NCBI GenBank assembly: GCA_016748015.1
Contig: JAAOMT010000436.1
Location: 1,768,032-1,832,031 of the forward strand
Source: Geosiphon pyriformis
Lineage: Eukaryota; Glomeromycota; Glomeromycetes; Archaeosporales; Geosiphonaceae
Length of the DNA stretch: 64,000 nt
Direction of reading: 5' to 3'
Shown here: piece after piece, positions 1-64,000 of the stretch
Layout of the letters: each line of letters starts with the position of its first letter
Position numbering within the stretch: the first letter of the stretch is position 1
Program-made: the position numbers and the translations under genes
The notes under the pieces: model-generated
The model's input: only the letters and a program-made list of their open reading frames with translations
Told to the model about the DNA's origin: nothing
Databases searched by the model: none

Positions 1-3000
1 TAATTTGTTTTTTGGTTTTGTTAAACTCATGTTTGACTTTGGGTATGGTTTCAACTTTATGAAAAAAAGCACAGATTTCAATAATATCAAAGTTTTACAA
101 ATAAAATAGAATTTTAATAAATACTTAGTCTATAGCTTTGATTAAGACAGTTAGAAAAATTTTGTCCAAGATTTTTTTAGATTAGATTTTATATATTTAC
201 AATAAATTTGGTGTTTTTTTACAAAGATAATTTTTTTGTTTTAAAAAATATATCAATACAGTTTCTTATATTTGTTGTTGACTTAGTAATTAAAAATGCT
301 CTGAAAAAAAATCAAGAAATTTGGTTGGTTTTGTAAAACATATAAAAAGCATGATTTTATTGGTTGGTTCTACTTAAAAACTAGTTTATAGTATATTAAG
401 ATATGTAAAAAGTTTATTAATCTCTTTGACAGCATTTATGCAGATAAAATAAATAAGATAATAACATATTTTGGTCTTATAAATAATTATTAAATACATA
501 ATAAATTAGACCAAAGTAATATGGTTTTTTTTTGGAGAATTTTTTATGATTTTTTTTTGTATAAAGTAAAAAAACATAAACATTTGTGTAAATATTAAAT
601 TAATACTAGATTTGTGGTTAAGATAAATAGAATAAAGACTATAAAAAAGAAAATTTTTTTTTGTAATGAATGTTTCTGTTAATAATATTATTTAAATTAA
701 AAATAATTAGATATTTACACAGTATATATTAAATATTGTTAGTAAATTTTTTCTGATTTACAATATATTAATTAACAATAATAAAACAGTAACTATTTTT
801 ATCAATTGTAAAGTCAAAGATACTATTTTAAAAATCAATAATTTGCCAATTTTGATTGCTAAAAGTAATATACTATATAAGTAATTAAATATTTTTTTTG
901 TCAACTAAAAGTTTTTTTAAGTCCAATTTAGCTTAAGCTTATTTTAATCTCTAGTTTTTTGCCAATATAATGCTAAAAAAAATAATTACAAATAAACAAT
1001 TTTTTTATTTGATATTAGCAATTTTGTAGCTTATAATTAGTTATTAATCTCAATTTATTTTTGTTTTATTAAGTATATATTATAAGTAAGATGCCAAAAT
1101 TAGAAAAAATTTTAAGCTTAAAGCCAATCTGCCAAAAAACTTTTCCAATAAAACTTTGTATTATTTTTTTCTATATGGTTTGAAGTTTTTTAAACAGATT
1201 TAAGTTGAAAAAAAGTTAGCATTAATAATTACTTTTTTTAATGTTTTAAGTATTCTAAAACATTTGTTTAAATACAGATTTTTAAATTTGTAAGTCTTAA
1301 AGTAAGCTCTTTTAAACTTTTTGCAGTTCTCTGTCAAGTTGTATATCAATCTAGTAAACAATTTTTTAGCTAAAATAATAAAGATTTTTTTCCATAATAG
1401 ATTGTTTATAACAAACAATTTGTCTAGTGTATTTTGCAGTTCTGAAAAGTTTTTAATATTAAATATCTTAAAAAAATTATTGTACTATAACTTAGTGTGC
1501 TCTCTAGAACAATTTGGTATTATATTTAATAATAAACTATTGGACAAAAAAAATAATATAATAAACTAAAAATATTTTTTTGTTAATTAAAAAAACTGGA
1601 TCTTAAAAATCTTATATCTTATTGGTTTAATTTGGTTTTAGAATTTTTGCAAAAGATTAGTTTTTAGATAGTGAGTTTTGTCAGAGCTAATAAATTATTT
1701 AGCTCAAATATTCTGGAATTTAATAAGTTTTCAGAAGTATGTAAAAATTTACATAAAATTTGGTTAAGTGCTATTGTGATATATATAGATAAATTCTTAA
1801 GAAATATATATTTTATCAAAGTTGCTAATAAGACTACAACATATTTTTCAGTTATAGATATAGATATTAATGTTATAATTTGTGGGTTTTTATCTTTTAT
1901 AATGGTCAAATTACAGACTATTGTTCTGTTTTTAGAATATATTTTATCTTTTTATATAATGATTTTGTATCTAGATAATTAGACTGCTATTAATATTTGT
2001 GTTTTTAAAACTGGGTTTTCTGTATTAAACTTTTATAATTAGTGTTAAATAGAAAAAAAGCATATTGTTAATTTAATAAAAAATAAGAATCTCTTAATTA
2101 AGTAAATAAAAATAAAGAGTTATTTAAATATTTTAAACAATATTAAAGCTGATTTAATAACAAATACAGCTGCTTATTTTTTTTTGCCAATTGAAGTAAA
2201 TAAATATTATATTATAACTAATAGCATGATTATATTTGACAATATTTATTATTTTGTTTATAATATATATAGATTAATTAGTTATACTTATTGGGAAATT
2301 AACTCTAATTATAATATGGTTTTTTGCTACTTAATTAAGAAGATAAATTGGAAGTTTATTGCAAAGATATAACACTTTAATTTACATATACTGTTTGAAT
2401 TTATTAGCAAAAAATTAATTAATCTGTATATTTATTTAATAAAAGCCCTACATAGATAACTGTTTATAACAGTTTAGAAAAAATTATATAACAAATTGTA
2501 TTTAAGTGTGTTGTATTTACTTTGTAGTAAAATAAAATATCAAATCATGTTTTTATATATGTTAAAGATGCTAATATTTGTAATAAAATATTAGTGGAAG
2601 TCTTAAACTTTTAAATTTTATTGATTGGTATCTATATTTTTTTTTTTGCTGTTTTAAAGTTTTTTTTTAAGTGTTTATTAAATATAGACTTGTATATTGT
2701 GATTTACAAAAACTTTGTGTTAAAAGATTAATATACTAAAGTTATTGTAGCTTTTAAAAAAAGAGTGCTTTTAGCTATAATTAAGTTTATTAAATATTTA
2801 GCAGAAAAATATTACTTAAAAGTATAACTTATAAAATTTAAATATAGGATAAATATAAAAAAAACTAGTTTAATAAAAGATAATAATTTGGTTTTTGATT
2901 TGTTTTATAATTTAATAAAAAGTTTATTAGATAAAATAATTTATTTGCTTAATATTATTAAGTTTTTTATTGTTGGTTTTAATAAACATATGTTTTGTTT

Positions 3001-3190
3001 TTTTTCTGGTTTAAATAATAATATTAATATTTATGTAAGTGTATAATGTTGTTTTATTTGGTTTGAGTAGCTAGCTATATATAATAAGTATATAAGTTAT
3101 ATTTAGTTTAAACTATTTAGTCTAATATTATATGTTAAATAGTAATTAAGCTTTATTTATAAAGTGATAATAATAAAAAATTATTAATAA
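1..3190 (+). mobile_element. LINE-a: eroded non-LTR retrotransposon, 3' half, cut by window edge
   Basis: Degenerate ORF2 of the LINE family whose better copies lie at 26572-33470, 34437-41349 and 47617-54350. Reading through stops, positions 1-480 align with the reverse transcriptase before and around the AYDSVGW block of the 34437 copy. Positions about 660-760 match the catalytic FVDD region, but the two Asp codons read as Asn-Asn (VNNII). Positions 1320-1570 match the RT-RNase H linker (LQFSVKLY...NNFLA), 1671-2030 the RNase H domain, and 2440-2540 the C-terminal zinc-finger region. The ORF ends near 3045 and is followed by the family 3' tail (3046-3180). Most differences are G to A and C to T, with few length changes. 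The 5' half lies outside the window. The copy cannot encode a working protein. Confidence 0.9.
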
Positions 3191-4390
3191 AAAATTCTCT
3201 ATTTTTTGTAAATAATAGTTGTTTTAAAATTAAAAAAAAATTGATTTTTTAATTTTTTTTGTTATATAAACAAATATAAAAAAATGTAAAAAAAATAATT
3301 TTTTATTAGTTTATTATTAAAAAAATTTGAATTTTTCATAATATTAATAATTACATTAAACTTAATTTTAATTTATTATTTAAAAGAACCTTAAATAAAA
3401 AAAAACTTTTATTAAAACCAAAAAAATGTTTTTTGGTAATTAAAAACTGTTTTATGTTTTTAATATTTAAAAAAATATTGTTTTATTGTATTTGTTTTTA
3501 AAAAACTTCTTAAAAATTAAAATTATTTAAAACACAAAAAAAATGATTTTTGATTTTTGATTTTTTTTTAATTGTAATTATAAAAATATAAAAAAAATTA
3601 TATAAAATAAACAAAATTTTGTTTTATTTATAAAAACAATTCAATTTTAATTATTATTTAAATATTTAATAAATTTATTTTAGATATATATTTTTATGTT
3701 TATTTGTATATATTAATATTGCAAAAAATAATTTTAATATTTAAAAACTTTTTAAGGTTTTTTTATTGTTTTATAATATATATTTATATTAATTTTTAAC
3801 AAATATATTGATTTAATACATATAAAAAATTTATACAATCTTTTAAAGTTGATTATTATCTTTTATATGTTTTATTATTTTTGTTTTTAAGCTTTTTAAG
3901 AATATTATAAATAATAAAGTGTAATATTTTTGTTTTTTATTGTATTTATTTGCATTTTATATTTTTTTAATTTATAAATATAATACAATTTATTATTATA
4001 TTTTTTGTTTAATAAAGACATTTTGTAAAAGATTTTTAAAACAAAGTAATTAATAAAATATATAAAGTTTTTTATTAATATTTAATTACTTATTTAAATA
4101 TTTAGTTTTTTAAGTATTGTTTTAATTTAACTAAAATTGGTTAAATTAAATTAAAGTTTATAAAAAAAATTTTTTGTTTTTTTGTTTTATATTGTAATTT
4201 AATTTATTATATATTAGCAATTTTTTTAAATATTTTTACATAAACAATTTTATTTATGTTAAAAACATATTTTTGGTTTAAAGTCTTTTTTAATTAAAAT
4301 TTTTGTAAAATAATATACCAAAAATAATTTTAGTATAATTATTACTATTATAAAAATTTTTAAAGTCTTTAATAATAAATTATTAACGAA
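3191..4390. other. AT-rich stretch with no recognisable gene
   Basis: Long A and T runs with very few G or C bases. I found no coding segment, tail, LTR or RNA gene here. It may be transposon sequence eroded beyond recognition, but nothing in it proves that. Confidence 0.5.
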
Positions 4391-4799
4391 ATTACAATAA
4401 CCTTTACTATTATATCATTCAAATTTTAACTATTAATAAATAAATTAAATGGGCTATAATTAATAAAAAATTAAGAATAATTTTTGGTTCAAATTTCTAC
4501 TAGTAATACTGGTTTATATAATTTATGATAAATAAATAAAGCAAATATAACAATTTCTTATTTTTTATCTCAAATAAAACTTTATTTCACTATTTACAAA
4601 GTGGAATTAATTTGCAGCTTTGTACATAATTTACATTAAAAATAAATCTATCAATCAAAAAATATACCAAGCCAAAGAGTAAATGTTTTGTTTCAAAATT
4701 GAAGTTACTTATTTTAACTGTACAATACAATATCAAAAAGGTGGTAATGGTCATTACAAGAAAATTATGAAAGATGTATCAAAAAATAAAGAGTAAACA

Positions 4800-5215
4800 T
4801 TTCATATTACACAATTGGCAGACATTTAAAATCACATGGATATACCAATTACTATGCCAATGGTGACAAAAGTTCAAAAGCAGAAATAACTGAAAAAAGC
4901 CTTATTTTCTGATGAAACAGTATTTCAACTGTTCCCAATCAGAATTAAACATTGATACAAGAGAAAACAACCAGTTCTTTCAAGATCAAAAGATCGCACA
5001 AAATTATTTGCATGGGGTGGTTTTTGTAAGAAGTTTATTTTATTTTCGGCGTATCATCAATGCTAAGCTTTATATTGAAATTTTGCAATAGCATGTCGAA
5101 GAAATTAAGCAAGAAGTGGCGCTTTCAACAAGTACTTGAAGTTATTGGGCTGTCGCGTTGTCCGGATGTAAATCCTATTGAAAATAATTTCATATTAATA
5201 AAATCTGTTGCTTTT
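4800..5215 (+). pseudogene. Tc1/mariner-type (DDE) transposase remnant
   Basis: Several frames together give a Tc1/IS630-mariner transposase core. A segment near 4820 reads RHLKSHGYTNYYA (the linker before the catalytic core). Near 4905 it reads LFSDETVFQLF, the usual 'DE' strand carrying the first catalytic Asp. Near 4990-5030 there is a FAWGGF-like segment, near 5065 NAKLYIEILQ, and at 5150-5195 SRCPDVNPIENNF, which matches the family's SPDLNPIEN motif with the second catalytic Asp. Frameshifts and stops separate these blocks, so this is dead. I could not find terminal inverted repeats. It lies in the gene island, about 1.5 kb beyond the 3' end of the Opi1 gene. Confidence 0.8.
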
Positions 5216-6671
5216 GGCCTTTCTAACAATAAATTAATCACGTGCTAACCCATCAGAGAACTTTAATCCCTCGGGGTACTTGAAGCAGATAAAAACAAGC
5301 TCAAGTCAGTTAACCGCGGCCAAAAATTAGAACTTAACTATAGTAATTGGGAATTCCTCCCAAAAAAACCAAGTTGCCTTCCTTTAGGTGCAAACGAAGG
5401 AACCCGGATTTATCTATTAAAGACAAGTTTTTCGATTGTATCATGTGACTTAAAACAACGATAGAAGTCGCGATTGGTTGTATTAATCACCTTTAAGAAA
5501 TTAGGAGGTTAAAAAACCCATAATTCTCTTTTTATATACGTACATACATTGCTACAATTTTCTAGTGATGATTTATTTTAAAAAAATGGTGACATTCAAT
5601 AGACATTATTTAGCTTTCAACATAAGAGATATCAGATAAAAAATGAATTATGATTTTGTTACACTGTATGAAGTACAATATTTGTAAAAATAAAGATGGT
5701 TTGTAATTTTTAATGATGGGGGATCGATTGATCAATGAATGATTGATGTACGGTTAAAGTAATGTATAGTAAAGAGAGTAGGGAGGCCGGTGAAGCAAAG
5801 TAATTCTTTCAAAGAGTGTATAATTGACAAAGACAAAAAACCAACTAACAACGACGACAAATCGTGTTAAGATGCAAATATTTTTGAGAAAGGGCTTCCC
5901 AATCTCTTCTCTCTGTACACGCTAACACATGTTATCCAATCCATAAATATTTTATCTCTACCCTACTTCATACTACCAAATTTTACCGCACGTGCTCTCT
6001 AGAGTAACTTATAAAAACTGTTCAACTGTGTTAATAGTGATTTTGATCAGTTCATTATAGTGAACGCATTAAAAATAAGCAGCTAGAGAAATCGAACAAG
6101 GTTAAAAGGACTGGTTCGAATATAGGAGGGAGGTAACGTATATAAATGGATGGTCTTTTTTGGTGAAAGTTGAAGAACTTGATTGTATGCCAAAAATCAA
6201 AAAAAAAAACCTCAAAATTGTTCGGAAGAAAATCAAATGTCAAAATATATATAAGGTAGAAAGAGAACAAAATTTATATTAACTAAATAATGAAAAGGGT
6301 TTTTTTTTTCCAAAACTGCAACTGTGCGGCCACCACTCTTGACAACGTCCCTGTCAGCCTCGACGGCATGGATTTTCGTATCGCATATAAAATACCGAAA
6401 AATTAAAAGGAATCAATCAACTCTTGAAAGGGAATAGACAACATAAAACGCCAATATATACACAAAGGTATGGCCTTCGTCGTTTTTAGTTATCATTGAA
6501 AGGAGAGAATGTATTGATTATGTATTATATAATGATCAAAACAATAGGGTTCAAGACTGAGAGAATTACACGCCTTTTTTGTTGTAACTGTTTTTCGTCT
6601 ATACAAATGTTGATGAAATGGGTATAACGCTCTTTTTTCTTGGTCCCAAGCGAAATAAATCCACTACTATA
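5216..6671. other. Intergenic DNA and probable 3' flank of the Opi1 gene
   Basis: Base composition here is more balanced than in the transposon blocks. No convincing ORF, tRNA or known repeat is visible. The part nearest 6671 presumably holds the 3' UTR of the minus-strand gene, but the poly(A) site is not clear. A short GC-richer patch at 6320-6375 stands out and was not identified. Confidence 0.5.
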
Positions 6672-8739
6672 TTATGAAAGATCCATTTTTTCTTCCTCCT
6701 TTTTCAATGACTTTTTTGCTCGTTTTTTGATGCCTGGTATTCCAGTGGTGCGAGCAGAGTATGGAATGTGATGATGACCTCCATTCATATCCATTCTCAT
6801 GTTCTCAGCTTCCGATTCGTCAGATGAAGAAGAACAATCTTCATTGAGAGTTAAATCTTCCTCATCATGTGAAACAGCAGATGGACGTAAATGTTTACGA
6901 GTTGAAGCAGGACTCATACGAACACCATTGGATAGTCGACGATTACGTGTTGAAGATGAATTGGTGGTGTTGATTGATGGAAAGTATCCGTTACCATTTT
7001 TCCACCCCGCCGGAACTTGAGGAATATTATCAAACTGTAATTCACCAGTTGCCGCTGCTCCACGACTTGTTACCCCCATAGCTTGAAGATAATCTACCCA
7101 AGATTGAGCACGTTCCACAGTTTCACCGAATATAATGGCAACACCTTTAAGCATATCAAGAGATTCATTCGCCAATCTCAACAATCTGCGTGCATAATCA
7201 GTGGTCGTATTGAGTGGATGCTTATTTGCCGGAGCCAATAAAGGTGATGCCATAGGAGATGGAGTTGCCGATGTTTCAGTACGGTTAATTTTATCCCATC
7301 GATTTGGCAAACTCAAAATGAACCTTCTAACATTTTCCCTAGCTTGCTCTGGAAGACATGCACCTGCATATTTACTCACTACTTCAACAACTTTTCGAAG
7401 TGTTTCTACTACTTCACGTTTGATGGATGAAAGTGTCGAACTAGCGGACGTATGTATAAGAGCTACAGATGAGGGATTGGTCAGATTTACGATAAATTCT
7501 CTGAGTACTGACATCTGATGCTCGATATGCTGATTGGCATACTAAATGTCGAAATATGCGGATGAAATTTTTTTGGAACGAAACTTAGTAATCTTCAATT
7601 ATATGAAAGGGATAAAAATTATTATGTGACTTCATGACTTACATTAAGCCATTGTAAACAATATTTCAAACTTTTCATTGATTCCTCCGATACGACGGCT
7701 CCAACTCCTCCCATTACTGTACCTGTTCCAACAACAATTTGTTGCCATCGACTACGTGGAGCAGATGCGGTTGATGAAGTTGATATCGCGGTATTATTTC
7801 CATGGTATGAATATGGAGCAAAGTTTGAAGAACCATTTGATTGTGAAGTACGATGAGGTCGTGAGGCTGGTCGGTAAGAAGGTGAAGAGCTTCGTGATAA
7901 TTCATTTCTTGATTGACGTCTTATCGCTTCATGATCAGTTGGACTATGAGCCTGATTATCTTCGACACCATTGAAACCACCTGTGTGAGTGATTGGTGCT
8001 GCAGCTGGCTGTGTTATTGTAGATATTGAATTTGAATCCATAACACCTGGGAATTTTTGTTCAAGTTTATCCAATCCTCTACATGCATACTCATCTAATT
8101 GTTCAATCTGTGGAATAGTGGCCAAAGGTCTAGATATTGCTTTGATCGATGATTCAATTGTTTCTGCGCTATACTTTAATATCGCGGAATTGGCTTTACC
8201 CTGTTGGTACATATTCATAGCCCTGCTAACAATGGGAATACCGGGTAGACGACCGATAAATCCGTTCGTTGTGGGAGAACTGGGGACAGGATTGATAACA
8301 ACTGATGTTGAAGGTTCCAGAGGTGTTGAATGTGGAGACTGATCTAAAGAAATCATGTTTAAATGAAAAATTGATTAAAAAAAAGAGGTTTTGAAAAAAA
8401 TTATTTGCTATAACGAAATCTGAAATTAATTTGAAGCCTAAAGGATACATGCCTATTGAACCTCGTCTCAAATTTTCCAATACTTCAGCAGCATCTAGTA
8501 TTTCGTCTTCAGCAGCCTCTGGTGTTTTAATACATAAATTGTTTATTGACATTCTAGAGTTATTGGACGAAGTTTGAAGGGGCGGTAAAGAAGGTGGTGA
8601 TAGACTGTTATTATTTGGACGTTGTTCGTCTGACTGTTGAGCATGTGATAGGTTTCCATTTGAAAGAGGAACACTATTGCCGTTAGGGTAAACGGTAACA
8701 GGAGGTGTAGTGTTTGATGTACTTATAAAAGGGTCAATA
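6672..8739 (-). CDS. Opi1-family transcriptional regulator of phospholipid synthesis (5' end lost in assembly gap)
   Basis: Three exons: 8739-8462 (open into the gap), 8343-7643 and 7541-6672, about 615 codons visible. Exon 1 has a Ser/Pro/Asn-rich stretch and then TPEAAEDEILDAAEVLENLR, the start of the Opi1 domain. Exon 2 has the conserved GRLPGIPIVSRAMNMYQQGK block and the YACRGLDKLEQKFP block. The exon 2-3 join gives LKYCLQWLN-YANQHIEHQMSVLREFI. Exon 3 carries the VVETLRKVVEVVSKYAGACLP, FILSLPNRWDKI and YARRLLRLANESLDMLKG blocks, then an acidic Ser run (SSSSDESEAEN) and a basic tail (KKRAKKSLKK) that could be nuclear targeting. In yeast, Opi1 represses inositol- and choline-responsive genes through Ino2/Ino4 and is held at the ER by phosphatidic acid and Scs2. 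The same role here is inferred from family membership. The start codon is not in the readable sequence. The frame is intact, unlike everything around it. Confidence 0.93.
7542..7642 (-). other. Intron between exons 2 and 3 of the Opi1 gene
   Basis: 101 bp, donor GTAAGT after codon AAT and acceptor TTTAG before TATGCC, phase 0. Removing it joins two halves of a conserved Opi1 block (CLQWLN/YANQHIE). The ATG at 7514 is internal to this block and is not a start. Confidence 0.9.
8344..8461 (-). other. Probable intron between exons 1 and 2 of the Opi1 gene
   Basis: 118 bp, phase 1. The acceptor TTTCTTTAG is good. The donor would be the unusual GTTCAA after CGAG, chosen because it is the nearby GT that keeps the reading frame. 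It joins the AAEVLENLRR motif to DQSPHSTPL. The ATG at 8356 lies inside this intron and is not a real start. Confidence 0.65.
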
Positions 8740-9294
8740 NNNNNNNNNNNNNNNNNNNNNNNNNNNNNNNNNNNNNNNNNNNNNNNNNNNNNNNNNNNNN
8801 NNNNNNNNNNNNNNNNNNNNNNNNNNNNNNNNNNNNNNNNNNNNNNNNNNNNNNNNNNNNNNNNNNNNNNNNNNNNNNNNNNNNNNNNNNNNNNNNNNNN
8901 NNNNNNNNNNNNNNNNNNNNNNNNNNNNNNNNNNNNNNNNNNNNNNNNNNNNNNNNNNNNNNNNNNNNNNNNNNNNNNNNNNNNNNNNNNNNNNNNNNNN
9001 NNNNNNNNNNNNNNNNNNNNNNNNNNNNNNNNNNNNNNNNNNNNNNNNNNNNNNNNNNNNNNNNNNNNNNNNNNNNNNNNNNNNNNNNNNNNNNNNNNNN
9101 NNNNNNNNNNNNNNNNNNNNNNNNNNNNNNNNNNNNNNNNNNNNNNNNNNNNNNNNNNNNNNNNNNNNNNNNNNNNNNNNNNNNNNNNNNNNNNNNNNNN
9201 NNNNNNNNNNNNNNNNNNNNNNNNNNNNNNNNNNNNNNNNNNNNNNNNNNNNNNNNNNNNNNNNNNNNNNNNNNNNNNNNNNNNNNNNNNNNNN
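8740..9294. other. Assembly gap (555 N)
   Basis: A run of N that removes the 5' coding part of the Opi1 gene. Exon 1 runs open into it from the right-hand gene side. On the far side (9295-9350, minus strand) there is a short open reading MMMNIAVHMHFEVAAKT that could be the N terminus or only 5' UTR; the gap makes this undecidable. Confidence 0.95.
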
Positions 9295-10390
9295 GGTTTG
9301 TTTTGGCTGCAACTTCAAAGTGCATATGTACCGCAATATTCATCATCATTCATCCACCACATCATAATCAACATCAAAAGACGAATTTGAACATAGTCAG
9401 CCCACCCATATGAAATTACCACCTATTAACAGTTGACATTCATGTGAAAACGATGTAACACTAAGCAAAACACTGGAAAGTTTAAAAGGAAGCCCGTTGC
9501 ACTTGTTCTTGTTATTGTTTTCAGATCATGAATCATTCAGCGTGTCAGTAACACTTTGTACTATCAACAACTGACAACAACTATCAAGTCTCATGGAGAG
9601 TTTCCTATCAGCTGCATGCTTCTCATGATAATTTTTGAATATTTTGGTTATTCAGACTTTTTTTATTTTTTATTTTTATTTTTTAAATTTATTTCATCTA
9701 ACAAAAAGGCCTTTGACCTAGGAAAAAAAAGAAAGAAAATGTAACTCAGTAAAATAGCCAGCCAATCAACCAAAATTGAGAAAAAAGGCGGCGCCACAAA
9801 ATTAGTAAAAAATTTCTCGTAACCCATATACTTTATCTGCATGGTCTATCCTCACTTTCACGTTCCCCTTCCCAAATGACCTGTGTAAATCATTAAAAAA
9901 AAGTGAAAAAAAAAAAAAAAAACTTTTGTTTTTAATTCCCATTTTAAGCGATTCATTTTATAATTTTTCCCCTGTGATTCCTCGCGCGAGATTACTCGGA
10001 AAAGGTTGGTTGGCTTTTATGATCTTCTTTATCCACAGGCCTGTCGGAAACAGATAACCTTATATTACCTTGTGTCCTTGCGTTTTTCTACTTCGTGGCT
10101 CGCTGATCATATGTTTGATAAACAAATAAGCATCTTTCATGATATCTTTTTATTATGTTATCAAAATTTTCATATGTTAATTCCCTTGATGTTACATCAA
10201 CTTCACGTTCTCGTTCTTTTTTTCTTAATTACTTTGTTTATTATAACCTATTTTATATTGTCGAATAATAATAGAAATGAATGGACAACGAACAAAAAAC
10301 TTTAATGGGATTTTAATGGTATTGGATTTTCGGGGGGTTAAAAGTTGTGTGTGCCATTTAAATTTTTAGGGTATAGTCATTAATGAACCT
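9295..10390. other. Upstream region of the Opi1 gene
   Basis: Non-repetitive DNA upstream of the minus-strand Opi1 gene, so it probably holds its promoter and 5' UTR. Visible features are a T-rich tract at 9656-9690, an A run at 9895-9922 and a CCTCGCGCGAG patch near 9980. I saw no clear UASINO-type element or second gene. A 99-codon open stretch at 10006-10305 looks like chance. Confidence 0.4.
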
Positions 10391-10924
10391 CATTATAGAG
10401 ATGTTGAAATCAAAATTTAAATTTTTAACAATTGATTTATTAATGGGAAATTTTCAAACATTACTTATTAATGAAAATTTTTTGAATTATTAAATGTTAT
10501 GTTTGATTCAATTTTTATTCAAAATATTACATATTAAAATTTTAAAATTTATTATTTTACCAAAAAAAATCTCAAAAATATATATTATAATATAATAATA
10601 TATTATGTTAAATAACTTTTTATTTTATTTTAATACACTGTTAAAATTAATTATTAAAAATTTTTATTTATATTATTATATATTTTTTATTTATATAATA
10701 ATATACAAAAAAAATTACATACTTAATTACAAAATTAATTTTTTTAACAATAATTTCTTTTTTTATTTTTTTAATTAAAATTTATTTTTTAAAAAATATA
10801 TTTAAATAAATAATTATTAAAAAATACAATTAATATTTGTTATTAAATTTTAAAAATATTAATTAAAACATAAAAGTTATATTAATTATATTATTTTTAT
10901 TAATAATATAAATTTATTTGTTTT
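10391..10924. other. AT-rich stretch, nothing recognised
   Basis: The sequence changes near 10390 from gene-island composition to very AT-rich DNA. I see no coding remnant before LINE-b begins at about 10925. Confidence 0.45.
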
Positions 10925-11365
10925 TAAATATGCTAAAATTACTGGTAAAATAATCATTGAATTGGTAAAAGACTTAAAGATGGCTTATTGAGCAGAAGTA
11001 TAGATGATAAAAGCCAAATTTAGAATGATTATAGATAAGAAAAATTTAATTGTAAATAATAATTCAATGTTTTTAAAAATCTGTAAGTTTTTATTGTTAT
11101 TTTTTAATAGTATTATTAAATTACTTGGTATTGTAAAAATACATAGTATTAGTTTTGGTTTTTACAAACCTTGTAGTTTTTTTGCTAGTATTAATAATAC
11201 AGTATTTGTTAAGATAAATTTATAGTGTTGTTCTAATTGGTTTCAGTAACTGGTCATGTATAGAAAGTACATGATTTACATTTAGTTTAAATCATTTAGT
11301 TTAATATATTATGTTAGGTGACATTTAGATTTCACTTGTAAAATGTTAATAAAAATAAAAATAAC
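10925..11365 (+). mobile_element. LINE-b: 5'-truncated, eroded LINE 3' end
   Basis: Only the last ~95 codons of ORF2 and the 3' tail are present. Positions 10930-11221 match the ORF2 C terminus of the 34437-41349 LINE (AKFRMIIDKKNLIVNNN..., IKLLGIVKIHSISFGFYKPCSFFAS). The tail at 11224-11360 matches the family tail almost throughout and ends in TAATAAAAATAAAAATAA. 5' truncation of this sort is usual for target-primed reverse transcription. Confidence 0.88.
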
Positions 11366-12414
11366 TATTAAAAATAATAAAAATTTAATATAAAAACACT
11401 TAAAAAGAAAACAAATTAACAATAATAAATAAAATAATTAAAAAAAAAACAATTTTTATTAATATATATTATTATTACTTAATAATTATGTTTAAATAAC
11501 TTAAAATAAATATTTAACAAAATAATATATTTTTTTTTATTGTATTTAACAAATAAAACTCAAACATATTTTAATATAAATAATATTATATTAAGTAAAA
11601 TAATATATTAAAAAAAAACAATTTAATAACATATTTTAAAATTATTTATTATTTATATATAATTTTTAAAAAATATAATAAAAAATTATTATATTAATAA
11701 TAGAAATATTAATAATTAATAATAAAATAACAAATAAATTTTTAATTTTATTATATTAAATTAATAATTTTAATTATAATTATTAATAAAATACTATTTT
11801 TTTATATTTTTATATTATTTATTTATTTTACATTATTTTATTTAATTATTATTTGTTTTATTATTGAATTAATTAATTAAAAAAATAAGTATTAAGATTA
11901 TAATATTAAAAATTATCTAATAAAAAATGCAAAATAAAAACATAAAATTATTTATAAAAAGTTAAATACTTATTAAAAGAATAATCACTAAATAAATTGG
12001 TTATTATATTAAAAAATAAAACACTAAATATTATTAATTATTTAATTATTAAATCTTTGTTTTTTATATAAAAAACTTAAAAATCAAAATTTTTAAACAA
12101 TTTTAAAAAATTATAACATTAAATTACATAATATTATATAATATTTATAACAATATATAATAACAAATTATAATTAATAATAATAGAATAATATAAAAAA
12201 TAACAAATTTTTAAAAATTACTTTATAAAATCGAAAATATATATAAGTAAAAATATATTTAACTTAAAAAAACAGATTATTTAAAAATAAAAAAACAGAT
12301 TAAAATTTAATTAAAGTAAATAAAATTTGTTTTTATTTTTTATTTTAAATAAAATATTTTTATTATTATATATAAAATATTAAATAGTTATAAAAAAAAA
12401 GTTTAATTTTATTA
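11366..12414. other. AT-rich stretch, nothing recognised
   Basis: Extremely AT-rich, with short repeats such as TTATTATTA and AATAATAA. No coding segment, LTR pair or tail was recognised between LINE-b and LINE-c. Confidence 0.45.
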
Positions 12415-12720
12415 AATAGCTTAATGCCTTTTTTGTTAATAATTTCTTAAATATGTTTTTAAAAAATATAGTTAAATTGCTTGATATTACAGAAACTTTA
12501 AATATTAGCTTTAGTATATATATTTTGTGTTTTTTTATTTTTAATATTAACAAGAGTATTTTGGTTTATATAAAAAAATAATATTGTTTTTATCAATTTA
12601 AATAACTAGTTATATATAGTAAATACATAATTCATACCTAGTTTAGATTACTTAATTTAATGTATTATACTAAATAATATTTGGATTTTATTTGTTAAAG
12701 TAAAAAAAATATATATATAA
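12415..12720 (+). mobile_element. LINE-c: very short, heavily eroded LINE 3' end
   Basis: Positions 12440-12575 match the last ~45 codons of ORF2 (VKLLDITETLNISFSIYILCFFIF). Positions 12580-12715 match the 3' tail, including the CTAGTTATATATAG core and the following CATACCTAGTTTAGATTACTTA segment. The tail is closest to those of LINE-g and LINE-i, so this belongs to that subfamily. Ends are approximate. Confidence 0.82.
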
Positions 12721-15232
12721 ATCAAATTTTATCTTTTTATTTCTAAAAACTTATTTATTTATTTTATTTAAAAATTAAATATAGTTAATATAATACTTTA
12801 AAATAATAATTCAAACTAATAATATTTGATTATAATTATTAATAAAATACTAATTTTTATTATTATTATTATTATTATTATTTTAAATTTATATAATTAA
12901 ATCTGTTTTTTATTATTTTTTACTATATTATTATAAACTGCTAAGTTGATTTGGTTTTTCTGAATTTCAACAAAATTTTAATATATTAACTATTAAAAAT
13001 TATATTTTTACATAGAGTTATATAAAATAAGTTGTTTAAAATATCTAAAAAAATTTTCAATAGTTTTAAATAGATATTAATATATTATTTATATATAAAA
13101 GCATAATTTAAAAACTTAATCTTTTTATAATAAAAACAAATTATTTTAAAATATTATTTATCATATAAATATTTTTAAGTCACAACAAAAAATTGTTTAT
13201 AAACAGTTTTATAAGATATATATACAAATTAATTATAAGTTTATTATTAAAATTCGAACTTATATGCAAATTTGATTGTTATACTACAAATATATAATGT
13301 TAATTAATATAATTAATTATATTATAAAAGATTATATTAGTTTTAAGACCAGTTTTTTATTTAATATTTTTAAATTTGTTTAACAAAATAACAAATATTG
13401 TCTAATATAGTCTTATTATTAATTTGAAATAATTTTTATAAACTAAAATTAAAAAAAAAAAACAATAATAAATAAGCAGCAATATTAGTTAACTTATTTG
13501 TAATTATATTATTTATTATATTTAAATAAATTTTAATATTAAATTACAATATCAAAATATTTTTATTATATATAAAATTAATAATCTGTTTTTTTTCAAT
13601 TTAATTTAAATAAACCAAGTTCTAAAATACAAGTATTAAGTATAGTCTAATTGTTTAAATAAATATTAATTATATAGAAAAAAAAACATACTTAAAAACC
13701 AATAAAATAGTCTAAAATTTAGCATATATCAATAATATTAATTTGAAAATATACATATTTATATTTAAACCAAAATTATCAAAAAAAAGCAGCAATACTA
13801 TTAATAATACTACAAAACTTCAATTTTTTTAATAAATTATCCATAAAAATATTAATAACTAAAAGTTTTATTTTTATTAAATATTTTTTAACTATTGATA
13901 AATTACAAAAGTTTATAATATTTTGATAACCAATATTATAATAAGAAAACAAATCAGTCTTATAAACAAATTTGTTTTAAAAAAAACAAATAACAATAAT
14001 AATTTAATAAGATATTAAATATTAAAATTAAGCTTTTTCTATTAATAAAAAGTTTTTTAATCAAAAATATTATTATATTTGTTTAATAATTGCTTTTTAA
14101 AAGCTATATTAAATTTTTTTAAAAAATTAACAACATTAAAATACACTTTTATACTCAAAATATCTGAAACAAAAATGTTATTTAAGTTTAAAAATACTAA
14201 AAAAACAAAGCTTATTAGTAAAATATTATAATTCAATAAAATTCTAATAATATTAACAAAAAATTTATTTATTAAATTAATGTATAATCTAATAAGATAA
14301 CATAAAAAAGAATAATACAAAATCTTATTAGGAAAATTCCTAAAAAATTCATTTTATTTTTTAAATTTTTACATATTATTATAATATATATTCTTAAAAA
14401 TAAAGTTTAACTAAAATTTTGAATTGACAATAAATTAAAACATAATATAAACTATATAAAAACTGTTTGTTAGTAATAGTTTTTTAAAACTATATTGAAA
14501 AAATTAATATTAAAATAAGTTTTGAAAAGATTAAGCTTAAAAAATTTATTTATAGACAAAATTATACTTAAATAATAATATAATTTTTTTTTAACAATTA
14601 TTATAGATAAATTATTAATAGATAAAAAAGCATTGGCAATTTGTTTATTAATTAGAATAATAATAGACTTATTAGTATTAATAGAAATATTATTAAATTT
14701 AAAAAATTTACTAGATATATTAAATATATACTATATTATTATATATTTATTATTAATTTAAATTATATTATTTACAAAAACATTAGTTATTAAATACAAT
14801 GTAAAATCAAATTGATTAATAATTTGGTCTATTTTTAATATATATTTAAAGTTTATATAATAATTAAAAAATTATGTTTTTTACTTTATATAAAAAAGAG
14901 TTATAAAAAATATATTATAACAGAAAAAAAACCCATTCTAATTTAAATTATTATAAATTTTATAGTTATTGGTTAGTTTAAAATTAGTTATAATATAATT
15001 TATCTAATTATTATAAATATTATTAAAAAACTTAATAAACTTAAAACATATTTTAATTTTTTGTAAATTGTTTTTTAAATAAAACTAATTAACAAAATTA
15101 TATGTTTTGTATATATTTTTACAGAACCAATTAAAGCTTGTAATTTTTTTCAAAATTTTTTTTGCAACCAAATCAATAGTAAATATTAGCAACAAAATTA
15201 AAATATTTTTAAAAACAAAAAAATTATTATTT

Positions 15233-16145
15233 TAAAAAATATTGTTATTAAAAGTTTTTTTATTTTTTTTTAATATTATTAATATTATTTTGCTGTTAAT
15301 AAAAGCTAATAAATTTTTAATAAACTAATTTATTCTCCAAAGTATCTTTTTATACTTTAAACTATATATAATATTAGATTTATAATAAAATAATTAATTT
15401 TATATCAATTGTTTTATATAATTACTTTGCAATAAAAATCAATTTTTTTATCAAAAAATTTTGTTTGTAAGCTTTCCAAATAATATGTAATTATTTTGTT
15501 ATAAAAGTTAACTTTTCTACAAAAAATTTTGATTATAAATTATTTAATAATATAGAAAAAACAAAAAATATGTTCAAAAAATTTGTTTTAAATTCAAATC
15601 TAAAAATATTAATAGTTATTAAAATTAGTAATTAATTAATTTCAAAATATTAGTTTAAAATAAGTAATATCAAAGTAATAATATTTAAAATTTTTGAGTT
15701 TTCAAAGTAATTTTTATTAAAGTAATTTGAAATAACTAATTGATTAATATTAACTAAGATAAAAAATATTATATATTTTTTTAAAAAAAGAAATTTTTTT
15801 TATATAACTTATTATAATATTATCTATAATTTATTATTTTTTTTCTAATATTTTAGCAAATTAAAGATATATTTTCTTAAACTCTAAGTTATTTTTACAA
15901 TCTATTGAATATTTTAATAAATTATTAATTATTTTATTGAATTTTTAAATATTTCAGCAAATTTTGAATGTTATATAGTTTGAAATATTATATAATTTAA
16001 ACATTATAATTTAGTCTATATTTGTATTTTATTTAAATCAAATTATTAATTAAATAATAATTTAAAATGATAATATATATTAATTAATAATAGAAATTAT
16101 AAAAATAATTTTATTTTAATTGTTAATTTAAATTTTTACTGATAA
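15233..16145. repeat. Left LTR of R1
   Basis: Aligns along its length with 19622-20605. Shared landmarks are the TGCTGTTAATA segment near 15290/19700, the ACTATATATA segment near 15363, and the block near 16080-16140 with TAATTAATAATA. Exact ends cannot be set in such AT-rich sequence. Confidence 0.75.
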
Positions 16146-19100
16146 TATAATCTTTTTTTCAAAATTATATTTTATTAAAATTTAAATATTGTTTGTAATT
16201 TTTAAATAATAATCCAAAATTATTGAAAAAATTTGGTTTGAAAATTATTAAAATTTTAATTTTATAAGTTTTTTTAATATATTAAATCTTTAAAACTTGT
16301 AAAATTGGATTTTGTAAAATATTTTTACAAATATAAAATAGGTTATAAAATCTAAAAACTGCTTTAATTTTGTAATAAGCATTTGTTAATTTAGTTGCTG
16401 TTTTAAATTCATTGTAGATTTGTTTCTAAATAGTTTTTAGTATAAAATTTATTGTTTTAAGTTCTAGTTTTTTTTATAAAGTATTTTTTTAATATAAAAA
16501 TATCTATAAATTAAAGAATATTTATTGTTTTATTTATTAAAATACTATTAAAGTTTTTGTTAATTATGGTATTTGGTAAAATATTAATAAAAATAAACAA
16601 TAAATTATTTTTAAGTTTGCTTTAAAAGTTTAAATAAATAAATTTTAAATAACTTTTTGTGTTTTTTTTATAATTAGAATAATTGTTAGTTTATAAATTA
16701 TTTTAATATCATATAGATAATAATAAAACTTATTAAGTATACTATTATAAACTATAATAAAAAATATTTTTTGTTTTATTTTTTCAAAGATAAAAAAAGT
16801 ATATTGGTAAATCTGATTACAAATTTTTTTTTATTAATATATTAATTCAATTGTATTTTATTGGGAATAATTTTTTACATATAAAACAAAATATATTGTT
16901 CTATTTTTTATTTTTTTTTAAAATAACCAAATTATTTTTTGTAATAGGCTTTATAATAATAATAAATATAAATTTTGTATTATTTTTTTAAAAATAAACA
17001 AGTTTTTATAAATAAAAATATTTTGTTATAGTCTTTATATTTGAGTAAAATATATGTTAATTGTTTTTTTAGTTATAGTTTTAAATTTATAACATATTAA
17101 TTATTAGTTTGTTTATTTATTAATACTAATTTTAAATATTAATTTAAGTTTTTTGATTATAATATTGTTAATTATAGTTTAAATGTTTCAAATAACTGTT
17201 GTTTAATTTTTTCAGTCTAATTAAATCAAGAGTTAAAAATTATATAAGTTTTAGTAATTGGTTTTTTTTCTTTTTAAATTCAAAAACCGAAACTTTTTTA
17301 GATTATTTATTAAAAATATTATAAATAACAAGTACTTTTATATATTGTTCTAAATATAAAATCTTTGATTTTTGAGTTTTTTAATTTAAATTTATATTAA
17401 CTTTAAAAAATCAATTATTTTTAATAAAAGCTTAATATTAAAGTATATTTATAATAAAAATTTTAATTAGAATAATAATTTTGTTAATTGTAAATAAGAA
17501 ATTGTTAATTTTTTTTACTAATGTTTTTTTTATATTATTAGTAATAAAAATTATTGTTTAAATAAAATAGTCTATATTTTGTTTTATTTTTACATAAACT
17601 AATAAGTAATAATATTTTTAGTTAATCTATTGTTTAATATTAATTAAATAAATTTTTTTTAACTTTAATTTTAATATATATTACTGTAATGACTTTTTGT
17701 TTTAAAATATTTATATTGTTAAATAAAAATAGTAATTTATTGGTTTTAAATTCAAATAAAAATATGTTTAAAATATTGGTGTTTTTAGCTATTTTTGTTA
17801 ATAAAATTGTTATATTGTTATTATATAAAAAATTTGATTGTTATATTATAACTTTATTTTTTAAAAGTATAATATAGTAAAAATTTTAGTCTTTTAATAT
17901 TGTAAAATAATTAAGTTAAGTATAAAAATATTTAAATAATTATTAATTATTATTGTAAAATACCAATTAGTTATTGAAATTATTTTGTTATTGCTTGGTT
18001 AAAAATAATTTTGTAATGTAAATTAATTAGATTAAGTTAATTTTTTTGCTAATAATTAATAGTCTTGTATTTAAAATAATTAATATTATTATTATTATTC
18101 TGTTTTTAGTTAATTTTTTTGTATTTTTTGCAGTTATATTTTTAATGTTTTTGAATTTTACAATAATAACAATTTGAGTTTTAGAACTAATTATTATTTA
18201 ATAATAATAAATTATTTTGATTTTTTTATAGTAGTTAGTATTTTTATTGATAATTAATAAAAAGATTTTTAACTTTTTTGGTTAATTTATTAATTTTTTT
18301 TTTGTTATTAAACTAATTTTTCTAATTGTTAAATTGACAAATTTAATTCAGTTTGCTTTTTTTATTGTTATTTCATAGTATTTAATATACAATATAACAA
18401 TAACTAAATTTTTTAAGACATATAAATAAACTTTCTTAATTAATTTATTTTTTAATTTAGCAATAAATTGGTTTAAAACTTAAGTATTAAAATAATAATT
18501 ATTGTTTTTCAATTGTTTAATTTATTGAAAAAGTTTATTAAATTTTCTAAAATAAGTTATAACAGATTTAATTGGCTTTTGTTTGATATTTTAAAAGTGA
18601 TTATAAAGAATAATTGAAATATTATTATTAGTAAATTGTTTAAAAAAAATGGTTTTAAAAACATTTTAGTTAGCAAAAAATACTGTTAAGTTTTTAAACC
18701 ATTTGCCTATAGTTTTTTATAAAAAATAAAAAATTGTTTTTAATATTTTTATTGTATTTTATTTATTAGTATTTCTGTTTTAATAATTTTGTTAAGTCAT
18801 TTTTAAAGATTATATTTAAAGTTTTTTTCTGAAAATTCAGAAATTTTTATAATATAAACAACAGTTATTTTTTTATTTTTTATTTATTATTTGTAGTTTT
18901 TTTTCATTTTTTTTTGATAAATTTAAAATGTTTTTTTTTATTGATTAGTATTTTTAAGTATTTATTCTGGTTTTTTGCTAAATAACCAAAAAATTTAATT
19001 TTGTATAAATTGGCTTTGGTAATTGAATAAGACTTTTTGTAAAGTTTTTTGATCTTAAAAAATAATTATGTAATAAATTAAATATTTGGACTTATACAAA

Positions 19101-19621
19101 TAAAGCTAAAATAAATATAATCAAAAATAGTTATTTAATATTTATTTTTTATTTAGATGTTTACAAATATTTAAATGTTTTTTTTAGTATATTAAAAATT
19201 GTATAAACTGGTCTAATATTTTTTTTTTGTTTTTTTATTATTAGGTTTTAGTTTAAATTTTAATTTAAGAACAAATTATAAATTAACAGAATATTTTTTT
19301 TCACAAAATTAAATAATATTGTAGTCAAATTTTTGAAAATAAGTAATATAAGTATCTGTACTAATAGTTTCTAATTCTATTATTAAATAATAAATTAGGT
19401 TTTCAAAAAGATTATATTTGAATTTTATAATATTGTTATTTCTAAAAAGATAATTATTAATTCTGTTTTTAATATATTAAAAAAGTGTTTTTTTAACAAT
19501 TAAAATTTTATTTAGTATTTTAAATCTTGGTTTACAATAAGTGTAAATTAATAGATAATATTCTAAAATTATTATATTAAATATAGTCATTACTTTGATA
19601 TGATTATTATTGTTTTATTTC

Positions 19622-20605
19622 TAAAAAATTACCAAAGATTTTTCTATTCTTTTTTAAATATTGTTAATACTATTTTGTTATTAATTTTGCTGTTAATAGA
19701 AATTAATAAACTTTTGATAAGTTAATTTATTTTCTAAAATATTTTTCTATATTTTAAACTATATATATTATTGGATTTATAATAAAATGGCCAATTTTAT
19801 GCCAATTTTTTTGTATAATTACTTTGTAGTAAAAATTAATTTTTTTATAAAAAATTTTATTGTAAACTTTCTAAATAATATATAATTCTTTTGTTATAAA
19901 AGTCAATTTTTTTATAGAAAATTTTGACTATAAATTACTTAATAATATAAAAAAAATAAGAAAAAAAATAAGAATAAGAAATATGTTCAAAAAAATTGTT
20001 TTAAATTCAGACTTAAAAGTATTAACAATTATTAAAATTAATAGCTAATTAATTTTAAAATGTTAATTTAAAATAAATAATTTCGAAATAATAATATTTA
20101 AAAATTTTAGGTTTTTAAAACAATTTTTATTAAAGTAATTTGTAGTAACTAATTAATTAATATTGACTTAAATAAAAAATATTCTAAAATAAGATATATT
20201 TTTTTTTAAAAAAAGTTTTTCTTTTATATAATTTATTATAATATTATTCTATAATTTAGCAATTTTTTTTCTAATATTTTAGTAAACTAAAAATATATTT
20301 TGTTAAACTTTATATTATTTCTATAAACTATTAAGTATTTAATAAACTGTTAAGTATTTTATCAAATTTCTAAATATTTTGGCAAATTTTAAATATTATA
20401 TAGTTTAAAATTTTATATAATTTAATTATTATAATTTAATTATATTTTTGTTCTGTTTAAATTAGATTATTAACTAAATAATAATTTAGTAATTTAATAA
20501 GATAATAAATAAATATTTAAAATAATAAATATATTAATTAATAATAAGAATTATAAAATAATTTTATTCTAATTGCTAACTCAAATTTTTGTTAATAATA
20601 ATATT
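19622..20605. repeat. Right LTR of R1
   Basis: Direct repeat of 15233-16145, a little longer through small insertions. The order of landmarks is the same. LINE-d coding remains start again immediately to its right. Confidence 0.75.
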
Positions 20606-22099
20606 AAATCACTATATATCTTTAATATTTAATTTAAGAATATTTTTGACAAAATTTTACAAATAGTCTTAACAAATATAATTAATTAAATATTAATTAA
20701 AATATTTTCTCATTTATAAGGCTTAAAAATTATAAAAACCTAAGCACATTTTTATTATATAGACATTAATTTAAAATTCAAATAAAAATTTAATAAAATC
20801 AGTAATAAATTAACAATATTATTATTATAATGCTTTTAAAATTTATTTAATATATTAAAAAATCTAGTTATCTTATTATCAAAAAATAATATATAATTAA
20901 TAAAAGCTTATTTAAAAAAATCTAATCTATTATTTTTAAGAATACAATATTATTTATAAAATTTAATAAAACATATTAAGCCTATTAAAAAAAAAATTTT
21001 ATTCAATATAACCTATTTTTTGGTTTAATTTTTTATAATAGAATTTATAAATAATTTAATTTTATTATAATCTAAAACAAATTTATTATTTATTATTAAA
21101 TAATTTAAAATTATCTTGCAAAATATATATTTAAAAATATTATATATTATATAACTCTTATTATTTATAAAATTTTTTATGTATTTTTTAATTGTTGTTT
21201 TAATCCAATTTATTTTAATTTTTTAAGATTATAAAGTTTTTTAACATAATAACTCTTTTTAATCTTGTAAAAAACCAAACAAATTGCATTAAATTTTACA
21301 TTTTTACAAATTAAACTTCAAACTATATTAGTTTTTTTAAAATTCAACTTTAACTATTTATTCATAAACTTGATAAAATTCATATTCAAACATAATAAAA
21401 AACACTTAAAAATCTTTAAAACCAAAAGTTTTAACTCAAAAAAACAAAATAAGTAAGAATTTTTAATATATAAATATTTAATATATTAATATTAAAAAAA
21501 AACCAAATTAGCAATAAAACTTATAATGTTTTTAAAAAAAATTTATATTTTATTTAAATTAATAACCAACTTTAAATTCTCAAAATTACTTTTCAAAATT
21601 TTTGTTTTTAATAAAATAATATTTTTAAACTCTTTTTATATTTTTAAAATTATATTTTTAGTAGTTTTTATTAAATTATTTATACAAAAAAATATATTGT
21701 CTAAAAAACTACCTAATTTTACCAAAATGCATACAATATTATAATCAATAAAAATAATTTTTGTAAATCTAAAATTTTATTTATTATTATAATATTAACA
21801 TTAAAATAAAATTAATTGTTTTACAAATATTATGTAAATTACTTTATATTAAACTTTTAACAAACAAATTATTAGAAAAAAAGTTAATCAAATTCAGATC
21901 TAATTTTTTTTATAATTAGTATTGTATTTTATATTATTCTTATTGAAATCACTTTTTAAAATTACAAATATATTTTTATTATATATTTTAATAATAAATA
22001 AATTATTAATAAAAGCTTAATTTTATTTTGTATTAATAAATATATTTATATATAAATCTAAAACCATAATTAATTGTTTGTGCTTAAATAGCAAATAAA

Positions 22100-22116
22100 T
22101 TAACAAAAATTATTTA
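22100..22116 (+). repeat. Left target-site duplication of N1
   Basis: 17 bp, TTAACAAAAATTATTTA. The right copy at 24397-24415 has two extra bases. Both align to the same spot of the LINE endonuclease gene (the segment around 36760-36785 of LINE-f, reverse strand). Confidence 0.6.
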
Positions 22117-22149
22117 ATATAATTTTAAATTCTTTGTCTTCTTAATTTT

Positions 22150-24236
22150 ATGATCATGACCAAAGCAAAAAATAAAAAAGCTCTATTTGATATTTTTCCT
22201 GAGGTATTTAATAAAATTTCAATCAGAAGAGCTCTTTTTATTATAGAAGCAACTAGACAAAACATTTTAAAAGCCTTTTTTTTTATTTAATAATCGTAAA
22301 AAGCTGCTTTTAATAGCTACTAAAGCAACTTTTTCATCTTTGACTGGTTTTTCACCAGTCAAAATTCCTTTAAAGAGACACACTTGGATTAGTTTTAATG
22401 TTGCCTTTACTCCAACTATAAGCCCAAAAGTTTTTAATAATAGACTAGTAAACAAGTTGGTTTTCTTTTCTTTAGCTTCAATATTTGGTGTTACTAGCAT
22501 CACATCTTTAAAAAAAATGGTTAAAAAGACCAAAAGTTCAGAAAAGTGGAGGCAATTGCTTGCTTTTGCTATTATTACACTGAATTTTTTTGTGGTTCTA
22601 ACTAAGATCTTAGGTAAAATTTCTATTGTATCATCTGGCATGTTATCCAAGATAGACCAAAATCAACTACTGGCTATGTTGCCAAATGTGGTGTTTTTTA
22701 GCAGATCTTTACCAGTTCTAAAAGCAAAACAATCATCTTCTGTTGGATTATCTATTCTTGGGAACTGGGCTGATCAGATAGAAACTGAATTATTTTTTCT
22801 GGTTTCTGGTATTACTACTAGTCATCAAAAATTTTACTGAATAAGTGGTTTCCACTCTGGTGCTTGGTACTATTTTTAAGATCAAATTGGCTCATATTAA
22901 GACTGTTTTTCAGTTTATACATGGTTTTTTGGATGCAAAATCTGTTTTAAAGAACAATATAAAGCTTTTTTATATGAAGTTTGCTCCTCAAAGTTCTCTG
23001 AAAGCTGCATTTCTGGTTAAGCTTACAAGCTCTGTTTGTCTTGTTACTCTCAAAGTTGTTAAGTCTTTGGTAGTTTCTGAGTCTGATTTTTCTCCTGCTG
23101 CTGTTACACTGTGTAATGTGTCTTTGGGTATGTCTGCTGTCAATATTAAGTTAGCTCTTAGTGTTTTTGGTGAAGTTTTTTGTGTTGTGCTGAAGCCTAT
23201 TGGTGTTTGGCAATATATGATTGTTTACTTTAAAGAATTAAATACTGCTGCATCTGTTCTCACTTACTAATTAGTTTTGATAAGCAAAAATAGTGTTCAA
23301 ATTTTTCTTCTCATCAATCAAAATGAGACAATTTTGTTTCATGATAAATTTAAGACCAAGTTAGTCAACTTTCTTTCTGGCTGCACTGTCTTTGAAATTA
23401 ATAATATGATTTTTCATGTTAGTGGTCAGACTTGTTTCATCCTTCAGTCTTCTAATTCTGGTTATTATTACCAGTTTGTTTTGGTTACATTTGGCTTTCA
23501 AGCTAATTTGGATCTTGCTGTTGCCAAAACTGGTATGCTAAGAAAGTGCTATATCTAATAGAAAACTCCTGGTTCCCAGTATTGTTTTTAGTGTCAAGAG
23601 ATAAACCACTTGGCTATAAACTACAAGATTGCTTTATCTCCTTTTTCTAAGGCTCTCAAGGTATTTAAACCATATTTCATTGATTTTTTGTTTTATGCTA
23701 AGGCATCTGCTTCTCCTGTTCTTTCTGAGTTTTCTTTTTTAGTGGCTTCTGTTTCTTCTGTGGCTATTGCCAATCCTTTAATGTTTTCTTGGTTAGCTGC
23801 TCTGAAATTTGATTTAGCCAAGTTGTTAATATTGGTTGAATCTATTGTTAAGTTTGTTGGTGGATTAGTAACTGCTTTTAAACAATTTATTAAAAGTAAT
23901 CTTGTATTTAGCAGCAAGTTTAAAAACAAAGTTAATAAGCTTATAGTGTATTTGAATGCTTTTAGTAAATTTGTTGGTAAGTTAAAGAGAAAGGTAGTAG
24001 CATTAAAGACTGAGTGTAGCATAAAAAATGTTGATTTGTCTGATAATTTTGGTGTTCCAGTTGGAGTAAATGATAAGGTATTTGGTAAGTTAATGGCACT
24101 CTGAGAATTTAAATCTCCTGAGATTAGGTCTAGTCTTATAAAAACAGCCAAGTAGCTTGTTGGATTGGTTCTTAGTAGTCTTACTTTGTTTGATGTAATT
24201 CAAAAGATGTCTATTTTGGATAAGTTTTTTTGTAAA
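22150..24236 (+). pseudogene. ORF of N1: nucleic-acid-binding ORF1-type protein, broken
   Basis: Starts at ATG 22150 (MIMTKAKNKKALFDIFPEVF). It shifts frame near 22290 and again near 22830 and 23275, with stops at about 23556, 23589, 24102 and 24150. Parts, in order: a basic and hydrophobic N-terminal region; a region with VSLGMSAVNIKLALSVFGEV (about 23120-23180) that looks like an RRM-type fold; a second one ending FALVTFG-like (VLVTFGFQANLDLAVAKTG, about 23480-23540); then a zinc knuckle at 23583-23624 of form C-x2-C-x4-H-x4-C in which the last Cys codon is now Tyr (TAC). The C-terminal third is rich in Leu, Val and Ser. Several stops fit CGA/CGG/TGG losing a C or G to T or A. No enzyme domain is present. 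I infer an RNA-binding ORF1-like role. Confidence 0.75.
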
Positions 24237-24244
24237 TTAGCAGT

Positions 24245-24385
24245 ATAGTATAGTCTGAACTGGTTTGAATAGCTGGTTATATGTAGAAAGTACATAAACT
24301 ATATTTAATTCTGGATTACTTAGTTTGATCCTAATTTCTAATTAATAGTTGAGTTATATTTATTAAATCTCTAATAAAAAAAAAA
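24245..24385 (+). repeat. LINE-type 3' tail carried by N1
   Basis: Matches the tail of LINE-i and LINE-f through the GGTTTGAATAGCTGGTTATA segment, the GTAGAAAGTACATAAACTA segment, GGATTACTTAGTTTGAT and the final TAATAAAAAAAAA. It can form the same 4-bp stem (ATAG/UUAU) with a CUGG loop. Confidence 0.88.
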
Positions 24386-26713
24386 TTGACAAAAATTTAA
24401 CTAAATAATTATTTATAATTACTATAATATTTATATTTAAGAAATTTAAATTCAATCTTAAAGTAAAAACAAATATTTTACTAAATTTATTTATAATAAA
24501 CAAACTTATACTTAAACAAAATTTAGTCTTAATTATAATTGAAATATTATTATTTAAATTATTATATTATTTTATAATATTATTTTATTTAATAAAAATA
24601 TTTATGTCTTTAATATTATATATAATTATTTTTTAAATTAAGTTATTTATTAAAAACAAAAAAAATACTATATTATTATTCAAATAATAAAAATCTAATT
24701 TCTTAAGAACTATATTAATTAATTTTTTAGACTATTAATATTAGTAGTTAAAATTTTTAAACAATTTATAAAAAGCTTTAAGAAATTATCTGTTATATTA
24801 AGCAAAATTAAAAACTTGTTAATAATTTGTTAATAATTATTTCTAATTTTATTTTTATATCTTGTAAAAATATTTTATTATATTTAATAATAAAAATAAA
24901 AAATATTTAATATTTAATTTGCAAAAAATTTCAAAAATATAATTTATAAAAAGTTTTAATAAATATTTCAGAATTTTCAAATAAAAATCCAAAACAAATA
25001 TTATAATATTACTGTTAAGATTATTAAATAAATTTTTTCTTAAAAAAATCATAAAATAAAACAAATAAAAAAATTGTTGATATATTATTAATTATAAAAA
25101 CTCAAGTTTTATTATTAAAAAAAACCAAATTAGTATTTGTTTTTGGCATATATATATATATAATATTTTTTATTAGTTATAAAAAGCTTAAACATTACTA
25201 TTTAATTTATTATTAAATAAATATTTATCTAAAATATGATTATATTACTTATATAAAGTGTATAAAATTAAAGTATAATAAGCTTATATATAAATAATTA
25301 AATTATACATTATAATACATATTTTTTTATCATTAAATACAAAAAAATTAGACAGATTATAAGCTATAATACTAACTAAAAGCATGTAAAAGAATATAAT
25401 ACTGGTTTTTAAAGTTTTATATTTGTTTGATAATAATAAATTTAGTTATTTGTACAAAGTTTTTTCTTAATATAATTGATCATTTAAAAACAATTAAGTT
25501 AATAATCAATATTTTTTGTCAAAAATCAATTAATTATATTTTAATTGTTTTTACTTTGTCAAATTTAGTAAGTATTAATAATATTATTATTTTAAAAAAA
25601 TTAATTAAAATCTTTTTAATAATTAGTTTTTGATTTAATTTAATATTAATTTGTTTAAAATTAATATTTATTAAAAATTTTATACTAATAGTTAGCTTTT
25701 TAATCTAATTAAAATTAGTTTTAAAAGTAAATATTAACTAAATAATTTTATAAAATTTTAAAAAAGTAAAAGTTTTTTTAAAATAATTTACTTAATAAAA
25801 CAAAATTTTAACAATTTTTAACTTATTATTTAATTTTTTTTAAAAATAACTAATATATTTATATTTAAACAAACAATTTAACAAGATCAAAATTTTTTTA
25901 TTTTTAATTGACAAAAAAATTTTTGTGTTTATTGTACCAAAAATTAACAAAAAAAATTTTTTTCAATATTATTATTATTTATATAATTAAGTACAAAAAA
26001 GATATAATAATTTTATTAAATGAAAAGTAGTAATTTAAATACAATATAATATTATATTATTATTATAAATAGATTTTTAAGATAATTTAATAAGTTTTAT
26101 AATTTGGTATTTAGATTAATAATTTAAAATTTTTTTGAAAGTTTTAGTAATAAAGTCTTTTTATATAATAAATAAAAATTTAATATAATTATAGTAAATT
26201 TTTAATGTATTTTTTTTGACTTGATAACTGGTTTATTCTGGTGTTTATTTTTTTTTAATAAAATTTTTATAATTATATTTACCCTTTTTTTTGGCATTTT
26301 TTATTAAACAATTCTTAATATTTTATTTAATATTTTTAATTAATTAATTAGTATAATAAATAATAATAAGAAAAAAATAATTAAAATAAAAATTAATATT
26401 TTATAAATAATTATAATTAAGAACTATTGTTTTAATATTATTAAATTAATATGTTTAATATTAATGACATCAAATATAAAAATTATTTAAATTTTAATAA
26501 GATGTTAAAATTTATAAATAAATAATTTTAATTATATTTTAATAAATATGTTTATTAAATTGGTTATGTTTGATTAAAATTTTTTTTTTATTAAACATTT
26601 AATAAGTGAAGCCCAACCACTATCTAATACATAGAGCCAAACTGAGACTCAAACTAAACGTGATTAACGCACTTTCTACATATGGCTAACCATTCAGACC
26701 AGACAAGGCAATA

Positions 26714-29700
26714 CTACATATCTATATTAACCTGTATCTGACCACTCAGACCAAAAAAAAAACAACACAGTTTACGATAACCAAAGCAAACAGCAAAAGA
26801 TTCAACCACTCCAAGCAATCTAATAATACTATCAGACAATATTGAAGATATACTACGAGAGAGCCCAGAAACAACCCCACTATTGTAAACCAAGCCAGTT
26901 TTTTCCATTACTACTCAGTGACTAGACCTTACCAACCACACTTTGGTATGATGTAATTCCACAACAAACCTTATGAAATCAATAATCCGAGCAACAGCCA
27001 CCTTTCTATCATCAAAAACATTACAAGCCTCCTAACACCAATCATTTAACACAAACTCTTTATAGACCAGAGTGTACAACCCAATATTAACAGAGCATTG
27101 AGATAAAACCTGCAACATGGCGGATGAAAAAACATTGAAAACACCAGCCAAGGCAGACCAATGGGCAGAAGTCTCAGCCAAGATTTCATCATGAATGCTG
27201 GATTCACAAACACAAGTAAAAGCATGGTCAGGGAACTCTACACTACCACACAGCAAACACAATACACCAGGGTAGCACTTATTATACAACCTTTTTTTAA
27301 CTATTACCGGCAACTTTCTGTGTACAGCTTTTATAAGATAAGTGCAAAGCGTCAAAGATTTATGACTAATGAAGCCAGCAAACATATAAGAGTCAGGATA
27401 CCACATCTTCGCCATGACAACCCAATTGACACAACCAATTAATGCATCAGAAATCACATCATAACCAGGGCCAGCTTCTCAATGAACACAACAAATTGAC
27501 TGAAAAATATCCTTGACAAAATAACAGACATTATTGGAAACAACAGTACCCTTAGCAACCAAAAAATGTTTACACATATCAGCTAACAGCAAAAAGAAAG
27601 ATTCAGAGGCAGCCTGAGCAGCCAAGTTAGTTCTCTCATTACAAGAAACTCCAAAATGGCCCTTTACCTTAATCCAACTTACAACAAGATCCTTATCTCT
27701 GATTAGATTGAAAATATGATGCCTTTCTAACCAGCATTAATTACAGAAATCAGGGCAGACCAAAGACAGCTTAAATACACAAGCATCAATGGCAACTTGG
27801 CTGTCAAGATGCAGCACCACAGTACTTGAAGAAGAAACACATTCCAAAGACAAAGCGACAGCCTGCAACTCAGCCATAGTAGATGACAAAAAACCATGAA
27901 CAGCAACACCAACACTCAGATCCAGTACCAGAAAGTACTACTGGCAACCTCAGCAGAACCAGCATTCTTCAAAGACCCATCTGTAAAAACCTCAAAAAAA
28001 CTGGACCAAATATTATACAATCCATTTTTAACAGCAGAAAACTCACCAAATTCCAAAATGTCCAAGCTGCACAACCCATCAGAGCCAGCAGAGCAAAAAA
28101 ATGAGAAGCCCTGACCCTTCAAAAACTCAGAAGAAACCACAAACCAGTGAGGCACAGGATTACGCAGGTTTAATCTCTTCCAATGACAAAAAGTTTTCTA
28201 ATTCAACAAGCCACCCTTTTTATCAAAAAGCTGATCACCAAAAACAACACCAAAACACTTAAGAGATTTGACTGAATCAAAGTACAGGGACTTCCTAAGA
28301 ATAGATGATAAAGAAAAGTGACCAGAACTACAAAACGCAGTGGGAAGATTGTTTACCAAAGACAGTTCATTGTTCAAAAAAATCTTTACCACCCCAGCCA
28401 AAAAATTGTTTACTGGATTAACACACAACCTGACAGAGAACTGCAAAGGATCCAAAAGAGCCCAACCAAAAACTTGCAAATCCAAAAATCTATGACTAAA
28501 CAAATGCCTGAGAATACTAGAAGCATTAGAGAACACAATCAGAGCAGCCACTTTCCCTTCAGACTGCACTTGTTCAAAGAATTTCAGCCCATATAGCAAA
28601 AGATAATGCAAAGCAGCATCAAGAAAGTCATGAAGAAGGCGAGCTTTAGATCTGAGACACTTTTTAACTAAGACATCTCACTTGCGACAAACACTAGGAG
28701 AGATAAAACTGAACTGCATACAATAACTGACAATAGACTGCAAAACAGCTGAAACCAAATACGAAAACTGCTTATCAATAATAGTCTTTCTTAGCACAAC
28801 ATTAACAAAGAAACAAATGTCTGTATGAGCTTTGGCAACACTTGGCTTGGACAATCTCTCTGTAGACAAAAAGATACTCAGATAACGATGTAACTCACCC
28901 TTCTTAGCAATCAAAATTGGCTGACCACAAATACTCAATAAAGCAATCTTAAAACCCTGATTTATGGGGATAGCCACCATCTTCTCACTGTTAATAGAAA
29001 TATTGTTGATCATAAAAAATTCACTAGCAATGTTTAACACATACTGAGTAGAGGCCTGACAATTCCCAATTCAGATAGTATTATCAACAAATACACCAGC
29101 TGAAAAATAAGAAGTTAAACCACTACTACCCTCAATTCTGCCATTTTTTAAAACAAACTTAGTATTAATTTGGTACCCATACAATTGTTCGTGCCTTTTG
29201 ACTTCGCACAAAAGTGGATCATAGAAGATTCTCCACAGAAGAGGTGAAAAGATCTCACTCTGATCCAGCCCATCATGCACTTTGTAACCACCAGACAAAC
29301 CAAAATTAGTCATAATTCTGTTAATCCTATTTTCGTGAATACTACCAAAAAACTTAATGAATCTCTCACACATCTTGACACACTGCAAGCTAGTCCTCAA
29401 ATGATGTCACCCAACCGAATCATAGGCCTTTCACATATCCTGCAAGACCAATTATACTTCCCTATTCTTCTCAATGGCATTCTCAACCACCGACCCGACA
29501 GTAAACACTGAAGATTGTGTGGATGTACCCTTCAACACCAAAAAATTGTCACTCTGAAGAATGTCGAATCTGCTACAAGCCACCAAGATATGATTAGATA
29601 GAATCTTTGAAAAAATCTTCCTGGCAGTCTTAATCAAAGCAATGGGCTGAGTGTTTGTAAGAACCCCATCCTAGTCATAAGACTTAGGAATTATTGAAAC

Positions 29701-31395
29701 CCATGCCCTTTTCCACAAAACAGGTACCACACCAACAGATAAACACACATTGAATAAAGCCAACAAACACCCCAAAACTACCTCACCACCATGTTTTCAC
29801 AACTCATTCGGAATACTAGATAAACCAGCAGTCTTGCCATCAGGCAGACCACCAACAACTGAAAGCAACTTGCCTATACTGACAGCATACATAATGCCAG
29901 AAAAGGCATTATCCCAAACATAGTCCAATGGAGCATACTGACAAGCCCAAAGATCAGGTAGTACTGAATACACTGAGCATTTCCTTGTCCACTCTTTCAT
30001 AATCTTGTCCACACTAGACTTTATCTTCTTAGGCTCCAAAACCAATTCATCATTAACCACTAAGTGATCTAATACCATCTTGTAAAATGGCCTTTCCAAC
30101 ACACTTCTGATCATACCACCTTTGTTCGAACAAAAATTTTCCATGCGCTTTTCAATTGCAATTCTAATGGAAGCTTCTTTGGCCAGCCTTGACTCAAACA
30201 TCTTTGATCTCCTGTAATCCCTGCGAACCGACAACAAATGCTTAAGAATGACATCAGATTTCATTCTTGACCCTAACAAGTCAACAAAAGCACAAGCCTT
30301 ATCATTATTAAGAGTTGATTACCTACACACAAAGTGATCTACATCAGACAAATTACCAGAGTAAAATTTCTTAACAATCTTGATCACCAACAATTCCAAA
30401 CTAAAGAACTTAGAGGAATGCCTGTTTTTTGCACAATCAAACTTGTTAAATCACTGTCTCAAAAACGATGTATCAGTAGACTCTACCAAGACCTTCTTCA
30501 AAACTGCCCACATAGCATTTATATTGCCATGGTTTTCAGTACCAGAGAACACGTCACTCAACAACAAGAGCCTAGATGAGGAGAGATCCTTAAACTTAGC
30601 CTATTTAGCACAGTCAGCATCTTTGATTTTGAACTTCCAACAATCTCTATTAGCCTGCTTATGCATGCTATTCAATTCAGCATCCAGGAGCTCACCTAAA
30701 CCAACTGACACCACAACTGTCCTGTGATCAGTGTCAAAGAAGTCTGAAACAGAAACAACTTGATGACCAGCCATAGCAGAAGACAGATTACCACTAACAA
30801 AAATGTAATCAATCATCTTCCCAACCTCTTTTGAGTTGCTCCATGTAAAAGCTTCAACCAAATGATGACCAAAAAATGAGTTAACCAAACCCAAATCCAA
30901 ACAGAATTTGAAACTTGCACTCCTACCAGATCCATTCTCATTAAAGTCCCCACCCAAAACAACAAAAGAGCTGGAATTGACAGTCTTTGCAATGAGAAAA
31001 TTAACTTCAGAAGACTGATCAAACCTAACCCCAGAAGAAGCACCAGCATACAACCCCAGAAGAGTAACCAAGAGCCTGCCCTTAAACAAGAGTCGAACAG
31101 AAATGACTTGACCAGGAACCTCTTCAATCTTTGAAACATGACAAGCCAAAGAATTGTTTATGATTACAGCAATACCAGTTCCAAGATAACCAACATCCAA
31201 ACCAGAAGTAAAAATTCGAACTTTATCAAACTTATCCTTAATTCATGGCCCAGAAGAGGCCTTTAACTTTGTTTTGGTAATGAAAGAAACCATATTTCCA
31301 GAATTCACATGCCAACAAACAATGTCTGCTTGCTTAGCAGGGACATTGATACCTCAAACATTACACATAGCAAATTTCCAGACCAGACTGGTCAT
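26714..31395 (-). pseudogene. LINE-e ORF2: endonuclease-reverse transcriptase-RNase H polyprotein, broken
   Basis: About 1,560 codons from ATG 31393-31395, which overlaps the ORF1 stop as ATGA. Order: APE-type endonuclease (31395-30600) with CNVRGINV, GGDFNEN, IDYIFVS and TDHRTVVV; the catalytic Glu position reads ITKTK instead of TETK. RT (about 30280-28680) with AYDSVG (about 29420), SPLLWRIFYDP and the catalytic FVDD (about 29075). RNase H (about 28010-27620) with FTDGSLK, a conserved Glu in AELQAVAL and LDSQ. Zinc finger of zf-RVT type near 27265-27218 (CLLC...DHAFTC). Stops occur near 30601, 29797, 29637, 29440 and 29071 and elsewhere, most from TGG. There is one frameshift near 27920 in RNase H. 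If intact it would nick the target, copy the RNA and remove it; this copy cannot. Confidence 0.9.
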
Positions 31396-33325
31396 TGGAA
31401 TAAAGGTGGGAGAGGACAACCTGGATCAAAGCACAAGAAATCTAATCTTGCCAGGACAGAATTAACTAAAGCTTCCAGAGCAGATATTTTGGATTCTAAA
31501 CCACCCATTTTGGAAGTAAGAACCCTTAAACCACTTGAACTAAGAACAGCAGTAGACTCATCAGCACCAGAGAAGAGGAGAGCAGATACAGTCGGCTCAT
31601 CATCTAGAGCCATATCCAAATTCACAACCAAAACCACAGGCACAGAAACAACTGGAGGCACACTTCCAGAAAGAGGTGCCAATGGCACCAATTTGACAAA
31701 ACTGAGTTTTTTCAAAATACCAAAAATCTGATCTGCTAAAATCTCTAAAGAGCATTTTAAAGTCACCAAACAATCGCCCAATTGAGACATGACAAGAGAA
31801 TCAGACATTAATGAAGAAAGAACCAAACCAGAATGCAAATCAGTGCCAGAAAAACCAGAGGAAGACACACAAGAGGTGACACTACCAGCAACTTGAGTCC
31901 AAGTTTTACCAGCAAAAGACACGGGATGTGAAATAGGTGCTTGCTTTTTTTTATAAATGCCAGCCAATTGAACTTGATCTTGATCAGAAATTACCCATTT
32001 CCCACGAACACCAGAATTCTCACCCACAGGACAGATGACAGTAACATGACCAAATTGTTCACACTTGGTACAATGGACCAAACAAAAACCAGCCCAATGC
32101 AAATTCACACCCTTGAAAACTGGAACCAAACCAGTAGCAGCCAATTTGGCCACTTTACTCTCAAAACAGATTACAACACACTGAACACAAGCATATGATG
32201 TGAAATTACGGCCAATAACACAAGTTTTCTTACTATAGGCTTTCACCAAGTCCAAAAGATTATAAGCAGTCATACCAACTGGAAGGGTATACAGCAAAGC
32301 ATGATAATGGTCTCTTGAAATCCATAATTCTTTGTTATTTACTGCCAAAGCCACATCCACAGAATCTTTTCTTACAAGAACAGACTACTTAGAAGCAATC
32401 AAACAGGCAATCTCAGCCAATTCAAATTCAACCACAGCTTTTTGTTACAAACCAATCAGCTGTATCCTGATAGAAATAATCTTGCCAAATTTGGAAAACA
32501 CAGTCTCTATTGCTGATTTGAGAAAATCAACTGGAATCTCCTTGATGATTATCTCCCAATCTGTATGGCTGTTTATTTTTTTGAGATCATTGTTGACAAG
32601 AATATTTTCACTGAGTGCCAATAACTTGGCCTTATTCAAACTAGATTCACTTGTAAAAATTGATCGAATGACTCCAGAAAATTTTGAGAGAGTTGAAGCA
32701 TCCCCAAAACCATCAATTCTATAAAAAAAATTTTTCACACAAACCAACTTATCCACATTTGTTTTCCCAGGCACAGCAGACAAATTAATATCAAGTGCAA
32801 ATGACTTTGTTGAATTAAAACTATGAGTCTCTGAGACACGTGATTTGATTGGTATATGCTGATTGGATTTAAAATCCACACAAAGAAGAAGTTCGAGCAC
32901 ACTATTATCAAAATTCACAAGATTCAAAGAAGGTTGTTTCGGAGAACTGCCCAGCATGTACATATAGATATATGTTTTCTTGGCATAGAGTCATTCATAT
33001 TATCATCCTCACCTGATTCCACAAAGCTTGTTTCTTTGGCAACTATATTAGCCATGTTTTTGACATCTGAGAGATTGCCCACACTGTCTGAAACACTACT
33101 TACCTCACTACCCCAAGGCATCACAGGCTTAACACTGGTACCACCAATATCTTCCAGACCCAGAGAACTAGCAGACAAGTTCAACACCACACTGGCAGCT
33201 GGCTTTTTTGGCTTTTTGTAGAATGCACCATAAGAGTAGACAGTATTCACACATTTATTTTTGGTGGTCAAACAAGTTCTCAATCCCATCAAACTAGAAC
33301 CTGAAACACCAGTAGAAGAGCCCAC
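31392..33325 (-). pseudogene. LINE-e ORF1: RRM-like plus CCHC zinc-knuckle protein, broken
   Basis: About 640 codons. The reading shifts frame between about 32963 and 32924 and has stops near 32447 (TAA where relatives have Trp) and 32387 (TAG where relatives have Trp). N terminus: low-complexity, Ser/Lys. Middle (about 32700-32365): RRM-like fold with IIIKEIPVDF, FSKFGKIISIRIQLIG. Then at about 32075-32030 a zinc knuckle CTKCEQFGHVTVIC (C-x2-C-x4-H-x4-C) with all four ligands present. The C-terminal part (about 31620-31395) has a heptad-like run of Leu, Ser and Val that may oligomerise. By analogy with other LINE ORF1 proteins it would bind element RNA. No clear ATG is present at the 5' end (the reading opens with GTG), so the true start is uncertain. 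Its stop codon overlaps the ORF2 start. Confidence 0.85.
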
Positions 33326-33470
33326 CAGTTCTATCGTAACAAAGGGGAATATATTAAGAGAAATAACTTAAGATAAAAGAGAGAAAAGAGAAAAAAGAAA
33401 AGCTATTCAATCAAATTCTATTTTCACTCTCGTTGTAATCAGAAGATCGATAAGGGAAGAAAAAATTATT

Positions 33471-34436
33471 TGGTTATATATCTTAAAGTCTGCTGATTAA
33501 AATAATAATAAAAATTAAACTAATCTTAAAATAAGTTTGTTTGATTTCTAAAATATTTGTTTTTTTGGCTTTTAATATTTATGCTATATATACATAAATT
33601 TTTATACTTTTATTTTTTTTTATTTTTTTTTATATAAGTAATATTATTTATGTTTTTATTATTTTTTAAGTTATTTAAATTAACATAATAAGTTTTTTTA
33701 ATAATCAAATTTTTTAATTTATTAACTTTTAAAGCACTATTTATATTATTTATTTTACTGTTTACTTTGTTTTTTTAAAACTTATACAAAACATATTTAC
33801 TATTTTCTAAAGTATTAGAATTTAAAAAACCAGCTGATATGTTAATTATAATGATAAATATATTAAGTTTTTTAGTTTTTTTATTATTTTTGTAAACAAA
33901 CATAAACAAAAATTAATTTTTTTTAACATTAAAACAAAACTTTATATTGGTTTTTGTATCATTAAAAATGCCAGCTGAAAATATTATTGGTTTTATAACT
34001 TTAAAAAAGTTAATATTCAAAAATTAACAAAAAAAAAAATATGAAAAAAAATCTCCAAAAAAACTTTTTTTTACTGTAATAAAAAATCTACAAGAAAAAA
34101 AAAATTTTATATTTTATAAATATAATTAAAAAAACAAATTAATAAAATATTTAAATTATAATATTTTACTTAAATATATTGTTTATAATAATAATTATTA
34201 AGTTTGTATAAAAATTGAAAATATTTTTTATAATTTGTATTTTTTGTATTTATTTTAATTTTACAATTAACTACTATTTTTTTTATAATTTAAATTTTTA
34301 ATTAATTAATTCTAATAATTATATTACAAATAAAAATAACAAAATTATGGTTTTTTGTATGTTATTATTGTAAAATAATTAAACATTATTTAAAAAATAA
34401 TAATAATTAAAATTATAATAACCAAAACAATAATAT
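33471..34436. other. AT-rich spacer between LINE-e and LINE-f
   Basis: About 1 kb of A/T-rich DNA between the 5' ends of two LINEs that point away from each other. No coding remnant was recognised. The last 13 bp (34424-34436) form one arm of the LINE-f target duplication. Confidence 0.5.
34424..34436 (+). repeat. Left target-site duplication of LINE-f
   Basis: AAAACAATAATAT, found again exactly at 41350-41362 directly after the LINE-f tail. Low complexity, but its placement at both ends of the element is telling. Confidence 0.7.
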
Positions 34437-34625
34437 AATTTAATTATATTAAAAACTTTCTTTTGTCAATCCCCTGACTATAGCGAAAGCAAGAAGTAAA
34501 TTGATAGAATAGCTTTCTTCTTTTCCTTTTTCCCCTTTCGTCTTAAAGTTATTTCTCTCAGTACATCCCTTTTTGTTAATATAGAACTGACAGACTCTTC
34601 TGCTGGTGGTTTAGGCTCTGTTTCG

Positions 34626-36524
34626 GTGAGTTTGGGAACCCATTCTGGTGTTAAATCTAAATGCTTGGCGAGTGCTTACTCGTGTGGTGCATCCTACAAG
34701 AAATCTAAGAAGCCTGTTGTTGTCGGCGGTGTGATCAATATGTCTGCTGGTCCTCTCAGCTTGGAAGATTTGGGTGAAGCTGGTGCCAAACCTGCAGTGT
34801 CCTGGAGTAGTGATGTCAATAGTGTAGTGAGCAGTGTGAATGGTCTTTCGGATGCGGAAAATATGATGAACTTGGTTACCGAAGAAACGAGCTATGCAGA
34901 ATCTGGTGAGGACAACAACATAGACAAAGCTATGCCAAGGAAAACACATACCAGGACATATGCTCTGGGTAACCCAATGAAGCAACCCCTTTTCGACAAT
35001 GTGAGTGATGATGATAGTGCGCTGGAGCTCCCTCCTTGCTTGCTTAGTGGTTTTAATCAATTGCTGCTGCTTGTGTCATGTGCCCTGGAAAAATGAAGCT
35101 TTGATTCAACAAAATTTTTTGCTCTTGATATTGAACTTTTTGCCATTTCTGGCAAAACCAATAATGATAAATTGATCAGTTTGAAAAAAATTTTTTATTG
35201 CATTGATGGATTTGGGGGAGCCTCAACTCCTTCAAAATTCCCAGAGATCATCAGATCTTCATTTACATCTGAAATTAGTTTGAATAAGGCTTAGAAAATG
35301 GCAATTGGTGAGAAAATTTTAGTCAATAATAATCTGAGAAAAATGGGTGTCCATTCAAATCAGGAAGTGATAGTCAAGGAGATCCCAGTGGATCTTTCCA
35401 GATTGGCAGTGGAGTCAGTTTTTTCCAAATTTGGCAAGATTGTTTCAATCAAAATGCAGCTGATTGGTCTCTGGCAAAAGACTCTGGTTGAATTTAAGTC
35501 ATCTGAAGTAGCTAGTCTAGTTGCTTCCAAATGGTCAGTCCTCATGGGAAAAGATTTGGTGCATGTGGCTTTGGCAGTCAGTAATAAACAAATGTGGGTA
35601 TCAAGAGATCAGCATCAGGCTTTGCTTTATACTTTTCTGGTTGGTACCAATGCCCATGACTTTTCCAGTTTGATGGAATTATACGGTGGGAAGACTTGTT
35701 TCATTGGCCATAATTCTAATTCATATGTTTGTGATAGATGTGCTGTAATTTGTTTTGGTGATGAGGCATCCAAGTTGGCTGCTATTGGTACTGTTCTAGT
35801 TTTCAAGGGTGTGAATTTGCGTTGGGCTGGTCTTTCTTTGGCCAGTTGTACTCGTTATAAACAATTTGGTCATGTTATGGTCAACTGTTCCTTGAGTGAA
35901 GATTCTGGTGTTCATGGAAAGAGGATGGTTTCTGATCGAGATCAGATTTGTCTGGCTGGGATATATAAGAAAAAGTCGGCTTCTATTGCTCGTCCAGTCT
36001 CATTTGGTGGTAAAACATAGGCCCAAGTTGCTGGTGGCTCTCCTTCTTGTGTGGTTCTCTCTGGTTTGGCTAGTGCTGGTTTGCATTCTGGTTTGGTTAC
36101 TCCTTCAATGACAACTGATTCTTCCACCATTTCTCAATTGAATGACCAGTTGGCTATGTTGGAGCGCTCTTTGGAGCTCTTGACTGACCGCGTTTCTGGC
36201 ATTTTGGTTTAACTGGAATCCATTGGTTTGGTTCTTGTGGCGATCCCATCTCTGAGTTCTCTTCCTGCTGTTTCTAAGACTTTGGCTTCTGATGTAGATT
36301 CTGATATGATTGTGAATACTGCTTTGGTCTCGTCTGGTACTCTTCCACTTGTCATTCACAATGCTGTTGTTGAGTTCAGCTCTAGTAGTTCCAAAGTCCT
36401 TACTGCCAAAGTGGGTGGTTTGAAAACAAAGTTAATTGCTTTGGAGGCCTCAGTTGGTTTAGTTTTGGATAAGTTAAATATTTTGTGCTCTGGTTTGGAT
36501 TTGTTAGTTCCTCTGTCTTCTTAA
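34626..36524 (+). pseudogene. LINE-f ORF1: RRM-like plus degenerate zinc knuckle
   Basis: About 630 codons in one frame with four in-frame stops (35094, about 35292, 36018, 36210). The one at 36018 is TAG where relatives have Trp, and 36210 is TAA that fits a lost CAA. The first visible codon is GTG, so the original start is unclear. The RRM-like region runs at about 35330-35580 (VIVKEIPVDLSR, FSKFGKIVSIKMQLIGLWQKTLVEF). The zinc knuckle near 35845-35890 reads CTRYKQFGHVMVNC: the second Cys is Tyr (TAT), a G to A loss of a metal ligand. C-terminal third Ser/Val/Leu-rich. The stop TAA overlaps the ORF2 ATG as TAATG at 36522-36526. Confidence 0.88.
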
Positions 36525-39500
36525 TGACTCACTTAATTTGGAAATTTGCTACATATAATGTTCGTGGAATTAATGTTTCTGCCAAGCAGGAGGATGTCGT
36601 ATATTGGCATTGTGATTCTGGCAATTTGGTATCATTCATCATGAAAACAAAGTTAAGGTCTTCTACTAGGCCATAGATTGCAGATAAGTTTGACGGAGTG
36701 CGTATTTTTTCTTCAGGATTGGATAAGAGTTTTATTGGTACTGGGGTTGCAATTATTATGAACAGTTTGTTGGCTCAACATGTTTCTAAGGTTGAAGAAG
36801 TCCCTGGTTGAGTTATTTCGGTGCGTCTTTTGTTCAAAGGCAAGCTTTCAGTGACTGTACTTGGTTTGTACACTGGCGCCTCTTCGGGTGTTTGTTTTAG
36901 GCAGGCATCTAAGATTAATTCATTCATTGCTAAGGCTGTTAATGTCAGCAATTTTGTTGTTTTGGGTGGGGATTTTAATGAAAATGAATCTGGAAGGAGT
37001 GCGAGTTATGGGTTTTGCTTGGGTCTTGGTTTGGTCAATTTGCTTGCTGGCCATCAGTTGGCAAAGGCTTCTACATAGAGCAATTCGAGAGGGATAAAAA
37101 AAACTATTGATTACATTTTGGTTAGTGAGAATCTGTTTTCTGCTGTTGCTAAGCATTGGATTGGGTCAGTCTCAGAATTTTTTGATACAGACCACAAGAC
37201 TGTCATAGTGTCAGTTGGTCTGGATGGACTTTTGGATGTTCAGTTGAATAGTTTGTGCAAGCAGGCTAACAAAGATTGTTGGAAGTTCAAGGTCAAGGAT
37301 GCAGATGCTTCCAAATGGTCTGAGTTTAGAGATTGTGTTTCAGCTAAGCTTCTGTTAATCAAGAACCTTTTCTTTAACGCCAAAGCTGATGGTGATTTGG
37401 ATATCATGTGGGCAATTTTAGAAAAAGTGATGGTTAAGTCTGCTGATGAGATTTTTTCCAGACAATGGTTTAGTGAATTTCAATGTTCTAGAAATAAGCA
37501 TTCTTCAAAGTTCTTTGGGTTGGAGTTACTCATTGCCAAGATTGTTGGTGTGGTTTGCGCTGGTGACGTGCTTGAAGTTAATCATCTCATAAGGAAATGG
37601 TCTACTTTGGATGAGGCCAAAGCTTGCGCATTCTCTGATTTGATTAGATTGGATGTAGGTAGTGTGATTCTTCTTAAATATCTGTCATCAAGTCACAAAG
37701 AATACAGGAAGTCGAAGATGTTTGAATCAAGGTTGGCTGAGGAAGCTTCTATTAGGGGAGCTGTAGAGAGATGCATGGAAAGTTTTGCTTCTAATAAAGG
37801 GGACATGATAAGAAGTGTATTGGATCAGCTTTTTTGCAAGGTGATTCTTAATCATTTGGTTGTTGATGATGGCTTGGTTCTGGAACCTGTGGAAGTGAAG
37901 TCTAAGGTAGACAAGATTATGGTGGGATGGACAAGGAAGTGGGTTGTGCCTACAGTGGTGTCTAAACTCTGGGCTCGCCAGTATGCACCTCTGAATCATG
38001 TACGGGATAATGCTTTTTCTGGGATAATGCATGAAATCAGTTTGGGTAAGCTGTTTTCAGTTGTTGGGGGTCTGCCTGATGACAAGGCTGCTGGCTTGTC
38101 TGGCATTCCTAATGAGCTGTGGAAACATGGTAGTGATACAGTGTTGGGTTGCCTTCTGGAGCTGTTGAATATGTGTCTGGTTGTTGAGAGTGTGCCTACT
38201 TTGTAGAAGAGAGTGTGGGTTTCGATGATTCCAAAATCTTATGATTGGGATGGGATTCTTACAAACACTCAGCCTATTACACTGATCGAAACTGCCAGGA
38301 AGATTCTCTCCAAGGTTCTTTCTGACAGGATTTTGTCAGCTTGTAGCAAGTTTGGTGTTCTTTGTGATGATAATTTTTCTGTTTTAAAAGGTACGTTTAC
38401 CCAGTTTCTAGTGTTTGCTGTCAGCTTGATAGTTGAGGATGTTTTGAAAAAGAATCGAGAACTTTGGTTAGTGTTGCAGGATATGAGTAAAGCGTATGAC
38501 TCAGTTGGGTGGTACCACTTGGAAGCAAGCTTGAAGCGCATCAAGATGTGCAGTAGGTTCATTAGTTTCTTTGGTGGCATATACAATGATAGGATTAACA
38601 GGGTTATGACGGATTTTGGTCTGTTAGATGGCTATTGTGTACATGATGGTTTGGATCAAAGTGAGGTTTTCTCCCCCTTTCTTTGGAGAATTTTCTATGA
38701 TCCGCTATTGTGTGAGGTCAAATGGCATAAACATTTGTGTGGATACAGGATTGACACTAAGTTTGTGGTGAGGACTGACAGAATCGAGAATAGTAGTGAG
38801 ATGTCCTCCTTTTTTGCTGCTGGTGCTTTTATGGATGATACAATTTGAGTAGGAGATTGCCAGGCTTCCACACAATATGCTCTTAATATTGCTAGTGAAT
38901 TTTTTTCTATCAATAATATTTCAATTAATAATGAGAAGATGGTGGCCATTCTGATTAATCAGGGTGTCAAGATTGCTTCACTAAGTATTAGTGATCAGCC
39001 GATCTCTATAGCAAAAAAGAGTGAAGCTTACAGATACCTGGGAATCTTTTTGTTGACTAAAGGGTTGTCCAAACTTAGTTTGGCCAAGGCACACTCAAAT
39101 GTCCGTTTTTTCACCAATGTTGTACTTAGAAAAGCTATTATGGATAAACAGTTTTTTTATTTGGTCTCAGCTGTTTTGCAGCCAATTATTAGTTACAGAA
39201 TGCAGTTTAGTTTTGTCTTCTCTGGTATATGCTGCAAGTAGGACGTTTTGGTTAGGAAGGGTCTCAGATCTAAGGCTTGCTTGCCTCGTGACTTCCCAAA
39301 TGAAGCTTTGCATCATTCTTCTCTTTATGGCTTGAAGCCTTTTGATCAGATACAGTCTGAAAGCAAGGTGGCTGCTGTGATCTTTTTTTCGAATGCTCCA
39401 GGTATTCTTGGTCGGTTGTTTTTTCATCACTTCTTGGATTTGCAGATTCTTGGGTGGATGCTCTTGAATCCATTACAGTTTCCAGTCAAGCTACATGTTA

Positions 39501-41214
39501 GTTCTGTGAACAATTTTTTAGCTGGTGTGATCAGAATTTTTTTGGATTGTGAATTGTCTTTGGCAAACATTCTGTCTAGTGCTTTTAGGGATCCTGGTGT
39601 TTTTTCTATGCCTGTGATTCTGGGGGAGTCCTTGTTTCTTAGTTGTGTTCATTCTCTGAAGCATTTTGGGGTCGCCTTTGGTGACAGACTTCTTGACAAA
39701 AAGGGTGCTGTAATAGATTGGAAGACTTTTCGTCATTGAAAGAGACTTGATCCCAGGAGCCCTGTGCCTCATTGGTTCAATGTCACACATAAGTTTTTGC
39801 TAGATAGGGGCTTGGCACCATCTGCTATTGATGATGCTGGTGGTTCTTTGGGCTGTAGTGTTTTGGACTCTAAACAGTTTGCTTTTGTGCATGATGATCT
39901 GCTTGAGGTTTGGTCTGACTCTTTGGATGTTTATACTGATGGTTCATTAAAATCAGCTGGCTCTGCCAGTGTAATTAGTGGGGCCACTGCTTATTTTTCT
40001 GCTTTGGATACAGTAGTTGGTATTGGTGTATGTGGGCTTTTATCTTCAACTCTGTCGGAATTGCAGGCTGTGGCTCTTACTCTGGAATGCATTCCTTCCT
40101 CCTGTTCAGTGGTTTTGCATCTTAACAGCCAAGCTGCCATTAATGCGTGTGTGTCTGAATTGGCTTTTGTTATCCCTGACTTTTGCAATCATTGTTGGAT
40201 TGAGAGAAAACATGTTGCCAATTTGATTAGGGATAAGGATCTTGCTGTGAGTTGGGTTAAGGTCAAGGGTCATTCTGAAGTTCCTGGCAATAATCGAGTT
40301 GATGCACTGGCTGGTGAGACTGCTGGCTCTTCCATTTCTTTGCCATCTGGAGTTCGTGAGTGTTTTCTGTTGGCTGAAGGTACTGTGGTTTTGGTTAATG
40401 CTCGTCACTTTGTCAGAGATGTTTTTAGATCTGTTTGTCATGCTCGTTGGGAGGCTGGTCTGGGTTATAATGTGGTTCCAGCTATTCCATTGCAGTGTTT
40501 TGATTGGGACATTTCCACGCGGGTCTGGCATCCTGACTTGCCATGCTTGCTGAATTTACCAGCCGGAAATTGGCAAGTTTTCGCACATACTTGATGAAGG
40601 CTCTACATAGAAGATTGCTGGTGGCTGTTCGCAAAAAATTGTACAATAAATGTTATCCTGGTGTTCAGTGTTTATTGTGCAGTGAGGTGGAGTTGCCCGA
40701 CCATGTTTTTACTTGTTCTCGAGATGTTTATGTGTGGGGGGATATTCTGTCAAAGACATCTGCTCGTTGGATTTCTGTGGCTGGTGTGTGTAACTTATCT
40801 TCTTTCTCTGTCTTAAGGACTCTTGATCTTTGCTGGTTGGACGTTGGCTTGTATTCAGTTATGTGTAGAGAATTTGTGTTTAAGGATTGGTGTACAGAGG
40901 CTGTTGGCATTTTTGAGGATGTTAAGTGTGCATCTGGTATGGTTGTTGACTTTGTGAGGTATTTGGTTGAGTTATATTGATCTAAGGTGTGGTTGGCTAG
41001 GTCTAAATTTAGGGTGGACATAGAGAAGGCAGGTTTGGTTGGTAATAATGATTTGGTATTAGGGCTGTCGCATTGTATGACTTTTATGCTTTCAGATGGG
41101 GTGATCAGGTTGCTTGGCATTGTGGAGTCTTTTGCTGTAAGTTTTGGCCATCGCAGGTCTTGTCCTTTTTTTTCCAGTTTGGATGATAATCTATGTGTTA
41201 GTTTGAATGTATAG
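36524..41214 (+). pseudogene. LINE-f ORF2: endonuclease-RT-RNase H polyprotein, broken
   Basis: About 1,560 codons. The endonuclease (36524-37250) has TYNVRGINV, GGDFNEN (about 36967) and TDHKTVIV. Its catalytic Glu position reads IMKTKL (Lys). RT: GLPDDKAAGLSGIPNELW (38070), AYDSVGW (38492), SPFLWRIFYDPLL (38680) and catalytic FMDD (38829-38840). RNase H: YTDGSLK (39932), ELQAVALTLE (40060), HLNSQA (40119), where the usual Asp is Asn, and KGHSEVPGNNRVD (40264). Zinc finger CLLC...DHVFTC (about 40670-40720). Stops at 36674, 36809, 37076, 38204, 38846, 39239, 39737 and 40978; most replace Trp (TGG to TAG or TGA). One frameshift lies near 40560, between RNase H and the zinc finger. Otherwise the frame is kept over 4 kb, so decay is by base substitution. 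Confidence 0.92.
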
Positions 41215-41349
41215 TGTTGTCTTGTTTGGCCCGAGTGGCTAGCCACATGTAGAAAGTGCATGAATCACGTTTAGTTTGAGCCATTTGGTTTGGTTCTATG
41301 TACTAGGTAGCAGTTGGGCTTCACTTGTTAAAATAAATAATAATAAAAA

Positions 41350-41362
41350 AAAACAATAATAT
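41350..41362 (+). repeat. Right target-site duplication of LINE-f
   Basis: Exact 13-bp copy of 34424-34436, directly after the A-rich end of the element. Confidence 0.7.
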
Positions 41363-41438
41363 TTTTAATAATAAAACAAATTAAATATATATTAATTTTT
41401 TTTTTAAATTTTATAATCATAATTAAAACAAAAAATAA

Positions 41439-43030
41439 AAATTGGATCTCTGTGGTCTAGTTTCTGATTGGTTCAGTTTTTTTGTTGCCTTTCTCAATAA
41501 TATGGCTTCTTTTCCTGTTTGTCTTTCTAATCTTGAGAGTGCTGAAGGCTTTTTGAGTATTCTTGGGTTTCGGGAGTTTAAGTTAGTATGTGATTAATTG
41601 TCTTGTGTCAGTGCTGGTTGTCTATCTGTCTATACAGATAGTTCTCTAAGGGATTTAGGCATCATACAAAAAAAGACTGGTGCTGCTGTCTTTTTTGAAG
41701 ACATTAGTCTAGGTTTGGGTGTAAAGATTTCTGGTTTGTTGTTTTCTACTTTAATAGAGCTACAGGTCATAGCTTTAGTGTTAGAATGTGTTTCTCTTTT
41801 TAGTTCAATATACTTATATTCTGATAATTAAGCTGCTCTGGATGCATGCAAATTGAAATTGCATCTAATTTGTCCAGATTTTTGCAATTGGTATTGGGTG
41901 GAGCATCAGCATATTGTAGACATTATCCATTGCAAAAACTTAAAAGTGGAGTGGCTTAAAGTAAAAAGTTACTTAAGTGTTATGGGGAATGATCATGTGA
42001 ATGCTTTTGCTGCTGTTGCTTCTCTTTCTTATTAGTTTTTTTCTCTCTGTTTGAAGAGACATTGCCTTTTGGCTGGTGGTGATCTCATTTCTGGTAATTT
42101 TAGGCATTTTGTTCAGGATGTATTTAGATTTGTTCATCATATGGATTGGGAGGTTGGTTCTAATTCCAATGATATTGAACATTGATTGATTGAGTTCTTC
42201 TTCAATGTGGCATCCTGATTTGCATATGGCTATGAATTTTACAAGCAAATCCTCTGCTGGCTTGCGTACATATTTTATAAAGGTCTTATATTATCAACTA
42301 TTTGTTGCAGTTCGGAAGTGATTCTACTCCAGATATTACCCTAGTGTTTTGTGTTTGTTCTGTGGTAATATGGAGATTTCTGATCATGTTTTTTCTTGCA
42401 AAATTGACCTCCCTTCCCATTGTCAGTTGTTAAGTACCCATGTGGCTTTCTGAGAGCAGATTTCCAGTCTTTTATGTTTTTTTTCCTGTGTGTTTCAGCT
42501 TTTGTTATTATGTACTTCTAATGTTTCTGTATTCACAGCCCTCTGCAAAGATTTTGTTTTTAAAAATTGGTTTTGAAAGGCAGTATCTGTTTTTTATGAT
42601 CTTAAACTTGCAAATTGAAAGATTGTGAATTTTATGCATGCTCTTAGCCTCAGCTTTAGGGATTGTATTTGGTTGGTTTACATTAAGCATTGAGCCTTCA
42701 TGGAGAAGAACAGGTTAATTTCACTTGATAATTTGATTTCTGTTTTAGTTTTTGGAATGTTGTCAAGATTGTCTGTTGGTATTATTAGATTGCTTGGTAT
42801 TGCTGATGTTTTTGGTGTCTATTTTGGTTTTCATAAATTTTGTTCATTTTTTTCTGGTACTGGTAATGATGTTTCAGTTCACATAATTGCTTAATGTTGT
42901 TCTGATCAGTCTGAGTGGCTGGTTACATATAGGAAGAGCATGATTCATGCCTAGTTTAGATTACTTAGTTGATGTATTGTATTAGGTAGTGTTTAGATCT
43001 TACTTATAAAGCATTAATAATAAAAAAATT
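41439..43030 (+). mobile_element. LINE-g: 5'-truncated LINE inserted in N2
   Basis: Holds the last third of ORF2 and the tail (42895-43030). It starts at TTGGATCTCTGTGGTCTAG, equal to position ~52776 of LINE-i (just before RNase H). RNase H: VYTDSSLRD near 41627, ELQVIALVLE near 41757, YSDN near 41817 (Asp kept). Zinc finger CLFCGNMEISDHVFSC near 42351-42400 is intact in sequence. ORF2 C terminus MEKNRLISLDN...FGFHKFCSFF ends at 42894. Stops interrupt it (for example 41595, 41829, 42033, 42184). Protein and tail are closest to LINE-i. No duplication could be fixed because both flanks are A-runs. Confidence 0.85.
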
Positions 43031-44816
43031 AAAAAAGTCTTAAATATTACTTTTTTTATAATAATTAATAAAGTTTCAACAAAAAAGAGTCTTTTATTTG
43101 TTAAAACAATTAGATAAAATATCTTAACAATATTTTTTTAAATATTAATAATAAAAACTGTTTTTGGTAATTTTTAAAACATTTTTTTTTAATTAATAAT
43201 TTTTTTCTAAATAAAGTTTTTTTTAAAAAACATATTTGAATCAATTTTAGTGTTATTTTTACTTTTTTTAAAAGCTTTTAAGTTTTTAATAATAGACTAG
43301 TAAACAAACTGATTTTTTTTGTTTTTATTATTAATATTAATATTATTACTTTACAAATAACCAAAAAACCAAAAACTTTAAAAAATAATAGCAATTATTT
43401 GTATCTATTATTATTATATTAAACTTTTTTATAGTTTTAAATAAGATCTTAAATAAGATTTTTTTAATATAAACAATATTAACAATAATATATTTTTTAA
43501 AATAAACCAAGTTTAATTACTAATTATATTGTTAAATATAATGTTTTTTAACAAATTATTATTAGTTTCTAAAGCAAAACAACTTTTTAAGTTATTTAAT
43601 TTTAAGAATTAAATTAATTAAATAAAAACTAAATAAGCTTTTTTTTTGTTGTTTGGTATTGTTTCTAATAATATCTGAGAAACAATTTTTAATTATTAAA
43701 AATTCTTAAATAGATAATTTTTACTTTAATATTTAGTATTATATTTAAAATTAAATTGGTTTTAATTAATTTTTTGTTTTATTTACTGTTTAGTTTTGTT
43801 AGATTTAAGTTAGTTTTAAAGAATAATATTAGATTATTCTGTATAAATTTTGTTTTCAAGTTTTTTTTTAGTTACTATTATCAATATTGTTATTAATGTT
43901 TTTTTTAACTATACTTAAAATTGTAAAATTTTCTGTAATAGCTTTTGGTTTTTTTCACTTTTGTTATACTTTATAATATTCTTTTTGGTATATTTTTTAA
44001 TAATATTAAAAATGCTTTTAGTGTTTATTTTCTTAACTTTTATTATTATTGATATTTTGCTGTTATAATATATAATTTTTATAAATATTTGAATTTTGTT
44101 ATTATTAAAACTAGTATTTTATACAAATATTATATTTAATAAAAAACTTTTGAATATTGTTATTATTATAAATACCAAAATTTGGTTTATTTATTTGTTA
44201 ATTATAAGATTTTATGATTTTTTTATCTTAAATTTACTATTAAATTTGTTGTTAGTTCCAGATCTTTTGGGTTATTTTTTATTAACAAAAAATTTTATGT
44301 TAAGATATTTTTTTTGACATTTTTTTTATTATTTATTTGATTGTTTTTGCTATTAATTTTGTGATTAAGTTTAAGTTAATTTTTTTAAAAACTCAGATTT
44401 TGAGTTTGGTTGCTTTAATAAAATTTGTCATAAAGCTTATTGGTTTTTTGATTATTTTGGTTATTATTCTTTTGAATAATTTTTTTGTTTTATATATAAA
44501 GCTTAAAAGTATAATTAGTATTATTTAGAATAAAATATTTGTTCTTAATAAAACTGTAAATTAGTTTTTTATAAATATAATATTAATTAAAATTAAATAT
44601 AGATTTAATATTAATTTTAAAAAAATATAATATTAATTTACTTGATAATAAACTTTATATTAAGTTGCTTATTTTTTAAAAATATTAATTTAATTTTGTC
44701 AAATTTAATATAAATACAATTATTGTATAATTAAGTAATTTTATTAAAAATAATAGTATACTGATTATTATTATAAGTAAAATATCTTTTTAAAATAAGT
44801 TTTTTTTATAGTTTTA

Positions 44817-44958
44817 ATGTAATAGTTTCTTAATTAATTTAAGTGACTAATTATATGTAAAAAATATATAATTTCTATTTAACTTAAATTATTTTGTTTA
44901 ATATATTATATTAAGTTGTATTTGAATTTTACTTGTTAAATTAATAAAAAAAAATAAA
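44817..44958 (+). repeat. LINE-type 3' tail carried by N2
   Basis: Same order of segments as the other tails (AAGTGACTAATTATATGTA, AAAATATATAATTTCTATTTAA, TGTTTAATATATTATATTAAG, CTTGTTAAATTAATAAAAAAAAA). Shows that both ORF1-only copies end in the LINE tail. Confidence 0.82.
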
Positions 44959-46439
44959 ACTATTATTTTTTAATTTTTATATAATAAAAAATAAAAATAC
45001 AAATTAACCAAAAAAAACTTTATATATTAATTTAATATAATTAATAATAATTAAAAAATTAAAAAATTAGTAATTAATTTTTCTAATTTAAAAAATAAAA
45101 TAATATTTGAAAAAATTAAATTATTATTATAAAACTATTATAAAAACTCATTTGTACTTATTATTAAATTTATTAAAAAAATAATTTTTAATTAATATAA
45201 TTTATATTATTATTAATTAATAAAAAAAAATATTACTTTATTTAAAAAAACACCAAAAAACATTAATATTTTATGTTTTTAAATTAAATAATATTATAAA
45301 AAAAACTTTTTGTTTTGTTAATTTCTTGTTTATAATAAAATTATCATAAGTTAAAAGAAAGAATTTTATTTTATTTTGTTTTATTTTATTTGTTCATATT
45401 TTTAAGTATTTTTTTTAATACAAATATATTTATAACTATAAAACTGATTAACAATTTATTTAAATTATAAACACTAGAAAAAATAAAATAGAAAACTGCT
45501 TTGGCACTAAAAAAACCAAGATACATATATTTATAATTTAAAAAACTTTAATAAATAATTTTTTTAAATTATTATTAATTTAATATTATTAATTTATTGA
45601 TCAAATTTTTAACTATAAATTTTCTAAAAAGTAGTAAAATAATTGAGTATTGTTCTTAAAACAGTAAAGTTGAGAACAAAAGTAGAAGTATTAATAATAT
45701 ATCTGACTTAAAAAATTTAAAAATACAATAATAATAAAAATTAATTATATTAATTTAAATAGTATAAATAATAGTAAATTTATGAATAAAGCTATACCAA
45801 AAAATACTTATACTAAAACCTATAATTTAAAAAACCACTTATTAAACTGTTTTTTAATACATTAAATAACAATAATATTCTTGATTTTTTACTGTTTTTA
45901 TTTATTAATTCTATTCTATATTTAGATTTACAAGTTAAAAAAAAAAGAAGTTTTAATTTAATTAAGTTATTTGTATTAAATGTTAATTTTACAGTAGTGC
46001 TTGGCAAAACTTTAAATAATAAACACAAATTTGTTAAAAATTTTTTTTACAAAATTAATAGTTTTAGAAAAATATTAATTCTTTTAAAATTCCAAAATAT
46101 TATTAAGATTATATGTACTTTTAAAACTAATCTAAAAGCAACAAAGCAAATAACTATGAATAAAAAAATTCTTATTAATACCAATTTGAAAAAATTAATA
46201 TCAAATTAGATTAGAAAATTATCATTAAAAAAATTTCAGTTAATTTGTTTAAATTAGCATTGAAATTAATACTATTTAAATTTGGTAATATAAAATTAAT
46301 TAAAATACAATTAATTAATTTGGCAAAAAGTATTTATTGAGTTTAAAAGTTCTGAAGTTATTGACTTGATGTTTTTTAAATAGTCAATTTTGTTAAGTAA
46401 AAATTTGGTATATATGGTATTACTTGAGTAGAAAAGTAA

Positions 46440-47381
46440 TTAAAAACTCGTTAAAAAAAACATAAAAACTACATAATAATATAAAAAAAATATGATAATA
46501 TAAGATAACAAAATAATATAAAATAATACAGAATAATATAAAATAACTCAGAATAATACAAAATAATACACAATAACATAAAATAGCACAGAATAAATAG
46601 TAATAACATAAGATAACTAATTATAATATAAAAGAACAAAATAATAACTAATAATAACAAGCAATTAAAAGCAATTTTATAAAACTAAAAAATATGTATA
46701 AAAAAAATAGTTTTAGCAGATAGAAAAAAAATAAACTAAACAAAAATCAGCTTAATATTTTTATATTATTCTTAATTTCAGAATTTTTATCTTTTTTTTA
46801 TCTTTTATATTTTAAATTTATCAAATAAAATATTATTGTTTAATTTACAAATTTATAATTTTAATACTCTAATTGTCAAGATTTGATTAATTGTTTTTGC
46901 TTAATTTTGTTTTAAGCCAAATACTATTAGCATAAATGTTTTTGAAACTTTAATGATTTAGACCAATTATTCTTAATCACAGTAATTGACAAGATACTAA
47001 ATTTTTTTTTTATAAAATAGCAACATTAAAAATTAATTGTTTGATAATAAATTTTATAATAATTTGGTAAAAAAAAGAAACTTTTCTTAAGATTAGATAT
47101 TAATTTTATCTTGTTAACTTACCAGAAAAATAAAAAAATAATACTTAATTCTAATAATTGTGCTTACTTACTTAAAAAAAAATACAATTATAGTAACATA
47201 ATTAAAAAAACAATATCTTTATATTTTATAATAAAAAAACTTAATAAATAAAATTTTAACAAAAAAACCTTCAAAAATTAATAACTTATAATATAATTAA
47301 AGCCAATTTATTTATTTTTCATATTGTTCTTAATATTAAATTATGAGTATTAAATATTATGATTATACTTTACTAAAATTA
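46440..47381 (+). repeat. 5' LTR of R2
   Basis: Aligns throughout with 61815-62751. Landmarks: a run of AATAATATAAAATAATAC-like units at 46470-46620, AAAAAATATGTATAAAAA near 46690, CTAAACAAAAATCAGCTTAA near 46737, AATTAAAGCCAATTTATTTA near 47296. The AT-rich unit run makes it look like a microsatellite, but it recurs in the 3' LTR. Confidence 0.85.
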
Positions 47382-47605
47382 TCTATAATATTTAGTGTTT
47401 TTTATAAGGTTATAAAATTTATAAAGACAAAGCATCCAAAAAACTTACAAAGTAGTAATTATTGAAACAGTTAAAAAAAATACTTGTTTTTTGAAAAAGC
47501 ATTATATCAATATTTTTAAGAAAATTTAAGAATTTAGAAAAAAAATTTGCAGTTAAAAATGATTTTTTTTACTATATATATATTAAGATTGACTATTATT
47601 TAGAC

Positions 47606-47616
47606 AAAACAGCAAA
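47606..47616 (+). repeat. Left target-site duplication of LINE-i
   Basis: AAAACAGCAAA, repeated at 54351-54361 directly after the LINE-i tail. Confidence 0.7.
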
Positions 47617-47763
47617 ATTTAGTACTTCTTTCTCTCGTTCATCCACAAATCCCAAAAAAAAGTCTAAAAAGTTTTTTTGAAAGAAGTTTTTACCATTTAG
47701 TATGATATTTTTAAACTGTTTCTATTTGATTACAAGACCACCGTTGGCCCAAATACTGCTATC

Positions 47764-49557
47764 ATGAAGAAAGCTGCTAAGAGTTCTAGTTCTGGTGATG
47801 GTTTTGAGACAGTCTTGTCGAGAAAAAAGAGGAGGGGAGGTGTTTTGGAAGATGGTTCCAGTAGCGAAAAAGTGGCTTTTAAAGTTCAGGAGAGCTGTTC
47901 ATGGGGTTCAGAAACTGGGGACACTACTGAGTCTGAGAGTATTGATATGGAAAAGGAGTGTCTGGTAGAGGAGACCAGCTTTGATTTTGGTGAAGGTGGT
48001 GCTCTGGCTGGTGGGGATCATGATCAAACACCCATGAGTTCAAAAGTCAAAACCAAAAAGGCATTGGGCAAGCTGTTAAGAAAAATTGATTTCTCAAAGG
48101 ATAATGATGGTGATAGTATTCTCTCGGATGCTCTTCTTAAGCTCCCCCCTCCTTTGAAAAGCTTGGTCAATGTTTCAATCAGGAAGTTATTCATGTTAGA
48201 TATTGGCTTAGATAAGGTGGCCAGCAATTCTTCTCAGGAAAAGCTTGTGGTGGTAAAGAAATTATTTTCTAGAATCAATGGTTTTGGGAAGGCGTCTATC
48301 CTCTCAAAATTCTCAGGGATCATCAAAATGACATTCACTTCCGAATCGAGTCTAATGAAAGCTACTGATAAGGCTGCAAGTGTGAAGATCCTAGTAAACA
48401 CTGATCTCAAAAAATCATCTGAGCGATCAGATCGGGCTGTAGTCATAAAAAAAATTCCAATTAGAACATCAGCTGAGACTGTGCATGCTGCATTATCCGA
48501 GTTTGGAGTTATTAAAGTAATTAAGATGCAATTAATTGGGTTGTGGCAGAAAGCAGTAGTAGAATTCGAGCAACTGGATCAGGCTGATTTGGTCGCAGCT
48601 GAATGGTCTATTCTAATTGGAAAAGATACTGTACGTATGGCCAGGGCTGATTCAGACAAAGAGGCATGAAATGCAAGGGATCAACATAGGGCAATGCTTT
48701 ACACATTGTCAATGGGGACTAATGCTCACAATATTTGGGATTTTGTTAAATCTGTGGGTAGAAAAACATGTGTCATTGATCATCATTCTGTTATGTATGC
48801 TCAGACCAGGTGCGCTGTTGTTTGCTTCGACTCTACTGAATCATTGAATGCTGCCGTGGAAATCACGCCAGTACTTAGAAACACCAATCTCCGCTGGTCT
48901 CATCTCATCTCTACTAAATGCACCAAGTGTGAGAAGTTGGGTAATACGTTATTGGGTTGTGTAGTTGGTAGGAAGTTTTCTTCTGGTAATTCACTGCGTA
49001 GGGCTTTCTCAAACACAGATAAAAGCAGGCTGGCAGCCATTTATGCCAAATGCTCAGCTCCAGTTGCTCATCTGGTCTCTTTTGGTGGTCTCTCTTGGGC
49101 AAAAGTTGTTTATGGGTCTTCTTCACTCTCCCTCTCTAGTCAGAAGGTTTTGGTAGACAATGGCTCCTTTTCGGAGATGAAGCCATCCCTGCCAGTTACG
49201 ATAGAGGTCAACAATAGGTTCACTGCTCTTGAGCACAGTCTCGCCTGCCTTGCGGAGCAAGTTGGTAAGCTGGTTAAGAGGTTGGATGCACTCAGGCCAA
49301 TGGTTCTCCAGCTTAGCTCTGGATGTCAGCCATTGGTGACCCCTTCATCACAGGATCAAGGGGCAGATGTAGTAATGAGTGGGGGCTCGGGTGTGTCCAC
49401 TAGTGGTGAGACTGTTGTAGGAGTGGTGTCTTTTAATATGTCTTTAGTGTCTAAGCTAGAAAACAGCATGAGGTGTCTAATGGAAACAGTTTTGGGCTTT
49501 TCGGCCAAAGTGGATAGTATAGGTGTGCGTTCGGTGTCTCTACTTCTTACTCAATGA
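47764..49557 (+). pseudogene. LINE-i ORF1: RRM-like plus zinc-knuckle protein, one internal stop
   Basis: 597 codons from ATG 47764 with a single in-frame stop, TGA at 48667-48669, where alignment with relatives suggests Trp. The N terminus MKKAAKSSSSGDGFETVLSR is followed by KKRRGG, a likely nuclear localisation signal, then an acidic stretch. RRM-like fold at about 48430-48640 (AVVIKKIPIRT, LSEFGVIKVIKMQLIGLWQKAVVEF). Zinc-knuckle position near 48920-48960 reads CTKCEKLGNTLLGC: the His ligand of C-x2-C-x4-H-x4-C is Asn. The C-terminal part (49200-49550) is Leu/Ser/Val-rich with possible coiled coil. The final TGA overlaps the ORF2 ATG as ATGA (49554-49557). Confidence 0.88.
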
Positions 49558-52500
49558 GCAGTTTGGTCTGGAAAGTTGCTATGTGCAATGTCAGAGGCAT
49601 GAACAATCCTGCTAAGTAGGAGGACATTATTAGGTGGCATAAGGAAATGAACAATTTGGTCTCTATCATTACTGAAACAAAATTAAGGAGTAAGGTTCGT
49701 CCGTGGATTGTAGATAAGTTTGATGGTATCCGAGTGTTCACTTCTGGTTCAGACTCTGGTCACTTAGGTGTGGGTGTTGCTGTTATCATGAATGTTTCTT
49801 TGGCTTGTCATGTGTGCAAGGTTTCTGAGGTGCCTGGTTGGCTTCTGTCTGTTAAGTTACTTTTCAAGGGTAAACTTTCTGTGTCAATTCTGGGGCTTTA
49901 TGCTGGTGCTTTTCCGGCGGTTTGGTTCTCTCAGACTGGTGAGATCAACTTTCTCATTGCAAAGGCTGTCAATGAATCTTCTTTCATTGTTCTTGGTGGT
50001 GATTTCAATGAAGATGGTTCTCGTAAATGTGCAAGTTTTAGGAAGTGCCTTGATTTGGGTCTGGCAAATTCTTTGGTAGGAAGCCCAGCTGTGAAATTGC
50101 CTACTTGGGCAAACTCTAGGGGTGTTAGGAAAATGATTGACTATGTGTTAGTTTCTTCAAATTTGGTTAATATGATAGTACACCGCAGTGTCTTAGATGT
50201 TGGTGAACATTTTGAAACGGACCATCAGGCTGTTTCCATGTCTTTGGGTTTAGGTAGTTTATTGGATGTGCAATTGAACTCTCTTCGCAAACAGGCGAAT
50301 AGAGATTGTTGAAAGTTTAATTTTAAGGGTGCTGATGACACGAAATGAAACAAGTTCAAGAGTGTTACGGCAGCTAATGCCACCATGTTCTCTAATGATT
50401 TTATTGCCTCCCAGCAATTCTCAGATTTGGATGTGATGTGGGACATTGTTTGCAAGATAATGGTTCTTTCAGCTGATGAGGTGTTCAAGAAGAAATGATT
50501 TAAGGACTATGATGATGTCTTCACTAAGGAATCATCCAAATTTTATAAATTAGAACTTTTGATATTGAAGCTGGTTAAAGCTTCTCAGTCGATTTGTTGT
50601 GACGAATTCATTTCACTGTTAGAAGTCTGAAATTCTCTTGATGTTGATAACGCCTCTGTGGTCAGGTCTCTCTTTCTTTCTGGCTCTCCTCTTGATACTG
50701 TTTGGTCAGCTCTTTCCAAGATCAGGAAAACTTATCACTCACATAAAATAACAGAATTGAAGCATATAAAGGAATCTCAAATCAAATCAGCAATCTATAA
50801 GAGGATGGAAAGTTTCAAGCTGAACAAAGGTCACACTATTCAGAGTGTTTTGGAGTGTCCTTTCCATAAGGTTGTCTTGGATTACTTAGTTGTGGATGAT
50901 GAGCTGGTTATGGAACCTGGTCCTGTGAGATTAAGGGTGAATGAAATCATAGAAGAATGGACTAGGAAGCATAGGGTGGTTTCCGATGTCCCTGATGTGT
51001 GGCATCATTAGTATTGACCATTGGATTACGTTTTTGATGAGGCTTTTTCTGGTGTAATGCAGCCAATTGAGTTTTTGGAATTGTTTGGCGTGGTTTCTGA
51101 TTTGCCTGTTGGCAAGGCTGCTAGTCTTTCGGGTATTTCAAATGAGCTGTGGATGCATAGTGATAGGTCTGTTTTGAATATGCTCTTGGTGCTTCTGAAT
51201 TCTTGTTTGTCTCATGAGTCTGTGCCTGGTCTTTGGAGGGAAACTTGAGTTTTGATGATCTCTAAACCATATGAATGGGAAGGTGTTCTCACAAATACCC
51301 GACCTATAGCCTTGATTGAGACAGCTTGCAAGATCTTCTCCAAGATTCTCTCCGACAGGATATTGCTGGTGTGCAGTGCTCATGATGTTCTTAATGGGGA
51401 TAATTTTTCAGTTTTGAAGGATATGACTACCCAAACTTCTATTTTTACTATTGGTTCAGTTGTTGAGGATGCTTTGAAGAAAAACCAGGAACTCTGGCTG
51501 GTGTTGCAGGATATACAAAAAGCATATGACTCTGTTGGATGGGAGCATCTCAAGAAGTGTTTGGTCAGGATCAAAATGTGTAGCAGGTTTATTCATTTTT
51601 TCGGTAATATTCATAGAAATCGGACCAATCGGGTTATGATGGATTTTGATTTAACTGATGGTTATAGTGTACATGATAGGTTAGACCAAGGAGAAGTTTT
51701 TTCTCCTCTTCTTTGGCACATATTTTATGATCCTTTTTTGTGTGAGGTCAAGTGTCAGGAGAATGTGTGTGGGTATAGACTCAATTCTCATTTTGTCTCT
51801 AGAAATGGTCGTGCTGAATCTCGGGCTGGGTTTTCTATTTTTTTCACTGCTGGGGCCTTTGTCGATGACACGATTTGGATTGGCAGCAGTTAGACTGCTA
51901 CTCAACATATTCTCAATGTTGTTAGTGAATTTTTTTGAATTAATGACATTTCAATTAACAATAACAAAACTGTGGCCATTTTTATTAATAGCAGGATCAG
52001 CAATCCGTCTCTTTTTATCAGTGGTTTACCCATTTCCATAGCCAAAAAAGGCAAATCTCATTGGTATCTTGGTATCTTTTTCTCATCTAATGGTTTTTCT
52101 AAGCCTAGTTTGACTAAGGCGCATTCGGATGTTCGTTTTTTCAGCAATTTGGTTCTAAAGAAAGTGGTTTCAGATAAACAGTTCTTATACCTGGTGTTGG
52201 CAGTTCTCCATCCTATAGTCAGCTACAGGATGCAGTTCAGCTTTATCCCTGTCAGTGTGTGTAACAAGTGGGATGCTCTGATTCGCAAGAGTTTGAAACT
52301 TAAATCTGGTCTTTCTCTTGATTTTCCTAGTGACACAATTCATCATCCTTTCTTTTATGATTTGAAGTCCTTCTCACAATGTCAGTCTGAAAGCAAGGTT
52401 GCTTCACTTATTAGTTTTGCAAACTCCTGCGGGATTTTGGGTCAATTGTTTAGTCACAGATCTCATGACTTGCAAGTTCTGTGTTAGTGCCCTGTTCATC

Positions 52501-54217
52501 TATTGAGTTTACCGGCTTGTATCCATGTTAGTGTTTCCAATAATTTCTTGTCAGGAATGGTATGCATTCTTCTTAGGTGCAATTTGTCTTTAGGTGGCTC
52601 TTTGGCTAGCTCTTTTTGGTTTCGTGATGGGGTGCCCATATCTGCTGTTCTGGGTGAATTCTTGTTTTTCAAGTACTTGTTTTCTCTCTGGTGTTATGGC
52701 ATTGCCTTTGTGGATCAGCTTTGGGATCATCGTGGGGATATCTTCAATTGATACATCTTTAAGTGGTGGAAGAAACTGGATCCTCGTGGCCCAGTTCTTG
52801 AGTGGTTTGAGCACTCTGTTGTATTTCTCAATGGTGTGTCTCCCTTTCCTTTGGCTTTGGGTGGTGTTGGCCCTGTAGACATTCATGATTCTGATGATTT
52901 TGTGTTTGTATGTGATCATCTTTTTCGGGTTAGCGCTAATAGTTTGTCTGTGTATACAAATGGGTTGGTGAAAAATTTGGGCACGGCTGGTTGTAAAGCC
53001 AGGGCTGCTGCCTTTTTTGAGGACATTAACTTGGGTTTGGGTGTCTGTGTTCAGGGTTTGATGTCGTCTACTTTGGTGGAGTTGCAGGCTGTAGTGTTGA
53101 CTCTGGAGTGCGTGCCTATAGATCATTCTGTTTGTCTGTTTTCAGATAGCCAGGCAGCTTTGAATGCTTGCAAGTCGGAGGTGAACTTGATGTATTCTGA
53201 CTTTCATAATCGGTGTTGGGTTGAGTGCCGGCATATTAGGAATATTATCCACAGGAAAAATTTGAGGGTTAGCTGGCACAAGGTTAAGGGCCACTCTGGT
53301 GTGTTGGGAAATGATTGCACCAATAGCATTGCTGATGCTGCAGCTCTCTCTGTTTGGCTTCTCCCTCTTTGTGTGGATGAACATTTTTTGTTGACGAACA
53401 GTAGTATTGTTTCTGATAATTCTAAACACTTTGTTCGAGATGTTTTTCATGCTGTCTATCGGGCACGTTAGGAGGTCGGTTTTAGTTGTGGGTTTTTAGC
53501 TGGTGATTTGCACTCGGGTGTCAATTGGCTTGCCTCTTCCAAAGTTTGGCACCCTGATTTGCATATGGCAATTGGTTTCATCAGCAGGTGCACTGCTGAT
53601 ATTCATACTTACCTCATAAGGCTTTGTACCATCAGCTTTCTGTGGCTGTTTGAAAGCATGTTTATGATAAATGTTACCTTAGTGTTTTGTGTCTGTATTG
53701 TGGTAAGATGGAGGTGTCTGATCACGTGTTTTCTTGTATAATTGATGATGCAGCTCGTCATCGGGTTTTGGAATCCTGTATGTCTTCTTGGATGGTGCTT
53801 TCTGGTCTCTCCCTCCTTTTTTCAAGCATTTTACAGCTGCTGTTGACCTGTGCTTCAGATTTTCTGGTGTTCTCGGCTCTTTGCAAGGGTTTTGTTTTCA
53901 AAGGATGGCTTCAGGAGGCTGTTTCCATCTTCCATGATCCCAAAATTGCTGATTTTGTGTGCTCTATTTGTGTTACTTTTAGGGATAACATTTGGTTGGT
54001 CCGTGCTAAGCATTATACATACATGGAAAAGAATAGTCTAATCCCAGTAGATGGCTCAATTCCTGTTTCACTTTCTGGTTTGGCATCAAGATTCTCGGAT
54101 GACGTGGTTAAGCTATTTGGTGTTATTGAAGCTTTTGGCGTCTGTTTTGGCTTTTGCAAATCTTGCTCTTTTTTTTTAGGTATTGGTAACCCAGTTTCAG
54201 TTAATATAATTGCATAG
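49554..54217 (+). pseudogene. LINE-i ORF2: endonuclease-RT-RNase H polyprotein, broken
   Basis: About 1,555 codons. Endonuclease: MCNVRGMN, TETKL (49671; catalytic Glu kept), GGDFNED (about 49999), IDYVLVS, TDHQAV (50217). RT: SGISNELW (51130), AYDSVGW (51521), SPLLWHIFYDPFL (51704), catalytic FVDDTIW (51858). RNase H: YTNGLVK (52950), where the first catalytic Asp is Asn, ELQAVVLTLE (53080), FSDSQAALNAC (53140; Asp kept) and KGHSGVLGNDCTN (53285). Zinc finger CLYCGKMEVSDHVFSC (53688-53735), all ligands present. Stops at 49617, 50310, 50346, 50496, 50628, 51009, 51015, 51246, 51891, 51936, 52485, 52749 and 53469, mostly at Trp codons. A 1-base loss near 53613 shifts the frame. Frame is otherwise kept for 4 kb, so loss of function is recent relative to the other copies. 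Confidence 0.92.
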
Positions 54218-54350
54218 TGTTGTCTTGACTGGCTCGAATGGCTGGTTATATGTGAAAAATGCATGATTCACGTCTAGTTTAGATTATTTCTTTGATGTAT
54301 AGTTCTAGGTAGTGTTTAGACCTTACTCATTAAATAATAATAATAAAAAA
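54218..54350 (+). repeat. LINE 3' tail (reference copy for the family)
   Basis: About 133 bp from TGTTGTCTTGACTGGCTCG to the TAA/A run. Related tails follow LINE-a (3046-3180), -b (11224-11360), -c (12580-12715), -e (26713-26583, minus), -f (41215-41349), -g (42895-43030), N1 and N2. Each keeps a GTGGCTAGCCAC-like core that can fold into a 4-bp stem with a 4-base loop. As in other stringent LINEs, such a tail is probably the RT recognition site; that function is inferred. Confidence 0.8.
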
Positions 54351-54361
54351 AAAACAGCAAA
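54351..54361 (+). repeat. Right target-site duplication of LINE-i
   Basis: Exact 11-bp copy of 47606-47616. The following bases (TATT against ATTT) stay similar, so the true duplication may be a little longer. Confidence 0.7.
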
Positions 54362-57300
54362 TATTAAAAAACTCAAAGAACAAATTTATTAAAACTTATT
54401 ATTGTATTTAATTTCAACTGCCAAAAAAACAATTGCAAAAACTTTTTTTCTTATAAACAAAAAAATCAAAATATATATATAATACTATTATTTAAAATTT
54501 AAAAGAAACTATAATATATACTCTATTTAGAAAAATCTAAGTTAAATACAGAAAGCAATATTTAACAACAGTTTAAACAAATAAAACTACAATTTATTAT
54601 TAGCAAAAAGTCAAGATTCTTATTATTAACAATATTATTATATTATCAGACTTCAAAAAATAAAATATTACTTAATTAACTTATCAAATTTCAGTTTAAA
54701 ACTTTAAAAACTCCTGAAAATTTTTATTTCTAAAACTTCAACAGAAATTTTTAAACTAAATTATTGAAAAAAATACAAAATACTATTTAAAAATTTTATT
54801 CTAATAACAAATATTATTTTCTAAAATACTGTTATTTAAAAACAACAATTATTAAAACTACTAATTAAATTAATAACTACTGTTTTAAAAGAAATATTAC
54901 TGTTCTAACTAGTTATAGCTATAAACAAAAAAAACAATTAATGTCAAGTTTAACAAAAAAATCTGATTTATCTTCATTAATTTTTTTCTTTTCATTAAAA
55001 CAATTATCTCTTATTGTTTTTATTATAATTTATAAAATATTATCAAATTAAAAAAATTCTCTGAAAAAAAAAAAAACACTTACACTTAAATTACAGAGGC
55101 CAAAAAAGCAATTATTATAAATAATTAAGATAATACCAAAACTATTTAAGCATTATTTTTTTTTAATAAAAATTATTAACTCCTAATATTAAAGTCTTAC
55201 CAAAAAACCAATTAATTTTGCTGTATTCAAATTCGTTTTTCTACAATATTTTTATAATTCAAACATTTTTATTAAACTATAAAATCAATTTAATATTATA
55301 AAACAAAAAGATTACAAAGCTATAACTACTTATTTTAGATAATTTAATCAAACTTTTTATTAAATTTAAGTCATTAAAAAGACTTTTATATACCTAATCA
55401 GATCCTAAATTAATTTATTAAAAAACTAAAAAGCAGTATTTTTTAGTTCATTAAACTTTATCATCTTAGAAATTTACAAGATACAGTAATACTTGTCTAT
55501 AACTTTAAATTAGCAAAACAAGAAACAAAATACATCTAAGGTGTTAATTTGGCCATAAATAAAATCTTTAATATTGGCCCAAAGCTTATTTAATTAAGTA
55601 AAAAATTGAAGAATTTTTTATAGAAAATTTAAAAACATATTAGTTTCTACAATATTAAAAAAATAACAATAATTCTACATATTAATAATAGCAACAGCAA
55701 TTCTGAAAACAAGTTTCTTATAATTGCTATTATTGTTAAAAACTTAATTATATTACAAAAAATTGCTGTAAAAAAATAGTAAATTAGAATTGTAAAAACC
55801 AATATTAACAATAATTAAAATATTTACAATCAACAGAATATTAATATCTTTTATTTTAGTATTTACAATTACAATATTTATCACAACTACTACAGAATTA
55901 TTATCAATCTCCTTAAGTAATAGTGTAATTTTATCTTTAATATTAAGCTTTATAATATAATAACCCAAAATTTTAAGTTATTAATTATAATTAAAAATAG
56001 CAAAGCAATAATAGAAATTAAATTCAATTTACAACAGTATTTTTTTGAAATCTAAATTGTAATAACTTATTATTCTGAGTATTATCAATGGTTATTTAAA
56101 TTAAGCTTTATATTCTAGTTTTATTAAAACTCAAAATTTTGGTAATTTTGTATTTTTAAAAAAAAACTACAGTTAAAATTACCAATTTTTTTTCTTCTAT
56201 TAATAATTAAATCATTTTTAATATAATTTTTTTAACTATAATTACTGAAAATAAAACTTTTGCAATTATATTTTTATTTAATATTAATAACTTAAATACT
56301 CATAATTTTTTTAATAAAACTATTATTAATTTAAATAAAATTATTATAATAATATATATTAATAATCAAATAAGACAAATAAATATTAAATTAATACTTA
56401 ATAGTCAATTAGCTGACAATATTATTATAAAACAACTTATGAATTAATTAAATCACTAAATTGACTATGTTATTATTGTTAAAATAATTATTGTCAATAA
56501 AAATACCAAGATCTTAATAAAAAAAAACAATAAATTTTTTTTTAAAATAAGTAGAATTATAATTTCTATAAAAATTATAGTAATAAAAGCAAGCTCTAAT
56601 TAATAAATTAGTTAACTAAAACTTATGTTATTTTTGATTAAAATACTTAAAAGTTTTAAATTTTGTTTAATAGTTAATACACTTAAGTATTTGTCAATTG
56701 TAAATATTTTAAGATGGTCATCTTAGAACAGTTTCTAATTAAATTTAAAAAATTTGTAGTATAGTTTACTTTGAAAACATATCAAATTTCTTGGACTGAT
56801 TATTTTTGTACAAAATTATTATTATTATCTACTTAAAAAAAAAACCAAAAAAACTTTAAGTTTTAATTTTCACCTATATTTTACCAAATAAGTACAATCA
56901 ATTTTACTGCCAACCAAAATTAATCTGTATAGATTGCAAAAAAAAACTATTGTTAATGAACATATACATTAGAAATAATAAAAATATGGCCAACTGTCAC
57001 CAAATACTAATGTTGTTTTTGTATATTAAAATAATTTAGATGTTTAAAATAACAAAACAAATAGAATAACATACTATAACTTATTTATGATAAAATTTTA
57101 TCAAATAAAAAAGTATAAAATAACATCTTAAATAGAAAAAAAACATATAACAAATTTTGCCAATATATTATTCTTATTAATAACTAAGTCTATAAAAAAA
57201 CTTTATTTGTTACTGTTTATAGTTAAACAATTAATTAGTTAGACTTATAATAAAGATAAAATCTAGAAAATAATTATAACCAAATAAAAAAATATTATTA

Positions 57301-58600
57301 TTAAAAAAATACATGTTATTAAGAATATATTAATAACAATAGAAAAAATAAATAATCTTTTTACAGATAATTTAAAAGCTTTTTAAGAGTGTTATTAAGA
57401 ACTTACTTCTATTCAAAAAAAATAAAAACAAAAATTGGCTGATTTTAATATAAAATTATGTAATTATTATCTAATTTTTTGTCATTTTTAATATTATAAT
57501 AAATATAATTTCTTATTTAACTTTCAAAATATTTTATTTAATTTATAAACTTGAAAAACTTGAAAAAAAATATAAATTAAATACAAAAAATATTATATTT
57601 TAAGAGCCAAATATGATTACTAAAATTGAATAATACTTTATCTATTCTAATCTGTTCAAAAAATTAAAATTAAAATAATATAATAACAATAACAAAAGAA
57701 TATGTTTTAAAAAAACATATGTAAATAATGCTAAATTTAATTTAAAATACTTTGAACAATTTTTTATAGTTATAGTATTTTATTTTCTTATAAAAATTAA
57801 TCTTAAATTAGCTGAAAATTTCTATTAATATAATAATACAAATTGCTATTTTATTTTAATCTAATAAACAAAAAAATAATGTTAGATATATTAGAAATAT
57901 TATTATAATGCTTTAAAACAATTCTAATAAGTCTTATATAATTAAATTACAGAAAAAAATTATATAAGCCATTTTTTATCTCTTGTTAAAATTTTTCAAT
58001 TCATTTTAATAAACATCTAAAAAAATTAAACTTTTTACTAGAGAAATTTAAAAGTTTAAATTTAGTAGAACAAAAAATATACAAATTAATTATGTAAAAA
58101 AGTTTAATAATAAGATAAACTTATTTATACTGATACTATAATTTTAATTTTATCCTGCTATCAATATATTATAAGAGTTAAACAAAAAGTTTAAAATAAA
58201 GCTTTATTGTTTGAAGCTGTTTTATAAGTCTGTTATTTAGCCAATATTATAAATTTTTATATTTTTGCCAAAATTCACAAATATTTTAAAATTTTCATCT
58301 ACAACTTCACAAAAAATATTATTAAAATTTCCAAAAAAACTTTTATTGAATTCATAACTATAAATATTTAAAAGCCAGAAAGATCTTAATCTATATTTGA
58401 CTTTACATATTTATTTCTATTTTGTAAAATTATTTTTTAAGTATAAAATATGCCAAAAAAAATTTATCTGTTTATCTCAGAAAAATTTAACAAATTCAAT
58501 TTTGAAAATTTAAGTATTTTTTGGTAAATACAACTTAAAATTTTGTTAAATTAATATGTTAATGTTTTTGCTAGCAAGAATAAATTTGGATATATGAATA
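54362..58600 (+). other. R2 interior, gag/protease zone, not resolved
   Basis: Very AT-rich continuation of R2 after LINE-i. By position it should contain gag and protease. The one suggestive piece is near 56926-57010 (IDCKKKLL...MANCHQ), a Cys/His-containing segment. I could not identify it with confidence and found no CCHC knuckle in full. Confidence 0.45.
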
Positions 58601-58639
58601 TTATAAAACACAAAATTAATACTGAAGATATTAGACTAA

Positions 58640-60680
58640 TTAAACAATGAGTTTATTAAATTATTTCAAATAAAAATAATTTAATCAAACCAAAAATACA
58701 ACAGATGTTAGATAATAGTTTAATTAAAAAATTTCTAAGCTCTTGGTTTTTATCTGTTATTTTAGTTACCAAAAAAAATAAAAAAATATATTTCTGTGTT
58801 GATTATTAAAAACTTAATAATATAATTTTAAAAAATAATTATTCAACTTCTTTGATTCAAAAAATTTTAGACAATTTAAAGAATAAAAAATAGTTCTTTT
58901 TATTAAACTTAGCTAACAAATATTGACAAGTTAAAATAAATCTAAATAACAAAAAAAAAATCGTATTTACAACTTAAAATAAAAATTTTAAGTTTAATAT
59001 AATAATTTTTGAATTATATAATGTTTTAGCTATTTTTTAATATCTAATAGATATTATTTACAAAAAAATCATGTAAAAATTAGTTGTTGCTTACTCAAAT
59101 AATTAATATGTTTTTAAAAACATTTAATAATTATCTATTTTACTTTTAATAAGTCTTTAACTATTTTCAAAATACAAAACTCAAACTCAATTATAATAAA
59201 TATTTCTTTGGAAAAATTAAGCTTAAATTTTTAAAACATATTATTAAAAAAAATAAAGTAAAACCAAATCCAAACAAAGTTAAAAAAGTTAAAAATTTTT
59301 CTGCTCTAATTAATTTTTGCAAACTGAAAAAATTTTTAAGACTTATCAAATATTATTACTGATTTATTAAAAATTTTTTAAATATTGCCAAGCTTTTTTA
59401 GTATTTATTTTCGAAACAAATTTCTTATAGTTAAAAAACTGGTCAACAAAAAACTTTAATTATTTCAAATAATAACTTATTAAAACTCTAATCTTAATAT
59501 ATTTAGACTTTAATAAAAAATTTATTATAATTATAAACATATTCAAAAATGTTCTTAAAACTATTTTATTCTAAATTAAACTTAATAATCAAAAATACTT
59601 TATTGCTTATGTCAATTGTAATATTAATACAGTTAAAAAAATATACAACACCACAAATTTGGAGTGTTTTTTTATTTACTAGTCTGTACAAAACTGAAAA
59701 CATTATTTTTGCTAAATATTTAATCTGTATACAAATCATAAAGGATTAATTTGATTACTCAATAAACTACAACTCAAAAAAAAATTTACAAAATAAACTA
59801 CTTACTTGCAGCAATTTTTCTACAAAATACATTATAAAAAAAAACTAAAAACACCAATTTTAACAGTTTGTTAAGAATAATTCAAGTTTAGTCTGACCAA
59901 ATAAATACATCTAAGTACTAATAATTATATCAATATTTGTTAATATTTTAATTTAAAAAAAAACTATCTCAATAAAAACAAAGTATTATATAAAAATAAG
60001 TTTAAAATTATTTTATTTACAATAAACAGTTATATTAACAAAAATGTCAAAACCATAATACATTACAAAAAATCATAAAAAATACAATAAAAAAAACAAT
60101 TTTATTTAATATGTATTTTAATCTAACTGTTAAATACTTTAACAAAGATGTTATCTTAAAAAAACAATAAATTTATACTATTGGCTAATAATATATAAAA
60201 ATATCTTTAAATATATTTATAACTGTAACTTGTATCAAAAAAAAATAAGCCAAAATAACAAAACCATTTTAATTTATTCTAGTTGAAAATTTATTTAATA
60301 AAATTGAAATTAATTTGATTAAATCTTTTAATTATTTTCAAAAAAATTGATATATTGTAATAGTTATAAACAATTTTACAAAATAGCCAGAAATCTGAAT
60401 CATTTAAATTGCAAATGTTAAAACAATAACTAAATTTGTATATTAAGATCTAATCTACTAATATAAATGGCCAAAAAATTATTATTTAATTAAAAAACTC
60501 ACTTTGTTAATAATACTTTGGCAAAACTAAGTTAATAATTTAAAATAAAATGACTTTTGTTATTTTTATATTATTTGCAGACAAATAAATTAATAGAATA
60601 ATTTAACCAAACATTATATAAAGTTTTAGCAAAAACATACCAGTTTATAAAAACACTGAAAAATAATTATAAAACAGTAG
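58640..60680 (+). pseudogene. R2 pol remnant: RT, RNase H and integrase of Ty3/gypsy type
   Basis: RT at 58660-59120: IQQMLDNSLIKKFLSSWF, then VILVTKKNKKIYFCVDY and KLNN (58760-58820), ILDNLKN, FLLNLANKY*QVKINL (the L-D-L-x-x-G-Y-x-Q block with Asp now Asn and Gly changed), and FNIIIFELYNVLAIF (the MPFGLCNAPATFQ block). RNase H linker at 59340-59480: FIKNFLNIAKLF, then TGQQKTL. Integrase: CNLYQKKISQN near 60226 (second Cys of the zinc-binding domain now Tyr), THFVNNTLAKLS near 60500 and LQTNKLIE*FNQTL at 60578-60620 (the P-Q-T-N-G-x-x-E-R-F-N-x-T-L block). The order RT-RNase H-integrase marks Ty3/gypsy. Many stops; non-functional. Confidence 0.87.
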
Positions 60681-61814
60681 CTAACAATATTAATAACTCT
60701 TAAAAATAATAAAAAGAAAGACATAATAATTGTTTACTAGAACAACTAATTAAATTTAAGATAAAAAACAAAGTATTATTACATTATACAAAAACTAAAA
60801 AACAGTAAATAAAAAATTTGACCCAAAATAAGACAGACTATTTTATATATATGAAATTTTTAACAATAAAACTTATAAACTATGAATAAAAAACAAAATT
60901 TTAAAGAAATTACACATAGAAATTATCTAAAACTTTATTATACAACACAAAAATTGTCATTAATTATATTACAACTAGAAACACAAATTCTATTAATTAG
61001 ATCTGAAAATATTTTACAAGATCTGAAATCAATTATTATAATTAAATATAATCTATTTACAGAAAATTAACTTATATAGATTAGATATATAAATACTAAA
61101 AAACTAATAAAAAAAACCAAAAATAACATGTTTAACATAAATTTTTCAGACAAAGTTTTGAAACTTTTACAACAATTGTTTGAAACAATTTAATAATTTA
61201 CAATATTAATAAAAATTACAATTAATAAAAAAAAGATATAATATAAAGCTACAAGCAAAAAAAAAATAAGCAAAAATTTAACTAAAATTAAATATTTTTT
61301 ATTTTATGTAAAATCAAAAAAAATACATATATTTAAACACTAAAAAAAATAAAAAAAGCTTTAAACAACTTAATTATAAAACTAAATACTGAAAAATAGA
61401 TATCAAAAATTTTTACAATATAAAAAAAAACTTTTATTAACATATTAGTTCTTTAAAATTGGTAAAAAACTAAATCTACAAATATTATATAAAGACAACA
61501 ATAAATAAATATTCAATAGAAAAGCACTAAAAAGAGTAAAAAAATTAATTAAAAAAAACAATTTGATGCTATATTATAAAACAATATATTCAGTATTTAA
61601 ATGCTATTTAATCATATTATTAAACAATTTATTAAAAACTATTATAGTTAATAACATCAGACAAATAACAAATTCTTAATTTAAAAAACTATAAAAAGCA
61701 ATATTTAACATGACAATTGAATATTTCACCAAAAAAACAACTTTTAAAAATATATATAATTTTATAAAAGCTTAATTCTAAAAAAAAAGAATAATGTTAT
61801 TAGAATAAAAAAAT

Positions 61815-62751
61815 AATTAAAAACTTTTTAAAAAGACATAAAAACTACATAATAATATAGAAAAAATGTAATAATATAAAATAATACAAAATAATACAAA
61901 ATAATTTAAAATAATTTAAGATAACACAAAATAATATACTATAATACAAAATAATACAGAATAATTAATAATAATATAGAATAACTAGTTATAATATAAA
62001 AAAACAAAGCAATAATTAAAATAGCAAACAATAATTAATAATAATAAACAATTAAAAACAATTCTATAGAATTAAAAAATATGTATAAAAAGAAATAGTT
62101 TTAATAGATAGAAAAAAAACAAACTAAACAAAAATTAGCTTAATATTTTTATATTATTCTTAGTCTTAAAACTCTTTTTTTTATTTTAAATTTATCAAAT
62201 AAAATATTATTGTTTAATATATAAATTTATAATTTTAATATTCTAATTGTTAAGATCTAATTAATTGTTTTTAATTATTTTTATTTCAGATCAAATGCTA
62301 TTAATATAAATATTTTTGGAAATTTAATAACTTGAATTAATTGCTCTTAATCATAATAATTAACAAAATACTATTTTTTTTTTTATAAGGCAATAACATT
62401 AAAAATTAATTATCTAAGAATAGTCTTATAATAATCTAATAAAAAAAAATCTTCTTTTAAGATTTGATATTAACTTTATCTTATTATTTTACCAAAAAAA
62501 CAAAAAAACAATGCTGAATTTTAGTAACTGTACTTACTAACTCAAAGAAAAATACAATTATAGCAACACAATTAAAAAAACAATATCTTTATGTTTTATA
62601 ATAAAAAAACTTAATAAGTAAAACTTTAAACAAAAAAACTTTTAAAGATTAATAATTTATAATATAATTAAAGCCAATTTATTTATTCTTTATACTGTTT
62701 TCAATATTAAATCATAAGCACTAAAATTTATTTATAATAATGGCCAAAATT
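61815..62751 (+). repeat. 3' LTR of R2
   Basis: Direct copy of 46440-47381, for example CTAAACAAAAATTAGCTTAA near 62124 and AATTAAAGCCAATTTATTTA near 62667. LINE-h coding remains begin right after it. Confidence 0.85.
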
Positions 62752-64000
62752 ATTAAAAATAAACAAATATAAAATTTAAGAGACTGTTATTATATTCTTT
62801 TATATATATTATTAATAAATATTTTTGTTTATAATTTCTTAGATTTAATTTTATTTTATAATAAAAAGACATGTTATATTTTAGGTAACTTTATTATATA
62901 TATACAAATATATTGTGTTTGTTTTAATTCTGTTATTGTCAAAGATATTATTATTTATTTTATTTTATTTTTTAAAGATATTATTCTGATTTGAATTAGA
63001 TTATTAACTTCAAAGTATATTAAATATAAAAAACACAATTATATTTTTAGTATATGTAAACTAGCTTTAAAATTATTCAGTTGGGACTTGAAAATTTTTT
63101 TGAAACTAACAAAAAGCATTTTATATATATTTATGCAAAAAAGTAAATTTCTGTATTTTATTTAATATTCTTTAGTAATATGACTTGGGCTTTTATAGTA
63201 AATAATATTTTAAAAAGTTTTTTTTTATGTTATTTATTGGTATTTTTTTGGTAAAATCTTTATTTAATGCTTTTAATAAAGATTTTATAACTTTAATTTT
63301 GGTCTTTTATTTAGATATTCTGGAATGTTTTTTAAAATTTTTGTTCAACTATGTTGTTAAAATTTTTTACAAACTAATTAGTTTTTGTTTGTTAATATTA
63401 TTAATATATACTAAAAAAACACTTATATTAACTGTTAATTTAGAACTTAATATAACTGCTAATAAATTATTGCCAAATTTTTATGTGTTATTTAATATTA
63501 CTAACATGTTCTAAAAAATTTTTCTAATAATTTGAAAATTTTATCCACCAAAATTAGTAATTTAAAATCAATATAATAGTTTAAAAGATTTAATAAAATT
63601 TATTTTAGATAAGTTAAAATTTTTTAGTTTAACTAGTAATATAATATTTTTTTTCTATTTTTAATAAATAATTTAACTTAAAAAATAGTTACATGTAATA
63701 TTAAAAAAATAAATATTTTTATTAAGTAAAATAATATTATTAAATAACATAGAAAATTAAAAAATAATATTTTAATTGTTATTAAAACTAAGCTTTGTTC
63801 TAATATTAAGTCTTTGTAAATAAGTTTATTAGTATATAGATATTTACTTCTAATTTAAATTCAGAATATTTGAACATTAGTATTATATTAATTATAAATA
63901 AATACTTGGTTAAACATGTTTTTAAAATTTTAAAAATTCCTAATAGGCTTTTAATAATTTATTTATTGTTTAAAAACAAACAGTCAGTTTTTGTATTAGG

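What the first reader, a model, noticed from the sequence alone, without database searches (positions are those of the whole stretch)
22117..24390. ORF1-only element N1 carries an unrelated ORF1 but the LINE 3' tail
N1 has one ORF with a zinc knuckle, no endonuclease or RT, and ends in the same ~135-bp tail as the autonomous LINEs. Its ORF is not a deletion product of the local LINE ORF1: the sequences do not align. It is bracketed by a 17-19 bp target duplication inside LINE-d. This is the arrangement expected of a protein-coding non-autonomous partner that borrows the LINE machinery through tail mimicry, comparable in idea to HAL1 (ORF1-only L1) or tail-sharing SINEs, but with a different ORF1.
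Basis: partly seen in the sequence, partly recalled or inferred. Interest (0 to 1): 0.82.

Follow-up and report, generated by a model that had tools for sequence, protein, structure and literature searches.

The report
LINE-related jumping gene lacking reverse transcriptase
N1 is an old, broken copy of a large family of about 2.3-kb jumping genes that code for only the RNA-binding protein of a LINE retrotransposon and appear to borrow the copying enzyme of full LINEs through a shared, folded RNA tail; such "half-LINEs" are known elsewhere, but this one is unusually long-lived and divergent.

Summary
The observation largely holds: N1 (22130-24382) has one disrupted ORF with a decayed zinc knuckle, no EN or RT, a LINE-type 3' tail (24244-24376) and a 15-bp target duplication (22097-22111 / 24383-24397, 14/15). 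One central claim is wrong: the ORF is not unrelated to LINE ORF1. Its central ~250 aa (RRMs plus CCHC) are homologous to the local LINE ORF1 (hmmsearch 2e-24; hhalign 3e-16); only its first ~250 and last ~170 aa show no detectable match. Genome-wide N is a real multi-copy family: the 40 top copies of subfamily Na are (nearly) full length over 2.27 kb, target duplications are significant, and three sequenced copies have an open 701-708-aa ORF. N and LINE tails share a conserved RNA fold. dN/dS ~0.23 over the RRM/CCHC core between two subfamilies implies the protein mattered while N amplified. Best reading: an ancient ORF1-only LINE derivative, HAL1-like in layout and HeT-A-like in keeping its own diverged ORF1, moved in trans by LINE ORF2p. 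Mobilisation itself is inferred.

The parts
22097..22111 (.). 5' target-site duplication copy of N1 (AAATTAACAAAAATT)
   Evidence: 14/15 match to 24383-24397; pattern significant over 31 copies
22112..22129 (.). AT-rich filler between target duplication and element 5' end (2-28 nt in other copies)
22130..24382 (+). N1 element (ORF1-only non-LTR retrotransposon), decayed copy including its A-rich 3' end
   Evidence: 40 genome copies share the same two ends; 20-copy alignment
22130..22175 (+). conserved 5' end, weakly similar to the LINE 5' end at about 34457-34500
   Evidence: N1 majority vs LINE-e score 16, best of 500 shuffles 15; Na vs LINE-e not significant
22150..24248 (+). ORF1, broken by stops and frameshifts (about 700 aa in intact relatives)
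23091..23507 (+). RRM region homologous to LINE ORF1
   Evidence: tblastn 9e-13; hmmsearch 2e-24; hhalign 3e-16
23583..23624 (+). CCHC zinc knuckle, decayed in this copy
   Evidence: sequence; intact in L066, L068, L069; Pfam zf-CCHC 0.0027, below cut-off
24244..24376 (+). LINE-type 3' tail with conserved RNA fold (24 pairs)
24383..24397 (.). 3' target-site duplication copy of N1
21007..22100 (-). decayed host LINE (LINE-d) on one side of N1: EN 22100-21909, ORF2 fragment 21204-21007
24398..24720 (-). host LINE-d on the other side of N1, matching the LINE at 63611-63925
   Evidence: 77%, E 1e-66
43024..44954 (+). second ORF1-only element (N2 subfamily), decayed, with its own tail at about 44828-44949
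   Evidence: 66% to N1; tail hit; 40 genome copies scored
34457..41345 (+). LINE-e, candidate autonomous kin: ORF1 34500-36524, EN, RT 38207-38848, RNase H, tail 41208-41342

Best explanation
N is a long-lived, non-autonomous lineage of non-LTR retrotransposons that kept ORF1 (RRM-RRM-CCHC, type I) and the structured 3' tail of a LINE ancestor and lost ORF2. Its RNA is translated into its own ORF1 protein, which coats the RNA; the ORF2 protein (EN-RT) of co-resident LINEs recognises the folded tail and copies the RNA into an AT-rich nick by target-primed reverse transcription, leaving 8-17-bp target duplications. Shown here: anatomy, copy family, absence of ORF2, target duplications, ORF1-core and tail homology, conserved tail fold, purifying selection on the ORF1 core between subfamilies, and LINEs with long open ORF1 and ORF2 frames in the same genome. 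Inferred: the use of LINE ORF2p, tail recognition, the need for N's own ORF1p in cis, and origin by loss of ORF2.
For: 40 copies of the N1 family with common ends; the 40 top copies of L068 (Na) are colinear, nearly all over essentially all 2276 bases, 89-93% identical. ORFs of 701-708 aa without stops in L066, L068, L069. 0/16 unbiased N copies followed by EN/ORF2 in sense, 15/16 followed by the tail, whereas at least 18 LINE ORF1 matches have an RT match 2.89-2.91 kb downstream on the same strand. Target duplications p <= 5e-5. ORF1 core homology 3e-16. Tail homology 29/29. Tail fold: 94.6% of cells paired, 71 cells with both-sided change against 28 in shuffles, 32-41% paired when slid. dN/dS 0.23 in codons 250-500 between the N1 and Na majorities. 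LINE ORF2 frames open up to 1285-1521 aa.
Against: No LINE with an N-type ORF1 or a nearly identical tail was found, so the supplying LINE is unnamed. No expression or mobilisation data. Tails of different N subfamilies are no closer to each other (56%) than to LINE tails (about 55-66%), so recognition by one RT is not assured. dN/dS rests on majority sequences of decayed copies (only 4 for Na). The 5'-end similarity is weak.
Confidence: 0.8

Rival explanations
1. N is a set of repeated, recent ORF2 deletions of an unsampled LINE family that carries an N-type ORF1 (HAL1 in the strict sense).
For: HAL1 arose several times from L1 (PMC5753468); LINE sampling here is limited (best 150 of thousands of candidates scored).
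Against: No N-type ORF1 linked to ORF2 in the 44 tail-selected (these include the 4 copies L066-L069) and 16 unbiased copies read. ORF1 segments in the held loci fall into two clear groups without intermediates. At least three subfamilies (N1, Na, N2) are all ORF1-only.
Confidence: 0.12
2. An unrelated host or viral RNA-binding gene captured a LINE tail.
For: First ~250 and last ~170 aa have no detectable LINE match.
Against: The central 250 aa are homologous to and collinear with LINE ORF1, including RRM spacing and CCHC; the 5' end is also LINE-like, though weakly.
Confidence: 0.04
3. N ORF1 is a domesticated multigene family (as proposed for EKA effectors of powdery mildew) with incidental LINE flanks.
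For: Powdery mildew has over 1350 EKA genes derived from LINE ORF1, and most 'Kryze' full-length ORF1 copies lacked ORF2 (PMC4641428).
Against: Fixed ends, A-rich 3' end, target duplications at copies and heavy neutral C>T decay of most copies are those of a transposon.
Confidence: 0.04

Closest known systems
HAL1 (half-L1) of mammals
   Same: ORF1-only, LINE 3' end, needs LINE ORF2p; described as encoding only ORF1p and as having arisen several times (PMC5753468)
   Different: From general knowledge, HAL1 ORF1 is close to its parental L1; N ORF1 core is only 23-26% identical to local LINE ORF1 with different ends, is type I (RRM-CCHC), and has a structured tail
HeT-A of Drosophila telomeres
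   Same: Encodes its own Gag/ORF1 but no RT, relies on RT of TART or TAHRE (PMC5537684), persistent over long times
   Different: HeT-A adds to chromosome ends in head-to-tail arrays; N inserts at interspersed sites with target duplications
Tail-sharing SINEs (eel UnaSINE1 with UnaL2)
   Same: Shared 3' sequence with a LINE used for trans mobilisation (Kajikawa and Okada 2002, cited in PMC2881922)
   Different: N is a ~2.3-kb protein-coding element with its own ORF1, and the tail is about 55-66% rather than nearly identical to sampled LINE tails
Kryze/EKA LINE ORF1 copies of Blumeria graminis
   Same: Fungal LINE ORF1 present in many copies mostly without ORF2 (PMC4641428)
   Different: There interpreted as degenerate or co-opted copies; no defined ends, tails or target duplications described in the passages read

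Membership tests
HAL1-like (ORF1-only LINE derivative) | ORF1 without EN/RT in the family, not only in one copy | tested here: met
   0/16 unbiased copies with ORF2; 40 top Na copies fit ~2.27 kb
HAL1-like (ORF1-only LINE derivative) | ORF1 homologous to a LINE ORF1 | tested here: met
   core only: 3e-16, 2e-24; ends not
HAL1-like (ORF1-only LINE derivative) | Ends and target duplications of LINE retrotransposition | tested here: met
HAL1-like (ORF1-only LINE derivative) | Derived from an identifiable autonomous LINE of the same genome | tested here: inconclusive
   no LINE with N-type ORF1 or near-identical tail found; sampling limited
HAL1 proper (L1-derived, mammalian) | L1-type (type II) ORF1 | tested here: not met
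   N ORF1 has RRM + CCHC (type I), Pfam RRM_1 7e-7 in L069
HeT-A | Terminal insertion in head-to-tail telomeric arrays | tested here: not met
   interspersed insertions with target duplications
HeT-A | Own Gag/ORF1, RT supplied in trans | not testable with these tools
   own ORF1 shown; trans supply needs an assay
Tail-sharing SINE | 3' end nearly identical to the partner LINE and structured | tested here: inconclusive
   structure conserved; mean identity of the N tail groups to the sampled LINE tail groups only 55-66%
Tail-sharing SINE | Short, non-coding, RNA polymerase III head | tested here: not met
   2.3 kb with a ~700-aa ORF

The most novel reading that the evidence does not exclude
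An interspersed ORF1-only lineage that split from the genome's sampled LINE ORF1s before these diversified, has kept its own selected ORF1 with novel N- and C-terminal parts ever since, and swaps 3' modules (C-terminus plus tail) between lineages, making N and the LINEs a stable two-component retrotransposition system.
Probability: 0.3. Interest if true: 0.72.

Novelty: new variant of a known kind. Interest (0 to 1): 0.52.

Why it matters
ORF1-only LINE parasites are known mainly as recurrent L1 offshoots (HAL1) or as the telomere-bound HeT-A. An abundant interspersed lineage with a diverged ORF1 under purifying selection, many copies and a conserved RNA tail fold would show that an RT-less element can persist by supplying its own RNA-binding protein and borrowing only EN-RT. 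It offers a way to separate the cis role of ORF1p from tail recognition by ORF2p. It may also account for part of the repeats that stay unclassified in such genomes (PMC11075540 reports two-thirds of Rhizophagus irregularis TEs as unclassified), if this is a related fungus, which was not tested.

Tried and rejected
A target-duplication search anchored at the element's 5' end gave only a weak signal; anchoring at the end of the A-run showed that an AT-rich filler separates the duplication from the 5' end (this anchoring was chosen after looking at the flanks by eye, but the permutation control uses the same rule). Rfam found nothing credible, so there is no evidence for a 5' ribozyme. Pfam on N1's own broken frames gave nothing; intact copies were needed. 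The element at 41396-43020 first looked like an RNase-H-only family with an N-type 5' end; its genomic relatives are 3' parts of ordinary LINEs, so it is a one-off. A LINE carrying the Na tail was sought: the tails closest to it, with 13 unassigned ones read individually, lie on N elements. Solved structures: only one weak RRM match (1whx, E 0.04).

Full report
Setting. The window lies in G000, an AT-rich eukaryotic genome of 124.7 Mb in 406 contigs, full of LINE copies. From memory it resembles an arbuscular mycorrhizal fungus; this was not tested.

Observation. N1 has no EN, RT or RNase H. It carries one disrupted reading frame (ATG 22150 to stop 24246-24248; 8 in-frame stops and 3 frame-breaking codons), a decayed CCHC knuckle at 23583-23624, and a LINE-type tail at 24244-24376. 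Its target duplication is 15 bp with one mismatch (22097-22111 / 24383-24397), separated from the conserved 5' end by an 18-nt AT-rich filler. The same layout recurs across the family: over 31 copies, own flanks score 10.5 against 6.3 for mismatched flanks, and none of 20,000 permutations reached the observed mean. N1 interrupts the EN region of a decayed minus-strand LINE: EN residues 49-112 lie at 22100-21909, while the other side matches a LINE copy at 63611-63925 that runs into its EN (77%, E 1e-66). Beyond the joint the alignment with that copy is weak, so the empty site is consistent rather than proven.

The ORF is not unrelated to LINE ORF1. A LINE ORF1 query hits N1 at 23091-23507 with E 9e-13. 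A profile of 20 N copies hits three window LINE ORF1s at 2e-24, 1.5e-12 and 2.4e-12. Profile-profile comparison aligns the central part (residues ~254-505) with LINE ORF1 at 98.7% probability and E 3e-16; the first 250 and last 170 residues give nothing. Intact copies carry RRM_1 (7e-7 in L069; 8e-4, just below cut-off, in L068) and a weak zf-CCHC match, which is a type I ORF1 in the classification quoted in PMC4120745.

N is a family. N1 has at least 40 relatives at 72-80%, mostly full length. A second subfamily (Na) is younger: the 40 best copies of L068 are 89-93% identical and colinear, nearly all over essentially all 2276 bases; two match in a second piece or begin at about base 81. L066, L068 and L069 have ORFs of 701-708 aa without stops, each followed directly by the tail; L067 has one stop. 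A third subfamily (N2, window 43024-44954) also has 40 scored copies; where both blocks of a copy were found they span about 2.1-2.2 kb, leaving no room for ORF2. Copy numbers are lower bounds because only the best candidates are scored, and ranking by score favours full-length copies.

Sixteen copies were chosen by the first 478 residues only, without reference to the 3' end. Fifteen end in the tail (one of them only partly matched), none has EN or ORF2 downstream in sense, and one (L082) shows neither. In contrast, at least 18 LINE ORF1 matches have an RT match 2,893-2,912 bases downstream on the same strand. By inspection, one of the 89 N protein matches (C354) has a same-strand RT match within 6 kb, and that N copy ends in its own tail with a candidate target duplication.

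Tail. Of 74 complete tails found in the held loci, 44 follow an N ORF, 29 a LINE ORF2 C-terminus and one is unassigned. A profile built from N1-type tails alone hits all 29 LINE tails (E 7e-21 to 2e-7); a LINE-tail profile hits all 44 N tails. N and LINE tails share a predicted fold of five helices: 94.6% of cells paired, 71 cells with both-sided changes against 28 in shuffles, and only 32-41% paired when partners are slid. The number of pairs with any both-sided change is not exceptional (52 of 500 shuffles), and the fold was derived from these sequences, so the support is good but not independent. N tails are not near-copies of any sampled LINE tail (mean identity to the LINE groups 58-66% for N1, 55-64% for Na), and N tails of different subfamilies are separate lineages. 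The 40 tails closest to the Na tail include no known LINE; 13 that were not already assigned to N copies were read and all follow an N ORF.

Selection and mosaicism. Between the N1 and Na majority sequences dN/dS is about 0.23 in codons 250-500 (RRMs and CCHC), about 0.4 over codons 1-540, and uninformative beyond codon 540, where identity falls to 14-37%. The 5' part has low dS (0.13-0.28 in codons 1-330), the middle higher (0.6-0.9) and the 3' third does not align. This gradient fits exchange of 3' modules (C-terminus plus tail) by template switching, which is an inference. Of 427 differences between Na copies and their majority, 359 (84%) are C>T or G>A (ties in the 4-copy majority were broken towards C/G, which inflates this somewhat), and most stops come from CAA, CAG or TGG codons: transition-type decay after insertion.

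Mechanism. The most likely course is: transcription of N, translation of its ORF1p, RNP formation, recognition of the folded tail by LINE ORF2p, and target-primed reverse transcription. Long open LINE ORF1 frames (up to ~700 aa and more) and ORF2-type frames (up to 1285-1521 aa) exist in the same genome, so a supplier is plausible. Mobilisation, tail recognition and the cis need for ORF1p are inferred.

Relation to known systems. Functionally N works like HAL1 (ORF1-only, LINE ends) and HeT-A (own Gag, borrowed RT). It is not HAL1 proper (type I, not L1-type ORF1) and not HeT-A (interspersed insertions with target duplications). Origin by ancient loss of ORF2 is preferred over capture of a tail by an unrelated gene, because ORF1 core and tail, and weakly the 5' end (N1 majority against LINE-e score 16, best of 500 shuffles 15; not significant for Na against LINE-e), are all homologous and collinear with the LINE.

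Noticed in passing
window 41396-43020: 3' part of an ordinary LINE (RNase H to tail) joined directly to a ~45-nt N/LINE-like 5' end; genomic relatives continue into RT instead, so it looks like a single internally deleted or template-switched copy.
   Followed up: partly
N copies genome-wide, e.g. L086-L145: An AT-rich filler of 2-28 nt lies between the 5' target duplication and the element's fixed 5' end in most copies; it could be untemplated synthesis or transcription starting upstream.
   Followed up: partly
L066, L067, L068, L069: 84% of differences from the Na majority are C>T or G>A, a deamination- or RIP-like decay of repeats.
   Followed up: partly
window 46448-47390 and 61816-62761: Two related copies with 10-bp-period arrays followed by matching sequence (75-85% identical), 15.4 kb apart.
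   Followed up: no
L038 741-874: One LINE-type tail with neither an N nor a LINE ORF recognised upstream; possibly a SINE-like or heavily truncated element.
   Followed up: no
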